A stretch of 64,000 nt of DNA from an uncultured Spirochaetota bacterium (lineage in GTDB: Bacteria > Spirochaetota > UBA4802 > UBA5550): contig CALMRZ010000012.1 in the NCBI GenBank assembly GCA_937872225.1, forward strand, positions 1 through 64,000, written 5' to 3'. The position numbers were made by a program, and so were the translations under genes. Below, piece after piece: positions 1 through 64,000 of this stretch; within the stretch, counting starts at the first letter, position 1, and every line of letters starts with the position of its first letter. The notes under the pieces were generated by a model. That model worked only from the letters and a program-made list of their open reading frames with translations, searched no databases and was not told the DNA's origin.

Positions 1-74
1 ATTTCGATTTTACCCTGGGAAGGCATGAGATCGAGCAGGCTTATAATCTGGCCATAAGAAAGAATCGCCGATAA
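1..74 (+). CDS. C-terminal fragment of an unidentified protein
   Basis: Frame 3 is open from the window edge to a TAA at 72-74 and reads as 23 residues ending ...NLAIRKNRR. The tail is charged and codon use matches the neighbouring genes. A strong hairpin terminator follows after 24 nt, which supports this being the true end of a plus-strand gene. The body of the gene lies outside the window, so no function can be given. The call rests only on the open frame and the terminator placed behind it. Confidence 0.55.
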   Translation, partial: FDFTLGRHEIEQAYNLAIRKNRR

Positions 75-77
75 TAT

Positions 78-368
78 TCATATATTTTTGCAAACGGGAA
101 AGCCCCCATGGAACCATAGGGGCTTTTTGTATTCTCTGCCCGACAGGGCCGCAACCTGCGGGATTATCCCCATTGCCCGGTATATCGACCGTATGATCTT
201 CATGAGGCAGGAGAGCCTGGCGACAAACGCGATCCCGGCAACGACGCAGATGGCCTCCGTGCGCACCAGGTACGGCGTACCGGGGTCGAAGGAGACACTG
301 CAGGCCGGGATGCTTCCGGGCGGGGCGGCCTTATTGACGCCCACCCTTCCTGAATCCGCCGGGCGCAA
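78..368 (-). CDS. Doubtful small membrane protein
   Basis: This is an open frame of 96 residues with TTG as its first possible start and a GTG a few codons later. Neither start has a clear ribosome binding site. Third positions are GC-rich on this strand, as in real genes here. The middle holds one hydrophobic segment (about residues 35-55) followed by a basic stretch. Against it, the last 14 or so codons run through the terminator at 99-128. It follows the PEBP-like gene by 22 nt on the same strand. I recognise no family. Without this gene, 129-390 holds nothing I can identify. Confidence 0.25.
   Translation of the reverse strand: MRPADSGRVGVNKAAPPGSIPACSVSFDPGTPYLVRTEAICVVAGIAFVARLSCLMKIIRSIYRAMGIIPQVAALSGREYKKPLWFHGGFPVCKNI
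99..128 (+). terminator. Intrinsic terminator
   Basis: An 8-bp stem AAAGCCCC/GGGGCTTT encloses a second 4-bp stem (ATGG/CCAT) with one mismatch between them, and the right arm runs into five T. It sits 24 nt after the stop at 74. The left arm starts with three A, so it could also work weakly for minus-strand transcripts. Confidence 0.75.
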
Positions 369-390
369 AGCAGCAATAAATGCGATGGCC

Positions 391-945
391 CTAGCTTCGC
401 TTGTATTTCCCCATGAGCTGGCCCTGGGCCAGGACGTGCCCTTCCATGGCCTTCAGGAGTTCGGCCTTGGACGCTCCTTCCTTCAGGGTAAGGATGGCAT
501 CAAGGGCATAGACTTTGAAGAAATACCGGTGCGTGCCTCCCGGCGGACAGGGACCGCCGTAGGGAAGCTTGCGGAAATCATTGATGCCCAGCTTGGCCCC
601 CGCCGGTGTCGCCGCTCCCTCCGGAAGTTCCTTCACCGTTGCGGGAATGTTGAACATGACCCAGTGGACCCATGTCCCTACCGGCGCGTCAGGATCATCG
701 CAGATGAGCGCGATGCTTTTGGCGCCGGCGGGGACGCCGGTCCAGGCAATCTGCGGGGAGAGGTCCCGGTCATCGCAGGTATACTTCCGGGGGATCATCC
801 CTCCCTCCTTGAACGCCGTGCTGGTAACCGAAATAGTGCCCATAACAGCACCTCCCCTCTGTTTTGAATTTGTCTCTTTAGCAAAATTTAAAACACTGAA
901 CATGAAAAGGAATGAGAGTAGCAGATAGACGGGTCTTCCAACCAT
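391..945 (-). CDS. YbhB/YbcL-type (PEBP, Raf-kinase-inhibitor-like) protein
   Basis: The protein has 184 residues and belongs to the phosphatidylethanolamine-binding-protein family. Family landmarks visible are IPRKYTCD near the start of the domain, the ligand-pocket DPDAP followed by VHW, and the GGPCPPGGTHRYFF block. Two starts are possible. ATG at 945 has AGGAGGT upstream and adds a hydrophobic segment (residues about 5-22) that looks like a signal or anchor. ATG at 843 has GGAGGTG upstream and gives a cytoplasmic protein of 150 residues. I annotate the longer form because its hydrophobic segment and RBS are both convincing. The biochemical role of bacterial members is poorly defined; YbcL in E. 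coli is periplasmic. Confidence 0.85.
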   Translation of the reverse strand: MVGRPVYLLLSFLFMFSVLNFAKETNSKQRGGAVMGTISVTSTAFKEGGMIPRKYTCDDRDLSPQIAWTGVPAGAKSIALICDDPDAPVGTWVHWVMFNIPATVKELPEGAATPAGAKLGINDFRKLPYGGPCPPGGTHRYFFKVYALDAILTLKEGASKAELLKAMEGHVLAQGQLMGKYKRS

Positions 946-964
946 GAGGTACCTCCTGGTTCGA

Positions 965-1384
965 TTATTTCCGGGAATTGAAGAGCTCCCGGGCCTCCTG
1001 TTCCGCCCCGGCCAGAACGTCAGGGCCGAAGGTATTGAGGATGATCTTGTCCATTTCGTTGCTGTAGCATTTGCTCCGCTCACGGTTGCCGGAGCCGAAG
1101 ACCACGAGATCTATGCCGTGCCTGGTCTTCAGGTATTCGCCGAGGAACCGTGCAAACTTCTCATCGTACCGGTCCGGTCCGAACACGTACATGCGGTAAT
1201 ACCCGTTCCGGGCGTCGGTCCTGGCCCGCCTGATGGCCCTCAGGCATTGGTCGCGGGACTCGTCGTCCCAGACGGCCGTGCGCGCAGGCTCCGGGGTCAC
1301 TGCCGTGCCCTTCTTTTTTTTTCCGGCGCAGCAGGCGGCTGAGACGGCAAGGAGCCCGGCCATTATGTATACTGCGATTTTCAT
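965..1384 (-). CDS. Small lipoprotein of unknown function
   Basis: The product has 139 residues and starts at an ATG preceded by GAGGT. Its N-terminus is a hydrophobic run ending in SAACC, a plausible lipobox, so it should be exported and lipidated by the Lgt/LspA route (lspA lies at 15220). A run of four Lys follows directly. The mature part is soluble and mixed in charge, with RMYVFGPDRYDE and GIDLVVFGSGN as recognisable local motifs; I cannot assign a family. It lies 19 nt upstream of the PEBP-like gene on the same strand, so the two may share a transcript. Confidence 0.7.
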   Translation of the reverse strand: MKIAVYIMAGLLAVSAACCAGKKKKGTAVTPEPARTAVWDDESRDQCLRAIRRARTDARNGYYRMYVFGPDRYDEKFARFLGEYLKTRHGIDLVVFGSGNRERSKCYSNEMDKIILNTFGPDVLAGAEQEARELFNSRK

Positions 1385-1520
1385 GGGGGTATACCTCAAA
1401 TGTATAATGGAATAAAAAAATAGCAAGGAAAATTCCCCACACGAATGTGCTTGCTTTTTCTTCCCGCCGGACATACAGTTAGCAACAAAAGACCGCGGAG
1501 TGATGCAAGGAACGGTTGCC

Positions 1521-1901
1521 ATGACCATGGAACGAAGGATATTTACGAGGGTCCCCTTTACCATTGACTCCATCATCCGCTTCAATAACAGGCCCATCCA
1601 GGGGACCGTCCTGAACATCTGCCTCCAGGGAATGTTCATCGACATACCGGAAACACTGCCGAACAATGCCCTGGTCGGCGTGGAAATGCTCCTCGACGGT
1701 CCCGATATCCACAGGACCCTTCTCCTGCCGGGCCAGGTGGTGCGCTCCGGGTCAACGGGTACCGCGGTTCGTCTCATGAAACTGGACCTCGACTCCTACA
1801 TCATCATCAGAAACCTCATGATGGAGCATTCCGGCGCCCCGGAGGTCATCATGGACGAATTCTGCCGGTTCATTGCCGACAACCCCGACAGCCACATCTG
1901 A
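1521..1901 (+). CDS. Single-domain PilZ protein (c-di-GMP receptor)
   Basis: The protein has 126 residues from the ATG at 1521, which has AAGGA nine bases upstream; GTG 1500 and ATG 1503 are in frame but lack a usable RBS. It is essentially one PilZ domain. The N-terminal RRIFTR supplies the RxxxR motif and NICLQG matches the (D/N)xSxxG-type motif with Ser replaced by Cys. In PilZ proteins these elements wrap around c-di-GMP. The stop codon touches the stop of the convergent macroglobulin gene, with no bases between. Its target is unknown; it could be a free adaptor. The Cys for Ser change may weaken binding. Confidence 0.8.
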   Translation: MTMERRIFTRVPFTIDSIIRFNNRPIQGTVLNICLQGMFIDIPETLPNNALVGVEMLLDGPDIHRTLLLPGQVVRSGSTGTAVRLMKLDLDSYIIIRNLMMEHSGAPEVIMDEFCRFIADNPDSHI

Positions 1902-4900
1902 TTATTCCACCCGTAACCGCGAACCTTCCGAATGGGAGGTGAATTCCGGGGCGTACATGCACTGTATGGTGGTTATGCCGGCGGAAAAATCGCCCTTCAG
2001 GCTGACCACGAGGGGATACTCGAACACGAAGGTCCCCTTCGGAAGCCGCTCAATGAAAAAGTGCGTGGCCGTGTCCTTGGTGCTTTCATAATACCAGAGG
2101 CCGTCCTGGTGCCGGCGCCGCGACAGCACGTTCTCCGGCTCCGTGCCGGCGGCGCGGAGGTCCTTCATGTGGACGTAATCCATGTCGCGGTCAACCCTCA
2201 GAATGATGCGCACCTTCAGCCTGTCACCGGGCTTGAGTTTCGTGCTTCCGGTCACCGGCTCCAGCACCGGCCCCCGGTCCGTTGACGTAACGATGAAAAA
2301 CTTCTTCTCGAGCTTCAACGGCGTTTCATGGGGGGTAATTTTATCCATTTGCTCGAAATACTGCCAGTAGAGGGCCCCCCAGGCGGGGTTGCTGTTGGGA
2401 TTGACAACCTTCACCTTCCCCATCTCCGGCGCGATCCCGTCCCTGTTCCAGCTGACCTTGAAATAGCCGGTGCCCGCCTCGGCCGTCGCCCCCATGGCGG
2501 CCGGGTCAACCTTCCGGTCATTGAGCAGTATCTCCGCCACCCTGTCGTTTCCCAGCCAGTCCGAGCCTCCCATGAGGAGGGCATAGCAGGCGTCGGTGGT
2601 CGCCTTGGTGGTTCCCCAGTGCTGGACCTGCTTCATCTTGACGAGCCAGGTCCGCATGTCGTCGACCGCCGCGCGGTCCCCGGCAACCTCGCTGAAGGCC
2701 TCGATCAGGAGCGCCTGGGTCTCGAGGGGGGCCTGGTACCACCAGTAGCCGCCCACGTTCTCCTTCCAGTACATCCCCATCTCTTCATTATAGATGGCGT
2801 TTTCCCTCAGGGACTCAATGATCTCCCGGGCGGTCTTCACGACGCCGAAGCGGTGGAGAGCGATGGCGGCAAGCCCCTTGGCATAGGGCCCTTCCTGGGG
2901 CCAGTATTTCGCAGCCTGTCCCTTCCAGTAATTGAAGGCTTCCCGGCACGATTTCGGTATCTCCTGATCCCTGAAAAAGCTCCGCGTGTACAGGTAATGG
3001 TACTGGATATGGCCGATATTCTTCTGCTTGAGGTTGATCTTGTGCCGGATCAGATAATCATAGTCGCGCTTCATTTCCCCGTCGATAAAAGCCACCGCCT
3101 TTGAGGTCATGGCGGATATGTTATCCTTTGATGCGCTCACCACGCCGAGGGCATTGAGCTTGGCAAGACCGGCCAGGATATGCTGGGTGATGTACCAGCT
3201 CTCGGGGAGACCCGTGAACCAGGGCCAGCCGCCGTTGGCCCCCTGCATCTGCCTGAGCTTGGAAAAGGCCCGGTCGAGCTCCCTGGACATCCGGTTCAGG
3301 TCGAAGAGGAGGGCGACGCGTTTCTTGTTCTGCTCCTCGTTCCGGCCGTTCAGGAGCCACGGCGTCTCCTGCAGCACCACCGACTTGAGCTCCTCGTTTT
3401 TCTGCAGATTGGACAGGAGTGCGTCGCTGTTCTTCCACCGGTCGAAGACGGCCCTGATCTTCGGGCTGGAATTGACAATGTGGGACGCCAGGCCGTTGGA
3501 ATAGAAGCGGCTGAAAACCTGTTCCGAACATTCATGGGGAAATTCCATCAGATAGGGAAGCGCCTGCACCGCGTACCAGGCCGGGTTCGACGTGAACTCC
3601 AGGGTCAGACGGTAATGGGAAAGGGTGCTCGATGATTTCGAATTGACGAGCCTGGCGAAGTTGAAATTCTTCGTCTGCTTCCCCCTGACCGGGAGCGGCA
3701 GGGATTCCGTCACCATCATCCGGTTCGACAGGACCGGCAGGGTCGATTCCTCGCCGTCGCTGAAGCTCCCCGCCCTGGCCACGATCCTCCAGGTCACGGC
3801 CTCCACCGATTTCGGTATGCGTATCCGCCAGGTCACCGCCGCGTTCCCTTTTTCCTGCACGGTAAAGCCGGCGGACCTGTCATCATTCGAAAGCTCCCGG
3901 TCCAGTGGCTTCATGGTAGCCGCGTCAAAAAGCATGAGCTCCGCCGTGCCGGAAAGCTTCCGGTCCGTCATGTTGGATATCTTCGAGCTTATAAAGACCT
4001 CGTCGCCTTCCCGGAGGAACCGCGGCACGTTGGGGGTCACCATCAGCTCTTTCTGGGTCACCAGCTCGTTGGAAAAAACGACCGATTTAAGGTCCTTCGT
4101 GTGGGCAAAGCCCAGGACCTTCCACCTGGTCAGGGCCTCCGGAGCGGTAAAGGACACGATCACCTCGCCCTTCTCGTTGGTCATCAGGTGGGGATAGAAG
4201 AAGGCGGTTTCGTTCAGGTTCTTCCGTATCTGCACCGCGGCCTCGCCGGTTTCCTTCTTCCCCGCTTCGCTTCTTGATTGTTCCCTGTCCTGGCCCGGTT
4301 CGGGCGGCGCCGGCGCTGCCTTCCGTTTTGCCGCTTCAGGGGCGGCCTCCTTCTTGTCAGAGGCGGTTTCCTCCAACTCATCCGCCGCCATGGAATAGTC
4401 CCTGTCCTTTTTGGCGCCGGCCTTGTAGTACCGGTACCCCTTTCCCCTGCTGAAGAAATAGACGCCGAAAAGGTTCAGGTAGTCATGGTACCGGCTGTAG
4501 GACGGGTAATACTCGTTCCAGTCATTGGCGGCCAGCCGGGACTGTTCCGTCGCGAAGGTGGAATTGCTGTGCCAGTATTCATAGTTGTAGAAATAGGGGT
4601 TCACATTGAAGGACCAGGAGTGTGGATACAGGGCGTCGAGGGACGCGTCATACAGGGATGCGGCCAGTTCCGCCGCGGCCATCTCGCCCTTCGGGCCGGT
4701 GAGCTTGATGCGCCATTCGTCCTTTTCCCCGGGGTTCAGCCTGTTGCGGAAGGTCATGAACTCCGCCTTCAGGTTTTTATTGGTCCAGGGGACATTGATG
4801 GTGCCGGTGCCGGTGAAAAGGCGGTTGTCCCTGATAAAGGCATAGCGGTAGTGGAGGTTGCCCCGGTCCTCCTCCCCGACCGGGACAGCGACGATCTTCT

Positions 4901-7900
4901 TGCTCCCGTCAAGCTTTACCAGCTTCTGTTCTGTAACGGAGCCCTTCCTCACAATATCGAAGATAAGAAAGGCGTTGTCCGCGGCCGAGGCCAGCAGAAA
5001 ACTGCAGTTGTTGCCCGGCTCCACGGTAGTGGCAAGGGGCGTTATCGAAACATAGGCCTTCCGCGAGACGGCGCCATTTTTCGGCGCATACAGAGAGACC
5101 TGCCGCTGGTACTGGATCCGTTCCCCGTAGGCATCGGTTGTTTCAATTTCCACCCGGTATTCCCCGTCAGGCCATGAACCGATGGCGCCGACGGCTATTT
5201 TCTTTGTCCGCCCGGTGTCAAAAGGAACGCTGTAATATTTCTTTTCAACCCCCCGGGCCTGGGCGTCGTCCTCATCCTTATATATATCATTGGGAAAATT
5301 CCTGACATATTCCTCCTTCGTCATGACAAAGCGGTCCGGCTTCTCCCAGAGGCGGGAGCGAAGGAGCCGCTCCGGCTCCTTCATCCGGTACATGGAAAGC
5401 GTGCCCCTGACCGGGACCGGTTCACCGCTGAAATTGACGGTGCTCAGCTCCAGTTCAAGGGCCCCGGTCGTATCAACGATGCCGGGAAGGTTCGGGATAT
5501 CGACGATGAGGGCGGTGTAGCCGGCCCTGACGGCGGCATTGGCTCCATGGGTCTCGCCGTTGATATCGGTCACGTCAGCGCGCACCTCGTAGTAAAAGGC
5601 CGGCTGTTCCGACGGGGGGATGCCCTTATCGGGCAGCGCCTCGAAATCAACGGTAAAGGCGCCGCCGGCGTCCGTTTTGATTTCGCCTTTTTTCATGACC
5701 GTTTCCTTGCCGTTGTAATGCCAGTAATACCATCCCCACCACCGGTACATGAACCAGATCCTGCGCACGACCGTGTATTTTACCGCCGCGTCGGACACCG
5801 GCGCTCCGGCGTAGGAGCGCGCGAATCCCTTCACGGAAATCCTTTCTCCCAGGCGGTAGTTGCCCTTCACCGGCTCGAAGCCTGCCTCGAACCGGGGACG
5901 CTTGTACTCCTCGACCCTGATGACCGCCGAACCGGAGCCGTTCCTGATGGTCATCTGGCCGGTCAGGACCCCCGACGGCGCGGTAAAGCTCCCGCTGACC
6001 GTGCCGTACCGGTTCGACCTGAGGCGTGCGCTGCCGACCTTCTGGTTGTTGTAATCGTAGAGCTCAACCGTCGTGTCCTGGTCCGGCATGATTTTATAAT
6101 GCCGGTCCGTATCCAGCGTGAGCAATATTCCCTTGAAATAAATGGTCTGGCCCGGACGGTAGATCGAGCGGTCGGTGAAGAAATAGCTCTGCTGCGGGTT
6201 CCTCCCCCCCTGGCCGTAGGCATAGCTGTAAAACTCGGAGCTCAGGCGGTCGCTGCCCTTCCGGAGAATGATGCCCAGCGTGCTGTAATAACGGTCCTTG
6301 CCGCCCATGGGGAACACCACGCGGCCGTTGTTGTCAGAAACCAGCTTTGCCACAGCGCTGGTTACGTATCGGCTCTTGGTATAATCATAGGAGCGTTCCG
6401 TTATGGTTGCGCTCACGTCCCGGAGGGGCTCGCCGGTGGACCGGTCCAGGACATAAAAAACCGCGCCTTCCTTAAGGGACACGCGGTGCACGAAGCTCAG
6501 GTTCGACACCGCGGTGGCCATGTAGGCGGCGGCGTTTTTATTGTAGGAAAAGCTCCTGTCCGTGCCGGCCAGGATCGCGTAGTATCCCTCCTCAAGGGGC
6601 GGCACCCGCACCTCCACGGCATGGTCCCGGAGGTCTCCGTCATCCGGAAGGGCGCTGTCCCATTCCTGGAGGGCCTTCATGTTACGGAGCCGGTCCAGCT
6701 TGGCATTGACAGATTCATAGCTGGCATTGAGGTATTCAAACTCTTCCTCCGTCAGCGGCACGGCCCTGAAATAGATCCGGTTCAGGTTTTTGTATTTTAC
6801 CAGGGCCCTGAAGGGCCGGCGCGGCACGTTGACCTTTTCGGTCATGAGGGAAAGGCTCTTGTCGATGACCGTGAGGGGCCTGCACAGCAGGGCGCCCTCG
6901 GAATCGGGAAAACGCTTCAGGACATCTCTGGCTATGTCTACCGACTTGACGATCGACCACTGGTGGTCAGAGGGGTCCCCCTCCTTCCATTCCTGTCCCC
7001 TGGCCCGGTACCACCGGGCTATTTCGTAAGAAACCAGTGCGGACGATCGGTGGGCCATAAACCTTTTCTCTAGGGCCCGCAGCGCGTTGATATACAGGGA
7101 ATCTTTTTCAGGAAGGATTGCCTTGTCATCCGCAAACTGCAGCCGCTTCAACTCCACGTCCACCAGGGCCGACGGATCCGCCGGCGCATCCTTGAGGTGG
7201 AACCGGGTGAGGTCCTGGAGGATGACCATGGCATTGTAGCGCAGGGACGTGGCATCTCTCGCCGTCACCTTCATCCCGGCGAAATCCTCCGCGGATCCGA
7301 AATAGCCGGCGCTGTCGATCTCATAATCATAGGCCGGCCTGGTGAGCTGGTTCTCGTCGATCATGAAAAAATCAACGGCCCGGTGTGCCAGAAAATCATA
7401 CAGGGTGGGCCGGTATTCCCGCGGCGCGGTTCCCCGGACGAGTATGTCGTTCATGAGGTCCAGGGGGATTTTCTTAAGCTCATCCGACCCCTCGAGGGCC
7501 CCCCGGTGAAGGGCGATGATCCGCTCCATGATTTTACCGAGGCTCCAGGTGGAGACATCCTCCTCTTTGAGGCCGGCGGTGTCCGTCCTGTTGTAAAAGG
7601 TCCAGCGGTGAGCGGAAAAATAATTCCAGTAGACCTCGGCCAAGAGGGACCGCAGTATCTGCTTTTCCGGGAAAGCGGCAGCGGACATTTCCTGTTCCAG
7701 CATGCGGATGATGTCCGGGTGCTCCTTTTCACCGATGGCCATGATGTACTTGACCCGGTGCATCTGGGCCTTGACGATCTGCGGCGAATTGCGCTCTTTT
7801 TTCGCCCGGGCCAGGATATTCTCCACGCCCTCCAGTGCCGAGCGGGGCCTGCCCTTTTCGTCAAACCCCTTCACGGTTTTCCACGCCTCGGCATAGGAAT

Positions 7901-8039
7901 CGAATTTCCCCGGGACCGCATATGCCGGGCCCCGTGACCGGCCGTCCGCCGCCAGGGTGCCGGCCGGGGACAGGTGATCATACAGGGGCAGCGTAAAAAC
8001 AACTGAAAGAATGAGAGCGGCGCGCTTCAGCTTTTTCAT
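1902..8039 (-). CDS. Bacterial alpha-2-macroglobulin family protein
   Basis: This 2045-residue protein starts with an Sec-type signal peptide ending near TLAAD and lacks a lipobox. Known bacterial members act as periplasmic protease traps. The thioester motif CxEQ is present as C1504-S-E-Q1507 inside the sequence FPHECSEQVF. Upstream are repeated beta-sandwich (MG-like) segments such as YFFTDRSIYRPGQTIYFKG, the entry to the MG2 region. The block beginning ETAFFYPHLMTNEKGE near residue 1280 is the usual A2M domain start. Between them, about residues 1215-1270, lies a Lys/Arg/Glu/Ala/Pro-rich stretch that could be the protease bait region. After the thioester comes an alpha-helical toroid with repeats such as GGWPWFTGL. 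No pbpC is adjacent, unlike in many enterobacteria. Confidence 0.93.
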   Translation of the reverse strand: MKKLKRAALILSVVFTLPLYDHLSPAGTLAADGRSRGPAYAVPGKFDSYAEAWKTVKGFDEKGRPRSALEGVENILARAKKERNSPQIVKAQMHRVKYIMAIGEKEHPDIIRMLEQEMSAAAFPEKQILRSLLAEVYWNYFSAHRWTFYNRTDTAGLKEEDVSTWSLGKIMERIIALHRGALEGSDELKKIPLDLMNDILVRGTAPREYRPTLYDFLAHRAVDFFMIDENQLTRPAYDYEIDSAGYFGSAEDFAGMKVTARDATSLRYNAMVILQDLTRFHLKDAPADPSALVDVELKRLQFADDKAILPEKDSLYINALRALEKRFMAHRSSALVSYEIARWYRARGQEWKEGDPSDHQWSIVKSVDIARDVLKRFPDSEGALLCRPLTVIDKSLSLMTEKVNVPRRPFRALVKYKNLNRIYFRAVPLTEEEFEYLNASYESVNAKLDRLRNMKALQEWDSALPDDGDLRDHAVEVRVPPLEEGYYAILAGTDRSFSYNKNAAAYMATAVSNLSFVHRVSLKEGAVFYVLDRSTGEPLRDVSATITERSYDYTKSRYVTSAVAKLVSDNNGRVVFPMGGKDRYYSTLGIILRKGSDRLSSEFYSYAYGQGGRNPQQSYFFTDRSIYRPGQTIYFKGILLTLDTDRHYKIMPDQDTTVELYDYNNQKVGSARLRSNRYGTVSGSFTAPSGVLTGQMTIRNGSGSAVIRVEEYKRPRFEAGFEPVKGNYRLGERISVKGFARSYAGAPVSDAAVKYTVVRRIWFMYRWWGWYYWHYNGKETVMKKGEIKTDAGGAFTVDFEALPDKGIPPSEQPAFYYEVRADVTDINGETHGANAAVRAGYTALIVDIPNLPGIVDTTGALELELSTVNFSGEPVPVRGTLSMYRMKEPERLLRSRLWEKPDRFVMTKEEYVRNFPNDIYKDEDDAQARGVEKKYYSVPFDTGRTKKIAVGAIGSWPDGEYRVEIETTDAYGERIQYQRQVSLYAPKNGAVSRKAYVSITPLATTVEPGNNCSFLLASAADNAFLIFDIVRKGSVTEQKLVKLDGSKKIVAVPVGEEDRGNLHYRYAFIRDNRLFTGTGTINVPWTNKNLKAEFMTFRNRLNPGEKDEWRIKLTGPKGEMAAAELAASLYDASLDALYPHSWSFNVNPYFYNYEYWHSNSTFATEQSRLAANDWNEYYPSYSRYHDYLNLFGVYFFSRGKGYRYYKAGAKKDRDYSMAADELEETASDKKEAAPEAAKRKAAPAPPEPGQDREQSRSEAGKKETGEAAVQIRKNLNETAFFYPHLMTNEKGEVIVSFTAPEALTRWKVLGFAHTKDLKSVVFSNELVTQKELMVTPNVPRFLREGDEVFISSKISNMTDRKLSGTAELMLFDAATMKPLDRELSNDDRSAGFTVQEKGNAAVTWRIRIPKSVEAVTWRIVARAGSFSDGEESTLPVLSNRMMVTESLPLPVRGKQTKNFNFARLVNSKSSSTLSHYRLTLEFTSNPAWYAVQALPYLMEFPHECSEQVFSRFYSNGLASHIVNSSPKIRAVFDRWKNSDALLSNLQKNEELKSVVLQETPWLLNGRNEEQNKKRVALLFDLNRMSRELDRAFSKLRQMQGANGGWPWFTGLPESWYITQHILAGLAKLNALGVVSASKDNISAMTSKAVAFIDGEMKRDYDYLIRHKINLKQKNIGHIQYHYLYTRSFFRDQEIPKSCREAFNYWKGQAAKYWPQEGPYAKGLAAIALHRFGVVKTAREIIESLRENAIYNEEMGMYWKENVGGYWWYQAPLETQALLIEAFSEVAGDRAAVDDMRTWLVKMKQVQHWGTTKATTDACYALLMGGSDWLGNDRVAEILLNDRKVDPAAMGATAEAGTGYFKVSWNRDGIAPEMGKVKVVNPNSNPAWGALYWQYFEQMDKITPHETPLKLEKKFFIVTSTDRGPVLEPVTGSTKLKPGDRLKVRIILRVDRDMDYVHMKDLRAAGTEPENVLSRRRHQDGLWYYESTKDTATHFFIERLPKGTFVFEYPLVVSLKGDFSAGITTIQCMYAPEFTSHSEGSRLRVE

Positions 8040-8129
8040 CAGGCACCTCGCAGGAAAGGATCTTCATATATAGACAGGCCGTTGGATGAAAAGGTTCTCG
8101 TTAAAATTCCCGGAGGGGCGGCTCACGGA

Positions 8130-8978
8130 TCAATCATTGTAAATGAAAAAACCCCTCCCCGATTTCTTCCCCAGGTATCCAGCGGCGACGTATTTCTTGA
8201 GGAGGGGACAGGGGCGGTACTTCGAATCGGAATAACCCCGGTGCATCTCCTCAATGACGGCAAGCAGGACGTCGAGGCCGATCATGTCGGCAAGGGCGAG
8301 GGGGCCCATGGGAAAGTTGAGGCCCACCTTCATGACCCGGTCTATTGATTCCGCGGTGCCGGCATCCTCGTAGAGAAGATAGATGGCCTCATTGATGAGG
8401 GGAACCAGCATCCGGTTCAGCAGGAAGCCGGGATAATCCTTTGATTCGACATTGACCTTCCCCAGTTTCTTCACGAAGGTCTTGGCGGTTTCAACCGTTT
8501 CACGGGTGGTGGCGATGCCGGGAATGATCTCGACCAGCTTCATGACATGGGCCGGGTTGAGAAAGTGAAGGCCGATGACCGACTCGGGCCGTTTCGTGGC
8601 TGAAGCTATTTCCGTTATTGAAATGGATGACGTGTTGGACGCCAGCACGGCGTCGGCGCGGCATATCCGGTCTAGGTCGCGGAATATCTGCTGCTTCACA
8701 TGGATCTCTTCAAAGGCGCACTCGATCACGATCAGGGCTTCCCTGACTTCTTCCAGGGTAGTGCAGAGGCAAAAATGCCTCATAAAGGCATCAGCCTTGC
8801 CCTGGTCAATCCTGCCTGTATGAACGTACCGCTTGAACCGGTCCTTCAGGCGCCCCAGGGCCTGCTCCGCCCGTTCCTTATCTATATCGTAGAGCAACAC
8901 CTCGAAGCCGGCCATGGCTGACGCGCAGGCTATATCGGTCCCCATGAGGCCGGTTCCTATGATCGCTATGGTTTTCAT
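8130..8978 (-). CDS. 3-hydroxyacyl-CoA dehydrogenase (3-hydroxybutyryl-CoA type)
   Basis: The enzyme has 282 residues, the usual length for the stand-alone enzymes that oxidise 3-hydroxyacyl-CoA with NAD+, or run the reverse step in butyrate or PHB metabolism. The N-terminal GTGLMG is the NAD-binding Rossmann loop. The block SNTSSISITEIA, the catalytic His in IGLHFLNPAHVM, and the C-terminal NRMLVPLINEA helix are all family hallmarks. I chose ATG at 8978, which has GAGGTG just upstream, over the GTG two codons earlier. The gene stands alone, with no thiolase or crotonase beside it, so its pathway cannot be read from context. The family assignment is secure; chain length preference is not. Confidence 0.93.
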   Translation of the reverse strand: MKTIAIIGTGLMGTDIACASAMAGFEVLLYDIDKERAEQALGRLKDRFKRYVHTGRIDQGKADAFMRHFCLCTTLEEVREALIVIECAFEEIHVKQQIFRDLDRICRADAVLASNTSSISITEIASATKRPESVIGLHFLNPAHVMKLVEIIPGIATTRETVETAKTFVKKLGKVNVESKDYPGFLLNRMLVPLINEAIYLLYEDAGTAESIDRVMKVGLNFPMGPLALADMIGLDVLLAVIEEMHRGYSDSKYRPCPLLKKYVAAGYLGKKSGRGFFIYND

Positions 8979-9054
8979 AAACACCTCACCATTACAAAAA
9001 CCCGGGGAAAACGGGATGTTGGATAATTGCCGGTGTACCCCGGTATGTCTATGG

Positions 9055-9129
9055 CCCCTTCAATCCCCCGGAGGAAGACTTTTTGGTTTAACTCGATTTA
9101 GCAAGCCCCCCTCCGGGGGGTTGAGGGGG
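9055..9129. repeat. Imperfect inverted repeat between divergent genes
   Basis: Two 20-nt arms, 9055-9074 and 9110-9129, are imperfect reverse complements (17 of 20 positions) with C/G-rich cores CCCCCGGAGG and CCTCCGGGGG. They flank a 35-nt spacer containing a short T run. It lies between the divergent dehydrogenase and recD-like genes. It could be a dispersed palindromic repeat or a structured transcript element. No second copy was noticed in this window. Confidence 0.5.
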
Positions 9130-9307
9130 TAGGACTAAAGAGACAGCACCCGATATACCGTTCTGCAACAGGTTTAGTATCATTGCCGCGTTCACAGGAA
9201 TTATGCAAGAAAAAATTAATAAATATTGACGCGCGGACATTTTCATGGCGTTATCAGAGGGTTCCGCCCCGGTGGCGGACCATCCTGTGAACTGACCGGA
9301 AACCGCC

Positions 9308-11371
9308 GTGAACGAAGTATCATTGAAACTCCTCCTGGATCTCTCCGTCCTGTCGGAATCGGATCCACCCGAGTTGAAGTCAATCTACCGGGCTGCGGTT
9401 GAAAAGCTCGGCCTGCCGACCATTGACTACCAGACCATTCGCGACCTGGTGCAGATCTCGGGGATCCGGGACACCGCCCTTCATCTCATCCTCATGGCCC
9501 TGTTCTCCGCCCTCGCCGAAGGCAGCGTGTGCCTGAAGCTCTCGCCGGAATCGCTGCAGATGAAATTGAAACCGCTCTGCGGCGGTACAACAGGGGCCAT
9601 GGTCAGGGCGATCCTCGGGTCTATCGGCACCTATGCCTCCCTGGTGCATGTCAGGGACGAATCGTCACCCGCCCTCTTCGAGGACACCGGGGAAGCGTTC
9701 AAGCCCCTGGTACTGGTCAAGGCCGGCGAAGACCAGTTTCTTTATTTCCACAAATATCATGCGGCGGAGAGGTCCACCAGGGAAGCCCTTTCAGCGCTGC
9801 TCTCCCGAGAATCGGGATTCCGGGTTGATCCGGAAGCCCTGTCACGTTCCCTCAACGAAGTCCTCCATGAAAAACCGGTATGTCTGAAGGGCGCGCCGGT
9901 CCTGCTCAACGACGGCCAGAAACTCGGGGTCGTCCTGCCCGCCCTGAAAAATTTCGTCCTCATATCCGGCGGTCCCGGAACGGGAAAGACCTTCATCGTC
10001 CTCTCCCTTCTCCGCATCGCGGTGCGCCTCGGCGTTAAACCTGACAGGATACGAATTGCCGCGCCCACGGGCCGCGCGGCACAGAAGCTGACCGATTCCA
10101 TCCAGCGGGGAATAGCCTCCATCGCCGGAGGGGACCGCCGCGACAGGTCCCTTGCTTGTCTGCAGGGCGAAACCCTGCACCGCCTCCTTCGGTACAGCCC
10201 TTCCCGCAACGATTACCTTCACGATGTGAACAACCCCGTTCCGGCAGACCTCGTCGTAATCGACGAAGCATCCATGATCGACATCGTCCTCCTGGGGAGG
10301 CTCTTTGAAGCCCTTGATGAAAAGGCCTGTCTGGTCATGCTCGGGGACCGGAACCAGCTCCCCTCCGTCGAGGCCGGCGCCGTCCTGGCCGACCTCATAC
10401 CGGGAGACCATGCCATGTCTTTTTCGCCTTCAATGGCTGCCGCCGTACGGCGCCTGTTCCCCGATGCGGACTACCCGGTTCCCCGTGAGGAGCGCCGCGG
10501 CGAGGCACCGGGGCTCACCGACAGGGTGGTCATCCTCCATGAAAGTTATCGGTCGGAGGAACGCATCAAGGCCATTGCCGAAGGGATCAACCGGCAGGAC
10601 CCGTCGGTACTGGACCTGATACCTGAATGGGACCGGAAGGGTCCCCTGCCCGCGTGCGGGGTCTGGCTGGCCAGCCCCGAACCGGGCGGAGAAAACGGCA
10701 TCCGCGACCTGCGCCATATCCTTTCCTCCTGGGCCGCCCGGCACTATACATCTGACCGCGAGGGCGGCGGTTCATACCGGTCTCTCATAGGGGGGATTTC
10801 CGGATCAGATCTTAATCCGGAAGACCCGTCAACTGCCGGAGCGATACGAGAGATACTGGCCCGTCTCGACGAAGCGCGTATTCTTTCGCCCCTCAGGGGG
10901 GGCCTTTCCGGTACAACGGGGATTAATGCCTATCTTATGGAAAAACTGGGAGATATCTTTGATCCTTCCGGAAGGGACAGCGTATTTTCCGGGGCTCCGG
11001 TCATTATAACGGAGAACGATTACGACAAGGGGCTTTTTAACGGAGAGGTGGGAGTGATCCTGAAGGGAGCCGGCGGCCGGTATTCCGGGGCCTTCGCCCG
11101 GATGGACGGGATCAGGCTCTTCCCGGTGGAGTCACTCCCTGCTTTCGAGCCTTCCTTCGCCATAACGGTGCACAAGAGCCAGGGCTCAGAATACGGCAGC
11201 GTCTTCCTTGCCCTTCCCGACGGGACGCCGGAAAGGCTCCTGACAACGGAAATACTCTACACGGGGCTGACGCGGGCAAAAAAACTTGTTGTCATCCATG
11301 CCCCGCGCCGGTTACTATTGCAGGCCATACAAAGCAGGACACAACGTACGTCAAGGATGCTATACCTATAA
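9308..11371 (+). CDS. recD: RecD-like superfamily 1 helicase (exonuclease V alpha subunit)
   Basis: The protein has 687 residues, a little longer than E. coli RecD. Walker A is GGPGTGKT near residue 221, Walker B/DEAS is VVIDEAS near residue 317, MLGDRNQLPSVEAGAVL follows, and the C-terminal ITVHKSQGSEY (near 617) and YTGLTRA blocks are typical of the RecD/TraA helicases. In RecBCD this subunit is the 5'-3' motor used in double-strand break repair. The start is GTG 9308; an in-frame TGA 15 nt upstream excludes a longer form, and the RBS is weak. No recB or recC is adjacent, so a RecD2-type role cannot be ruled out from context, although the long N-terminal extension of RecD2 is not evident. 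Confidence 0.85.
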   Translation: MNEVSLKLLLDLSVLSESDPPELKSIYRAAVEKLGLPTIDYQTIRDLVQISGIRDTALHLILMALFSALAEGSVCLKLSPESLQMKLKPLCGGTTGAMVRAILGSIGTYASLVHVRDESSPALFEDTGEAFKPLVLVKAGEDQFLYFHKYHAAERSTREALSALLSRESGFRVDPEALSRSLNEVLHEKPVCLKGAPVLLNDGQKLGVVLPALKNFVLISGGPGTGKTFIVLSLLRIAVRLGVKPDRIRIAAPTGRAAQKLTDSIQRGIASIAGGDRRDRSLACLQGETLHRLLRYSPSRNDYLHDVNNPVPADLVVIDEASMIDIVLLGRLFEALDEKACLVMLGDRNQLPSVEAGAVLADLIPGDHAMSFSPSMAAAVRRLFPDADYPVPREERRGEAPGLTDRVVILHESYRSEERIKAIAEGINRQDPSVLDLIPEWDRKGPLPACGVWLASPEPGGENGIRDLRHILSSWAARHYTSDREGGGSYRSLIGGISGSDLNPEDPSTAGAIREILARLDEARILSPLRGGLSGTTGINAYLMEKLGDIFDPSGRDSVFSGAPVIITENDYDKGLFNGEVGVILKGAGGRYSGAFARMDGIRLFPVESLPAFEPSFAITVHKSQGSEYGSVFLALPDGTPERLLTTEILYTGLTRAKKLVVIHAPRRLLLQAIQSRTQRTSRMLYL

Positions 11372-11388
11372 CACAATCTGGAGATACT

Positions 11389-12315
11389 ATGCGTTACACC
11401 AAGGGCATTATCACAGCCGTCCTGGCTTTTTCCATTTCATGCACCACCGCTGACCTGGTCCGTCTCTTCAAGAACGTCAACCTGGAAAAACAGGGCATAC
11501 ATCTACGGTTAAACGGTGTACCCCGGGGAATGTACCGTGAGCCCTTTATCATATCCTTCGACAGGATGCTGCATGATGTGTCTGACGGTACGGTCGAAAT
11601 AAAGTCCTATAACGCGTATACCGTGGGCAACTTCGAGAAACTGTCGCCGGAATCGATCAAAGACGTGTCGAACTTCCTCGATCCCACCTGCAAGTTCAAG
11701 GACGCCTGGTTCGGCGTATATATCATCCTGGACGATAAGGGAGAACTGGGGAGGGGGTTTATCCTGAAAGACCCCTCAGGGAAACCGGACGATGCACGCA
11801 ACTTCAAGGATTCATCACTCCTCATGCTCCCGGAACTTGATCAGAAGATAATATTCTGGTCGAGCCATCAGCACCAGGACGGGTATACCTGGGAACAGTG
11901 CAAGCGGGAATTCCACTTCGACGTTCGAAAAGGGACCCGCCTCGCAACTGAGACCGTCACCGACAGGCAGGGAAGGGAATGGTACAAAATTACCGGCACC
12001 TTCAACACCCTCGCGGCCCTGACCGACACCTCGAAGGCCGACATGTCGCTGATCAGCTCCATCCGCTCATATATCGGCCTGCCTGACGGACAGGTCTACG
12101 CCCTGGTGAAGCCGTGGCACAATCTCATCATCAAGGGCTCCATAGCCGCCCGCTATTTCTCCTGCAGCGATACCGCCTTCTGGGCCGTGGTCTATTATAA
12201 CGGCGGGGCCTTTTACAACAGCAGGGGAACCCTGGTGGACAACTGGGAGCAGACCGATCTGCGGGCCGTGCTTGAAAAAATGTTCAGCGATCTTGACATC
12301 GGCTGCGCGCACTAG
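11389..12315 (+). CDS. Exported protein of unknown function, probable lipoprotein
   Basis: The product has 308 residues. Its N-terminus is a short basic-hydrophobic signal ending in FSISC, a possible lipobox. The mature part is mixed alpha/beta and rich in aromatic residues, with segments such as WFGVYIILDDKGELG and YALVKPWHNLIIKG; two or three late Cys residues are present. It begins 17 nt after the recD-like stop, so the two may be co-transcribed, but no functional link is apparent. I do not recognise a family. Confidence 0.75.
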   Translation: MRYTKGIITAVLAFSISCTTADLVRLFKNVNLEKQGIHLRLNGVPRGMYREPFIISFDRMLHDVSDGTVEIKSYNAYTVGNFEKLSPESIKDVSNFLDPTCKFKDAWFGVYIILDDKGELGRGFILKDPSGKPDDARNFKDSSLLMLPELDQKIIFWSSHQHQDGYTWEQCKREFHFDVRKGTRLATETVTDRQGREWYKITGTFNTLAALTDTSKADMSLISSIRSYIGLPDGQVYALVKPWHNLIIKGSIAARYFSCSDTAFWAVVYYNGGAFYNSRGTLVDNWEQTDLRAVLEKMFSDLDIGCAH

Positions 12316-12319
12316 CCGT

Positions 12320-12335
12320 TCCCGCCGCGGCGGGA
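12320..12335 (+). terminator. GC-rich hairpin after the exported protein gene
   Basis: A perfect 7-bp stem TCCCGCC/GGCGGGA with a 2-nt GC centre begins 4 nt after the stop at 12315. There is no T run behind it, so it may be a 3'-end stabilising hairpin rather than a complete intrinsic terminator. A TTGACA lies 16 nt beyond it, in the ileS upstream region, but I could not find a well-spaced -10 box. Confidence 0.4.
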
Positions 12336-12455
12336 GGATCCAAAAAAAACATTGACAAAACCCCTCCCTGATTGTGTTTCTGATTATTATTTTACAGTAA
12401 TATATGATCTCCCTATAACCTTTCTACGGAGGCGCTATATTACATCGAGGACGCA

Positions 12456-15218
12456 ATGGATTATTCAAAGACTGTCAACCTGCCGACCACTGATTTTCCC
12501 ATGAAGGCAAACCTGCCTCAGCGGGAGCCTGAAATACTCAGGCTCTGGGAAAAGGAAAACATCTATAACCGCATACTCGAGTCCCGCAAGGACGATGATC
12601 TCTACATTCTCCATGACGGGCCTCCCTACGCCAATGGCCATATCCACCTTGGCCACGCCCTGAACAAGATCCTGAAAGACATTATCGTGAAGCATAAAAC
12701 CATGATGGGTTTCAAGTCCCCCTATGTCCCGGGATGGGACTGCCACGGTCTCCCCATTGAACACAATGTCATGCGGGACCTCGGGGCGAAGGCCGAAACC
12801 ATGCCCAAGGAGGAGATACGGGACCTGTGCCGCAATTTCGCGGAAAAATTCGTGAAGATCCAGATGGAGGAATTCAAGCGCCTCGGCGTTTTCGGCGACT
12901 ATGAAAATCCCTACAAGACCATGACCAGGGACTATGAGGCCACCATCGTGGAGACCTTCGGCAAGATACTGGAAAAGGGATACATCTACCGGAGCAAGAA
13001 GCCGATCTACTGGTGCCCCACCTGCGTGACCGCCCTGGCCGAGGCCGAGGTTGAATACGCCGATCATTCGTCCCCGGCGATCTTCGTGAAATTCAAGGTC
13101 GATCCGTCGACGATGAAGGTGCCGGGCGTTGACCCGGACAAGACCTTCGTCGTAATCTGGACCACGACGCCGTGGACCCTTCCCGCCAACCTGGCGGTGA
13201 GCTTCCATCCCGAATACCAGTATACGGCGGTCAAATTCGGCGACGAGTACTACATCGTCGCCAAAGGCCTGATATTCCAGATCGAAGCAGCCGTCGGCAG
13301 GGAAAAGGACGGCGAGATCGCCATCCCCGGCGAGGATGTCAGGAAGCTCACGGTGTACCATCCCTTCATAGACCGTGAATCGAAGGTCATCTTCGGGACC
13401 CATGTCACCCTCGACGCCGGAACCGGCATCGTCCACACGGCCCCCGGCCACGGCCACGAAGACTACATCGTGGGCCTTGAATACGGCCTTGACGTGTACT
13501 GCCCCGTGGACGAACGGGGGCGCTTCACCGCCGACTACCCGGAGATGAAAGGCGTCAACGTCTTTGACGCGAACGATCCCATCGTGGACCTCCTCAGGGA
13601 AAAGAAGGTGCTCATCAAGAGCGAAAAGATCGACCACTCCTATCCCCACTGCTGGCGCTGCAAGAAGCCGCTGATCTACCGGGCCACGGAACAGTGGTTC
13701 CTGAACATAGACCATGACGACCTGAGGAAAAAGGGTATAGAAAACGTCAACAAGACCGAGTGGATCCCTTCCTGGGGACAGTCCCGGTTCCTTGGCATGG
13801 TGGAAACCAGGCCTGACTGGTGCCTCTCGCGCCAGCGCTCCTGGGGCGTGCCGATCCCGTCGTTCCGCTGCGAGAAGTGCGGGCAAAACCTGATGAGCGC
13901 CGAAAGCGTGAAACTCTTCGGCGACATATCCCGGAAGAAAGGGATCGATGCCTGGTTTACCGACGATATCAGGGACCTGGTCCCGGCCGGCACGAAATGC
14001 AAATGCGGCAATGACACCTTCGTGAAGGAGTATGACATCCTTGACGTCTGGTTTGATTCCGGCGTGTCACATTTCGCGGTCCTGGACAACTGGAAGGACC
14101 ACCGGTGGCCGGCCGACCTCTACCTCGAGGGAAGCGACCAGCACCGCGGCTGGTTCCAGTCCTCGTTCTGGCCTGCCATGGCGCTCCGGGGACGCGCACC
14201 CTACAACACCGTCCTCACCCACGGCTTCATGCTCGACGAGCAGGGCAAAGCGATGAGCAAGACCCAGGGGAACGTCATCGCGCCGGAAACCCTGATCAAG
14301 GAATACGGCGCCGACATCATACGGATGTGGGTCTCCTCCGAGGACTACCGGAACGACGTGAGCATCGGCATGCAGATGATGAAGCAGATTGCCGACTCCT
14401 ACCGGCGTTTTCGCAACACCTTCAAGTTCATCATCGGCAACCTGTCGGACTTCACGCCGGACAAGGCGGTCCCCTACGAGGAGCTCTCCGACCTGGACAA
14501 GTGGCTCCTGCACAAGCTGTACGCCCTTTCCGCCCGGATCATCGAACATTACGAGAAGTTCGAGTTCCACCTGGTGTACCGGAAGCTGCTCAACTTCTGC
14601 GCCGTGGAGCTTTCCTCGATATACTTCGACATTTCAAAGGACATTCTCTACGTGGAACTGCCCGATTCAAAAAAGCGCCGGGCTAACCAGACCGTGCAGA
14701 ACGAGCTTCTGAATTCCCTTGCGCGCCTCATGGCGCCGATCCTCTGCTTCACCATGGAGGAGATCTGGCAGTTCATCAAGAAGCCGGGGTCGATACACAC
14801 GGAGCGGTACTACCGGCTCGACGACCGGTTCAACAATCCGGATATTGAAGAAAAAATCGAGGGGCTGGTAAACATCAAGAACGACGTCCTCAAGGAGCTT
14901 GAGGCATGCCGCAAGGACAAGATGCTGAAATCGTCCCTCGAGGCCGATATAACCATATTCGTCAAAGACGGGAAGACGAAGCAGATGATGGCCTCCATGG
15001 GCCCTGAGCTCACCCGGTTCTTCCAGGTCGCCTCCGTAACCGTGACTTCGGATAAACAGGCCGGGATGCGGGACTACGAAAACGCCTCGGTATCCATCAA
15101 GAAAACCGGCGGGAAAAAATGCGTCCGCTGCTGGAACTATTTTGAGGCCATCGGCAGCGACCCGGATCATCCTGAACTGTGCAAGCGCTGCACCGACATC
15201 ATAAAGGCGATGAAATAA
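12456..15218 (+). CDS. ileS: Isoleucyl-tRNA synthetase
   Basis: The enzyme has 920 residues and charges tRNA-Ile with isoleucine. The class I signature appears as HLGH (around residues 62-65, in GPPYANGHIHLGHAL) and the KMSKS loop as KAMSK near residue 598. The editing (CP1) insertion holds TTTPWTLPAN. The extreme C-terminus carries a zinc site with two CxxC pairs (CVRC and CKRC). This is the bacterial-type enzyme with a C-terminal zinc ribbon. The ATG at 12456 has GAGGA a few bases upstream. It is followed after 1 nt by lspA, a common bacterial pairing. No T-box leader is evident. Confidence 0.98.
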   Translation: MDYSKTVNLPTTDFPMKANLPQREPEILRLWEKENIYNRILESRKDDDLYILHDGPPYANGHIHLGHALNKILKDIIVKHKTMMGFKSPYVPGWDCHGLPIEHNVMRDLGAKAETMPKEEIRDLCRNFAEKFVKIQMEEFKRLGVFGDYENPYKTMTRDYEATIVETFGKILEKGYIYRSKKPIYWCPTCVTALAEAEVEYADHSSPAIFVKFKVDPSTMKVPGVDPDKTFVVIWTTTPWTLPANLAVSFHPEYQYTAVKFGDEYYIVAKGLIFQIEAAVGREKDGEIAIPGEDVRKLTVYHPFIDRESKVIFGTHVTLDAGTGIVHTAPGHGHEDYIVGLEYGLDVYCPVDERGRFTADYPEMKGVNVFDANDPIVDLLREKKVLIKSEKIDHSYPHCWRCKKPLIYRATEQWFLNIDHDDLRKKGIENVNKTEWIPSWGQSRFLGMVETRPDWCLSRQRSWGVPIPSFRCEKCGQNLMSAESVKLFGDISRKKGIDAWFTDDIRDLVPAGTKCKCGNDTFVKEYDILDVWFDSGVSHFAVLDNWKDHRWPADLYLEGSDQHRGWFQSSFWPAMALRGRAPYNTVLTHGFMLDEQGKAMSKTQGNVIAPETLIKEYGADIIRMWVSSEDYRNDVSIGMQMMKQIADSYRRFRNTFKFIIGNLSDFTPDKAVPYEELSDLDKWLLHKLYALSARIIEHYEKFEFHLVYRKLLNFCAVELSSIYFDISKDILYVELPDSKKRRANQTVQNELLNSLARLMAPILCFTMEEIWQFIKKPGSIHTERYYRLDDRFNNPDIEEKIEGLVNIKNDVLKELEACRKDKMLKSSLEADITIFVKDGKTKQMMASMGPELTRFFQVASVTVTSDKQAGMRDYENASVSIKKTGGKKCVRCWNYFEAIGSDPDHPELCKRCTDIIKAMK

Positions 15219-15219
15219 C

Positions 15220-15738
15220 ATGAAACGTGAACACGTACAGGCATATCTGCTCCCCCTGGGGATCATAACGGCGATCCTGGCTCTGGACGTCGTGTCAAAG
15301 TACTTTATCGTGCAGAACTACGGGTTCGGCGACCGCTCCGATTTCCTGAACGGCTTCCTGAGGGTAGCCCTGGTATACAACGAGGGCGGCGTGTTCGGGA
15401 TACTGCAGGGACACAAAAACCTCTTCCTTATCGTGTCCATCATCGTGCTTGCTCTGATGATCATCTATTACTTTTTTGAGAAGAACAAGTCGCTGCTGTT
15501 CAGCACGTCGATGTCCCTGATCGTGTCGGGCGCCGTCGGCAACATCATCGACCGCCTCGTTCCGGGCCGTCCCGGGGTCGTCGATTTCATTTCCGTCGGC
15601 GTCGACGGCGTATACCGCTGGCCTTCCTTCAATGTGGCGGATTCATCCATCGTGGTGGGGGCTTTTCTGCTGATCCTGGTGTTCTACCGGGAGGAGATGA
15701 AGCGAAAAAAAGAGGCTGAAACAGAAAGGCAGGAGTGA
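15220..15738 (+). CDS. lspA: Lipoprotein signal peptidase (signal peptidase II)
   Basis: The protein has 172 residues and four predicted membrane helices. It removes signal peptides from prolipoproteins at the inner membrane. The two catalytic aspartates are in GNIIDR and FNVADSSI; the conserved N-x-G-x-x-F block is present as YNEGGVFG. The ATG lies 1 nt after the ileS stop, so translation is probably coupled. At least five likely lipoproteins in this window (starts at 1384, 11389, 16119, 34396, 43244) would be substrates. Confidence 0.96.
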   Translation: MKREHVQAYLLPLGIITAILALDVVSKYFIVQNYGFGDRSDFLNGFLRVALVYNEGGVFGILQGHKNLFLIVSIIVLALMIIYYFFEKNKSLLFSTSMSLIVSGAVGNIIDRLVPGRPGVVDFISVGVDGVYRWPSFNVADSSIVVGAFLLILVFYREEMKRKKEAETERQE

Positions 15739-15744
15739 GCCCCT

Positions 15745-16119
15745 TCAGCGCTCCTCGATAGTTATTTCCGCGCTGCCGATGCTGGTTTCCCTCCTGCTTG
15801 CCCTGACAAGGTACGTGCCGCCGGCATAAAAGGCGAGGTTCACCGACGCACTCTGCCTGTCGGGCTTCACGTCCACGGTCAGGGTGTCTATCTTCTCGGT
15901 TGTTCCGCCCTTCTTTTCATACACCTGTACCGTGATGGTCTTAACCCCGAATGGCTCTTCGCTGTTGATGACTGCCGTCAGTTCGCCGTCCTCGAATTTG
16001 GTGCCGCAGTTGACCCCTTTACCCTCCGGCGAAACGCCTTCGCAGAATTGTATGGCCTTAGACCTTGAACAGCCGGTCATCAGGGACAGGATCACACACG
16101 CCATCAGGAGCTTTTTCAT
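15745..16119 (-). CDS. Small lipoprotein with a beta-sandwich-like mature part
   Basis: The product has 124 residues from an ATG with AAAGGTG upstream. The N-terminus is a classical lipoprotein signal: basic, hydrophobic, then LMTGC. The mature part alternates beta-strand-like segments (TITVQVYEKKGG, DTLTVDVKP, GTYLVRASR) and resembles a single immunoglobulin-like fold; two further Cys could form a disulfide. It converges on lspA with 6 nt between the stops. It follows the HdrD-like gene on the same strand, but the 143-nt gap argues for its own transcript. Function unknown. Confidence 0.7.
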   Translation of the reverse strand: MKKLLMACVILSLMTGCSRSKAIQFCEGVSPEGKGVNCGTKFEDGELTAVINSEEPFGVKTITVQVYEKKGGTTEKIDTLTVDVKPDRQSASVNLAFYAGGTYLVRASRRETSIGSAEITIEER

Positions 16120-16262
16120 TGTTTGCGCACCTTTAAAATATAATCGCCGGACAGCAGCAGCGGCATATCCGGCGCCTAGTATCATACACGGCCCGATTCA
16201 TTACAATCAAAAAACAAGATTTCCCCCGGCAAAACCCTTCAGGCGGTTTTTGCCCAAGCCGT

Positions 16263-17510
16263 TCACACAATAATATTCTCGCACACCAGCTCGGTCAGAT
16301 ATTTTACCTCCACGTCCAGGCCGTAACCGCTCTGGATGGTTTTCAGCTGGGAAACGCAGTTCTCGCAGGCCGTGACCACTATTTTCGCGCCCGTCGCGAC
16401 GATCTGTTCTTTTTTCGGTTTCCCTGTTTTTATCCTGAATTCCTCGTTGTCCAGGGCCACCAGTCCGCCGCCGCCCCCGCAGCACCAGTTCTGCTCCCTT
16501 GTCGGCGACATTTCGCGGTAATCGGTGACGATCTTCCGTATGACTTCGCGGGGTTCGTCATAGACGCCGCCGTTTCTTCCCAGCTGGCACGGGTCATGGT
16601 AGGTGACCGCGTCGGAGACCGCGCCTTCCTTTAGTTTTATCCTTCCCTCCTTCAGGTACCGGTGTATCAGCTCGACAATGCTCGTGACCTTGAAGGGGAG
16701 CTTGCCCATGAGGGCCCGGAGAATCCTGAAAGCGGTACCGCACTCAACGACGACCACCTCTTTGACGTTCAGTGCCGTTGCTTCTTTAATAATTCGCTGG
16801 GCTATGAAATTTGCCTTTGCGGGGTCCCCGGCGAAGAACCCGAAGTTGACGGCTTCGAAAAAGCTCAGGGTCCAATTTTCCTTTGCCGCGTTGAAAATGA
16901 TCGCCGGGTTCACAATCGAATGGGCACCGGCAAGACCGACATAGAGGATGGTTGCGTCTTTTTTCTCCATGGGAATGAGCCCGTCAGAGGCCGGGAGGCT
17001 GAGTTTCCTCTGCACCTCCTTTTCCAGGTCGCGGATGACGTTACGGTACCCTTCCTTGAACTGGTCGATGCTCTTCCCTTTCTCAACGGCCGCGTCGGCG
17101 AGCATGACCAGCTCTTCCGGGGCGGTGCCGTTGGCAATGAGGAGGTGCTTGGCCACGCCCATCATCTGCCCCGTGTCGATGCCGAAGGGACAATTGACCG
17201 CGCAGCGCCGGCAACCGGTGCAGGACCATGCCGCCTCGTACAGCTGATCCATTACCGTATCGCTGAATTTCGTCGCGTCAGTGCCGTAGGGGAAGATGAA
17301 ACCGCCGGGCCTCGTGTATTTCTTATAGAGCTTGCGGACCACTTCAGCCCTCCCTACCGGAGAGTATTCCTTTTTCGGTATGCCCTGAAAGGCATGGCAG
17401 GTGTCATAGCAGAGGCCGCACCGGGTGCAGGTGTCGATGTAGTACCGCATCGGCCTGTTCAGCCGCGTTTTCAGGATTTGTTTCAGTTCCATCGCCTTTT
17501 CTTTTTCCAT
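16263..17510 (-). CDS. HdrD/DsrK-like iron-sulfur (CCG domain) subunit
   Basis: The protein has 415 residues and is a cytoplasmic iron-sulfur redox subunit. Two 4Fe-4S motifs lie near the N-terminus (CTRCGLCYDTC and CTGCRRCAVNC followed by PFG). The C-terminal half holds a complete CCG domain: DPCQLGR, WCCGGGGG and CENC, the signature of heterodisulfide-reductase-type non-cubane clusters. The first CCG half is degenerate (ECGTAF only). Known relatives are HdrD, DsrK, HmcF and GlcF. The ATG is inside the end of the cytochrome b gene region with GGAGGA upstream, giving tight coupling. With the membrane gene before it, it forms a DsrMK-like pair, likely to exchange electrons between menaquinone and a disulfide or persulfide substrate. 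The substrate is unknown. Confidence 0.88.
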   Translation of the reverse strand: MEKEKAMELKQILKTRLNRPMRYYIDTCTRCGLCYDTCHAFQGIPKKEYSPVGRAEVVRKLYKKYTRPGGFIFPYGTDATKFSDTVMDQLYEAAWSCTGCRRCAVNCPFGIDTGQMMGVAKHLLIANGTAPEELVMLADAAVEKGKSIDQFKEGYRNVIRDLEKEVQRKLSLPASDGLIPMEKKDATILYVGLAGAHSIVNPAIIFNAAKENWTLSFFEAVNFGFFAGDPAKANFIAQRIIKEATALNVKEVVVVECGTAFRILRALMGKLPFKVTSIVELIHRYLKEGRIKLKEGAVSDAVTYHDPCQLGRNGGVYDEPREVIRKIVTDYREMSPTREQNWCCGGGGGLVALDNEEFRIKTGKPKKEQIVATGAKIVVTACENCVSQLKTIQSGYGLDVEVKYLTELVCENIIV

Positions 17511-17513
17511 GGC

Positions 17514-18236
17514 CTACTTCCTCCTGAGGTTCAATGAAAGAAACGCGAACGCCATGTGCACCATTTTTGTGAAGGGGAACATCATGAGCACCAGGTTTGC
17601 GAGAAAAACATGGAGCACGACCAGGACATAGTGGGGCGAATCGGCTATGCCCGAAGGCACGACCGGCTTGAAGGCCACCAGGTTCGACAGGTATTCCCGG
17701 TAAGCTCCCACCGGTATGTCGAAGGCGCCGCCGCCCGCGTAATAACGTGCCGAAAGGTGGAGATGGCTCCCGATCAACATAGTCAGGAACAGCAGGATCA
17801 GGATCAGGAAATCCTCCGGCACGGAAATTTCGCGCCAGGGAGATTTGAATCTCCGGAACAGAAAATACAAAACCGAGATGATGAGGATGATGCCGACCGA
17901 GCCCGCGCCGAGAAAGACGTCGTGGGGAATTATCTGCAGCACTTTGAATTCCCGTATAAGCTCAAGGTGGCCGATGAATAGCAAGACAAAGGCCGCGTGA
18001 TAGGCGATGATGAATACCCAGAAGACCTTGTCCTTTTTCCATGCCGCGGGCACCGCGAAGGCTTCAGCGGCCACCCCGACGGGCCTGGGGAGTCGCTTCG
18101 GATAGGTCGCCAGGGAGCCGGGAAATTTTTTTGAAAAGAACACCACACCCAGCTTGAACAACAGACCGCCGATCAAAACGGCAAAGGCCGCGTATACCAT
18201 GGGCACCATGGCAAAATAAAATATCTTGCTCCACAT
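17514..18236 (-). CDS. NarI/DsrM-like membrane cytochrome b subunit
   Basis: The product has 240 residues and five or six hydrophobic helices. Histidines placed inside or at the ends of helices (AYHAAFVLLFIGH, GSHLHLS, VVLHVFLANL, KMVHMAF) fit a di-haem b-type quinone-interacting subunit of the nitrate-reductase gamma family. I start it at ATG 18236, preceded by GAGGA; a longer frame upstream has no RBS. The 3-nt gap to the HdrD-like gene points to a two-subunit membrane complex like DsrMK or HmcEF. It lies 69 nt after tusA on the same strand. Confidence 0.87.
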   Translation of the reverse strand: MWSKIFYFAMVPMVYAAFAVLIGGLLFKLGVVFFSKKFPGSLATYPKRLPRPVGVAAEAFAVPAAWKKDKVFWVFIIAYHAAFVLLFIGHLELIREFKVLQIIPHDVFLGAGSVGIILIISVLYFLFRRFKSPWREISVPEDFLILILLFLTMLIGSHLHLSARYYAGGGAFDIPVGAYREYLSNLVAFKPVVPSGIADSPHYVLVVLHVFLANLVLMMFPFTKMVHMAFAFLSLNLRRK

Positions 18237-18305
18237 GTTGCGTTCCTCGGTTATTTGTAATTTCACCGGGATGCATATATTACGCATCCCGGATTTATCT
18301 GAAAG

Positions 18306-18548
18306 CTATTTAAGTTTCTTGATGTAGAATGTTGTGACAGTATCTTTCTTATCGGTGCTGAGAATTTCATTACCGGTGCTCTTTGCCCAGGCAGGGAAGT
18401 CCGCATGAGCGCCCGGATCAGTGGTTTCGGCGGCGAGTATCTGGCCGATCTGCATCTTCTTGATCTGCTGGCTAACTTTCACCACCGGCATCGGGCACGC
18501 CAGACCTTTCAGATCCATGGTGACATCAGGTTTGATTGCATCGCTCAT
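18306..18548 (-). CDS. tusA: TusA-family sulfur carrier protein
   Basis: The protein has 80 residues, the normal TusA/SirA size. The hallmark LACPMPVVK contains the Cys that carries a persulfide, in the CPxP context. TusA proteins hand sulfur to DsrE-type partners, to tRNA thiolation or to dissimilatory sulfur enzymes. The ATG at 18548 has an excellent AAGGAG. Its neighbours, a DsrE2-like protein upstream and an HdrD/cytochrome b pair downstream, point to sulfur trafficking linked to membrane redox rather than tRNA modification. Confidence 0.93.
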   Translation of the reverse strand: MSDAIKPDVTMDLKGLACPMPVVKVSQQIKKMQIGQILAAETTDPGAHADFPAWAKSTGNEILSTDKKDTVTTFYIKKLK

Positions 18549-18617
18549 AATAATCTCCTTGTGTTTATCTGCATATACCATCCGCAGTGAATTAATTCAA
18601 CAATTTTTTCTCTCATT

Positions 18618-18637
18618 CCCGGCGCGGTAGTGCCGGG
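18618..18637. repeat. Intercistronic hairpin between dsrE2-like gene and tusA
   Basis: A perfect 6-bp CCCGGC/GCCGGG stem with an 8-nt loop. No T run follows on either strand, so it looks like an mRNA-stabilising or processing element inside the operon rather than a terminator. Confidence 0.4.
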
Positions 18638-18647
18638 GACATGACAA

Positions 18648-18673
18648 TCAATTATATGAATCAATTATATGAA
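18648..18673. repeat. Two tandem 13-bp copies at the 3' end of the dsrE2-like gene
   Basis: The 13-mer TCAATTATATGAA occurs twice without a gap (18648-18660 and 18661-18673). The stop codon of the dsrE2-like gene is inside the right copy. It looks like a recent small tandem duplication. Confidence 0.6.
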
Positions 18674-19204
18674 CAACTGGATTTTGCTGTCCCCCGCTTC
18701 TTCCAGGAACTTGGCGACCCCGACGAACTCCCTGCCGGGATAGTCTATCATCTCTTCCTGCTTGAACCCCATCAGGTCCATGGACATCTCGCAAATGTAC
18801 TGGCGTACCCCCATTTCAGCGGCAAGGCCGATCATGTCAGGCAGGGAGGCCACCTTTTTTCGCTTCATGAGATACTGCATCATCCCGGTTCCCATGCCGC
18901 CCATGTTCATCTTGGAAAGTTTTACCTTGCCGGCCCCCCTGGGAAGCATGAAGCCGAACATCTTGCCGAACAGGTCTTTTCCCTTTCCTTTCTTTTTTTT
19001 ATCCCTCAGGGCAGGAGTGGCCCAGAAGGTAAAAAACTGCACAACTTCCATTCCCATGGCGGCAGCGCCGGTGGCTATGATAAACGCGGCAAGGAGCTTG
19101 TCCAGATCCCCGCTGAAAACAACCATGGAGAGCTTATTTTTGCGCTCATCGCGCAACTGGTTCATTTCATTTTTCAATGAATCTAATGTTTGTTGGACAT
19201 CCAT
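18665..19204 (-). CDS. DsrE2-like (DsrE/DsrF/DrsH family) protein
   Basis: The product has 179 residues from ATG 19204, which has GAGGT at good spacing; the ATG four codons earlier overlaps that RBS. The core begins KLSMVVFSGDLDKLLAAFIIATGAAAMG and continues VVQFFTFWA, typical of the DsrE2 subfamily. A conserved Cys lies in QYICEMS, where other members bind persulfide. A Lys/Met/Gly-rich insertion (about residues 80-118) and a short coiled-coil N-terminus (about 3-25) are also typical. DsrE2 proteins are partners of TusA in sulfur-oxidising bacteria, and tusA follows here. It is the first gene of a four-gene operon. The exact reaction is unknown. Confidence 0.85.
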   Translation of the reverse strand: MDVQQTLDSLKNEMNQLRDERKNKLSMVVFSGDLDKLLAAFIIATGAAAMGMEVVQFFTFWATPALRDKKKKGKGKDLFGKMFGFMLPRGAGKVKLSKMNMGGMGTGMMQYLMKRKKVASLPDMIGLAAEMGVRQYICEMSMDLMGFKQEEMIDYPGREFVGVAKFLEEAGDSKIQLFI

Positions 19205-19251
19205 AACATACCTCATTCATAATAGCGTATGATCTATTAATATAATGACTA

Positions 19252-19279
19252 AAAATAAATAAGTAAAGAGGTCTGTCAA
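19252..19279 (-). promoter_or_regulatory. Candidate sigma-70 promoter of the dsrE2-tusA operon
   Basis: On the minus strand a perfect TTGACA (19274-19279) is followed after 16 nt by TATTTT (19252-19257), in an AT-rich stretch. This leaves a leader of about 40 nt before the ATG at 19204. Confidence 0.5.
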
Positions 19280-19398
19280 TAAATATTTTAAATATATTAT
19301 AAAATTCTTAAATTGTAAAAATCCTATGCGGATTGTATCCAAAATTCCGCCATTTGTTTAAAATTTATTATGTCTGATATTTCATAATATCATAATAA

Positions 19399-19492
19399 AC
19401 TTGTTGCATAACTGCTAAAAATTAATATTTTCTGCTCCGCCGCCTTCGGCGGCGGAGGCAAAATTAAATAATTATTACGTTTTACAACAAGT
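19399..19492. repeat. Nested inverted repeat in an AT-rich gap
   Basis: The outer arms ACTTGTTG (19399-19406) and CAACAAGT (19485-19492) are perfect reverse complements. Inside them are AT-rich half arms, then a very strong 10-bp stem CTCCGCCGCC/GGCGGCGGAG (19435-19457) with a TTC loop. The 310-nt gap 19205-19513 otherwise holds only AT-rich sequence and the dsrE2 promoter. It may be a small palindromic repeat, or it may end xseAB transcripts, although no T run follows. Confidence 0.45.
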
Positions 19493-19513
19493 CTGATGAT
19501 GGAAAAATCCGGA

Positions 19514-19828
19514 TTATAACAGCGACCCCTGCAGATCGTCCTCATTTTTTATTTCCCCGGTCCCGTCATCGACATCGACTTCTTTTTTCCTGACATGGCC
19601 GTCTGCGCCTTTCTGCAGTATTTCGATCTTGCGTTCCGCCTCATCGAGCTTTTCACGGCAGAACTTCGCCAGGCGCATGCCTTTTTCGAACTGGTTGATC
19701 GATTCATCCAGGCCCAGGTCCCCGTCCTCCAGCTTTTCCGCTATTTCCTCGAGCTGCTGCAGGGCCTTTTCGAAATTTATTTTTTCCGTTTTTTCAGCAT
19801 CGCTCTTAACTGTTTTTTTCTTTTCCAT
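19514..19828 (-). CDS. xseB: Exodeoxyribonuclease VII small subunit
   Basis: The product has 104 residues. The core NFEKALQQLEEIAEKLEDGDLGLDESINQFEKGM is split here only by position: the NFEKAL, LEDGDLGLDESI and FEKGM blocks are diagnostic of XseB. A charged tail of about 25 residues extends beyond the family core. The ATG at 19828 has GGAGGA at ideal spacing; 48 further upstream codons are open but belong to the xseA overlap. It overlaps the end of xseA by 23 nt, so the two subunits are translated together. XseB binds XseA to form the single-strand-specific exonuclease VII. Confidence 0.93.
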   Translation of the reverse strand: MEKKKTVKSDAEKTEKINFEKALQQLEEIAEKLEDGDLGLDESINQFEKGMRLAKFCREKLDEAERKIEILQKGADGHVRKKEVDVDDGTGEIKNEDDLQGSLL

Positions 19829-21119
19829 CGCTTCCTCCGCGTTCGATTGAATTGACTCTGCATCGCAAGGTCCCATCCGATAGGAGCAGCCGTATCAGGC
19901 TATCAACCCCGCTATCGTCGACGGACCGTATGACCTGGCCTTCCTCATCCATGGCAATGGCATAGCCCCGCTGAAGCACCGCCATGGGTGAAAGCTGCTC
20001 CATTGTCGTGAGGGCCATTATATAGGAATGTTTCTTGGTATTTATCAGGTTTTTGATTATCATACGTATATCGGGGATTGACAGGAGCCTGCTTGTGCCG
20101 GACGAGACCTTGTCCTTCAGGCTGGAGAGCATCTGGTTCAGCATGTCTCCCAGAAGTTGCTCTTTCCGGTTAACGATCTCGTAGGGGTCCCGGAAAATCC
20201 GCCGTGACCGTATCCCCTCGACCCTGGTGTTAAGTTCACGGAGAAGCGACCCCACGGCGTTCGAGGCCCGTATCGCGAGGTACTCGACCTCGCCTTCAAG
20301 GTCTTCCTTCACGGGAACGGCGAGCTCGGCCGCAGCGGAGGGGGTCGGCGCAAAAAGGTCCGCCGCGTCATCGCACAGGGGATGGTCTATCTGGTGGCCC
20401 ACGGCCGAAATGATGGGCACCCTTGAATTGTAAAAAGCCCGCACCACGATCTCTTCGTTGAAGGGCATGAGGTCTTCAAAGGAGCCGCCGCCCCTTCCCG
20501 CGATTATGCAGTCGATCCGGTATTCGGGCCTGTTCAGTTCCTCGATGGCGCGCGCTATGGAGACCGGCGCATCCGCGCCCTGGACAACGGCCGGGGCTAT
20601 GATGATCTCGATCGTGGGATACCGCCGCAGGGCGACCTTGATGATGTCCTGCACCGCGGCGCCCGTCGGCGACGTGGCCACGCCCAGCCGCCGCGGCAGG
20701 AAGGGGATCGGCCTCTTCCGGTCGGGACTGAACACCCCTTCTGCCGCGAGCTTCTGTTTCAGCATCTCGATCCGTTTCTGAAGCTCGCCGAGGCCCTCCT
20801 GCTTCACCATGGCCACGTTGATCTGGTAGCTTCCCCGCTTTTCGTACACGGTTATGCTGCCGAGGGCGAGGATGTTCATCCCTTCCTTCAGCTTGAAGGC
20901 AAGGTTCCGGTTGGCGTGCCGGAAAAAAACCGCGGAGATGACGGCTTCATTGTCCCTGAGGCTGAAATAGATATGGCCGGATGAATGGACCGTCAGGTTG
21001 AAGATCTCGCCCTTGACCCACAGGTTATTGAAATCGGCCCGTCCCTCCAGGGTCCGCTTTATGCTGCGGGTCAGCTCCGCTACGGTATATACCCTCTGCA
21101 GGGTGGAATTGTCATTCAT
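19806..21119 (-). CDS. xseA: Exodeoxyribonuclease VII large subunit
   Basis: The enzyme has 437 residues, a normal XseA length. It begins with an OB-fold (VKGEIFNLTVHSSGHIYFSLRD). The catalytic core shows TSPTGAAVQDI, RGGGSFEDLMPFNEE and SAVGHQIDHPLCDDAAD, with the last carrying the proposed active-site residues. A coiled-coil arm follows and the C-terminus has the usual VLQRGYAIAMDEEGQVI block. The ATG at 21119 has GGAG at good spacing. The enzyme degrades single-stranded DNA to oligonucleotides in repair; xseB overlaps downstream. Confidence 0.96.
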   Translation of the reverse strand: MNDNSTLQRVYTVAELTRSIKRTLEGRADFNNLWVKGEIFNLTVHSSGHIYFSLRDNEAVISAVFFRHANRNLAFKLKEGMNILALGSITVYEKRGSYQINVAMVKQEGLGELQKRIEMLKQKLAAEGVFSPDRKRPIPFLPRRLGVATSPTGAAVQDIIKVALRRYPTIEIIIAPAVVQGADAPVSIARAIEELNRPEYRIDCIIAGRGGGSFEDLMPFNEEIVVRAFYNSRVPIISAVGHQIDHPLCDDAADLFAPTPSAAAELAVPVKEDLEGEVEYLAIRASNAVGSLLRELNTRVEGIRSRRIFRDPYEIVNRKEQLLGDMLNQMLSSLKDKVSSGTSRLLSIPDIRMIIKNLINTKKHSYIMALTTMEQLSPMAVLQRGYAIAMDEEGQVIRSVDDSGVDSLIRLLLSDGTLRCRVNSIERGGSDGKEKNS

Positions 21120-21249
21120 GATTACTCCATAAACGCCAGCCGTGATAATAAATCAATGAAAAATTCGGCCAAAAAATTTGCCTGTCCCCCGTTTTAATAT
21201 TACATTATTTCAAAACATACTTAAACATCCATCTGGAGGAACAGGCATC

Positions 21250-21456
21250 ATGAAAAAGAACATGGGGAGTATTGACAGGATAGCGAGAGTAATCCTTGCG
21301 GTCATTGTGGGGGTTCTGTATGCCACCGGACAGATAACGGGGATCGCCGCGATAGTGCTGGGAATCATAGCACTGATTTTTGTCGTCACCAGCGCCATAG
21401 GGTTCTGCCCGCTCTATGTGCCGTTCAAGTTATCAACCATAAAAAAACAGAAATAG
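21250..21456 (+). CDS. Small DUF2892-type inner membrane protein
   Basis: The product has 68 residues from ATG 21250, preceded by GGAGGA. The N-terminus MKKNMGSIDRIAR followed by two hydrophobic helices, with FCPLYVPF between or after them, matches the DUF2892 family of two-helix membrane proteins (seen also as the C-terminal part of YgaP rhodanese proteins). No rhodanese domain is present here. It faces away from xseA and converges on the histidine kinase gene with a 20-nt gap. Function unknown. Confidence 0.8.
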   Translation: MKKNMGSIDRIARVILAVIVGVLYATGQITGIAAIVLGIIALIFVVTSAIGFCPLYVPFKLSTIKKQK

Positions 21457-21476
21457 GCAAAATCCCATTCGTCTGT

Positions 21477-24095
21477 TCAGTTCTCCTCGGTGACCGGGAG
21501 GCGCGTTCCATTGTTCCTTATTTCGCCGAAGGCGTCATGGATTCCGAGGAAAATGTCCACGATGCCGGGATCGAATTGCGTCCCGGAACAGCGAACGATC
21601 TCCTTCATGGTATAGTTATGCGAGAGCGCGGTACGGTAGGGCCGTTCTGACGTCATGGCGTCATAGGCATCGGCAATGGCCATGACGCGGGCGCCGATGG
21701 GAATGTCATCCTTATAGAGCGCGTATGGGTACCCATTACCATTGTAATGCTCGTGGTGGGCGATTATAATAGATGCCACGTTGTTGAACTCCGTGATCGG
21801 TTTGATGATCAGGGCTCCGTTCACGGGATGGTTCTTGATCTGATTGAACTCTTCGCTGGTCAGCTTCTTGGTGTTGTGGAGTATCTCCTCGGGGACCGCG
21901 ATCTTACCCACGTCATGGAGCAGCGCCGCCAGTTCCAGGTCCTTCAGTTCGTGGTCGGCAAATCCCATCTTCCTCGCTATCGCCAGGGAATACCTGCTCA
22001 CGCGCAGAGAATGGTCCTTGGTATAATTGTCCTTAGCCTCAATGGTCGAGACGAGGGACTTGACCATGGCCAGGAGGAGCGTGCGCTGGCGGTCCATCAG
22101 GTCATCGGTCCTGATTTTCAGGTTGTGGTTCGCCAGGGCAAGGGCCTCTTCCACGGTCCGCGTTCTCAGGAGCGACCGCACCCGCGCCTTGAGCTCATCC
22201 GCGTCGAAGGGCTTGGCCACGTAATCATTGGCGCCTGAATCGATGCCGGCGACCAACATCTCGGAACCGGCACGGGCGGTGACCAGGATTATCGGGATGT
22301 GCTTGTAGGAGGGATCGGCCTTTACTTCGCGGCAGAAGGTATAGCCGTCCATTTCCGGCATCATCACGTCGCAGATCACCAGGTCGGGCATGTTCTCGCG
22401 GAGGAGGGCCAGTCCCTTCCGGCCGGAATTGCACAGGAGCAGATCAAATTCATCCTTTAAAAGAAAATGCATCAGCTTCAGGATGTCCGGATTATCATCG
22501 ATCACCAATATCGTATAGTCATGGACCCCGGTCCGGTGATCATGCGTTTCCAGGTCAAACCGCTCTTCCAGGTCTATGAGCTGCAGGTCGCGGTAATTGC
22601 TCACCACGTCGCTGACCTTGAGCCCTTCAATATCGCTTGCCCGCTTCTTGTACTGCACCGGCTGTTCTGTTTTACGCCGCTCGCGGATATCGTCATTTAT
22701 ATGCTGCTCACCCTTCAGTATCTGGACGATAAAGCGGGACCCCCTGCCGAGGGTGCTCTCCGCCCGTATGGAACCCCCGTGAAGCTCCACGATCTCCCGT
22801 GCCAGGGACAGTCCCAGCCCCGTTCCTTCCTGCGCCCGCGTTGAGGAGCCGTCCACCTGGGCAAAACGGTCAAATATGGTGTCCAGCATATCCTCGGGTA
22901 TCCCCTCGCCGGTGTCCTCCACGACAAGCTCCACGTCGTGATCATGGTCATCGATGCAGAGGGTTATGCGCCCTCCGGCGCCGGTAAACTTGATGGCGTT
23001 ATGGAGAAGATTGATCACCACCTTTTCGAACTGCTCCGTATCGACCATGACCCGTATCCCGTCCTCCATCTGGTACTGGAAATAGAGCTTCAGGCCCCGG
23101 GTCGACGCCATGTGCTGCACCGCCGCGACGATATCCTCGCAGAACTTGATCAGGTCCACCTCCCGGAAGTTGAGGCGCATCCGTCCCGCCTCAAGCTTGG
23201 CGAAATCGAGCAGGTTGTTGATCTGCTTCAGCAGCCTGAGGCCGTTGTTCTGCATGATGGACAGGGTGCCCCGTATGGCGGACGGGACGATATCCTGGCG
23301 TTCATGGATCAGGGTGTTGAGGGGCGCAAGAATCAGCGTGAGGGGCGTCCGCAGTTCGTGGCTCACATTGGTGAAAAATTCGGTTTTAAGCTTGTCATGG
23401 GTGAGAAGCTTCTGGTTGGTCTCTTCGAGTTCGTCGGTGATCCGCTTCAGGTCCTGGTTGGCCTGCTGCATTTCGAACCGTGATTTGAATTCATTGAACC
23501 GGATGTCATTGTAGAATTTCAGGGAACTGATGGAAAGGAAAAAGATGACGATGATAAAGTAATTGTTATTGATGAAAGTGACCCAATCAGTCACGCTGTT
23601 TGTCGCAATAAAGGGAACATTGTACATTTGGAAAATGATCATCCCGCAGGCGAGGCCCATCCTGAACGTGATGGGGAGCCAGATGCAGAGAGCAAAAAAC
23701 ACGATAAGCAGCCCATTATAATAATTGCTGGTGGATCCGCCGGTCCAGTGTATTAACACGGTTATTGTCGAGGCGCATACCAGGCTCGTGGCCGCGGCCA
23801 GCCACATGGAATACTTTATCCCGCGCTTTGTCCTTGATACCAGATAAATTATCACGCACCCCAGAACCATTATCCCGCGAACGATGACAAAATTTATGAA
23901 ATTATTTTTCGCTATAAGATAATCCAGCAAAAGAAACGCCGGGTTTCCGGCAAAAATGACAAAAATAGTTACGAAGCGGACCATTCTGTTGCATCGCTGC
24001 AGTGTTTCAGCTTCGTATTGCTTCAGCAATTCCGGATTGAGGGTTTTTGGTTTATTGAAGTTTACAAATCTTTCCATTATCATTGATCTATTCAT
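21477..24095 (-). CDS. Membrane histidine kinase fused to receiver and HD-GYP phosphodiesterase
   Basis: The protein has 872 residues from ATG 24095 (AGGTG upstream). Order: six or so membrane helices (about 30-190) with no recognised extracellular sensor domain; a short coiled coil; HisKA with H246 in NVSHELRTP; an HATPase with DTGEGIP and GTGLGLSLA; a receiver domain with phospho-acceptor D576 in CDVMMPEMDG and K in AKPFDADE; then HD-GYP with H727-D728 in LLHDVGK and HHEHYNGNGYP. HD-GYP domains hydrolyse c-di-GMP; the GYP loop is complete. So one polypeptide can sense, phosphorylate and degrade second messenger. It is the last gene of the operon that begins with a triple-PilZ protein, 24 nt after the radical SAM gene. 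Its signal is unknown. Confidence 0.93.
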   Translation of the reverse strand: MNRSMIMERFVNFNKPKTLNPELLKQYEAETLQRCNRMVRFVTIFVIFAGNPAFLLLDYLIAKNNFINFVIVRGIMVLGCVIIYLVSRTKRGIKYSMWLAAATSLVCASTITVLIHWTGGSTSNYYNGLLIVFFALCIWLPITFRMGLACGMIIFQMYNVPFIATNSVTDWVTFINNNYFIIVIFFLSISSLKFYNDIRFNEFKSRFEMQQANQDLKRITDELEETNQKLLTHDKLKTEFFTNVSHELRTPLTLILAPLNTLIHERQDIVPSAIRGTLSIMQNNGLRLLKQINNLLDFAKLEAGRMRLNFREVDLIKFCEDIVAAVQHMASTRGLKLYFQYQMEDGIRVMVDTEQFEKVVINLLHNAIKFTGAGGRITLCIDDHDHDVELVVEDTGEGIPEDMLDTIFDRFAQVDGSSTRAQEGTGLGLSLAREIVELHGGSIRAESTLGRGSRFIVQILKGEQHINDDIRERRKTEQPVQYKKRASDIEGLKVSDVVSNYRDLQLIDLEERFDLETHDHRTGVHDYTILVIDDNPDILKLMHFLLKDEFDLLLCNSGRKGLALLRENMPDLVICDVMMPEMDGYTFCREVKADPSYKHIPIILVTARAGSEMLVAGIDSGANDYVAKPFDADELKARVRSLLRTRTVEEALALANHNLKIRTDDLMDRQRTLLLAMVKSLVSTIEAKDNYTKDHSLRVSRYSLAIARKMGFADHELKDLELAALLHDVGKIAVPEEILHNTKKLTSEEFNQIKNHPVNGALIIKPITEFNNVASIIIAHHEHYNGNGYPYALYKDDIPIGARVMAIADAYDAMTSERPYRTALSHNYTMKEIVRCSGTQFDPGIVDIFLGIHDAFGEIRNNGTRLPVTEEN

Positions 24096-24119
24096 AGACA
24101 CCTGTATTCAACCGTTATT

Positions 24120-25430
24120 TCACTCGTTCTCAACAGTACAGCTCAAGGTTTTAAAAATGCTTTTAAAATGCTTCAGCGTTTTAACCCGTACATCCTTATC
24201 GTAAATCCTCTGGTATATTTTGTAAAATCCTTTTTGCAATTCCTCTATACCCATCAGCCGCGGCTGTATATTGACCTGCATCCCGGTATAATCCGACCAG
24301 GGACGGTCAAGAATGCGGCGCTCCCTCATCAGCCGATCACACAGACGTGTCCCCGGAAATGGCGTCAAAATTGATATCTGCGCCATGAAGATATTATTGT
24401 CTATGATAAATTCCGCGAGCTCATCAAGGCTCTCTTTCGTATCCTCGTCAAGACCGATGATGAAAGCCCCGACGATTCCTATGCCGCACGACTGTATTGT
24501 TCTGATGGCATCGGCATACGTGGATGCTTTTTTCAATTTCCATCCGTTTGAATTAATCAGCTGCAAATTCTTCTCGGAAATGCTTTCAAATCCTATCAGC
24601 AGGGTGGTGCATCCCGCTGATTTCATCTGACGAAGGAGATCGACATCATTGGCAATAGCGATGTCCGTCTGGGCAAACCAACGGATGTTCAGCTCCTTAA
24701 GACGCCCCACCAACTCCCGTGAATATTTTCTATTAACAAACAAATTGTCATCGGCAAAATTGATCCTTGCATCAGGCCAGATGTCCTGAATGGCATTAAT
24801 TTCCCGTACGACCTGCTCGACAGTTTTATGGCGGTAGGAATGTCCATATATGCGGGACGCTGCGCAGAATTCGCAATCATGGGGACACCCCCGGCTTGTC
24901 TGCAGCCAGATGACCTTGTAATTATCCTTATTCAAAAGATCATAGCGCGGCACCGGAAGCATGGTCATGTCCGCCGGTTTTCCTGAGCGGTAATAATCGG
25001 ATATTGTACCTTTACGGAAATCATCCAAAAAAACGGGCCATGTCTCTTCAGCTTCGCCTATAAAGACGCAGTCGCAATGCTTTTTAGCCTCCTCCGGCAT
25101 CACCGTGGCATGAATCCCCCCCATGACAACGGTCCTGCCGCGCTTTCTGAATTCATCCGCGATTTCATAAGCCCTGGTGGCCTGCTGGGTCATGGCGGAT
25201 ATACCGACCAGGTCGCAGTCATCATTGTAGTCAACAGCATCATAATTTTCATCAATGATGCGCACATCATGCTCCGCAGGAGTCAGGGATGCTATCACCA
25301 GCAGACCGGAGCTTGATGCTTTGGTTAACGATTCAATATATCCCTGGAAATCCTTCGTATCTGAAAAAATACGCTCCACCACCTCATCTCCGGTGGTCGA
25401 TCCCCGTGGACTGATCAGGTTGATTTTCAT
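24120..25430 (-). CDS. B12-binding-domain radical SAM protein
   Basis: The enzyme has 436 residues. The N-terminal part (about 1-140) is a cobalamin-binding-like fold with DIVGISAMTQQ-type and VVMGGIHATVMPEEA blocks. The radical SAM cluster is C182-x3-C186-x2-C189 in TSRGCPHDCEFC. The C-terminal section carries TPFPGTRL. Relatives (COG1032) include methylases and C-C bond-forming lipid and natural-product enzymes. The B12 His motif DxHxxG is not seen, which is common in this group. The ATG overlaps the ACP stop by 4 nt, so it is tightly coupled; AGGTG lies upstream inside the ACP gene. GC content is a little lower than in flanking genes. A substrate on the carrier protein is likely but not shown. 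Confidence 0.9.
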   Translation of the reverse strand: MKINLISPRGSTTGDEVVERIFSDTKDFQGYIESLTKASSSGLLVIASLTPAEHDVRIIDENYDAVDYNDDCDLVGISAMTQQATRAYEIADEFRKRGRTVVMGGIHATVMPEEAKKHCDCVFIGEAEETWPVFLDDFRKGTISDYYRSGKPADMTMLPVPRYDLLNKDNYKVIWLQTSRGCPHDCEFCAASRIYGHSYRHKTVEQVVREINAIQDIWPDARINFADDNLFVNRKYSRELVGRLKELNIRWFAQTDIAIANDVDLLRQMKSAGCTTLLIGFESISEKNLQLINSNGWKLKKASTYADAIRTIQSCGIGIVGAFIIGLDEDTKESLDELAEFIIDNNIFMAQISILTPFPGTRLCDRLMRERRILDRPWSDYTGMQVNIQPRLMGIEELQKGFYKIYQRIYDKDVRVKTLKHFKSIFKTLSCTVENE

Positions 25431-25699
25431 GCTTCATGGCACCTGTTTATGATTTTTGACTGTACATAATCAATGAATTCGCCCACTGTTTTGATCTGAA
25501 GCGTTTCTTCTTCGTCCACCACAATGCCATAATGCCTTTCTATCTGAGCCACGATTTCAAGGGACATGATGGAATCTATACCGAGCTCCTCCCTTATCAG
25601 CACGGAATCGTCAATGTTCTTTTCGTTGATCCGCGCAATTGTTGCAATCGTTTTAATGATGCTTTCCCTTAACGATGTGTCATTTTTTATTTGCTTCAT
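25427..25699 (-). CDS. Acyl carrier protein, pathway-dedicated
   Basis: The protein has 90 residues, close to normal ACP size. The phosphopantetheine attachment site is S43 in LGIDSIMSLE, with Ile replacing the Leu most often seen after the Ser. Helix 1 is IIKTIATIARI and helix 3 carries VDEEETLQIKTVGEFIDYV. The ATG at 25699 has AGGTGG. It sits 13 nt after the ligase-like gene and overlaps the radical SAM gene. Its place among biosynthetic genes, rather than beside fabF or fabD, argues for a dedicated carrier and not the fatty acid synthase ACP. Confidence 0.93.
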   Translation of the reverse strand: MKQIKNDTSLRESIIKTIATIARINEKNIDDSVLIREELGIDSIMSLEIVAQIERHYGIVVDEEETLQIKTVGEFIDYVQSKIINRCHEA

Positions 25700-25712
25700 A
25701 TATCCACCTGCC

Positions 25713-27110
25713 TTATGAGAACCGTACTGTTTTGGGTATCTTATACGCAGCGATCATACCCTCCAGATGCTGCTTGATCCCGGGGATATCATCAATGCCT
25801 CCGGTGCATGTTTCTCTCTCTATGACGGCTGACACGGTATTATCCTCCACCGATACCGCCGCGTCATGGACGCCGGGAACGGAAACCAGGGCCCTGCGCA
25901 CCTCCTCAAGGTCCACCATGTTTCCCTTCACCTTCCTGGTCTTTTTCTTTTCACCGGCGAAAACCAGGTGGCCTTCCTCCAGCCTGCCGGTATCCCCTGT
26001 TTTAAACCACCCGTCCGCGAAGGCCTCCGCAGTTTCATCGGGTCTCCGGTGATATGCCTTAGTCATGTGATCCGTCTTTATCCATATTTCGCCCGTCCCG
26101 TCGCTGTCCGGGGAATCTATCCTGCATTCGACGCCCCGGCTCACCGTTCCGATGGAACCGGGCCTGATGCTGCCCCGTATATTTCTGCTCACCGGGGTGA
26201 ACTCGGTCAGGCCATATCCGTGTATCAGGTCAACATTGAAAAGCCTTCCAAGGGCATCGTACTGTTCGACCGGCAAAACGCTCCCCCCTGACAGAAACGC
26301 CTTCAGCGAGGACACATCTCCCGCCCCGTCGCGGAATTTCACCAGCAGATCGAAGAGCTCCGGAACGGCAAGGACATTGTCCACGCGGTGCCGCCCGATA
26401 TACTCCAGGAGCCGCAACGGATTTTTTCTGTGCGCAATTATCATCGTTACCCCATGGATCAGCGGATGAAAGAGACAGCCGATAAGGGTGAAAATATTCA
26501 CCATGGGGAGCACAATCAGGATGTTTTCCCCGCGGTTGAGCCGGATCCCCTCCTGCAGCACCATTGCGCCGGTTATGTACTGGCGGTGAGGCACCAGCGC
26601 ACCCAGAGGATAGCCGTACCCTCGATAGGTATAATTGATTGAAGCGATATCATTATCCAAATCCCCCGCTACACCCTTCTTCTTTGTCCCACCGGGCCGG
26701 CGGCACAGCCACTTCCCGCCTTGCCGTTCGATCACTATCCGTCCCTGCGCATAGGGCTGGACAACTGTACTGTGGCCCGCTTCGGTTATTATCGCGCAGG
26801 GTTCGGCATTTGAAAAAATTTCATCCAGTTCAATCGTGCGGAACGCCAGATTGACAGGCACCGGCTTTGCTCCCATATCAATGAGCGCCAGGAATACCGC
26901 GGCATAATCCGATGAATTTTCCAGGAAAACAGCCACGATATCATGCTCCCCTATTCCCTCCTTCACCAGCATCGCTTTTACGTCATTGATCCTCTGCAAA
27001 AAATCAGGCGCGGACAGGGATGCCGCGCTTCCGTCAGGACCCAGCTCGATGCAGACCGGGTGATCGCCCCACCCTTTCAATGACTCAAATACAGGTTCGC
27101 AGCATTTCAT
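25713..27110 (-). CDS. Acyl-CoA-synthetase-like (AMP-binding) protein, catalytically odd
   Basis: The protein has 465 residues, shorter than the 500-550 usual for this superfamily. Clear family motifs are PVNLAFRTIELDEIF, the adenylate loop GYGLTEFTP, and GWFKTGDTG followed by a hinge region with KVKGNMVDLEEV. Two key parts are abnormal. The P-loop (usually TSGTTGxPKG) reads TYRGYGYPLG, with its Lys replaced by Leu. The protein also stops at YKIPKTVRFS, before the A10 motif that supplies the catalytic Lys. It lies 12 nt after the PilZ-hydrolase-methyltransferase gene and 13 nt before the ACP. It may load the ACP by an altered mechanism, bind an acyl-adenylate made elsewhere, or be non-catalytic. 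Confidence 0.88.
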   Translation of the reverse strand: MKCCEPVFESLKGWGDHPVCIELGPDGSAASLSAPDFLQRINDVKAMLVKEGIGEHDIVAVFLENSSDYAAVFLALIDMGAKPVPVNLAFRTIELDEIFSNAEPCAIITEAGHSTVVQPYAQGRIVIERQGGKWLCRRPGGTKKKGVAGDLDNDIASINYTYRGYGYPLGALVPHRQYITGAMVLQEGIRLNRGENILIVLPMVNIFTLIGCLFHPLIHGVTMIIAHRKNPLRLLEYIGRHRVDNVLAVPELFDLLVKFRDGAGDVSSLKAFLSGGSVLPVEQYDALGRLFNVDLIHGYGLTEFTPVSRNIRGSIRPGSIGTVSRGVECRIDSPDSDGTGEIWIKTDHMTKAYHRRPDETAEAFADGWFKTGDTGRLEEGHLVFAGEKKKTRKVKGNMVDLEEVRRALVSVPGVHDAAVSVEDNTVSAVIERETCTGGIDDIPGIKQHLEGMIAAYKIPKTVRFS

Positions 27111-27122
27111 CTCATTATCCGA

Positions 27123-30100
27123 TCAGGTAACACCTGGTTTTGCTCCCGTGACAATTACCACCTGTGGCGGATCCCCCAGCGATTCCGTCACCGCGCAATT
27201 CACGAATCCGGCCCTGCCGAGCATTTCGCACAGTTCCCCGTCTGAGTAAAACCTGAAATGCCCGTCCTCCTCCAGCTCCAGCAGGGATGCGGCCTCGTTG
27301 AGCATGGCCCGCGCTCCGGTGAGGTTCTTTTCCCTTTCTTCCTCAGTCATGGTAACTGAAAATTCCTTCCAGACCTTGTTTATATAATTAGTGAATATGA
27401 CCGATATATCACCGTCTGGCCGCATTGAAGACACCAGCAACCGTCCGTCCGGTTTAAGTATTCTGTAGAATTCATTCAAAATTTCATCGGGGTTAAAGAG
27501 ATAGCTTATGAGCAGACTTGCCGCTATTTTATCAAAGGTGGAGTCCCTGAAGGACAGGTTAAGAGCAAGGCCTTTTGAACCGAACCTCAAATCCGAAAAG
27601 ACCAGATCATCAGTCCTTACCGTATTGTGGTTTATTGTTTGCGATTTTCCATGATTGCCGGAATGAGCACGGCCGATATCCAGGGGAAAAAGACGTCCTA
27701 ACAGAAATCGCGCGGCGCGGTTGAAATCGATAATTGCCCTGCAATCTTCATCGCTGAAACGATCCCTGAGAAACAGCATTTCATAATCACCCATGGCGGC
27801 ACCGCGCATGAGAGACCGCAGAAGCCCTGAATCACCGGCGACAAGGCGGTCGATGGTGGTGTTTTTCAGGCCCTCCACGCGGTTCCTCAGGTAATCATAG
27901 TCAAGGGTCTTGTCCTCGATGAACCGTTTTACCGGGACAAGCCGGTTAGGCTCCAGGTCCATCTGGATAAAGTCAACCGCCTGGGGAACCACCGCGCCGT
28001 AGAGGTCTTTGATCCGTAAATATTTTTCGCGCGTTCTCGCAAGGGCTTCAGAGACAAGGTCAACCTGGACCAGCCGCGCCCGGGACAGATCGACACCCTG
28101 TTCTGCCCGGTCCAGAAGCATACGCTCCATGAAGATGCCGGTTCCGCATCCCATGTCGGCCATGATTTCCCCGTTTTTCAGGTCCAGGAGGGACCCCTGT
28201 ACTGATAAAAATTCACGGAACTCGTCAAAATTCCTGTAAAAATCGTAGCCGACACTGTTCCTGTTTTCGCCTATGAGATAATCCTTCCAGTATTCACGGA
28301 TATTGACGTCGTCATTCTGATATAGTCTCTCGCGTTCACAGGTAATCAGGCTGACCAGGCTGCTCCGGTCCGGGTCAACGGGCCTGATGTTCCGGTGATG
28401 AAGATGGCGGTATATCATCCGGGTGATGATCTTGAAGGTCAGAAGCGCGTCCTCGCTGGAACGGAGATTGTGCCCGGTGGGGATTTCAATGACATCCCGG
28501 GGGCCCTTGGCGCGCACGCTCATGAGGTCCAGAATTTCTCGGTCAACGACCCACCGGTCATATTTTCCGTAAATCCATGATACCGGGATGGAAATGCGCG
28601 ACATGTCGTGCCGGGCGTCGGCCAGGTAGGCGTACCTGTTCTCGATCAGGTCCTTCGCGATGGTGTCAAGGTCAAGGATATGCCCCAGCACCCCGGACAG
28701 GCCGCTCTGTATTCCGTTGCGGGCGTTGTCTATGATGTCTATCCCGCCGGTGATAATATTGAAGCTGCTCCGGGCGCAGGTTATGCCCATGACATTGACC
28801 AGGTACGTGACCCGGGAATCCTTCACGGCCAGCTTGCGCGCGTCCAGGGCCGACATGCTGAAGGCGACCACGATCACCGCCGTCGGCCTGAATAGTTTGT
28901 TATGGTGCGCGTAATCCATGGTTGCCTCGAGATCATCCAGCCCCTGGCTTATGCGATAATTAAGCATTTCATAGCCCCGCTTCGGGCACATGCCGTCCTG
29001 GCAGCTTTCCCCCGGCCTGTTGATGCCGTCATATCTGATGACAACAAGGTCCTTGTCGAATTTTCTGAAATTTTCCAGGAGTGTCGCCACGAAGGGCGAC
29101 AGGGTCTCCTTCTTTTTTCCAAAGGCGGGAGGCAGGATGACAACGGGGGCCTTTGTTCCGGATCCGGTATGGTTGAGCAGGGCAACGATTTCTTTCCCCT
29201 CCCTGTTCCGGTACCGCACGACCTCGGACACGATCCCCCGTCCGGCGCCGGCCGTTGACCGTTGTTTAGCCGCCTTGGCCCTGTCCCATCTGGTCCGTCC
29301 GAAACGCATCAAGGAGACATCCGCCCGCCTGATGCCCGCTTCAATGCCCAGCTGCAGCATGGCAGTGCCGTCATCCGTTTTGACTTCCTTGATATGGCGT
29401 ATCTCGCCAAAGGTATCAAGGCCCATGTCCCTGTTGAAATAGTAGGACACCGGCTGCCCCAGTTTAACCAGCTCCCGCTGCAGCGGTGGAAGTTTCACGT
29501 TGCACAGGAAGCCCCGGCGGCTTACGTTTTCCACCTTCCCGTTGAACTTTACCGACGGCATGTCATCCAGTTCCATGAACACGTCAATACCGTCGCCGAT
29601 ATATTTCCGCGCATACGACCTCTTGTCCGACTGGTGCAGGACCGCCGGGAACGAGAATATGAGCCGCGTGCCCCCCGCTTCCATGAGGTGGCTGGCGAAA
29701 TAATAGCTCGATCCGTGCAGGTAGAATGAAAAATACACCTCGTGCCGCTTTTTCAGGTCCAGTTCGCCGATGTCTTTTTGGAATGACGTTGCAAAGGAGG
29801 AACAGCGGGCATCGACATGTTTCATCATGAGAACAAACATCGCGATGCTTTTTTCAAAAAGAACGTTGATGTGCCGTTTTTCCTTTTTTAGCAGCCTGAA
29901 AAGTCCGGCGATTTTTTCCGGGTCCCGTATCAGGTTTTCGTTGCCGGTCACATGTTCATTCCTTCTTTCCTGGAGGGTCCTTAAAGCGGTGCTTGTCGCG
30001 GATTTCAGGATGAAATTGCGTATCCTGATGGAATCAATATCTGAAATGTCGCTGAAACAGACTCCCGCCCGGTGCATGCCCCAGCCGTCATCCTGAATGA

Positions 30101-30665
30101 CATAGGTTACAAAGCCGGCGGCGGTGACCCTCCTGCGGTCTCCCGGCAGGGTTATGGACAGGGTTATTCCATCATGGGCATTGAGGGAACCTTTATAGCT
30201 GACCAGGCAGCCCTCGGTTGATATATTGTCAATGGAAGAAATGAAAATCCCTTGATTGTCGCAGGAAACACCGGTGAGGTTGCATGAAATGCGCGGAATG
30301 ACCCTCAGGTCCGAATGTTTGGCATCATTTTTCGTCAGGCTGCGGCGACTGTTACGGATGAAATTATCGATCAGGATCATCTGGGTCTCTGTCTGATCTG
30401 AAAATTCGATCCCCAGCACATGCCCTTCTTCCGATTCCGTTCTGTTGCTCCTGACGATTTTACAGGGCAGATGGATGACTTCCGGAGAAAGGGGCAGGTT
30501 GAAGGCGATTCTTTCAATTGTAAGATGCGATACCGGGACATTGACGACGACCCTGATGCCGCTGTTGCTGATGTCGATGGATTTTCCTACCAGGGTTTGC
30601 CCTTCAGCAATAAGCTCCACCTGTTTTTCATAGGAGACCCGGACATGTTTTCTATTGTTCGTCAT
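27123..30665 (-). CDS. Triple-PilZ, LuxD-like hydrolase and SAM methyltransferase fusion
   Basis: The protein has 1180 residues from ATG 30665 (AGGTG upstream). PilZ 1: R5-x3-R9 and D31-x-S33-x2-G36. PilZ 2: R121-x3-R125 and N147-x-S149-x2-G152. PilZ 3 follows a YcgR-like segment: R349-x3-R353 and then NVSRRG. An alpha/beta hydrolase covers about 480-760 with S603 in AFSMSA, D703 in GKYDRWVVD and H732 in PTGHNL. Those spacings (100 and 29) nearly match the Ser-Asp-His triad of bacterial LuxD acyl-transferases. A class I methyltransferase follows, with motif I at 837-843 (DMGCGTG) and a later LKPDGRLLVSS strand; a long insertion lies between. No frame break is seen. It heads the operon. I infer c-di-GMP-gated acyl transfer or release plus methylation. 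Confidence 0.9.
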   Translation of the reverse strand: MTNNRKHVRVSYEKQVELIAEGQTLVGKSIDISNSGIRVVVNVPVSHLTIERIAFNLPLSPEVIHLPCKIVRSNRTESEEGHVLGIEFSDQTETQMILIDNFIRNSRRSLTKNDAKHSDLRVIPRISCNLTGVSCDNQGIFISSIDNISTEGCLVSYKGSLNAHDGITLSITLPGDRRRVTAAGFVTYVIQDDGWGMHRAGVCFSDISDIDSIRIRNFILKSATSTALRTLQERRNEHVTGNENLIRDPEKIAGLFRLLKKEKRHINVLFEKSIAMFVLMMKHVDARCSSFATSFQKDIGELDLKKRHEVYFSFYLHGSSYYFASHLMEAGGTRLIFSFPAVLHQSDKRSYARKYIGDGIDVFMELDDMPSVKFNGKVENVSRRGFLCNVKLPPLQRELVKLGQPVSYYFNRDMGLDTFGEIRHIKEVKTDDGTAMLQLGIEAGIRRADVSLMRFGRTRWDRAKAAKQRSTAGAGRGIVSEVVRYRNREGKEIVALLNHTGSGTKAPVVILPPAFGKKKETLSPFVATLLENFRKFDKDLVVIRYDGINRPGESCQDGMCPKRGYEMLNYRISQGLDDLEATMDYAHHNKLFRPTAVIVVAFSMSALDARKLAVKDSRVTYLVNVMGITCARSSFNIITGGIDIIDNARNGIQSGLSGVLGHILDLDTIAKDLIENRYAYLADARHDMSRISIPVSWIYGKYDRWVVDREILDLMSVRAKGPRDVIEIPTGHNLRSSEDALLTFKIITRMIYRHLHHRNIRPVDPDRSSLVSLITCERERLYQNDDVNIREYWKDYLIGENRNSVGYDFYRNFDEFREFLSVQGSLLDLKNGEIMADMGCGTGIFMERMLLDRAEQGVDLSRARLVQVDLVSEALARTREKYLRIKDLYGAVVPQAVDFIQMDLEPNRLVPVKRFIEDKTLDYDYLRNRVEGLKNTTIDRLVAGDSGLLRSLMRGAAMGDYEMLFLRDRFSDEDCRAIIDFNRAARFLLGRLFPLDIGRAHSGNHGKSQTINHNTVRTDDLVFSDLRFGSKGLALNLSFRDSTFDKIAASLLISYLFNPDEILNEFYRILKPDGRLLVSSMRPDGDISVIFTNYINKVWKEFSVTMTEEEREKNLTGARAMLNEAASLLELEEDGHFRFYSDGELCEMLGRAGFVNCAVTESLGDPPQVVIVTGAKPGVT

Positions 30666-30728
30666 AAGACACCTGGGTGAAACTTTTCTCAGCATATGTA
30701 GAGAAAATCCGTTCTTCCGAATTCACAT

Positions 30729-30757
30729 CTTACAGAAGCAATACATGATCTTGACAA
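30729..30757 (-). promoter_or_regulatory. Candidate sigma-70 promoter of the PilZ biosynthetic operon
   Basis: On the minus strand TTGTCA (30752-30757) is followed after exactly 17 nt by TGTAAG (30729-30734), four of six matches to the -10 box. It gives a leader of about 60 nt before the ATG at 30665. The 233-nt gap 30666-30898 contains nothing else that I recognise. Confidence 0.4.
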
Positions 30758-30898
30758 AGGTTGTTCCAGAAATCATTCTGATTAACTGGATAATGCACTG
30801 TACTCCAAAGCCAGCTTCAGGGTACTATTATTGTTTCGGTTTAAAAAATGTGAAAATGTAAATAATTTTGGAGGGAATGTTAATAAAAACAGGGGCGA

Positions 30899-31696
30899 TT
30901 ACTTTTGTATACAATCTTCATCCAGTAAAGATATCAACTGTTCGTGAATTCTTCCATTTGATGCCACTACCTCCGGGAATTCTGGGTTAAAGGTTCCTCC
31001 CGTGTAGGTGGTGACCCTGCCGCCGGCTTCCTCTACTATCAGACTGCCTGCGGCCATGTCCCATGGCTTCAGCTTCCCTTCCCAGTACCCGTCGATTCTG
31101 CCGCAGGCCACGTAGGAAAGATCAATGGCGGCGGACCCCATCCGCCGTATGCCCTGTATACGGGGAACAATGCGGTTGAATTCTTTCAGATTGTTGCTGT
31201 CGGATGTTGCCTTGTCATAGGGGAAACCCGTGGCAACCAGGGAAACGCCGATGTCATCCAGAAGAGAAACGCTGATCGGATTATTGTCGAGAAAAGCTCC
31301 TCCGCCCCTGGTGGCGCTGAATAATTCATCCAGGAACGGATTAAAAACCACAGCGGCAACAACCTGCTTCCTCCTGATGGAATAGACGCCGATGGAAACG
31401 CAGAAAAAAGGAAGGCCGTGGGCGTAATTGTTCGTACCGTCCAGGGGGTCCACATACCAAATATAATCCCCGGCAGCCTCCTTCCGGCTACCCTCCTCGG
31501 CAATGATGGTGTGGTCCGGAAATCGTTCTGAAATCCTTTCCACCAGGTATTGTTCCGAGGCACGGTCGGCATCGGTAACCAGGTCCGTTTTGCTTTTATA
31601 GGAGATGACGGTCTTTGGAGACCTGAAGCCCCGGAGGAGGATAGAACCAGCCTCCAGGGATATTTCCCGGGCAAAGTCGGCGAAGTCGCGGATCAT
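30899..31696 (-). CDS. Inositol-monophosphatase family protein
   Basis: The enzyme has 265 residues, standard for SuhB/IMPase. Metal-binding motifs are all present: EE in IIAEEGS, DPLDGTNNYAHG, and WDMAAGSLIVEEAGG. It dephosphorylates inositol phosphates or related sugar phosphates with Mg2+. The start is 3 nt after the stop of the TPR gene on the same strand, which implies one transcript. The gene is followed by the leader of the PilZ operon; the change of promoter suggests that it is not part of that pathway. SuhB-type rRNA roles cannot be judged from sequence. Confidence 0.93.
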   Translation of the reverse strand: MIRDFADFAREISLEAGSILLRGFRSPKTVISYKSKTDLVTDADRASEQYLVERISERFPDHTIIAEEGSRKEAAGDYIWYVDPLDGTNNYAHGLPFFCVSIGVYSIRRKQVVAAVVFNPFLDELFSATRGGGAFLDNNPISVSLLDDIGVSLVATGFPYDKATSDSNNLKEFNRIVPRIQGIRRMGSAAIDLSYVACGRIDGYWEGKLKPWDMAAGSLIVEEAGGRVTTYTGGTFNPEFPEVVASNGRIHEQLISLLDEDCIQK

Positions 31697-31699
31697 AGG

Positions 31700-33172
31700 T
31701 CAGTACTTGACTCCCACCCCTATCTGGAGGTCAAACTCATGGTGGTCCGAATCCTGGTCCGCCAGCTCCGCAATGACCTTCTGATACATGAAGAAATTCC
31801 GGTGGACCTGCTCGTCAAGACGCAGGCTCAAGACCTGGGAGAGGGCCCGGAACCCGGGGAAGGGCTTGCCCTTGGTGAAGCGGTACACGTCCAGGCCGAA
31901 CCACCCCTGGCCGTTCGGCGCCAGCGTATAGGGATGCCGGTTGTTACGGTTTTCGAGATAAAAACGCTCAAGCCACTCGAAGGTCACGGACAAGAGTTCG
32001 GCCCCGTCGTCCCGTTTCACCAGGTTGTTAAAGGTAATGCCGAAGCCCATGTCATAGACGCCCCAGTAGCTGGCCAGGTTTTCATAATACCTCAGGTAGC
32101 TTCCCAGAAAGACCCGCAGGTCCGGGGAATGGCAGAAAACGTAATAGTCGCGGAAATTAAACAGGAGATGCAATTGTATGTCCTGGAACAATTCGTAGGA
32201 ATAATCGAGGCGGAGAGACCCCACATCATAGGTTTTTCCCGTGGAAGAACGGGGGTCCATGATAAGCATCCGCGGATACCAGGTTATTTTCGTTTCCGTC
32301 TTGTCTTTGGTATAGCCCAGGATGAAGCCCACCTTGACGTCAGTCAGCTTGTATCTCCTGAAAAAAGCCATGCTCGAGTCATAATGGTTCACCATCACAC
32401 CCGCGCCGAACATGACGCTTTTTATATGGAAGAGCAGTTCGACTTTTTCCATCTGCACCACCAGGCCCGGAGGGGCCAGGGCCCCCAGCCACGGGTTTTC
32501 CATGGTGGCATCGATTTGCACAAGGGGGATCGGCGTGATTCTCATGAAAAGGGTGTAGGGCGCGCTGGTGATAAGGCCGTCATCGGGCACATACCGGAAC
32601 CCGTGGGGCGACGTGTAGTAGAGGCCCCCGTAATGGGCCCTGCTGCCGTAATAGAGACCCATCCTGAGGAGACCGTCAAGGGTCATATAAAATTGCGTCG
32701 GTTTTCCGGCGACTTCCTTCTTACCGCCCCGTTTCTTGTAGGCATCCTCCAACCAGGGCGGGACCTTCTTGTTCGTGGGATCGATCTTCATGACCGCTTC
32801 ACCGACCTGGATCGCCCGTTCATAATCTTCGGTTTTGTAGCATGCATGCCCCAGGAGCTCCCCGGTGAGAACTTGACGGGGATTCAGTTTCCAGGCTTCC
32901 TCGTAATACTGTATCGCCTGGGGAAGATCGCCTTTCTTTTCAAGGGCATATCCCTTGTTATGATAGGCGATGGACATCGCCCTCTTCCGGTAATCAATGG
33001 CCTTGTCGAACAATTTGATGGCGTCATCAACCTTGTCCCCCTCGCCGTATTCAATCGCTTTCCTGTGCTGGGCGCGATCCTCGGCATCCTCATCTGCGAA
33101 AAGGGCGTAGCCGGCGGCGAACAGGATGAGCGTGCAGAGCGAAACCAGAAATAAGGGGCGTGATTTTTTCAT
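31700..33172 (-). CDS. Exported TPR protein with a beta-barrel-like C-terminus
   Basis: The product has 490 residues from an ATG with AAGGT upstream. A signal peptide (about 1-26) is followed by three or four TPR units (about 35-150; for example YHNKGYALEKKGDLPQAIQYY). After that come alternating aromatic-rich strands such as ADMRFGLYY-like and FHIKSVMFGAGVMV, ending in the terminal EFDLQIGVGVKY. An aromatic final residue and amphipathic strands suggest an outer-membrane barrel or a large lipid-facing domain. I do not know the family. The 3-nt gap to the monophosphatase gene is the only contextual hint. Confidence 0.75.
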   Translation of the reverse strand: MKKSRPLFLVSLCTLILFAAGYALFADEDAEDRAQHRKAIEYGEGDKVDDAIKLFDKAIDYRKRAMSIAYHNKGYALEKKGDLPQAIQYYEEAWKLNPRQVLTGELLGHACYKTEDYERAIQVGEAVMKIDPTNKKVPPWLEDAYKKRGGKKEVAGKPTQFYMTLDGLLRMGLYYGSRAHYGGLYYTSPHGFRYVPDDGLITSAPYTLFMRITPIPLVQIDATMENPWLGALAPPGLVVQMEKVELLFHIKSVMFGAGVMVNHYDSSMAFFRRYKLTDVKVGFILGYTKDKTETKITWYPRMLIMDPRSSTGKTYDVGSLRLDYSYELFQDIQLHLLFNFRDYYVFCHSPDLRVFLGSYLRYYENLASYWGVYDMGFGITFNNLVKRDDGAELLSVTFEWLERFYLENRNNRHPYTLAPNGQGWFGLDVYRFTKGKPFPGFRALSQVLSLRLDEQVHRNFFMYQKVIAELADQDSDHHEFDLQIGVGVKY

Positions 33173-33322
33173 ACCGTATACCTTAATTCATTATAGAAAA
33201 AGAAGACCGGAATGTCAACCTCTTGTTGCATGTGACTGCATTACTATATTTTCGGCATATTTCCTGCCATTCCCGTTCAGTTTAATTCCATATTTTATTT
33301 TGGTGGGTGAGGAGGTATTTTT

Positions 33323-34228
33323 TCATATCAACCCGTCAATTCTCGTAAGCCCGCTGGCGCGGGCATGCTCCACGGCATCGTCATACTCCTTCAGGGTGAC
33401 CCTGCGTTTCAGGTCAAACCATTCACCGGCGCGATATTCCGGGCGGTATTGATCCATTATATTAATATAGGTATCGGGGGAAAGATCGGCAATAAAATTT
33501 ATGACACGGTCCGTTGCGGCTATATTGTTGGGGAGCACCAGGTGCCGCACCAGCAGTCCCCGCCGGGCGATGCCGTTCCGGTCCATGACGAGGTCACCCA
33601 CCTGCCGGTGCATTTCCCGTATTGCGGCCATGGCCGCGTCAGGATAATCAGGGGCGCCGCTCAACCGGCCCGCCGTTTCCTGATCCATGTATTTGAAGTC
33701 GGGCATGTAAATGTCATAGACGCCCTCAAGGATAGAGAGAGTTTCCACCGCGTCATATCCACCCGAGTTGTAGACCAGGGGGACCCGAAGGCCCATAGGC
33801 ACGGCCTCCAGGAGGGCCTTCACAATGGCATAGTTCATGTGCGTTGGTGTAACGAAGTTTATGTTATGGCATCCTTTCCCCTGCAGGGAAACCATCATCT
33901 CCGCCAGCCGGTGATACGACACTTCCTCGCCCCTGCCCAGGTGGGATATGTCGTAATTCTGGCAAAAGATGCAGCCCAGGTTGCAGTTGGTGAAAAAAAT
34001 TGTGCCGGATCCGCAGCGGCCCACCAGGGGAGATTCTTCCCCGAAATGGGCGTTGAATGAAGACACGATCGGCCCGATGCCGCTCCTGCACAGGCCCCTC
34101 TCCCCCTCCACCCTGTTAACGCCGCACCGATGGGGACACAATGAGCACCGGCGCAGCCTCTCAAAGAGTTCTTCGGCGCACCGCGAAAGTCTTCCGCTGT
34201 TGTAGAGTTCCACATATGCCGGTGTCAT
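33323..34228 (-). CDS. PflX-like radical SAM protein (COG1313)
   Basis: The product has 301 residues from ATG 34228; a TTG six codons earlier is also open and neither has a clear RBS. The radical SAM motif is CNLGCIFC followed by QNYDIS. An N-terminal Cys set (CSLCPHRCGVNR and GLC) and FNAHFGEESPLVG are typical of the PflX/COG1313 group annotated as putative pyruvate-formate-lyase activating enzymes. The substrate of this group is not established. There is no pfl gene beside it. The gene is divergent from the PstS-like gene. Confidence 0.9.
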   Translation of the reverse strand: MTPAYVELYNSGRLSRCAEELFERLRRCSLCPHRCGVNRVEGERGLCRSGIGPIVSSFNAHFGEESPLVGRCGSGTIFFTNCNLGCIFCQNYDISHLGRGEEVSYHRLAEMMVSLQGKGCHNINFVTPTHMNYAIVKALLEAVPMGLRVPLVYNSGGYDAVETLSILEGVYDIYMPDFKYMDQETAGRLSGAPDYPDAAMAAIREMHRQVGDLVMDRNGIARRGLLVRHLVLPNNIAATDRVINFIADLSPDTYINIMDQYRPEYRAGEWFDLKRRVTLKEYDDAVEHARASGLTRIDGLI

Positions 34229-34395
34229 AGTACGGGCAATTTGCAATTTATAATAATATTGAATTGACGTGTCATGAAAAACCGTTCTTTAATGGTTTAC
34301 CACTCGCTTTTCAGCGTGTACAGCAAAAAATGAAAATGCATGATAGTGGATGCAATGCTTCAGGAAAGATAATGATCAGTACCGGGGTGTCCCCT

Positions 34396-35352
34396 ATGAA
34401 AATACTATTCAGCTTACTCTGCATTATCCTCGCGGCTTGCGGCTGTTCCAAGGGAAAGGAAGACCGGCAAGGCGCGGCTGCAGGGAAGATCACCATCTCC
34501 GGTGCGTGGGCACTGTACCCCCTCGTCAAGCAGTGGGCTGAACTGTATCAGAAGCAGAACCCGGAAATCACCATCGATGTAACCGCCGGCGGCGCCTGCA
34601 AAGGCATGGCCGATGCGTTTTCCGGCGCGGCCGATCTCGGCATGGTGTCGCGGGAGATCAGAAAATCCGAAATAGACAAAGGCGCCTGGTGGGTCAGCGT
34701 TGCCAAGGATGCCGTGGTACCGGTAATCAATACCGCGAATCCCCTCGGAGAAGAGCTCCTCAAGAAAGGCATGACCCGCAAGGAATTCGCGCAGATATGG
34801 ATATACGGGACCTTGACAGACTGGAGCGGCATCGTCAAAACCGGCAAAGCCCTTCCCATCCATGTATACACGCGATCCGACGCGTGCGGGGCCTCAGAAA
34901 CCTGGGCCAACTATGTCGGAGGATCGCTGGAGGATCTCAAAGGGAAAGGCGCCTTCGGCGACCCCGGCATCATCGACGCCGTGAGAAATGACGTCCTCGG
35001 CATTGGATACAACAACATCGGTTTCGTTTATGACCCTCAGACGCGAAAGCCGGTCCCCGGCATTCGGCCGGTTCCCATTGATAGTAACGGCAGCGGTAAA
35101 ATCGAACCGGAGGAAAATTTTTACGATGACCGCGAATTGATTGTCAGGGCGATTGCCGAAAACAAATACCCGTCCCCTCCGGCGCGCAATCTTCACCTGG
35201 TCTCGCGGGGCATCCCGGAGAAAGAGCGCGTCCGCGGGTTCCTTCTCTGGATCATGGGTGAAGGACAGCTGCACGTCAAGGGTGCCGGCTACATCTCCCT
35301 TCCCGCGGAAATGATGAAAAAGCAGGCAGAACTGCTGACGAAAAAACAATAG
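34396..35352 (+). CDS. PstS-like phosphate/anion-binding lipoprotein
   Basis: The protein has 318 residues from ATG 34396 (GGGGTG upstream). The N-terminus ends in ILAACGC, a lipobox. The mature part is a periplasmic binding protein of the PBP-like PstS group: ISGAWALYPLVKQWAELY, the GGACKGMADAFSGAADLGMVSR block that contacts the anion, and DACGASETW. It would deliver phosphate or a related oxyanion to an ABC permease, but no pstC, pstA or pstB genes are next to it. Such orphan PstS paralogs are common. Longer in-frame starts upstream would bury the signal and are rejected. Confidence 0.87.
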   Translation: MKILFSLLCIILAACGCSKGKEDRQGAAAGKITISGAWALYPLVKQWAELYQKQNPEITIDVTAGGACKGMADAFSGAADLGMVSREIRKSEIDKGAWWVSVAKDAVVPVINTANPLGEELLKKGMTRKEFAQIWIYGTLTDWSGIVKTGKALPIHVYTRSDACGASETWANYVGGSLEDLKGKGAFGDPGIIDAVRNDVLGIGYNNIGFVYDPQTRKPVPGIRPVPIDSNGSGKIEPEENFYDDRELIVRAIAENKYPSPPARNLHLVSRGIPEKERVRGFLLWIMGEGQLHVKGAGYISLPAEMMKKQAELLTKKQ

Positions 35353-35373
35353 GGCAGATACCGGGACCGGGAT

Positions 35374-35949
35374 TTACCGGACGTTCGGGACGTACCGTTT
35401 CATGGTTTTGCGGAAAGAAAAATAGCTCTTCAGCAGGATGACAAGGCTCAGCAGAACCAGAACCCATTTGATTGTTGAAAGGACTGAATAGGCCGTCACC
35501 ATTTCTTCCCGGAGTGATCCTCCCGAAAAAATCAGATGGAGCAGGTAATTTGAGATCCAGTCAAACACGGCGGCCGCGAAAGGGAGAAGCATCAACGCCG
35601 TATCGGACCGCCGCACCGGATCCCCGGTAATGCTCCGTCGCGCATCGGCAAAAAATGCCGTGGCGGATGCGAACAGGACCGAGTATGATGCGGCATTGAC
35701 AGCGTTCACCCATATCATTATTCCCAGCAGGTCGACCCCGCCGCTCCTCCATGAGGACAGGACCTCCGTGAAGTTGCTCAGGGTGAAGGCCACCTGCAGG
35801 TAGAAGACCCCTTTACCTCCGAAGCCGGCAAGGTCCGCGTCGATTCTCATCATGATCACCGTCAGGATGGCGGTGGCAAAAAGCGCTACGCGGGACACCG
35901 TTTTGCGGGCCAGATGGAGATATACTTTTTCCACAACGGAGACGTTCAT
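35374..35949 (-). CDS. Four-helix membrane protein of unknown function
   Basis: The product has 191 residues with four hydrophobic segments (about 20-35, 72-95, 115-135 and 155-178). The cytoplasmic ends are basic. It starts 18 nt after the end of the 1036-residue membrane-TPR gene and has no good RBS, so it may depend on translation of that gene. It converges on the PstS-like gene with 21 nt between. I do not recognise a family. Confidence 0.7.
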   Translation of the reverse strand: MNVSVVEKVYLHLARKTVSRVALFATAILTVIMMRIDADLAGFGGKGVFYLQVAFTLSNFTEVLSSWRSGGVDLLGIMIWVNAVNAASYSVLFASATAFFADARRSITGDPVRRSDTALMLLPFAAAVFDWISNYLLHLIFSGGSLREEMVTAYSVLSTIKWVLVLLSLVILLKSYFSFRKTMKRYVPNVR

Positions 35950-35967
35950 GGCCGGACGGACCCGTAA

Positions 35968-38900
35968 TTATTTTTTTTCTGCATTTTGAACCGGCGGATT
36001 GACCGGTTGAGTCCGGCCCCCCTGGGCGGATCCTTCGGCGTTATTATCGGTCTTAATCTCTTCACCGGTTATCGGATCTATCACCGGAAGCGACATTTCA
36101 TCGTCCTTGAGCCGGATTTCATAGGCGCCCTTGCTCACCGGCAGGGGCATTTCAGCGTCCTGTTCCACGTCAGACTCGTTTTTCTGCTCCGGGGTCTCCC
36201 ACTTCCTGCTGTCCTTGTCTATCTGCTGGCGCACTTCCTCGAGGCGGGCCTTGGTGTCAGTGTCGTTCGGGTCAGCGGCCAGCGCCTTTGCGTAATTCTT
36301 TTCCGCCTCGTAGAGATCGCCCTTTTTTTCATGACACATGCCGAGATACCGGTAGATCTGCGGCGTTTTTTCATTCTGCTGCAGGGCCTTATTGAAGTAC
36401 TCGATGGCCTCTTCCGTCTTGCCGCTGGAAAAATAGAGGACGCCCATCTGCATGAGCACCTTCGGGTGGTCTTTATTGATGCGCATCGCCTGCTGCAGAT
36501 AGCTGAAAGACCCCTCAATGTCCTGAAGGGTTATGCAGAGCAGCGCCATCCGGTAATGGGCGTTGAAATTGTCCGGGTTTATCGTCAGCACCGCCCGGTA
36601 CAGCTCCTGCGCATCGAACCATTTTTTGTTCTTTTCAAGATTGAGCGCTATATTGTAGTAATATTTTTCCTTGTATCCCAGCATTTTGAGCACATAGCTC
36701 TGGAGCGTCACCTTGAACTCCGCCTGTTTCTTCAGTTCGAAGAGGAGACGCGTTTCCTCCCGATAGTCCTCCCGGGCCTCGGCCTGTTCCGTTCTTTTCA
36801 GAAGGCTCAGAGCCGCGTCATCGTTCTGGAAAGTTGTGGCCTGCGTCTGAATAAATGCCTGGTCATCAGGGGCCCTATCAATCTGTTCCATGATCATTCT
36901 ATTTTTCGAAAGATAATTATCAATAAATGATTTCTTCAGGCGGACCTTTTCCGGCTTTGCAAGAAACAGAGCGGGGAAAAGCTTCGTCCCCGAGGCTCCG
37001 GGAAGCACTTCCTCCAGCCGCGTCGTGACAAGATGGGAACATACGTGGGATTCATTCATGAATATGCGGTTCAGATCCCCGTGGGAATTGAAAAAACTGA
37101 TAAGCTGTCCGTATTTATCCTCATTGACGGCCAATGCCCCGCCGTCATCGGAGGCGAATATAATCAGCACATTTGAAAAGTAGTACACCGCATGGTTTTT
37201 AAAGGAGCTCCTCAGGTCGGTAAGGGCCCGCGCCAGCAGCTCCCGCCGGCACCCCGGTATGCTGATGACCTGGGCGAATATGCCCTTCCGGTCCATGTGC
37301 TTTTTTACGATTTCATAATATTCCGATGAAAACCTGAAGGCATTCATGTTCTGGTCCAGCAGGTTGGGGATGTCAACGACCGAAAAGAACAAGGTCCTGT
37401 TCTTGTCAGTGAAATGTATTACCGGTCCGCTGTCGGGGACGTAGTTCTGCGTACCGGAAATGGGGAGCCTGTTGTAATCGACGTCCCGGTCTGTCAGCTC
37501 GTCAAGGCAGAGTGAATACTTGAAATACCCTATGACCGGGTTTCTGAAGAACCTCTGGTTCCCGTCAATGAACAGTATCTTCTTTCCTGCCGGGTTGTAC
37601 AGGGCCAGGGGCACCAGGGCCCGCTTGTAATTCCTCACCACGCTGTCTGACACGGAAAACACCGGCTGGCCGTTCATGGTCACCGTGGCTTGGTTCCTGA
37701 TGTAGTCGGCATTGTAGTTTACCGTCCGCAGCTCTTCGAAATTATTCACCCTGGCGGCGTAGGCGTTATTATCGAGCGATATCTTAAAAAAGAGTAGCAT
37801 GAAGATGAACAAAGGGAGAAAAAAAAGCGATATAAAAAAATAGAGCCCTTTCTTGTAGCCCCTGATATCCGTGTTTATGATGCTGATGGCCGGGACAACG
37901 ACATTAATGATCATTATAACGCCTATGATGCCATAAAACCATAAATTGGAGAGATGCATCAGGCAGAGGGCTATAATGACAGGGGCCGGCAGGATCAGCA
38001 TTGAAAATTCCAATACGACCGCGCGTTTGGCATTTTCGTATTGATCGATGACCGCCCTTATGGAATGGTAGAGAAGGAGACCGAGCAGGAACGCCACAGG
38101 CGCAAACAGCAGTATCCCGAAAATAAATTCCGTCTGACTGTTAATGCTCATGAGAAGGACGAGAAACAGAAGAAAAGCGACAGGGAAAAAGGATTCGCCA
38201 TACCGGTACAGGTTGGAGGCCCTGATAAACCGGCCAACTCCATATCCAGCGAGCATGAAGATGAAGAGAAGAAGCAGAAAAGCCAGGTTAACATAGATAA
38301 GATCCCCGTAATACCTGCCGATGCTGGAAAACCCCATATAGGCGTATACGATGGTACATAAAAAAAGCAGGTACGTGAATAATGCCGCGTCGCCCCCCTT
38401 TTGCTTCGATGATATCGTGCCGCTGTCTTTATCCTCCCCTGTCTCCGCTGAATAAAACGGAGCCTGTTGGTAGGGAAGATCGATCAGAAAAGCTGACGGA
38501 ACCAGCAGCAGGGCCAGAGGCATGGCGAAAAGCAGGGGAACGGTGAATGAATAGAACAGGGCAGAAATCAGGAGGCCGGCCGTTATGCCCGACAGCATGA
38601 TCGGGACCAGTCTATCCAGCCCCTGCTGGTTATCAAAGGAATCATTGCAAGAAACTCTAACGGTATAATTAAGCATAATGCCAAAAACCAGTATCACAAT
38701 AAAAAACAGCGCCGGAATCGAATACTTGCACAGGTAAAAAAGGACAAGAAAGAATTCTTGTGATCCAGGCATGAGAAGATTTCTTGTTATATAGAGAAGG
38801 AAAAAAAGGATATATGTCAGTTGTGAAATGATAATTATGGGCCGGTGGTTCCGTTTTTTTGAAAAAAGAAATTTTCCCAGAAGGTTTCCGGCAAACAGAC

Positions 38901-39078
38901 CGCCCATGGCGACAATCGCCACTATTTTTAATGCGGGAGAATAAAAGGAATAATATTTCAGTAAAAAATAAACATCACTGACCAGAATACTCAACAACAT
39001 TAAAGAAAAAAAAGCATTATACTCGAGTATCTTTCTTTGAGAAATATCTGAAAAACGAGATTCTTTCAAAAAACCCAT
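35968..39078 (-). CDS. Polytopic membrane protein with degenerate spermidine-synthase-like domain and TPRs
   Basis: The protein has 1036 residues. About 12 membrane helices fill 15-440. The following soluble part resembles membrane-fused spermidine synthases: ILFIDGNQRFF near 503 corresponds to their substrate-side hairpin, and VVDIPNLL... SSEYYEIVKKHM... GIFAQ near 570-605 to the later part of the fold. The glycine-rich SAM loop (GGGDG) that should lie between is missing, so it is probably not an aminopropyltransferase. C-terminal TPRs (about 830-960; AHYRMALLCITLQD, VLMQMGVLYFSSGK) end in an acidic and Gln-rich tail. It is the upstream neighbour of the 191-residue membrane protein. Confidence 0.75.
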   Translation of the reverse strand: MGFLKESRFSDISQRKILEYNAFFSLMLLSILVSDVYFLLKYYSFYSPALKIVAIVAMGGLFAGNLLGKFLFSKKRNHRPIIIISQLTYILFFLLYITRNLLMPGSQEFFLVLFYLCKYSIPALFFIVILVFGIMLNYTVRVSCNDSFDNQQGLDRLVPIMLSGITAGLLISALFYSFTVPLLFAMPLALLLVPSAFLIDLPYQQAPFYSAETGEDKDSGTISSKQKGGDAALFTYLLFLCTIVYAYMGFSSIGRYYGDLIYVNLAFLLLLFIFMLAGYGVGRFIRASNLYRYGESFFPVAFLLFLVLLMSINSQTEFIFGILLFAPVAFLLGLLLYHSIRAVIDQYENAKRAVVLEFSMLILPAPVIIALCLMHLSNLWFYGIIGVIMIINVVVPAISIINTDIRGYKKGLYFFISLFFLPLFIFMLLFFKISLDNNAYAARVNNFEELRTVNYNADYIRNQATVTMNGQPVFSVSDSVVRNYKRALVPLALYNPAGKKILFIDGNQRFFRNPVIGYFKYSLCLDELTDRDVDYNRLPISGTQNYVPDSGPVIHFTDKNRTLFFSVVDIPNLLDQNMNAFRFSSEYYEIVKKHMDRKGIFAQVISIPGCRRELLARALTDLRSSFKNHAVYYFSNVLIIFASDDGGALAVNEDKYGQLISFFNSHGDLNRIFMNESHVCSHLVTTRLEEVLPGASGTKLFPALFLAKPEKVRLKKSFIDNYLSKNRMIMEQIDRAPDDQAFIQTQATTFQNDDAALSLLKRTEQAEAREDYREETRLLFELKKQAEFKVTLQSYVLKMLGYKEKYYYNIALNLEKNKKWFDAQELYRAVLTINPDNFNAHYRMALLCITLQDIEGSFSYLQQAMRINKDHPKVLMQMGVLYFSSGKTEEAIEYFNKALQQNEKTPQIYRYLGMCHEKKGDLYEAEKNYAKALAADPNDTDTKARLEEVRQQIDKDSRKWETPEQKNESDVEQDAEMPLPVSKGAYEIRLKDDEMSLPVIDPITGEEIKTDNNAEGSAQGGRTQPVNPPVQNAEKK

Positions 39079-39504
39079 GAGTATCAGTCTACCTCAATTC
39101 AAATAAATAGATTTTCATTATAAAATCGGTAAATTGCACGAAATATTCAACCAGTATATTTTGAAATAACAATACGTAATAAAAAAAATGTCTAATTTTT
39201 GATATTTATTCTGAAAAGGATAAAATTGTTTGATTTTAATGAAATGTTACTTTCATGAATTTGATCTTTGATACATAATAAAGCAATATATTATAAAAAA
39301 ATTAAAAAGTACTAACGTAAAATTTCAATATTCCGACAATTTGATTAGGAAAAAAACGCAAAAAAATCATAAATATGTTAAATTATTATAATATATCACA
39401 ATAATAGATAATAATCGTCTTTAAACGTCTTTAAAAGCATTTAATCGACATCAATTTATATCCCCCCTGAACCGAATCTGTACCTGTGAGGTGAAAGCCG
39501 AACA
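39079..39504. other. AT-rich intergenic region upstream of flaB
   Basis: This stretch of over 400 nt is much richer in A and T than the rest of the window and has no credible gene. It lies between the divergent membrane-TPR gene and flaB and must hold both promoters. I looked for a flagellar sigma-28 promoter and found no site with acceptable spacing. Long A and T tracts suggest intrinsic bending or binding by nucleoid proteins. Confidence 0.6.
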
Positions 39505-39546
39505 GGCTGGCAAGGACGCCAGCCGCGGGAGATTCAGGGAGGAATC
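39505..39546 (+). promoter_or_regulatory. Two GGA-loop hairpins in the first flaB leader (CsrA-like sites)
   Basis: Hairpin 1, 39505-39524: a perfect 7-bp stem GGCTGGC/GCCAGCC with loop AAGGAC. Hairpin 2, 39531-39546: a perfect 5-bp stem GATTC/GAATC with loop AGGGAG, which contains the Shine-Dalgarno sequence itself; the ATG is at 39550. GGA in a hairpin loop is the known recognition feature of CsrA, and a pair of sites with one on the RBS is the known layout of flagellin control in Bacillus. Binding here is inferred. Confidence 0.5.
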
Positions 39547-39549
39547 TTA

Positions 39550-40395
39550 ATGATCATCAATCACAACCTAGCTGCCATTAACGCCAACCGAGCCCTGAAA
39601 TTTCAGCATTGGAACGTGGACCATTCAATGGAGAAGCTTTCCTCCGGCATGAGGATCAACCGCGCCGGGGATGACGCCTCGGGTCTTGCCGTATCGGAAA
39701 AAATGAGATCACAGATCATGGGACTCCGCCAGGCGGAACGGAACACCGAGGACGGCATGTCCCTCATCCAGACGGCCGAAGGATATCTCCAGGAAGTCAA
39801 TGACATCATCCAGCGCATGAGGGTCCTGGCCGTGCAATCTTCCCACGGCATCTACACGCAGGAAGACCGGCAGTATATTCAGGTGGAAATATCGGAATTG
39901 GTCGACGAAGTCGACCGGATCGCCTCCCAAGCCGAATTCAACAAAATGAAGCTCCTGCTGGGCGATTTTTCGAGGATTAACGCGAAAGCTTCCATGTGGT
40001 TCCACATGGGCCCCAACATGCACCAGCGCGAGCGTGTTTTCATCCAGACCATGACCGCCATCGGCCTCGGGATACGGGACTTCATCGGCAGGCCGATCAG
40101 CCTTTCCACGGCGGATTTTGCGAACCGGAGCATCGGCATCTTTGACGAGGCCATCCATATCATTTCGAAACAACGGGCCGACCTGGGCGCCTATTACAAC
40201 CGCCTCGAGCACGCGGCGAAAGGCCTCATGAACGCCTACGAAAACACCCAGGCGTCGGAAAGCCGGATCCGCGACGCCGACATGGCGGAGATAACGGTCG
40301 ACTTGACGAAAGATTTGATTCTGGTCCAGAGCGGCACCGCGATGCTGTCCCAGGCGAACAACAAGTCCGGGACCATTCTGGAACTTTTGCGTTAG
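39550..40395 (+). CDS. flaB: Periplasmic flagellar core flagellin FlaB, first copy
   Basis: The protein has 281 residues, the spirochaete FlaB size without a variable central domain. The N-terminus [18 protein letters not shown], the [23 protein letters not shown] block and the spirochaete-specific [16 protein letters not shown] segment are all present. The C-terminus has the [10 protein letters not shown] and [10 protein letters not shown] helices for self-assembly. FlaB forms the core of the periplasmic flagellum, exported by the flagellar type III system. A second copy follows 237 nt later. Here the C-terminus is slightly different ([12 protein letters not shown]). The leader carries two GGA-loop hairpins. 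Confidence 0.97.
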
Positions 40396-40426
40396 GATTA
40401 TAGTGGTTTATAATCATATTTTTGTT

Positions 40427-40448
40427 CCGCCGGCCGTGGAGCCGGCGG
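40427..40448 (+). terminator. GC-rich hairpin between the two flaB genes
   Basis: A perfect 8-bp stem CCGCCGGC/GCCGGCGG with a 6-nt CGTGGA loop starts 31 nt after the first flaB stop. No T run follows, so it may attenuate read-through or protect the 3' end rather than terminate fully. Confidence 0.45.
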
Positions 40449-40587
40449 GACAGGCTCTTTGAAAACTCCGGAACACACGATACCGACATTGCCGCAAGCA
40501 TGTTTGTCTAGACTTAGATACTCATGGTTGCAGCAATGCAACAACAGGTATTCCCTGCAAAAAAAACAATAACCTGGTAATCAAAAA

Positions 40588-40623
40588 TCCTGATAAGGAG
40601 ATCAGGAAAAGTAAACAAAGGAG
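40588..40623 (+). promoter_or_regulatory. GGA-loop hairpin and RBS in the second flaB leader (CsrA-like sites)
   Basis: A perfect 7-bp stem TCCTGAT/ATCAGGA (40588-40607) presents the loop AAGGAG. The Shine-Dalgarno AAAGGAG at 40617-40623 supplies a second GGA, and the ATG is at 40633. The stem sequence differs completely from that of the first flaB leader while the AAGGA loop is kept. Farther up, 40527-40542 is another small hairpin with a GCAA tetraloop. Confidence 0.5.
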
Positions 40624-40632
40624 TGTTAGACT

Positions 40633-41484
40633 ATGATAATCAATCACAACATGAGTGCGATCAACTCCAACAGAGCGTTGAAGTTCAAGCACTGGGACGT
40701 TAACAAATCAATGGAGAAGCTGTCCTCCGGCATGAGGATCAACCGGGCCGGTGACGACGCTTCCGGACTCGCGGTATCTGAAAAGATGCGGACCCAGATA
40801 CAGGGCCTGCGGCAGGCGGAACGGAACACCGAAGACGGCATGTCCTTCATCCAGACTGCGGAAGGGTATCTCGACAACACATCGGCACTGCTTCAGCGGA
40901 TCCGGGTGCTGGCTGTTCAGTCGTCCAACGGCATCTACACCCAGGAAGACCGTCAGCTCATCCAGGTCGAAGTTTCTGCCCTGGTTGACGAGGTCGACCG
41001 GATCGCTTCTCAGGCTGAGTTCAACAAGTTCAAGCTTCTGCTCGGCGATTACGCCCGGACCAATCCGAAAGCCTCGATGTGGTTCCATATGGGCGCCAAC
41101 ATGCACCAGCGTGAGCGCGTCTATATCGGCACCATGACGGCCGAAGGGTTGAACCTGAGGGAACGGACCGGCAGATTCCTGGTGAATCTCAGCACCGCAG
41201 AAGGCTCGAACAAGGCCATCGGCCTCATTGACGACTCTCTGCACAAGATTGCGAAACAGAGGGCCGACCTTGGCGCCTATTACAACCGCCTTGAGTTTAC
41301 TGCGAAAGGTCTGATGAACGCCTACGAAAATATACAGGCATCTGAAAGCCGCATAAGGGATGCCGACATGGCGGAACAAATGGTTGATCTGTCCAAGGAT
41401 CAGATACTCGTACAGAGTGGTACTGCAATGCTGGCTCAGGCGAATCTGAAAACAAGGACGATGTTACAACTTCTCGGTGGTTAA
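40633..41484 (+). CDS. flaB: Periplasmic flagellar core flagellin FlaB, second copy
   Basis: The protein has 283 residues and is strongly similar over its full length to the first copy, with differences concentrated around residues 170-215 and at the C-terminus ([12 protein letters not shown]). [39 protein letters not shown] and [15 protein letters not shown] are typical of spirochaete FlaB. The RBS AAAGGAG is strong. Spirochaetes often carry several FlaB proteins in the same filament. An intrinsic terminator follows 46 nt downstream. Confidence 0.97.
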
Positions 41485-41530
41485 TAGACACAAATTAGCT
41501 GAACTGCAAAAGGGAATACCACCAAACACA

Positions 41531-41557
41531 AACCCGCTCGAAAGAGCGGGTTTTTTA
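41531..41557 (+). terminator. Intrinsic terminator after the second flaB gene
   Basis: A perfect 9-bp stem AACCCGCTC/GAGCGGGTT with a GAAA tetraloop is followed by a run of T. It is 46 nt behind the flaB stop. Confidence 0.92.
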
Positions 41558-41648
41558 TTGGCCGGGCGGACGGTTGACGGGAACGGATTACGCGAAATCG
41601 CATTTTTTGCCTGGCGATCATGCAAGAAACGTTATATTTGATTTATGA

Positions 41649-41945
41649 TCAGGCGATCGCGTCGAAGAAAGACCCTGGCTGAATGCCACAGGCCGCTGCG
41701 CGCAGCGTTCCTGCCGGGGAATACTCTTTCTGGGGATTATCTTTCATCATGGCCAGGAGCCGGTCATGGTCTTCCGGGGTGGGTTTAGAATAGGCAATGT
41801 TGGATTCGGTTCTCCGCGTGACGCCATGGATATCCTCCACTTTCCCCGCGTTATACAGGGGCCACACAAAAAACTTTTCCGATGCAATCCTGTTATTCAA
41901 CGGATTCGCGAAACCTATTTCGGCCAGGCCGGCGGAAATCCTCAT
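41649..41945 (-). CDS. Short hypothetical protein, possibly a gene remnant
   Basis: This open frame of 98 residues has GC-rich third positions on the minus strand and a plausible soluble composition (for example PTPEDHDRLLAMMKDNP and a terminal GSFFDAIA). There is no clear RBS at its first codon, and its N-terminal part is less convincing. The neighbouring plus-strand frame ending at 42094 reads NDDATVLAIIKSFIAYGADPKLTD-like sequence in two pieces, similar in rhythm to the end of an ankyrin repeat but with no start. Both look like leftovers of degraded genes. No function can be assigned. Confidence 0.35.
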   Translation of the reverse strand: MRISAGLAEIGFANPLNNRIASEKFFVWPLYNAGKVEDIHGVTRRTESNIAYSKPTPEDHDRLLAMMKDNPQKEYSPAGTLRAAACGIQPGSFFDAIA

Positions 41946-42083
41946 ATAACCTTTATCGGCAGAACGGCGGGAATACTTTACAGAAAAAGCATGTCCGGGA
42001 CAATGCCCCCTGTAAGCTCAACGATGATGCGACGGTGCTGGCGATTATCAAAAGTTTCATTGCTTACGGTGCAGACCCGAAAC

Positions 42084-43244
42084 TTACGGATTGACCGTAA
42101 CGATCCAGCCTCGCCCCTCCAGAACTGCTGCGTCTGCAAGTCCATCGGCCGAGGGCCGAGCGTTGCCGCTGCCGCCGGTATTGACCTCAAGCGTGATCCA
42201 CGACGGCACATTCGCCGTCGAGCGTCCGAGCTCAACAAGGGTATGCAGGATATAATCAACGGACGCCTGGTTGAGAAAGTTGCTCGACACGTTGAGATTC
42301 ACAACCTGGCTGCACCCGTCAATGTTGATCGACGTTAGATTGTTCCTGGACAGATCGATAAAGGAGTAACCGGACGGACCGCTCAGGGCGTCCTTGAAAT
42401 TTGCCGAGGTATAGTTATTGCCCGACGCAAGGATTGAAATACCGCCGGCGGACGGCGTGGTGATGGCAAATTCCCCGGTCTGGTTGTCATTCCAGATGTA
42501 AAGCTCCTTGATATTGGGAAACCGGCCCATATCTGCGAAGAGGTTTTTTTCCGTTATCTGGGGATTGTCGCGCACGCAGACATGCCTGAGGTGGGCGCCG
42601 ATCGAACCGAAATGTATCGTGGCATAGCTGTTGAGCGCGGCACGAAGGTCTTCGAGCGCGGGGCTCCCCGACAGATTGAGCGAATGGAGATTGCAATCCT
42701 CGAAGCAGGCCCTTTTAAGCGCCGGGGTGTTTGCCAGGTTCACGCTCTCAAGCGAATTGGAACAATAACATTCAATTGTGTCGATCTGTATGAAATTGCT
42801 GAAATCCAGCCGGGAGATGCCGTTATATGAAGAGCACCACTGGCGCAAGGTCGGGGCCACCGCCCGCAGCCCGGTGACCCCTGTCACATGCTGGTCCGGT
42901 ACAAACTCAATGGAGGGACTGCCGCCGTCACCTCCGTCGTAGCCGATGTTGATCCGGGTTACCGCGCTCCAGGGGATCACCATGAGCCGATTCTTCCGCT
43001 CAGCCGGAGACCCGTAATCTTTCACCGGCGCCGCGATATCGCTCGTTGTGCCGTCGTCCCATGTCCAGAGAATTCTGGGCGAACCTTCAACGGTAATGAC
43101 AGGCGCAAAGGAGGAACCTGAGGTGGTAAAAACGATTTCCGGAATAACAAGGGGAGGCAGGGAAGATTTGCTATTATTGCAGTCGATGGTCAGAACCGAC
43201 ACCACCGCGATCAGGGCCACACCGCACCTTATTCGTTTCATCAT
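42084..43244 (-). CDS. Leucine-rich-repeat-like surface lipoprotein
   Basis: The product has 386 residues from the ATG at 43244 (GGAG about ten bases upstream; a TTG three codons earlier is also open). The signal peptide ends in VLTIDC, an acceptable spirochaetal lipobox. The mature part starts with a WTWDDG segment that resembles the PKD-like or bacterial Ig-like entry modules. It then carries irregular LRR units with Cys or Asn positions: LESVNLANTPALKRACFEDC, LHSLNLSGSPALEDL and IDLSRNNLTSINIDG. Such BspA/internalin-like repeats usually bind host or surface ligands. The target is unknown. Confidence 0.75.
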   Translation of the reverse strand: MMKRIRCGVALIAVVSVLTIDCNNSKSSLPPLVIPEIVFTTSGSSFAPVITVEGSPRILWTWDDGTTSDIAAPVKDYGSPAERKNRLMVIPWSAVTRINIGYDGGDGGSPSIEFVPDQHVTGVTGLRAVAPTLRQWCSSYNGISRLDFSNFIQIDTIECYCSNSLESVNLANTPALKRACFEDCNLHSLNLSGSPALEDLRAALNSYATIHFGSIGAHLRHVCVRDNPQITEKNLFADMGRFPNIKELYIWNDNQTGEFAITTPSAGGISILASGNNYTSANFKDALSGPSGYSFIDLSRNNLTSINIDGCSQVVNLNVSSNFLNQASVDYILHTLVELGRSTANVPSWITLEVNTGGSGNARPSADGLADAAVLEGRGWIVTVNP

Positions 43245-43700
43245 CTGATACAATCTCCGGATATATGATCATTTCCCTCGGATACCACGTGATGCCATAT
43301 GCCGTACTTGTCGGATATCGCGATATATCTGTCAATAAAAAGAACAATCAGGCATACGTTTCTCTCCACCCGGTGAACGCGGGAAACCGCTGATGATTCA
43401 TGGTCATCCAAACCGCCAGTCAAGCGGCTTACCTGTACCGGATCATGAGAATCAACAAGCAATCACCTATTGCTCATGTTCCCTGTCACCCGCAGGTGCA
43501 AAAACAGGGGGTGGATTCCACGTAGTATCGGTTTAGGAACTTGCAATGGATAGGACCGGTTCTTTATTGTTATTTGATGCCTTATCGGGACTGCGCCTGC
43601 AGTGACACCGTTGGCGATAGCATTAAAAAAGTACTTGAAAAGAAACACCGCAAAAATCAACTTGATGTCATCCTAATTCGTATTCTTAGAGGCGGTTACC
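43245..43700. other. Intergenic region without a credible gene
   Basis: This gap of about 455 nt separates the LRR lipoprotein gene and aconitase, which are divergent, so it should contain both promoters. Short frames exist on both strands, but none has an RBS with coding-like third positions over its length. I found no strong hairpin or repeat. Confidence 0.5.
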
Positions 43701-45635
43701 ATGGGACATTCAGTTTGCTATAAAATCCTCTCCGAACATATTGTTGAAGGTACCCTTGCCCCGGGAAATGAAATCGGCATCCGCATTGACCAGACCCTGA
43801 CCCAGGACGCCACCGGCACCATGGCATACCTGCAGTTTGAGGCCCTGGGAATTCCAAAGGTCAAGACCGAGCTGTCCGTCTCCTATGTGGACCACAACAC
43901 CATACAGATGGGCTTCGAGAACGCCGACGACCACCTCTACCTCCAGACCATGAATGCCAATTTCGGCATCTATCATTCAAAAGCGGGCAACGGCATCTGC
44001 CACCAGGTACACCTCGAGCGCTTCGGCAGGCCCGGCGCCACGCTCCTTGGCTCCGACAGCCACACCCCCACCGGGGGCGGCATCGGCATGATAGCCATCG
44101 GCGCCGGCGGCCTCGACGTGGCCGTTGCCATGGGCGGGGGCCCCTTCTACCTGACGGCCCCGCGGGTCGTCAACGTGCGCCTTGCCGGGAAGCTCCGCCC
44201 CTGGGTTTCCGCAAAGGACGTGATACTCACGGTCCTCGGCATCCTCACCACCAGGGGAAACGTGGGAACGGTGCTGGAATACACCGGCGAAGGCATAGCA
44301 ACCCTGACGGTCCCCGAGCGCGCCACCATCACCAACATGGGCGCGGAGCTGGGCGTAACCACGTCCGTCTTCCCCAGCGATGGCATCACGCGCCAGTTCC
44401 TGAAGGCGCAGGAGAGGGAGGATTCGTGGCGCCAGCTTCTGCCGGACCACGACGCCGTCTATGACCGCATCATTGACGTCGATCTTTCATCGGTGGAGCC
44501 TCTGGCGGCCTGTCCCCATTCGCCGGACAACATCAGGAAAATGTCGGAGCTGAAAGGCACACCGGTGCAGCAGGTGGCCATCGGCAGCTGCACCAATTCG
44601 TCCTACAAGGACCTCATGACCGTGGCGAGCATCCTCAGGGGAAAGAAAGTCGCATCCGGCACCAGCTTTATCGTCGCACCGGGGTCGCGGCAGGTATTTG
44701 AAATGATTGCCCGCAACGGCGCCCTCGCCGACATCATCGCCAGCGGCGCCCGCGTCATGGAATCCTCCTGCGGGTTCTGCATCGGCGCCGGCCAGGCGCC
44801 GCCGACCAACGGCGTCTCCCTCAGGACCAACAACCGCAACTTCGAGGGAAGGTCGGGGACCGCATCGGGGCAGGTATACCTGGTAAGTCCCGAGACCGCG
44901 GCCCTCTCGGCGATAGCGGGGGAAATGGTCAATCCCCTGGATTATCCCGCGCAGGAATTTCCCTTTGTTGCCATGCCGGACCGGTTCCGCATTGACGACT
45001 CGATGGTCCTGCCCCCGGCCGGGACACCGGTGACGATCATCCGTGGCCCCAACATCGGCGAACCGCCCTACACCTCCCCCCTCCCTGATGAACTGACATG
45101 CGTCGTCGGCCTGAAGGTGGGGGACAAGATCACGACGGACCATATCATGCCGGCGGGCCAGCGGCTGAAGTACCGTTCAAACATACCCGCCTATGCCCGT
45201 TATGTCTTTGAGAACGTCGATCCCGAATTTTCCAGCCGGGCCCTGGCGGACAGGGAGAAGGGACTTTTTACCGCCATTGTCGGCGGCGCCAGCTACGGCC
45301 AGGGATCGAGCCGCGAGCATGCGGCCATCTGTCCCATGCATCTCGGCGTCCGCCTGGTGATGGCGAAATCATTCGAGCGAATCCATTCTGACAACCTGAT
45401 CAATTTCGGCATCATTCCCCTCGTTTTTAAAAACGCCGGGGACTATGACAGAATCAAGGCAGGCGACAGCCTCGAAATAACAAAACTGCGCACCCTGGTC
45501 ATGGAAGCTGAGACCATTCCGGTCACCATAGGCGGCTCCCCGTATGACTTTACCCTTGCCCTGTCGCAGCGCCAGCGGGCCATTCTCATTGAAGGCGGGC
45601 TCCTGAACTATACGAAGAAAAAATTCGGGGCATGA
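43701..45635 (+). CDS. acn: Aconitate hydratase (short, about 640-residue type)
   Basis: The enzyme has 644 residues and interconverts citrate and isocitrate in the TCA cycle. The three 4Fe-4S cysteines are visible in GSCTNSS and in SSCGFCIG. Substrate and cluster loops LLGSDSHTPTGGG and GASYGQGSSREHAA are complete. The length matches the single-chain short form described from Aquifex and Thermotoga rather than the 850-900-residue AcnA or AcnB. The ATG has GAGGCGG upstream. It stands alone, followed after 91 nt by a Cys-cluster protein. Confidence 0.95.
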   Translation: MGHSVCYKILSEHIVEGTLAPGNEIGIRIDQTLTQDATGTMAYLQFEALGIPKVKTELSVSYVDHNTIQMGFENADDHLYLQTMNANFGIYHSKAGNGICHQVHLERFGRPGATLLGSDSHTPTGGGIGMIAIGAGGLDVAVAMGGGPFYLTAPRVVNVRLAGKLRPWVSAKDVILTVLGILTTRGNVGTVLEYTGEGIATLTVPERATITNMGAELGVTTSVFPSDGITRQFLKAQEREDSWRQLLPDHDAVYDRIIDVDLSSVEPLAACPHSPDNIRKMSELKGTPVQQVAIGSCTNSSYKDLMTVASILRGKKVASGTSFIVAPGSRQVFEMIARNGALADIIASGARVMESSCGFCIGAGQAPPTNGVSLRTNNRNFEGRSGTASGQVYLVSPETAALSAIAGEMVNPLDYPAQEFPFVAMPDRFRIDDSMVLPPAGTPVTIIRGPNIGEPPYTSPLPDELTCVVGLKVGDKITTDHIMPAGQRLKYRSNIPAYARYVFENVDPEFSSRALADREKGLFTAIVGGASYGQGSSREHAAICPMHLGVRLVMAKSFERIHSDNLINFGIIPLVFKNAGDYDRIKAGDSLEITKLRTLVMEAETIPVTIGGSPYDFTLALSQRQRAILIEGGLLNYTKKKFGA

Positions 45636-45726
45636 GGGCAACACGCCAGCTTCGATCGCATCCCGTTAATGAAAATCAGGTCCGCCGTCCCCCCCAACCA
45701 GGAATGGACGGCGTAAGGTATCCTTG

Positions 45727-46413
45727 ATGAATTACTATGAAACATTGATTCTCTGCCAGCCGGACGGCACAAAAAGCTGTTCAGCCTGCTGCGGCCTTTT
45801 CAACTTTACCGATATATCACGGGAAACCCTGTCCCGGTTTCTTGCCGACGGCGCGGCGCGCTCATCATCATTTCTGACGTCCAGCAACATCACCGATCAG
45901 GGTGACGGACGGGACATACGGGACACGACATCATACATCTGCCCCCATCAGGGCCTTGTGTTCAACAAGCGTCCCGGGTGCCTCCTGCACCCGCAGTACC
46001 GGAACGCCACGTTGAGGAACAGCTCTTTCTTCGGCGAGAATATTTGCAGCGGCTTTCTCTGCCCCGCCCACGCCCTGCTGTCGGCCGACCACAAAAGGAC
46101 CATCATCGAGCTCGTTGACGACTGGTACCTGTACAGCATTGCCGTCATCGACCCGGATTCGACGGCATGGCTGCTGGACCTTCTCCGGGACCGGTATCCC
46201 ATCGCCTTCCAGAGGGAGGATGTTGCGAAAAAAATATTATCAGGGGCCCTGGCGATACACGCGCGGCATCTGAACGAATACCGCGGGCCCGTCTTTTATT
46301 ATTCAGTGTCGGAATACGAGCTGGGCAAGAAAAACTTCGCCATCCCCTGCGACAGCGCGGCGAACGCGGGGCAGATACGGGAGATACTCGAAATCATCGA
46401 GGGCAATCTCTGA
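45727..46413 (+). CDS. YkgJ-like cysteine-cluster protein
   Basis: The product has 228 residues from ATG 45727 (AAGGT upstream). Cys residues are grouped in the N-terminal half: CSACCG, YICPHQG, RPGCLLHP and CSGFLCPAH. This spacing resembles the YkgJ/CxxCxxCC families thought to bind Zn or an Fe-S cluster, but the match is loose. The C-terminal half is helical and lacks Cys except one. No membrane segment or signal peptide is seen. It converges without any gap on the GDPD gene. Function unknown. Confidence 0.75.
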   Translation: MNYYETLILCQPDGTKSCSACCGLFNFTDISRETLSRFLADGAARSSSFLTSSNITDQGDGRDIRDTTSYICPHQGLVFNKRPGCLLHPQYRNATLRNSSFFGENICSGFLCPAHALLSADHKRTIIELVDDWYLYSIAVIDPDSTAWLLDLLRDRYPIAFQREDVAKKILSGALAIHARHLNEYRGPVFYYSVSEYELGKKNFAIPCDSAANAGQIREILEIIEGNL

Positions 46414-47379
46414 TCATTCAAATCCTTTTTTATTCAGAAAATGGACCGCCCTGTCGGGAAAATCGGTGAAGATGCCGTCCACCTTCATCGTGAAGAAATA
46501 GACCTCCAGCAGTTCATCGAAGTCTGACACATAAGAGGGCAATGAATCGGCCCGGAACGTGTACGGGTGCACCTCCAGGTTCCGCTCATGGGCCCATTCC
46601 ACCAGGCCGGTATAATCAGGCCTGTTCCCCGCGCCGTTATCGACGATGACCTGGTTCATCCAGGGACCGATGAGGTCCGCGTACCGGGCCACCTCGTCAA
46701 GCCCCGCGGGAGTGACCATCCGCACATAGTCCACCCCGGGAGTCTCCTCCCATGTTACATCGCCTATCAGCTGCACCATTTTGAGATCGCTCTTCAGGGT
46801 CTCCCGCATATAGCGGATGGCGTCAGGCTCAAAGCTCTGTATGTAGCATCTGGAATCCCTGGTACGGTACCCGAAGCGGTGAAACACGTCTATGACGGCC
46901 TTCCCGATATCCTTGCCTTCATCCCAGTGGTAGGCCGGGCCCTTCGGCTCGATGTAGATCCCCATGTCCGTCCCCATGCTCTTGTTTAGCCCCTGGATAA
47001 AATCGATCTCTTCTTCCAGCGTGGGAATTTCAAAATGCGCCAGTGATTCCGCCGGGAACCTGCCCGGGTGCGTCTGCCTGCCGGTGTCAGGATCAACCCG
47101 GTCGTGGAGGCGGAGCGTTTTGATCTCTTCGAGGGTGAAATCGACCGCATAATGCCTCCCGTCGGCGCGCTTTCGCCCGGGAAACATGTCGGCGACATTC
47201 GTCATGGCGTCCAGGTAATGGTCATGGAACACAATGGGTACGTCGTCCTTCGTGAGGACAGCGTCAAGCTCCACGTAATCCGCCCCCATGCCGAAAGCAA
47301 GGGCCGTGCCGGCAAGGGAATGTTCCGGCAGGTACCCGCATGCCCCGCGGTGCGCGATGACCAGTGGTTTTTTCTTCAT
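46414..47379 (-). CDS. Glycerophosphodiester phosphodiesterase
   Basis: The enzyme has 321 residues and cleaves glycerophosphodiesters to glycerol-3-phosphate and an alcohol. The active-site motifs IAHRGACGYLPEHS, VELDAVLTKDDVPIVFHD and IYIEPKGP are complete, and the C-terminal DGIFTDFPDRA closes the barrel. There is no signal peptide, so it is likely cytoplasmic, unlike periplasmic GlpQ. It has no transport genes nearby. The ATG is 40 nt from the end of radA on the same strand. Confidence 0.95.
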   Translation of the reverse strand: MKKKPLVIAHRGACGYLPEHSLAGTALAFGMGADYVELDAVLTKDDVPIVFHDHYLDAMTNVADMFPGRKRADGRHYAVDFTLEEIKTLRLHDRVDPDTGRQTHPGRFPAESLAHFEIPTLEEEIDFIQGLNKSMGTDMGIYIEPKGPAYHWDEGKDIGKAVIDVFHRFGYRTRDSRCYIQSFEPDAIRYMRETLKSDLKMVQLIGDVTWEETPGVDYVRMVTPAGLDEVARYADLIGPWMNQVIVDNGAGNRPDYTGLVEWAHERNLEVHPYTFRADSLPSYVSDFDELLEVYFFTMKVDGIFTDFPDRAVHFLNKKGFE

Positions 47380-47419
47380 GTCTCTGTCCCTCTTCTGTTA
47401 ATAGTTCACTGCTGTCGTC

Positions 47420-48754
47420 TCACTCAAAAATCCTGTCAATGGCGTCCTGTACCGTGCGGATGCCGATGACCGTTCCGTCAAACCCGATGGCCTTCGCCTC
47501 GCTGACCTCGGCCCCGGGAAGGACCAGGGTAGTGAACCCCGAATGCTTGAATTCATGGATCCTCCTCCCGCAGAGGGAAACCGGCCGTATCTCCCCGGAA
47601 AGGGATATTTCGCCGAGGAACCCCATTCCCTGGGGCACCGATCTGTTCCTGAAGCTCGACGCGATCGAAACCGCGACCGCCAGGTCCGCCGCGGTATCGT
47701 TTATCTGGAAACCGCCGGAAACGTTTATGAACACGTCAAAGGCCGAGATTTTCAGGCCCGCATGCTTTTCCAGCACCGCCGCTATGAGTATCAGCCGGTT
47801 CAGGTCAAAGCCGTCCGCCATCCTGCGCGGGTTCGGAAAGGCCGATGCCGTGACCAGCGACTGGACCTCGAAAAGGATTATCCTGCTCCCTTCCACCGCG
47901 GCCGATACCGCGTTTCCCGGCGCCTGGGAAAGATAGGGGTTCAGAAATATCTTGTTCTTGTCCGTCACCTCAACAAGGCCGCGCTCTTCCATCCGGAAGA
48001 GCCCGATCTCGTTCACCGACCCGTAGCGGTTTTTGAAGGCGCGGAGGACGCGGTAGTCCCGGGAAAAGTTTCCTTCGAAATAGAGGACCGTGTCCACCAG
48101 GTGCTCAAGGAGCTTCGGTCCCGCGATGGCCCCCTCCTTGGTTATATGGCCGATGAGAATCATCACGGCATTGAGGCGCTTCGCCGCTTCCGCAAGGCGG
48201 GACGCCGACTCCCTGACCTGGCTTACTGAGCCCTTGAGCCCGGGGATGTCCGACGTGTAGAGGGTCTGGATGGAATCGACGATGATGCACTGCGGCCGTT
48301 CCGATTCGGCAAGACCGATGATCTGCTCAACGCCGCAAGAGGTGGACAGCCTGATGCCGTCCATGGCGCAGCCGATGCGTTCGGCCCGCAGGCGTATCTG
48401 CACCGGCGATTCCTCCCCGGAAATGTAGAGAGTCTTGAGGTAGCCGGCGATCTGCAGCGCCAGGGTCGATTTCCCTATGCCCGGCTCGCCGCCGATAAGG
48501 ATGACCGAACCGGGCACGACGCCGCCGCCGCACACGAGGTTGAACTCGCCGATGCCGGTCATGATCCGGTGGACCGGGCTGAATTCAACGCTGCCGAGGT
48601 CAATGGCACCGGCAGCGGGCGGCGGCTTCGCTGCGGCGGGCGCCTCGGCTTCGACGATGGTGTTCCATTCGCCGCATACGGCGCACTTCCCCTGCCACTT
48701 GGGAAAATCCGACCCGCAGGCGGAGCATATGAAATATTTCCTGTTCCGGGCCAT
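47420..48754 (-). CDS. radA: DNA repair protein RadA
   Basis: The protein has 444 residues and is the RecA-related branch-migration ATPase (Sms). It has the N-terminal zinc finger (CSACGSDFPKWQGKCAVCGEWNT, with two CxxC pairs), Walker A GGEPGIGKST, Walker B-like CIIVDSIQTL, the diagnostic KNRYGS motif, and a Lon-like C-terminal domain. It promotes branch migration of recombination intermediates. The ATG lies 2 nt after the MCE gene stop with only a weak RBS, which suggests translational coupling to that unrelated gene. Confidence 0.97.
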   Translation of the reverse strand: MARNRKYFICSACGSDFPKWQGKCAVCGEWNTIVEAEAPAAAKPPPAAGAIDLGSVEFSPVHRIMTGIGEFNLVCGGGVVPGSVILIGGEPGIGKSTLALQIAGYLKTLYISGEESPVQIRLRAERIGCAMDGIRLSTSCGVEQIIGLAESERPQCIIVDSIQTLYTSDIPGLKGSVSQVRESASRLAEAAKRLNAVMILIGHITKEGAIAGPKLLEHLVDTVLYFEGNFSRDYRVLRAFKNRYGSVNEIGLFRMEERGLVEVTDKNKIFLNPYLSQAPGNAVSAAVEGSRIILFEVQSLVTASAFPNPRRMADGFDLNRLILIAAVLEKHAGLKISAFDVFINVSGGFQINDTAADLAVAVSIASSFRNRSVPQGMGFLGEISLSGEIRPVSLCGRRIHEFKHSGFTTLVLPGAEVSEAKAIGFDGTVIGIRTVQDAIDRIFE

Positions 48755-48756
48755 GG

Positions 48757-49632
48757 TCAGTTCTGGGTCCGGAAAAACAGTTTCGACGGGTCCTGCTTGA
48801 GCTGCCGGAAGAGGTCCTTCGCCGCGATGGAGGCGTCCTTCAGGTTATTGTAAATGTCCTCCTCGTTCAGGAGCCGGCCCAGGGTGCCGCGCCCCTTTTC
48901 GATCCTGAAGACGATCTTGTTCAGGTTGGTGGAGGTTTCGGACAGGTTCCTTAGGGTAATGTTGATATCGTCCTTGTTCTTCGCCGAAAGGTCCGCCATG
49001 TCCTTTGAGAACTTGTTGATGTTCGCCATCATGATCTTGGACTGAAAGTTCAGGTTCGCGATCGTTTCCTTAGCGGAGACAATGGACTGCCTGATGTCGT
49101 ACCTGTTCTCCTCCGCGATAGTATTGAGGTTTGCCACGAACTTCTTGGAATTCTGGAATATTTCCGCCAACACCTGGCCCCCGCTCTCGTCCTGCATGAA
49201 GCTCTGAAAGGTCATCATCATCTGGTCGAAGCTGGCGGGGTCCATGCCGTACACCTTGTCCCCGTCCATGAGGAACTCCTCCACGTCGCTTGACGGCGGC
49301 ACGAACACGTTGATATATTTCTCGCCGATCAGACCGGAGGTAAAGATGGCAAACTTGGTGTTTTTAACCAGGGAATATTTCTTTTCTATCCAGAGGGTGA
49401 CCTCGGTCTTTTCCCCCGACTGCTTGATGGACTCGACGTAGCCGATCTTTATCCCCCCGGCGATCTTGACCGGGGCGCTGACGCGGAGGTCGTTCAGAAA
49501 GCTGAAATACACCCTCAGGGTATAGCCGGACCGCGAGATATTTATCTTCGCAAGGAGCGCCACCATGATGATGAAGAGGGTAAAACTGACGGTTATCATC
49601 AGTCCCACCCTGGCCTCGTTGTTAAGTTTCAT
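48757..49632 (-). CDS. MCE/MlaD-family phospholipid transport protein
   Basis: The product has 291 residues from ATG 49632 (GGAGGG upstream). A single N-terminal helix (about 10-32) anchors one MCE domain (about 36-120; FLNDLRVSAPVKIAGGIKIGYVESI is the core and KYINVFVPPS its end). The rest is a long helical coiled-coil-rich tail that would form a channel or bundle. MlaD-type proteins hexamerise and move phospholipids between membranes. No Mla ATPase or permease is adjacent, so partners must be elsewhere. It is transcribed with radA. Confidence 0.92.
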   Translation of the reverse strand: MKLNNEARVGLMITVSFTLFIIMVALLAKINISRSGYTLRVYFSFLNDLRVSAPVKIAGGIKIGYVESIKQSGEKTEVTLWIEKKYSLVKNTKFAIFTSGLIGEKYINVFVPPSSDVEEFLMDGDKVYGMDPASFDQMMMTFQSFMQDESGGQVLAEIFQNSKKFVANLNTIAEENRYDIRQSIVSAKETIANLNFQSKIMMANINKFSKDMADLSAKNKDDINITLRNLSETSTNLNKIVFRIEKGRGTLGRLLNEEDIYNNLKDASIAAKDLFRQLKQDPSKLFFRTQN

Positions 49633-49747
49633 ACGCTCCCTCCGCCTGGAACAAGGTTGTAACGGTATCCCTACAAATCCATTGATCCATGAAATTTGCA
49701 ACAATATTTCATGGTTTGAAGACGTCCCGCGGCGGCCAATTTTTCAG

Positions 49748-49776
49748 TTGACAAAGATCGACAAAAAAATTAATTG
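49748..49776 (+). promoter_or_regulatory. Candidate sigma-70 promoter of the 33-residue gene
   Basis: A perfect TTGACA at 49748-49753 is followed by a 17-nt spacer and TAATTG (49771-49776), a fair -10 match. It would start a leader of roughly 20 nt before the GTG at 49799. Confidence 0.5.
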
Positions 49777-49798
49777 ATAACAAATTTGGAGGTAATCA

Positions 49799-49900
49799 GT
49801 GGGAAAGCAATATAACGCCAGAGAAAAGCGCCAGAGGGCGAAGAAACAGATCAAGAGAAAGAAAAAACTCCTGAAGGAAAAACTGTCGAAAAAGGGCTGA
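49799..49900 (+). CDS. Very small, highly basic protein (33 residues)
   Basis: The GTG at 49799 is preceded by a perfect GGAGGT with five bases between, and a TTGACA promoter lies about 50 nt upstream. The product starts MGKQYNAREKRQRAKKQIKR and ends KEKLSKKG. It is over one third Lys plus Arg, has no hydrophobic segment, and would be one helix. Composition suggests binding to RNA, DNA or the ribosome, like small basic proteins in other bacteria. The gene converges on the DUF3857-like gene with 22 nt between. Its signals are better than those of many larger genes here, which is why I accept it. Confidence 0.7.
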   Translation: MGKQYNAREKRQRAKKQIKRKKKLLKEKLSKKG

Positions 49901-49922
49901 TCACCGCTGTTCGTTGAAACGG

Positions 49923-52900
49923 TCATTGCTTCAGTATCACCGTTTCATTCTCGATTTTTTTTAATTCCAGACAAAAATTCACGAATTCATTGTAGTCACC
50001 GCGCTCAATGAGCGCTGCGTTCACATGGACTTCTTTTTTCACTTCCAGAACCGGTGAACCGCCCTTTTTTGCGATGACCAGCCTGCAACTGCCGAACCTG
50101 GTATTCAGCGCCAGTGTCCTTGCCATTTCCTGTTTACCGTAATGGAGCGGCAGCGTATAGCGGTATGTCTCCTTTTCATCTATCGGCTTTTCAATAACAA
50201 GGGGTCGCGCCCGCTCCGGAAGGGCCGCGTAGCCATAGACCTCGCATTTATTCAGCACCGGCTGCAGGATCATGCGGCCCGGTTCCGATAACGCAATACC
50301 AGATCCTGAGCCCTTCGCGGCCACAATAAAAGGCCTGTCGCATTCTTTGTAATTTTCGACCCTGAACGTTTCCATCGAAAATCCCGGCACACTGCCTCTG
50401 AAAAACCGCCGTACCGACTCCCCTCGTTCCAGGGGACTGCTGAAGTATTTCCGCATATCGCCCTGAGTGCCGATAAAAGACGCCTCGATATCGCAGAGGG
50501 CGCTCCCGTCGTCTCTGACATCAATATCGTACCGACGTACGGTTGAACGATTATCCAGACTCCTGACCCTGCCCCGGGTGTAGGAATCCAGAAGCATAAC
50601 AAGGGCATCCGCCCCGTTGACCGCGCATGCCGTGACCCCGCAGCGGAAATACCGTCCGGAAAAATCAAGCCACAGGGCGTCCCTCGCATCCAGGGGAACG
50701 CAGAGAAGAACGTGGGTGAAGTAACCCGGGTAGAGACACACCTCCGACCCGGGGAGGAACCTGTTCCGCGCGAAGGCCACGTAGGAACTGACACCCAGGC
50801 GTTGCAACAGTGCTTGGGCAAGAAGCGTTTTGTCCTCGGGGGTGCCTGATTTCCTGAAAAGAGTGTTTTCAGGAGAATCGGGGAGGTACAGGACATTCCT
50901 CCGGGGCCGTATTTCCCGGGCAACGAAATCATAAACCGCGGCTATGGTTTTTTCAAGGGTGTCCTTTTTAAACCGGGATGCCGGCACGCTGGCGGACGAC
51001 ATCTTTCTCATCATGATGCCCCGGCACCAGACGGAAAAATCGGAAAACCCGTCCATGGTGGAAAAAGAATAATACTGCAGAGAATTCTGCCGGCCACCGG
51101 AAAATGGCTCTTTCTTAACCGCCGGAATATTATCTATGGACGCTTCATGGACCTGGAATCCCTCGCTTATGGTTTTTCGTACAGCCACCCTATCCTTGAA
51201 AAGAAAATTAACAGCCACCCCCTGGGGGGCGATTACTTGTATCGATACCCGTCGAACCGGTTCATCATAATGCTGGAGATACTCGAGGGGCAGTGAAAAG
51301 AACCTGCTTTCCGGGGGAGTCATGATGGGATTATCGACAATGTATGACAGGTGTATGATGGAATTCTTCGCGATGGAATTGATGTTCAGGCAGCGGCCCG
51401 TCTGCAGGTTGCCCGAGGGATATGAATCGGCCCTGGTGCCCTTTTCATCATACACGCTCAGGTGAATCGGCCGTATCTGCCCCGGGTAAGGTATCCTGTA
51501 ATTGCTCCACTTGAGCACACCATCGTCAGTACCGACATGAACGATATCCTCGCAGAACACCCTGCTGCTGCCGTCTTTCTGGAGGAGGAATATCCTCCCC
51601 CGGAACAGGACCGTTGAAGGGTGACCCCCAAAGTCCTTCTGGATCGGAGAAGTGCCGATGGGCTCCCTGCGGACACCAAACCGGCTGAAGGGATTCTCCA
51701 GCACATTGTTTTCAAGATAGTTCGCGTAATCTGAAACCGAAAAAAGGGACGGCTGCAGAAGCAGGGTCTTTTGAAGATACATTGAAGGATCCTCAGACTG
51801 AAGCATATCGATCAGGGCCAGGGAATAATAGAGGACGGGACTTTCATTGTTCACCAGCCGCTTCAGAATGACGCTCCGGGCCGCCTTCAGGTCCCCTTTT
51901 TTTATCAGGGTCTCAACGAGCTCGGTACTGAAATTTTCGTTGAAATTATACTTCTGTATCAGGTCCAGCGCTGACCGGTAGTCCCCTCGTGAAAGGTGCA
52001 TCCTAACAAGAGAACGCACACCCGGAGCTGAACAGTCACGCTGTATCAGTTCCACCAAAGATGCCATGAATTTATTCCGGTCCCGCTTCCGGTAATATTC
52101 GGTTTCCGTTGTATACACCGGAATAAAGTCAGGGAACTCTTTCCTGGCCCGGGCCGCGGTTTCCTCGAATTCCTTTTCATAGTTGAGAGCGTTGAGACAT
52201 TTCAGATACGCCGCCAGGCCGTGAGGGTTCCCCGGTGCTGCCGCCGCCAGCACCTTTCCTTCATCAAAGGCCTTTGCATAATTTCCTTCCCTGATATAGT
52301 GCTCCACTTTTTCCTGCCATGCCGGGATGAAGCTGCGCCGCTGATCCTTGAGTTCATTGATGATGGCCAGGCCCCGGCCATAGCCGGCTGAATCCAGGTC
52401 CCCCCTGTTCCGTTCCATGAGGGATCTGGCGAGAAGAAACAGCGTGAATGCGTTCTTTTTCTTCGCGGCCGATTTTTTATAATAACGGACCGCCTCGCCG
52501 CTGTCGAGTTCATCGAAAAACATCCCCAGATGCCGGTTCCCCCGTTCAGGGTCACTTGCCGCCCCCCTGACCAGCGCGTCATAGGGATAATCAAGCTCTT
52601 CCGTGACATCGCATTCATTCATGAAGGTGCCCCCCTGAACGATCTCCGGTTCAATGATGGCATTATGCTCGTCAGTCACCAGCATCCGGAGCCTTTCAAA
52701 GGGCGACCCGATCATCTTTACCGTCACGGTGATCTCACGGCCATTGCGGACCCGGAACACGCGCATATTCCGTCTTTCCCGGTCAAGGTTGCGGACCGCT
52801 TCACGGCCATTGATAAAAACCTTATAGGACCCTCCCGAGTAGAGACGTATTTTCACCGGCTTCAATGTCTTGAACGATACGGAAGCGTAGGCGATACCTC

Positions 52901-53474
52901 TGTCCGGGAAGAGATAGCTCGCCGGATCAAGCCAGCCGTCGCTCTCGGTCACCAGTATTCGTTTCTGCGGGAATATCCCCCTGCCCGACGCCATGAGTTC
53001 CGGCTGGAATTGATAGTCAATATCCGCTGCGCCGTAGCGGTGATAGGGTCCGTAGAGCGTCCATTTACGCACGGGCTTCAGCTCTTCCGTCACCCGCGCG
53101 CCCGGTGCTCCCCGTGCCCGGTACAGCACCTTTTCCAGTACCACCCTGAGCTTCAGCAGGCACAGGGCTGCATCATCCCCCCGGGTTACACCGAGCTTCT
53201 CCCTGACTGCGACGGCCGTTTTCTCTGCCGGCCCGGGACCCAGGACCTCCGCCATGCTGAAGAGCGTTCCGTAATGGATCACCGATACCGGATCCATGGG
53301 GTGTTCCGTTATCATTGATTCAAGGGAACCGGCAAGGGCTTTATAATCCCCCCTTACGCAGGAAGCGATGACGGCATCTTCATGGGATTCAATTGAGGCG
53401 GCTGACAGGCGAATGCCCGCCGAGAACAGGAGGAGGATCAGCGTCGCGCAGGCAATGGCAGCTTTTTTATTCAA
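49923..53474 (-). CDS. Large exported TPR protein with DUF3857/transglutaminase-like domains
   Basis: The protein has 1183 residues with a signal peptide (about 1-25). Segments rich in TPR-like helices (about 30-130 and 310-600) are followed by a DUF3857-like beta domain (about 620-830). A transglutaminase-like domain follows near 850-960. In that fold the catalytic Cys normally stands in GDCKDK; here the matching spot reads GTPEDK, so the Cys is absent. A terminal beta region completes it. Such proteins are found at the cell surface or periplasm and are thought to act on cell wall peptides or as scaffolds. The ATG overlaps the previous gene by 8 nt. With the Cys lost it is probably not an enzyme. 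Confidence 0.78.
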   Translation of the reverse strand: MNKKAAIACATLILLLFSAGIRLSAASIESHEDAVIASCVRGDYKALAGSLESMITEHPMDPVSVIHYGTLFSMAEVLGPGPAEKTAVAVREKLGVTRGDDAALCLLKLRVVLEKVLYRARGAPGARVTEELKPVRKWTLYGPYHRYGAADIDYQFQPELMASGRGIFPQKRILVTESDGWLDPASYLFPDRGIAYASVSFKTLKPVKIRLYSGGSYKVFINGREAVRNLDRERRNMRVFRVRNGREITVTVKMIGSPFERLRMLVTDEHNAIIEPEIVQGGTFMNECDVTEELDYPYDALVRGAASDPERGNRHLGMFFDELDSGEAVRYYKKSAAKKKNAFTLFLLARSLMERNRGDLDSAGYGRGLAIINELKDQRRSFIPAWQEKVEHYIREGNYAKAFDEGKVLAAAAPGNPHGLAAYLKCLNALNYEKEFEETAARARKEFPDFIPVYTTETEYYRKRDRNKFMASLVELIQRDCSAPGVRSLVRMHLSRGDYRSALDLIQKYNFNENFSTELVETLIKKGDLKAARSVILKRLVNNESPVLYYSLALIDMLQSEDPSMYLQKTLLLQPSLFSVSDYANYLENNVLENPFSRFGVRREPIGTSPIQKDFGGHPSTVLFRGRIFLLQKDGSSRVFCEDIVHVGTDDGVLKWSNYRIPYPGQIRPIHLSVYDEKGTRADSYPSGNLQTGRCLNINSIAKNSIIHLSYIVDNPIMTPPESRFFSLPLEYLQHYDEPVRRVSIQVIAPQGVAVNFLFKDRVAVRKTISEGFQVHEASIDNIPAVKKEPFSGGRQNSLQYYSFSTMDGFSDFSVWCRGIMMRKMSSASVPASRFKKDTLEKTIAAVYDFVAREIRPRRNVLYLPDSPENTLFRKSGTPEDKTLLAQALLQRLGVSSYVAFARNRFLPGSEVCLYPGYFTHVLLCVPLDARDALWLDFSGRYFRCGVTACAVNGADALVMLLDSYTRGRVRSLDNRSTVRRYDIDVRDDGSALCDIEASFIGTQGDMRKYFSSPLERGESVRRFFRGSVPGFSMETFRVENYKECDRPFIVAAKGSGSGIALSEPGRMILQPVLNKCEVYGYAALPERARPLVIEKPIDEKETYRYTLPLHYGKQEMARTLALNTRFGSCRLVIAKKGGSPVLEVKKEVHVNAALIERGDYNEFVNFCLELKKIENETVILKQ

Positions 53475-53928
53475 TGATCACGGCACCCTTTTCGAACATG
53501 ATATCCAGTATATAGGCGTCCCGTTTCGAACTGGTCGGCGTATAGGCGATCAGCTGGCCTGAAAACTCGAGGTTTTTATTCTCCTGCAGCATCGATATGG
53601 TGACCGTGCTGTCTACATACAGATGATAGGTGACCTTGATGTTCAGCCGCTCCGCCTCCGTATCTCTTATGATAACGCGGTACTTTTTTTTCAAACTGAT
53701 ATTTTTCTCTATCGATGTCACCACGCCGCGGGCCAGCACAACGGTGTTCAGCCTGTTCTCGATGAAATCGTCCCGCATGATCAGCGGGATGCGCACAAAC
53801 TCGACAAAGAATTTTTTATCCAGAGGAAGGGAATTCTGCTTCGCCGTCTCCTGTTCAGGGAACAGTCTCGCCGGGAAGAACGCCAGCGATGAAACGGCAA
53901 CAAGTATCAGCATGAATCTGAAGGACAT
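53467..53928 (-). CDS. Small exported protein of unknown function
   Basis: The product has 153 residues with a signal peptide (about 1-25). The mature part is beta-rich (GVVTSIEKNISLKKKYRVIIRD, TVTISMLQENKNLEFSGQLIAYTPT) and may form an OB-like barrel. It overlaps the start of the giant TPR protein by 8 nt and lies 12 nt after the HtrA gene, so it belongs to the amidase-HtrA operon. I recognise no family. Confidence 0.75.
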   Translation of the reverse strand: MSFRFMLILVAVSSLAFFPARLFPEQETAKQNSLPLDKKFFVEFVRIPLIMRDDFIENRLNTVVLARGVVTSIEKNISLKKKYRVIIRDTEAERLNIKVTYHLYVDSTVTISMLQENKNLEFSGQLIAYTPTSSKRDAYILDIMFEKGAVIIE

Positions 53929-53940
53929 AAGGCACCGCCA

Positions 53941-55221
53941 TTATTCATTTAATTGTATGTCAAAGACGCGGGATTCTCTGCTCACGGTCATGGTACCGAT
54001 GCGGGAGCCCCCCTGGTCGAATATCCGTATGAATGAATCCAGCGAAGAAACCTTTCTGCCGTCCACCGACAGAATGACGTCCCCCTTGTGCAGGTTGTAG
54101 ACAATGCTCTTCGGCGAGACATCGGATATGACCACGCCGCCGGTCCGGGAGTTTTCATCTATCTCGATGCCGTAGCGCATGAAGAGCCTGTTCATGCCGT
54201 CACGGATTTTCTTGTAAACCATGCGTTCCCGCAGCACCAGGCTGACACGGCTGACGTGTCCGTCCCTGGCCAGCAGTATATCGATCGACGTGCCGACCGG
54301 CTTGTTCCCCACCGACCTGATAAGGCTTCCCAGGGTCGTGATTGTTTCCCCGTCCACTTTTCGTATGATATCGCCGGGCAGGAGCCCGGCCGATTCAGCC
54401 GGCGAATTCCTGATGACGGATATAATTTTAAGATACCCTCCTTCTTTTTCCAGGCCCCTGTTCTCTTCCTTGACCAGGAACCCGATCCATCCCCGCCGGA
54501 CCCTGCCGTGACGGATAAGTTCACGGCATACCTGTTTAACGAGATTGGAAGGGATGGCAAAACTGATGCCCTGGAACCCGCCAGAATCTGAACGTATCGC
54601 CGTATTGATGCCCACCAGCTTGCCTTCCAGGTTGATGAGGGGGCCGCCGGAATTTCCCGGGTTGATTGACACGTCGGTCTGTATGAAATCCTCGATATCG
54701 GCAAAGCCGATATTGTCCCTGCCCTTTGATGAAACGATGCCGCTGGTAATGGTCTGCCTCAGGCCGTAGGGGTTGCCGACGGCCAGGACCCATTCGCCTC
54801 CGGAAAGCCGGTTTGAATCTGCGAAGACCACCGGCCGCAGCCGGGAGCCGTCAAAGGAGCGGATCTTGAGAAGGGCAATATCCGTCTTCTGGTCGGCACA
54901 ATAGTATTTCCCGTTTTTGAACTTTTCCAGTTCAAGCTGGACGCCGTCGTTGAAGAGGACCTGGAAATAATCGCCCTTCATGACCACGTGATAGTTGGTG
55001 ACCACATACCCGCCATCGATGATCGTGCCGGAACCGTACGCGACCTTCCGGTAATTACCGTTCTTCCCGTCTTGCTTTTTTTCATATATGGATATGCTGA
55101 CCACCGAGTTCCTGACCGAATCCGCAGCCCTGATGCATGCGGCGTTGAAATCATCCGTGCCCGCCGACACCCCGGTTGCGGATAACAGGAACGCGGCGAG
55201 GGCGCTAATCGGCAACCTCAT
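53941..55221 (-). CDS. HtrA/DegP-like periplasmic serine protease with PDZ domains
   Basis: The protein has 426 residues from ATG 55221 (GGAG upstream; the longer frame has no RBS). A signal peptide (about 1-20) is followed by a trypsin-like domain with the complete triad H78 (TNYHVV), D114 (KTDIALL) and S191 (GNSGGP). Two PDZ domains follow (about 245-330 and 345-420). It would act as an envelope quality-control protease. It overlaps the amidase gene by 17 nt and is followed by two more exported proteins. The linked amidase suggests a cell wall remodelling setting, which is inference. Confidence 0.93.
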   Translation of the reverse strand: MRLPISALAAFLLSATGVSAGTDDFNAACIRAADSVRNSVVSISIYEKKQDGKNGNYRKVAYGSGTIIDGGYVVTNYHVVMKGDYFQVLFNDGVQLELEKFKNGKYYCADQKTDIALLKIRSFDGSRLRPVVFADSNRLSGGEWVLAVGNPYGLRQTITSGIVSSKGRDNIGFADIEDFIQTDVSINPGNSGGPLINLEGKLVGINTAIRSDSGGFQGISFAIPSNLVKQVCRELIRHGRVRRGWIGFLVKEENRGLEKEGGYLKIISVIRNSPAESAGLLPGDIIRKVDGETITTLGSLIRSVGNKPVGTSIDILLARDGHVSRVSLVLRERMVYKKIRDGMNRLFMRYGIEIDENSRTGGVVISDVSPKSIVYNLHKGDVILSVDGRKVSSLDSFIRIFDQGGSRIGTMTVSRESRVFDIQLNE

Positions 55222-56632
55222 CAAAATAACTCCTCGTGTCCGGCATCCTGTATTTGCTGTAATCAATTCCTTTCCCCCTGGGGGCATATTTATAATTCGT
55301 TTCTTTCGGAGCAAGCCCGGCAAGCAGCGAAAAAACTCCCACCGCGATACCCTCCGCTATTTCATTCTGTTTTTTCGTCAGCAGCAAACGGTCCCTGTTC
55401 CTGTTCAGATACCCAAGTTCGATGAAGGCGTTAACGGCGTTCACATGAAGCGGCATGATCCAGACGGAAATGTAGCTTTTGCCCGGCTTCTGAAGGCGGT
55501 TGTCATCGCCATGGAGATACAGGGAATAGCATATATACCTGACGATCTCGTATGACGCGTAGGCGTTGTCGCCCCCGAATCCTTCCTCTCCCCCGTCTCG
55601 CCGGTACCGCTCATAGGGCGATCTTTCCCTGTCCCAGAACCTGCCCTCCGGGACAAAAGTCTCATACGTCGGGGCGTACCGGCTCATGGGAATTTTATAC
55701 CGCGCCGCGTGCTCCCATCCCTCCGCATCGGCATAGTTCCACCTGACCATGTTGTACCGGTAGCCTTTAAAATTGGACCGGTCCGATTCGAGGTTTTTTC
55801 GCAGGGGGTAACCGGTAAAATAGATGGAGGTGTCGTTCAGGAACCAGTCAAAGTCGGAACGCGTGGTTTCTTCAATGAACCATTCCCGGTAGGGGCTTTT
55901 CGTGTAAAATTTTTTGTTTTCCCGGTTACCCTTCAAATAGTCAAGCCCCTGCCGGAGAAAGGAATAGGGCGGGATAATGACCGGGTTCATCCCCTCGAAA
56001 TCCCGCGGTGCGTCCCTGGCCAAGTGAAGCGAAACGACCAGATGGGGTTTCAGCGCGTTTATTCTTGAAATGCGCCCGGGCTGCATTTTTCCGAACAAAT
56101 CGGGATAATCGAAAAGCCGGAAGGGAGCGTTCGGATCTTCAAGATCATCCGCCTCGTCCTCGGTAAGGGACCGCCCCCTGCTCATGTAGGTATGAACCGT
56201 TATTTTTTGCGGGGATCCATCCGCATACCGTTCCAGCAGCCGGTAAAATTTCTCCCTATTGCCGCCCGGGGCCAGGAGCTTCAATAATTTCTCGGTCTTC
56301 TTCGCTATACTGTAGACTATTTCCCTCTCTTCCAGCCCCTTCCGGGCCGCCCCCTCCTTGAAATAATCGAGATATCTCCGGTACATCGTGTCATACCGGT
56401 CACCGTGGACCGACATGGGATTCCTGCCGGTACCGCCATGGCCGGGATCGATGACCACCCTGAAGGTGGGGAACTCCTGAATGCTGGTCATCGACGGCAT
56501 CATCAAGAAAAACAGGACGGCAACGGGAATCAGCATCCAGGGTTTCAGCAGGAGGTTAACCGCGTAAAAGTAGCATTCAATTGCATGATACTTGATAATT
56601 TCTATTTTTTTTCTGGGAACCGGCATGGGCAC
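55205..56632 (-). CDS. N-acetylmuramoyl-L-alanine amidase (Amidase_3)
   Basis: The enzyme has 475 residues. An N-terminal membrane anchor (about 27-46) precedes the amidase core: VVIDPGHGG carries the first zinc His, LEEREIVYSIA the Glu, VVSLHLA the second His, and AFIELGYLNRNRD the catalytic Glu. It is longer than usual because of an insertion of about 150 residues between the second His and the final motif, rich in Arg, Tyr and Asp. It would cleave peptidoglycan cross-stem amides, possibly while anchored at the inner membrane. It overlaps htrA by 17 nt and starts the operon. Confidence 0.9.
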   Translation of the reverse strand: MPMPVPRKKIEIIKYHAIECYFYAVNLLLKPWMLIPVAVLFFLMMPSMTSIQEFPTFRVVIDPGHGGTGRNPMSVHGDRYDTMYRRYLDYFKEGAARKGLEEREIVYSIAKKTEKLLKLLAPGGNREKFYRLLERYADGSPQKITVHTYMSRGRSLTEDEADDLEDPNAPFRLFDYPDLFGKMQPGRISRINALKPHLVVSLHLARDAPRDFEGMNPVIIPPYSFLRQGLDYLKGNRENKKFYTKSPYREWFIEETTRSDFDWFLNDTSIYFTGYPLRKNLESDRSNFKGYRYNMVRWNYADAEGWEHAARYKIPMSRYAPTYETFVPEGRFWDRERSPYERYRRDGGEEGFGGDNAYASYEIVRYICYSLYLHGDDNRLQKPGKSYISVWIMPLHVNAVNAFIELGYLNRNRDRLLLTKKQNEIAEGIAVGVFSLLAGLAPKETNYKYAPRGKGIDYSKYRMPDTRSYFDEVAD

Positions 56633-56796
56633 TTATTGCTCGTCACATCAGATAATTGTGCAACTATTATACCTGTTCACTATAAATTCTATTACAATTT
56701 TACGCCTTTTCCTAATTTTTAATTTTCGGGACGGCAAACTGCGGATTCACCGGCATACGTCGAACCGGCTGACATGGAGGATTTGACATGGAGACT

Positions 56797-56841
56797 GCCG
56801 GAACAAAAAAAGGGGGATGACTCCCCCTTTTTGGTTCCGGC
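56797..56841. terminator. Strong bidirectional terminator
   Basis: A long near-perfect hairpin: GCCGGAAC, an A-tract and GGGGG on the left pair with CCCCC, a T-tract and GTTCCGGC on the right. The inner A and T tracts make it work in either direction. It lies 13 nt before the end of the minus-strand helical protein gene and also shields the region upstream of the amidase operon. Confidence 0.85.
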
Positions 56842-56854
56842 ATGAATGTTTGAA

Positions 56855-57634
56855 TTACTTTTTGGTCTCTTCTCTCTTCTCGGCAAACAGCCTGTTCATG
56901 TTGTCGGCCTTGGCAACCTTGTATTTGTCATGGATGCTCTTTCTTTCATTTTCATCCTTAGCGAGGGCCTCCAGGATGGAGATGCCATAGGCCCGGGACA
57001 CGCGCAGGTGATAGATGGCGCCGGAATAGTATTTGTCCTGGGCCGCAGCCTGGGCGTCATCAAGCTGGCCGTAGGCTACTTTCAGTCTGAGATGATTATT
57101 GGCAAGCTGATCGGCCTTGTCCGGGTCGATGCGGGAGCTGACATCCAGGTGAAGCAGGAGGACCTTGCCGGCGCACTCGTTCAGCAGCTCTTCATCCTGC
57201 TTCTTGTAATCCTCTATGATGGTTTTGTAAAGTTCGCGGATGGTGTTCAGGTTCTTCTCCAGCTTGTCCCTGGAATAAATCATATTGCGCTTGTAATACT
57301 GTTCCAGACCGTCCTTGTACTGGTTATAGATTTCCTGGTATTTCGAGTCCCAGCCTTTGCCGGAATTGTTTTTTACCAGCACATTAAGGAGATATATATC
57401 CTCAAGGTTTCTCTTCATTAACTTTTCGACAACTTCATTGGCGTGAAACTTGGCAAGATAGTCGTCTTCCGGTCTGGTTGATTCATCATAGTCCTTGCTC
57501 CGGTAGGAACCATCGGGCATTTTCTTTATGCCGTCGTCCTTCTTCTCCGCCGTCTGCTGCGCGAAAGCGAGAGAAAAAGCAAAAACGCTTACGATAATAA
57601 GCGACATAACTTTACAATACCTTCTCATCGTCAT
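56855..57634 (-). CDS. Exported helical protein of unknown function
   Basis: The product has 259 residues from ATG 57634 (GGAG upstream). A signal peptide (about 1-26, cleaved after AFA) is followed by an almost entirely alpha-helical, highly charged mature protein. No Cys pattern or repeat family is obvious. A strong terminator follows directly, and the AT-rich gap 57635-57813 separates it from the glycerate kinase, so it is probably a single-gene transcript. I do not recognise the family. Confidence 0.75.
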   Translation of the reverse strand: MTMRRYCKVMSLIIVSVFAFSLAFAQQTAEKKDDGIKKMPDGSYRSKDYDESTRPEDDYLAKFHANEVVEKLMKRNLEDIYLLNVLVKNNSGKGWDSKYQEIYNQYKDGLEQYYKRNMIYSRDKLEKNLNTIRELYKTIIEDYKKQDEELLNECAGKVLLLHLDVSSRIDPDKADQLANNHLRLKVAYGQLDDAQAAAQDKYYSGAIYHLRVSRAYGISILEALAKDENERKSIHDKYKVAKADNMNRLFAEKREETKK

Positions 57635-57813
57635 AATAATTCTCCTCGTAAAACTGTATTTATTCAATTCTTAATTATTAGGCACCGTAAAACCTTATAG
57701 GGTAAGGGTAAATTAATTAATAAATTATAAATTATCAACCATTTTTTTATATATCGTATTAATTTCCATGCAACTTGATTCATTTATTGGTAAATAACCC
57801 AAAATAAATTATG

Positions 57814-59151
57814 TCACGATATCAGCAGTATCCTCACGTCCATCGTGTTGGTGTTAGTCGGTCCGGTCCTGATCAGGGTTCCCAGCCTTTCATGGAAATG
57901 ATATGAATCATTGGTATCGATGTAGTGCCGGATATCCATTCCCCGTTCCCGGGCTTCTTTCAGGGTACCGCCGTCGGCACAGGCGCCTGCCGCGTCCGTT
58001 GGCCCGTCGCTGCCGTCAGTGCCGATACTTGCCATCGTCACCCGCTCCAGCCCTTCGATGTGCACCGCCGCGTGCATGGCATATTCCATATTTCTTCCGC
58101 CCAGACCGTCGCCGGTGACAATGACCGTGGTCTCGCCGCCGCTTATGACGCACGCCGGCGCCGGAACCGGATTGGAGGAAGCGAGAATCTCACGGGCGAT
58201 ACGGGCGTGCCATGCTGCGGTGTCCCCGGTATCGCCTTCTATCATCGAGGACAGGATGATGCTGTTGTATCCCCGTGAAACAGCCTCATTCCGCGCCGCC
58301 TGGAGCGCTATGATGTTCGAGGCCACTATCAGGTTCGTGACCTTTGCGAAAACAGGGTCATCCGGGCCGGGATTCTCTTCAATATCTCCCCGACAGCCGG
58401 CTCTGATCCGCCCGGCTACCGTGGGCGGCACCTTTTCTGAAAGGCCGTATTTTTCAAAAACATTCCATGCATCGCGAAAGGTCGACCGGTCAGGCACAAA
58501 AGGCCCCGATGCGATGACGTCCATGTTGTCTCCCACAACGTCGGAGATCATGAGGTTGATCACCGTGGCGCCTCCGGCGGCCTTTGCCATGTTCCCGCCC
58601 TTAACCAGGGAAAGGTGCTTCCGCACCGTGTTGACCTCATGGATACTTGCCCCGCATTTCAGCAGGAGCGAGGTCGTCTCCCGCTTGTCCTCAAGGCTGA
58701 TCGGGTCCGGCGGAAGCGGCAGGAGGGCCGAACCGCCGCCGGAAATCAGGGATATGACCAGGTCGTCACTCCCGGCGCTGTTCAGCAGTTCCACTATCTT
58801 TTTGGCCCCGTCGACCCCGCTGGAATCAGGAACGGGGTGGGCGGCCTCAATGATCTTTATCCTTTCAAGCCTGTCCGTGTAGCCGTATTTCACGCAGATC
58901 AGCCCTGTATCAACGCGGTCGCCGAGGAGCGTCTCCACAGCCCGGGCCATGGCCGCCGTCGCCTTTCCGGCGCCGACGACGAGCACCCGTGAATAATCAC
59001 CGAGACGGTATTCTTTATAGATATGTCCCCCGTTAAACAGCCGGAGAGCGTCATCTTTTCGTGTAAGGTGGGCGTCTACTGCGGCCACAGGATCTACCGC
59101 GGCAATGGCTGCCGTGTATATGGCTTTGAGATCATCCCTGATCTTCGACAT
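57814..59151 (-). CDS. Glycerate 2-kinase (MOFRL/GckA family)
   Basis: The enzyme has 445 residues, normal for the class that phosphorylates D-glycerate at C2. Family blocks: VGAGKATAAMA, AAHPVPD, SLISGGGSALLPLP, VRKHLSLVKGG, VISGGETTV, GGRNMEY and the MOFRL-type SIGTDGSDGPTDAAGA. It lies 81 nt downstream of a sodium:solute symporter on the same strand, so glycerate or a hydroxy acid uptake route is possible but unproven. The RBS is weak. Confidence 0.94.
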   Translation of the reverse strand: MSKIRDDLKAIYTAAIAAVDPVAAVDAHLTRKDDALRLFNGGHIYKEYRLGDYSRVLVVGAGKATAAMARAVETLLGDRVDTGLICVKYGYTDRLERIKIIEAAHPVPDSSGVDGAKKIVELLNSAGSDDLVISLISGGGSALLPLPPDPISLEDKRETTSLLLKCGASIHEVNTVRKHLSLVKGGNMAKAAGGATVINLMISDVVGDNMDVIASGPFVPDRSTFRDAWNVFEKYGLSEKVPPTVAGRIRAGCRGDIEENPGPDDPVFAKVTNLIVASNIIALQAARNEAVSRGYNSIILSSMIEGDTGDTAAWHARIAREILASSNPVPAPACVISGGETTVIVTGDGLGGRNMEYAMHAAVHIEGLERVTMASIGTDGSDGPTDAAGACADGGTLKEARERGMDIRHYIDTNDSYHFHERLGTLIRTGPTNTNTMDVRILLIS

Positions 59152-59232
59152 TCACATACCCCGGTGGGCCCCATGGGAGGGGAATGGTAACATGACATCA
59201 TTAATGATACAGCATTATGGCCGAAAAGTCAA

Positions 59233-61032
59233 TCAGGAATGCCGCATGCTATCGGCCATGATCCCTTTCTTATCTTTTAAGCGATATGCCAGGATGAAGA
59301 AGAGAATTACCGCTGCGGCCAGGAGAACCATTCCCCGTACATACGATTGAAAGATCAATTCCCCTATCGAAAAGAGAGAAGTATAGACCAGGGCAATCCC
59401 GAGTATCCAGTCCGCCAGAAGCCGCCACAGCGGTTCCGCCGCGACAATGCCGGCGGCGCATTCTTCGCGGATTCTCCGCCACCCGGGGCCGCCGGGCAAT
59501 ACCCGTCGGTAGAATGCGCCCAGCTGCTCCTTTGCAACCGGCTTCGTGACCACCGTGACACCGATCCACGAGAGTGTGGTCACCCCGGCAATGAAGAAGA
59601 GACTCTCGGGAAATTTTATGAAGGGAACATACGTTTCTCCGGGATGGGCTATGCGGAAAACAAGAAGGGGCACGCCGTAGGCGAAAATCGGCACGACCAT
59701 GGCCACTATTTCCGACCACGCGTTGATCCGCCACCAGTACCATCGCAGGATGAGCACCAGTCCGAGGCCGGCGCCGCACTCAATGATGAACTCCCAGGAG
59801 CCTGATATGCTGTTCATGACCCTGATCACGAGGCTTGACAGTATGACCAGGAGGAGTGTGACGATCCTCGAGACCAGAACATAGTGTTTTTCATCGGCGT
59901 CCTTTTTGATAAACCGCTTGTACAGGTCATTGATGATATAGGAGCTCCCCCAGTTGAGGTGCGTCGCTATGGTGGACATGTAGGCGGCCAGGAACGCAGC
60001 CACCAGGAACCCGAGAAGCCCCGGCGGCAAGTGGTCCCGCATGGCCATGATGTAGCCGTCCCGGGGATACTCCAGTCCCGGGTAGAGGACGAGGGATGCG
60101 AGGGCGACGATGATCCACGGCCAGGGCCGCAGGGCATAGTGGGCGACGGCAAACCAGAGGGTGGCCAGAAGGGAATGGCGCTCGTCCTTTGCGGACATCA
60201 TCCGCTGGGCGATGTACCCACCTCCGCCCGGCTCGTTGCCGGGGTACCAGGACGACCACCACTGGACGGCGATATGGGCGATGAAGGCCGTCGCGGACAG
60301 GGTCATGATCCCCGTGGCAGCGCCGGATGCGCTGAAGGACACCGCCGGGAAAAAGCTGAACACATGGGGCGGGAGGGACTTCATGAGGCCCCGGACGCCC
60401 CCGATTTCAGGGAGACCGGTGACGGCAACTGCCAGCATGATGCACCCCGCCATGGCTATGATGAACTGGAACATGTCGGTGAAGGCGACGCCCCACAGTC
60501 CCGAGATCGCGGAATATATGCCCACGATGATCATGGCCCCGATGATGTAGAGCAGCACCGAGTCCTCCTCGATTCCGAAGATCACCCTCAGGATCGACGC
60601 CATGGCCAGGTTGACCCACCCCATGATGATGACGTTCATGAAAATGCCCAGGTACACGGCCTTGAACCCGCGCAGGAAGGCCGCCGATTTCCCGGAATAG
60701 CGGAGCTCGATGAACTCCACGTCGGTGAGGATCCCGGCCCGGCGCCACAGCCTGGCGAAAAAGAAAACCGTGAGCATTGTCCCGGCCACCATGTTCCACC
60801 AGAGCCAGTTGCCGGCAACGCCGTTCTTCGCCACCAGCTCCGTGACGGCCAGGGGCGTGTCCGCGGCGAAGGTCGTCGCCACCATGGTCGTACCCGCAAG
60901 CCACCAGGGCATCTTCCTTCCCGACAGGAAAAAATCCTCCGTGCTCTGGCCCGCACGCTTCCGAAAGCACAGGGCGATGGCAATGCTTCCGGCGAAATAC
61001 AGTACGATGAGGATGATGTCTATAGGGGCCAT
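59233..61032 (-). CDS. Sodium:solute symporter (SSS family)
   Basis: The protein has 599 residues and about 13 membrane helices. Family markers include FFLSGRKMPWWLAG near the start, the long helix ASILRVIFGI and the AAFLAAYMSTIATHLNWGSSYIINDLY block that shapes the sodium site. Members import sugars, amino acids, organic acids or vitamins with Na+. A C-terminal tail of about 60 residues ends in two more helices. The ATG has AAGGT upstream. The substrate cannot be read; the adjacent glycerate kinase is the only hint. Confidence 0.93.
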   Translation of the reverse strand: MAPIDIILIVLYFAGSIAIALCFRKRAGQSTEDFFLSGRKMPWWLAGTTMVATTFAADTPLAVTELVAKNGVAGNWLWWNMVAGTMLTVFFFARLWRRAGILTDVEFIELRYSGKSAAFLRGFKAVYLGIFMNVIIMGWVNLAMASILRVIFGIEEDSVLLYIIGAMIIVGIYSAISGLWGVAFTDMFQFIIAMAGCIMLAVAVTGLPEIGGVRGLMKSLPPHVFSFFPAVSFSASGAATGIMTLSATAFIAHIAVQWWSSWYPGNEPGGGGYIAQRMMSAKDERHSLLATLWFAVAHYALRPWPWIIVALASLVLYPGLEYPRDGYIMAMRDHLPPGLLGFLVAAFLAAYMSTIATHLNWGSSYIINDLYKRFIKKDADEKHYVLVSRIVTLLLVILSSLVIRVMNSISGSWEFIIECGAGLGLVLILRWYWWRINAWSEIVAMVVPIFAYGVPLLVFRIAHPGETYVPFIKFPESLFFIAGVTTLSWIGVTVVTKPVAKEQLGAFYRRVLPGGPGWRRIREECAAGIVAAEPLWRLLADWILGIALVYTSLFSIGELIFQSYVRGMVLLAAAVILFFILAYRLKDKKGIMADSMRHS

Positions 61033-61114
61033 GGTACTACCTTATCGTTGAATGATGCGCGGTGGGTCCATCAGCAGGCCGATTACGGGCCTTCCGGTGT
61101 TCTAAGAAACAGCA

Positions 61115-61573
61115 CTAATGCATTTCTTTGAAATAAAAATCGATGTCAAAGCCGCCGAATTTCGAATTGAAAGAAAGGTTGATATTTTCATAGAGCGTTT
61201 TTATCGAAATCGGGTCGTCGTTGAATTCCGGCGCATTGAGCTTGATGTCATGCTTGAGAAACTGCATCTGGTTGGCGAAGGTCCCGGTGATCAGGTTTGC
61301 CAGCTCGCCAGCGACATCGCCGTGATACTTGCGGATTGTCTTAACGTCATCGGAATTGATGAACTTCTGCGTAATGAGGTCAAGGGTCTTTTTTGGAAGG
61401 TTAATGATGATCTCGCCCTTCATGGTGCCGTTTATCTCGACCACCACGAGGGGGTCCTTGGCCCTTGACTGGGTCTCGAACACCTCCTCCACCGAGGTAT
61501 CCCCGAGGAAATTCTTGAATATGTGATTAACGGAACGTACCAGATATCGGGAGTATCTATCTGTATCGATCAT
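61115..61573 (-). CDS. cheX: CheX chemotaxis phosphatase
   Basis: The protein has 152 residues, the CheX size. The catalytic ExxN motif is in the helix VAGELANLITGTF. The core strands (VVVEINGTMKGEIIINLPKKT) match CheC/CheX. CheX removes phosphate from CheY-P, and it is the main chemotaxis phosphatase in spirochaetes such as Borrelia. No other che genes lie beside it. The flaB genes are 20 kb away on the other strand. It may have its own promoter, since 61574-61713 is a free gap before the alaS terminator. Confidence 0.92.
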   Translation of the reverse strand: MIDTDRYSRYLVRSVNHIFKNFLGDTSVEEVFETQSRAKDPLVVVEINGTMKGEIIINLPKKTLDLITQKFINSDDVKTIRKYHGDVAGELANLITGTFANQMQFLKHDIKLNAPEFNDDPISIKTLYENINLSFNSKFGGFDIDFYFKEMH

Positions 61574-61713
61574 TCACATACCTCTTGGCCGAAATGGTGT
61601 CGCTGATTCATGGCGGGTTCACGCCACTTCACTAAATGTTATGGTGAAACAACTACTATTGGAAAAACATCCTGTCAATACCTTTTACAGGTTATGTCTC
61701 ATAAAATATACCC

Positions 61714-61742
61714 AAAAAAGCGCGCCCCGAAGGCGCGTTTTT
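61714..61742 (-). terminator. Intrinsic terminator of alaS
   Basis: Read on the minus strand, a 6-bp CGCGCC/GGCGCG stem with a TTCGG loop is followed by six T (forward-strand A run 61714-61719). It begins 28 nt after the alaS stop. Confidence 0.85.
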
Positions 61743-61770
61743 CTTTAGCCGACAGCTGCTTAATCCCGGC

Positions 61771-64000
61771 CTACCCGTTCTTCCCGGCCATTTCGCGGGC
61801 CATGGAAACCGCCTTCCCAATCGCCTCTTTCAGGCCCTCCGGCGACTTGCCGCCGGCCTGGGCCATGTCCGTGCGCCCGCCGCCGCCGCCGCCGACAAGC
61901 TTTGCTGCTTCCTTTATGATTTTCCCGCAGTCGATCCCCTTCTTCACGGCGCTTTTTGTCGCGGCGAAAAGGAGCAGGGCCTTGCCATCGGCGGTTGATC
62001 CGAACAGGACGACCGCGTTCTGGTCCTTTTCCCTGATCGCGTCAGAAAGGTTCCTTAGCTCATCGGCTCCCATGCCGTTGAAGGTCTGGGACACGATCGT
62101 CACTCCTCCGACGGATTCAGCCTTGGCCAGAATAGAATCCAGCCCCGTAGACAGGCTGTCCTTTTTCAGCTTTTCAAGCTCTTTCTCCAGCATCCTGTTG
62201 CGCCTGACCAGTTCGTCGATCTTCTTGACAAGGGACGATTCGGAAACGTTCACCAGGTTCACCAGGGCCGATACCGTTTCCTCGTGGCTGTTGTATCGCT
62301 CGAGAATTCCCCTGAGGGTCGCCGCCTCGATCCTCCGCATGCCCGCCCCCGGCGAGGCTTCTCGCAGAATTTTAAACAGGCCGATCTGACCGGTGGCTGC
62401 TGCATGGGTGCCCCCGCAGAGTTCCTTGCTGTAATCGCCCACTGACACGACCCTGACCGTGTCCTCATACTTCTCGTCGAACACCGCCATGGCGCCGGTC
62501 TTGACTGCGTCCTGGTATTTCATGACCGTGGTTGTAACCGGTATGTTCTCCCAGATTTTCCTGTTCACCATCTCTTCCACTTCCTTTATTTCGCCGGCGC
62601 TCAGGGCGTTGAAGTGGCTGAAGTCAAAGCGCATCCGGTCCGGAGCGACCAGCGATCCGGCCTGCTTCACATGGCCCCCCAGGACCGTGCGGAGGGCCGC
62701 ATGGAGAAGGTGGGTCACCGTGTGGTTCGCCCGGATCAGGTTCCGGTTCACCACGTCAATGGCGGCCTCGACCCGGTCACCTTTTTTGAATTCTCCCCTG
62801 GTGACCTCGCCTATATGAATGATCGTCTTATTGTTTTTCCTGGTGTCTTCAACGCGGAATTCAGCTCCGGAGGAGGAGGTGATGGTGCCGATGTCTCCCA
62901 CCTGCCCGCCCGATTCTCCGTAGAAAGGGGTTTCCTTCAGCACCATGAGGCCCTTCGAGCCGCCGGCAAGGCAGTCAACGGGAGCCGTGCCGTCATGGAG
63001 AAGCTCAACAATTGATGCCGCGCGTTCAACCTCATATCCCCGGAAGACCGTGTCAGCGGCGGATTTTCCTATGGCCTCACAGGCCTCGTCCAGGCTGCCG
63101 GATGACGCTTTCCAGCTCTGCTTGCCCCGTTCCCGCTGTTTCTCCATCTCTTCTTCGTAGCCCTTGATGTCCACGTCAAGGCCGCGCTCAAGGGCGATCT
63201 CCCGGGTCATCTCCAGGGGAAAGCCGAAGGTGTCGTGGAGAATGAAGGCATCAGTGCCGGATATGATCTTTTCCCCGGTCTTCGTGCACTCTTTCATGAT
63301 TTCCTCGAGGCGGTCCATGCCGTTTTCGAGGGTCTCCAGGAAACGCCGTTCCTCGGATTCAATGACCTTTTTCACGTTTACCGAGGACTCCTTGATCTCA
63401 GGATAAAAGTCCCCCATGATCCCGACGATCGGGTCGACCACGGCATAGATGAAGGGTTCCGCAATGCCGAGCTGGCGGGTGAAACGCATGGCGCGCCGGA
63501 GGATGCGCCGCAGCACGTATCCCCTGCCGTCGTTGGAGGGATACACGCCGTCCGATACCGCAAAGGTTATGGCCCGTGCGTGCTCGGCGATTATGTTGAC
63601 CGGCACTTTCCTGCCGTCGCGGTAATCGATCTTCGCGCGGTCGCACACGAACTTGATGATGCTGATGAACTCGTCGGTCTCGAACACGGAATCCACGTTC
63701 TGCACAAGGGCGGCCAGGCGCTCGAGGCCCATGCCCGTGTCGATGCCGGGCCTGGGGAGGGGATGGAGCTTTCCCGCTGCGTCCTGGTTGTACTGGTTGA
63801 ATACCAGGTTCCAGTATTCCAGGAAACGCTCGCATTCGCATCCCGGCTTGCAGTCGGGCTTTCCGCACCCGTATGCCTCGCCCCTGTCGATATAGAGCTC
63901 GGAGCAGGGACCGCAGGCGCCGGTATCGCCGGCCGGGCCCCAGAAGTTGTCGGCCTTTCCGAGCCGCACGATCTTGTTATCGGGAATGCCGATATTCTTG
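61771..64000 (-). CDS. alaS: Alanyl-tRNA synthetase, 3' part
   Basis: The gene runs off the right edge; the frame stays open to the last base, so the class II N-terminal part is partly missing. Visible parts (about 742 residues): GIDTGMGLERLA (motif 3), a Cys-rich zinc-like segment near the start (GCGKPDCKPGCEC), the editing domain HxxxH in HTVTHLLH and CGGTH, and the C-terminal DHHA1-type Gly-rich segment ending in GGKSPEGLKEAI. The enzyme charges tRNA-Ala and clears Ser and Gly errors. A GTG at 63969 would be an internal codon and not the start. Confidence 0.97.
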   Translation of the reverse strand, partial: KNIGIPDNKIVRLGKADNFWGPAGDTGACGPCSELYIDRGEAYGCGKPDCKPGCECERFLEYWNLVFNQYNQDAAGKLHPLPRPGIDTGMGLERLAALVQNVDSVFETDEFISIIKFVCDRAKIDYRDGRKVPVNIIAEHARAITFAVSDGVYPSNDGRGYVLRRILRRAMRFTRQLGIAEPFIYAVVDPIVGIMGDFYPEIKESSVNVKKVIESEERRFLETLENGMDRLEEIMKECTKTGEKIISGTDAFILHDTFGFPLEMTREIALERGLDVDIKGYEEEMEKQRERGKQSWKASSGSLDEACEAIGKSAADTVFRGYEVERAASIVELLHDGTAPVDCLAGGSKGLMVLKETPFYGESGGQVGDIGTITSSSGAEFRVEDTRKNNKTIIHIGEVTRGEFKKGDRVEAAIDVVNRNLIRANHTVTHLLHAALRTVLGGHVKQAGSLVAPDRMRFDFSHFNALSAGEIKEVEEMVNRKIWENIPVTTTVMKYQDAVKTGAMAVFDEKYEDTVRVVSVGDYSKELCGGTHAAATGQIGLFKILREASPGAGMRRIEAATLRGILERYNSHEETVSALVNLVNVSESSLVKKIDELVRRNRMLEKELEKLKKDSLSTGLDSILAKAESVGGVTIVSQTFNGMGADELRNLSDAIREKDQNAVVLFGSTADGKALLLFAATKSAVKKGIDCGKIIKEAAKLVGGGGGGRTDMAQAGGKSPEGLKEAIGKAVSMAREMAGKNG

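Follow-up and report, generated by a model that had tools for sequence, protein, structure and literature searches.

A PilZ protein fused to LuxD-like hydrolase and methyltransferase domains in a conserved acyl-carrier gene cassette of Spirochaetota

To our knowledge, the outputs of PilZ domains described so far are mainly motility, polysaccharide synthesis, transcription, and protein partners. Two arrangements are of particular relevance here. In BcsA cellulose synthase a PilZ domain is fused to the enzyme, and cyclic di-GMP (c-di-GMP) gates glycosyltransferase catalysis directly. In the PP4397/YcgR receptors (3kyf, 2gjg; PF07238, PilZN), a PilZN barrel is followed by a PilZ domain with RxxxR and (D/N)xSxxG signatures; YcgR docks on the flagellar motor through this PilZN-PilZ module. 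LuxD (PDB 1tht, PF02273) is the myristoyl-ACP thioesterase/acyltransferase of Vibrio harveyi. A set of AMP ligase, acyl carrier protein (ACP), and one or more serine hydrolases, comparable to the one described below, occurs in exosortase A-associated clusters, where we know of no PilZ or methyltransferase fusion and no HD-GYP partner.

The window, a stretch of 64,000 nucleotides from an uncultured Spirochaetota bacterium (contig CALMRZ010000012.1), contains a gene that joins several of these elements in a single chain (Table 1). Its reading frame is open on the minus strand from 27123 to 30695; the start at 30665 gives 1180 residues with no stop inside, while the plus strand across the gene carries many stops. 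Pfam matches are to PilZ, several methyltransferase models, and Acyl_transf_2/LuxD. An earlier note had described three PilZ domains, a LuxD-like hydrolase, and a SAM methyltransferase in one chain. This holds, with the same domain order in all 14 members now known (the window protein and 13 relatives), and the residues assigned to the signatures and the triad (R5/R9, R121/R125, R349/R353, and S603/D703/H732) were numbered correctly. Chance is excluded by the constancy of that order down to ~35% overall identity and by the invariance of the triad, the third PilZ signature, and DxGCGTG. A full-length AlphaFold2 model built from the 14 sequences has a mean pLDDT of 75.7 and a pTM of 0.48, the latter meaning that the placement of the PilZ half relative to the catalytic half is unreliable.

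Table 1. Positions of the fusion gene, its domains, and the downstream cassette genes in the window.
Feature	Position	Strand	Details
Fusion protein gene	27123..30665	-	1180 aa; PilZ-PilZ-PilZN-like-PilZ-LuxD-like hydrolase-SAM methyltransferase
PilZ domain 1	30357..30656	-	residues 4-103; R5xxxR9 and DxSxxG; PF07238
PilZ domain 2	29991..30311	-	~residues 119-225; R121xxxR125 and NISTEG; second PF07238 stretch
PilZN (YcgR-N)-like beta barrel	29631..29873	-	putative; ~residues 265-345; AlphaFold2 strands
PilZ domain 3	29301..29630	-	~residues 346-455; R349xxxR353 and NVSRRG
LuxD-like alpha/beta hydrolase	28362..29234	-	residues 478-768; sequence and fold matches to LuxD
Triad codons	S603 28857-28859; D703 28557-28559; H732 28470-28472	-	
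SAM methyltransferase	27126..28361	-	residues 769-1180; DMGCGTG at 28137-28157
AMP-binding (ANL) ligase homologue	25713..27110	-	465 aa; PF00501 3.5e-48
Acyl carrier protein	25427..25699	-	90 aa; PF00550 2.6e-13; predicted phosphopantetheine Ser43, codon 25571-25573
B12-binding radical SAM enzyme	24120..25430	-	PF04055, PF02310; 4-base overlap with ACP gene
Histidine kinase-receiver-HD-GYP protein	21477..24101	-	predicted c-di-GMP phosphodiesterase

In the N-terminal half, PF07238 matches in two stretches (E 4.7e-25 for the whole protein), and TIGR02266 matches the second domain at residues 137-219. The third domain alone is under the Pfam cut-off, at 14.8 bits; its family profile matches PP4397 (3kyf, 2gjg) at 1e-4, and PP4397 in the c-di-GMP-containing structure 3kyf is the best PilZ structural match by both profile and fold search. 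All three window domains thus have, besides the PilZ fold or profile, both receptor signatures, as the earlier note had said. Among the relatives, RxxxR of PilZ1 is intact in 11 of 11 members containing it and (D/N)xSxxG in 12 of 12; in PilZ3, R349, R353, S382, and G385 are invariant (14/14). The PilZ2 motif is incomplete in three relatives, two of which (L042 and L043) have lost the D/N position, and one of which (L031) has T in place of S. The beta barrel preceding PilZ3 has weak Pfam matches in relatives, to PilZNR in two and to PilZN in one. The N-terminal half is therefore probably better described as PilZ-PilZ-(PilZN-like/PilZ), a refinement of the three-PilZ description based on the model, in which two more PilZ domains stand ahead of a YcgR-like pair that is joined to enzymes. 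From their signatures, the modules are predicted to bind c-di-GMP.

The hydrolase is LuxD-like in fold and active site; by curated cut-off and by context it is not LuxD. Acyl_transf_2 (PF02273) matches 13 of the 14 members with the best E-value, and the window protein at 21.7 bits (cut-off 20.3). V. harveyi LuxD is the sole significant PDB sequence match of the hydrolase profile (5e-4), with S603 aligned to S114 and D703 to D211, which we take to be residues of the LuxD triad (Ser114-Asp211-His241); the histidine lies outside the aligned stretch, and H732 is matched to it by conserved spacing only. The triad and the spacings of 100 and 29 residues proposed in the earlier note are present in the window, and across the family the three residues are invariant (14/14), with 100-103 residues from Ser to Asp and 29 from Asp to His throughout. 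The AxSxS-type nucleophile elbow, the order and spacing of the triad, and a DxWV motif are all shared with LuxD. Structure prediction followed by a fold search, the check that had been proposed for this region, likewise favored LuxD: it ranked first among ~350,000 PDB chains for the full-length model (1.6e-10), and took the first two places for a model of the hydrolase itself (pLDDT 86.6; 1.8e-16, TM 0.75). In the latter search PET46, feruloyl esterases, and lipases followed with somewhat lower scores, and with identity to LuxD at ~15% and esterases scoring so close, the substrate class is not fixed by the fold search. The NCBIfam LuxD equivalog model gave 20.4 bits against a cut-off of 420. 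A bioluminescence pathway was rejected: a whole-genome search found no LuxC (PF05893) in the host, and there is no luxCDABE context.

The methyltransferase following the hydrolase, with its DMGCGTG, is also as first described. Motif I of class I SAM methyltransferases (DxGCGTG) and the acidic motif II residue are invariant in all 14 members, as is D869. Between motifs II and IV lies a helical insertion of ~110-150 residues with the conserved pattern LEPNRLxPVKRF...LRNRVEGL...MRG.

The earlier note did not mention the gene neighborhood, which supplies evidence of a different kind. Downstream on the same strand are genes for an ANL ligase homologue, an ACP, a B12 radical-SAM enzyme, and a histidine kinase-receiver-HD-GYP protein. 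Spacing is tight, at 12, 13, and 18 bases with a single overlap of 4 bases; the ACP gene starts 13 bases past the ligase gene. Promoter and terminator scans found no terminator-like site on the minus strand from 24101 to 30665. Every locus on a long enough contig has the order enzyme-ligase-ACP-(radical SAM)-HD-GYP, between otherwise unrelated flanks. The ACP gene is present wherever the contig extends that far, with a DS(I/L) site conserved in the cassette (DSI in the window); two cassettes, L041 and L043, are without the radical-SAM gene. The HD-GYP partner is found in all eight loci with sufficient flank, with HD dyad, further metal ligands, and GYP motif invariant in each, and the full histidine kinase-receiver-HD-GYP domain set is common to the six relatives tested. 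GGDEF matches in the host genome number 20, two of which share a frame, giving ~19 genes. Quite apart from the domains of the fusion itself, these neighbors and the GGDEF genes link it to c-di-GMP and to acyl groups on a carrier. An ACP encoded two genes downstream strengthens the acyl theme and gives indirect support to acyl-ACP as the putative hydrolase substrate; c-di-GMP control is likewise indirectly supported by the intact signatures, the co-conserved HD-GYP gene, and the host GGDEF genes. A defense role was unsupported, since PADLOC matches were weak, partial, or to unnamed candidate models (mad2, 30.5 bits over 80 residues).

The ligase homologue resembles FadD13-type acyl-CoA ligases (PDB 3r44; 2.9e-42) in having the ANL fold over its length and the A5 (YGLTE) and A7 (TGD) motifs, but unlike them it lacks the canonical P-loop (A3) and the A10 lysine segment. 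The P-loop is rewritten as INYTYRGYGYPLGA (26598-26639, minus strand), with TYRGYG in the window and TYRGxG replacing the TSGTTG of ordinary ligases in the alignment of all 11 cassette copies; each copy stops ~3-24 residues past YKIP, with no GK motif. In ordinary ligases of the same phylum, used as controls, the P-loop reads YTSGTTGNPKG and the chain runs on to LPKNILGKILKK. Adenylation by ANL enzymes is driven by the A10 lysine. Since both the P-loop and the lysine segment are affected in 11 of 11 copies, the homologue probably does not adenylate, which leaves ACP loading unexplained. ATP-independent loading or hand-over of acyl groups is one possible role for it, and that of a partner protein another.

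The fusion gene is rare. Within the genus it occurs in three of five other genomes, at 60-64% identity and in the same chromosomal place; more broadly, it was found in 5 of 393 sampled Spirochaetota genomes, and among 395 sampled Desulfobacterota genomes the only positive was the one on which the sample was centered. A scan of genome contigs with the single protein found zero relatives; one with a hydrolase alignment of four members returned 11 loci, of which two were genus members known beforehand and the others belonged to Spirochaetales MAGs, an unplaced bin, and two Desulfobacteraceae. One further relative comes from another Spirochaetota family. The 13 relatives are from other Spirochaetota and the two Desulfobacteraceae; the hydrolase-methyltransferase core, the third PilZ signature, and the triad are common to them and the window protein. 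In a hydrolase tree the Desulfobacteraceae pair groups with the window's genus, with support of 100/98; this points to gene transfer but is short of proof. Neither sampled Spirochaetota nor sampled Desulfobacterota have a stand-alone copy of the hydrolase subfamily, and sampled Spirochaetota have none of the methyltransferase subfamily; methyltransferase-only matches in other families were generic and set aside. Some relatives are incomplete: the L042, L044, and L045 members run off their contigs, the L040 member starts after PilZ1 and is without that domain (L040:2638), and in L039 the frame seems to be broken close to the end of PilZ1, between it and PilZ2 (L039:8565-9068). The L039 break and the L040 loss could be either natural decay or assembly error.

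The reading we prefer, by a modest degree of confidence, is that the fusion is the central, c-di-GMP-gated acyl-ACP enzyme of a small, patchily distributed cassette that also encodes a signal-removing sensor. An acyl group carried by the cassette ACP would pass to the LuxD-like domain as a Ser603 acyl-enzyme, to be hydrolyzed or passed to an acceptor, and the fused methyltransferase, with the B12 radical-SAM enzyme in most copies, would act on that same acyl chain or on the product. Binding of c-di-GMP to the PilZ modules would shift the catalytic half as in BcsA, so that activity tracks the c-di-GMP level, and the histidine kinase-receiver-HD-GYP partner would sense a cue, remove c-di-GMP, and reset the switch. 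The domain identities, the intact motifs, the LuxD-like fold, and the conserved gene set come directly from sequence or structure prediction; from them we infer c-di-GMP binding, the gating and its direction, the ACP-bound substrate, the methyl acceptor, and the product. Weakening this explanation are the ~15% identity to LuxD, the PilZ2 motif losses, the unexplained loading of the ACP, and the absence of the radical-SAM gene from two cassettes. An extended version, a self-contained c-di-GMP-gated acyl-carrier unit in which direct allostery acts on the acyl-transferring and methylating enzyme while the non-adenylating ANL homologue feeds it as an ATP-independent acyl-ACP transferase or loader, seems to us improbable.

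The main rival to gating is localization: c-di-GMP could direct the enzyme, through its PilZ modules, to the membrane, the flagellar motor, or another protein, with the catalytic half acting on acyl-ACP or a free ester irrespective of the signal. The YcgR-like PilZN-PilZ pair in the fusion is of the kind by which YcgR docks on the flagellar motor; three PilZ domains on one chain with two catalytic domains, and an HD-GYP partner conserved along with them, resemble a switch more than an anchor, and we consider localization unlikely, if the strongest of the alternatives. Less probable again is that the hydrolase is an ordinary esterase cutting a methyl or aryl ester, for example one that the fused methyltransferase makes, after the pattern of BioC and BioH. 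A methyltransferase does adjoin the serine hydrolase, and feruloyl esterases and lipases come close behind LuxD in the fold search, but LuxD leads in both sequence and fold, the nucleophile elbow AFSMSA is not GxSxG, and identity with BioC or BioH was rejected at scores far under the curated cut-offs (28.2 against 185 bits and 15.2 against 207 bits). Finally, part of the chain could be a pseudoenzyme and the cassette a signaling scaffold with no pathway. Loss of the P-loop and A10 lysine from every ligase copy does indicate that non-catalytic members are tolerated, but with hydrolase triad and SAM motif invariant in all 14 members and the HD-GYP residues in 8 of 8, this is very improbable.

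Taken with the preferred reading of a gated acyl-ACP enzyme, the locus suggests that c-di-GMP directly gates a small, hitherto uncharacterized lipid-like pathway. The earlier note held that such direct allosteric control would be a new use of PilZ domains. This somewhat overstates the case, BcsA being a precedent for control of an enzyme by a PilZ domain in cis; its catalytic domains are unrelated to those of the fusion, which has three PilZ domains and no membrane domain that could be seen, and the acyl- and methyl-transferring output would be new. A literature search covering few subscription papers turned up no PilZ protein joined to a LuxD-like hydrolase or to a methyltransferase, no paper linking PilZ to ACP and AMP-binding genes, and no account of the cassette. 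How ANL enzymes evolve is a separate question, raised by the loss of adenylation motifs from every copy of the ligase homologue. With PilZ domains fused to the enzyme, gating could be tested on one protein, and the pairing with an HD-GYP sensor hints at a local signaling loop already in place. If the proposal is correct, the fusion of PilZ to an enzyme for carrier-bound acyl chains would give c-di-GMP a direct link to lipid or natural-product chemistry.
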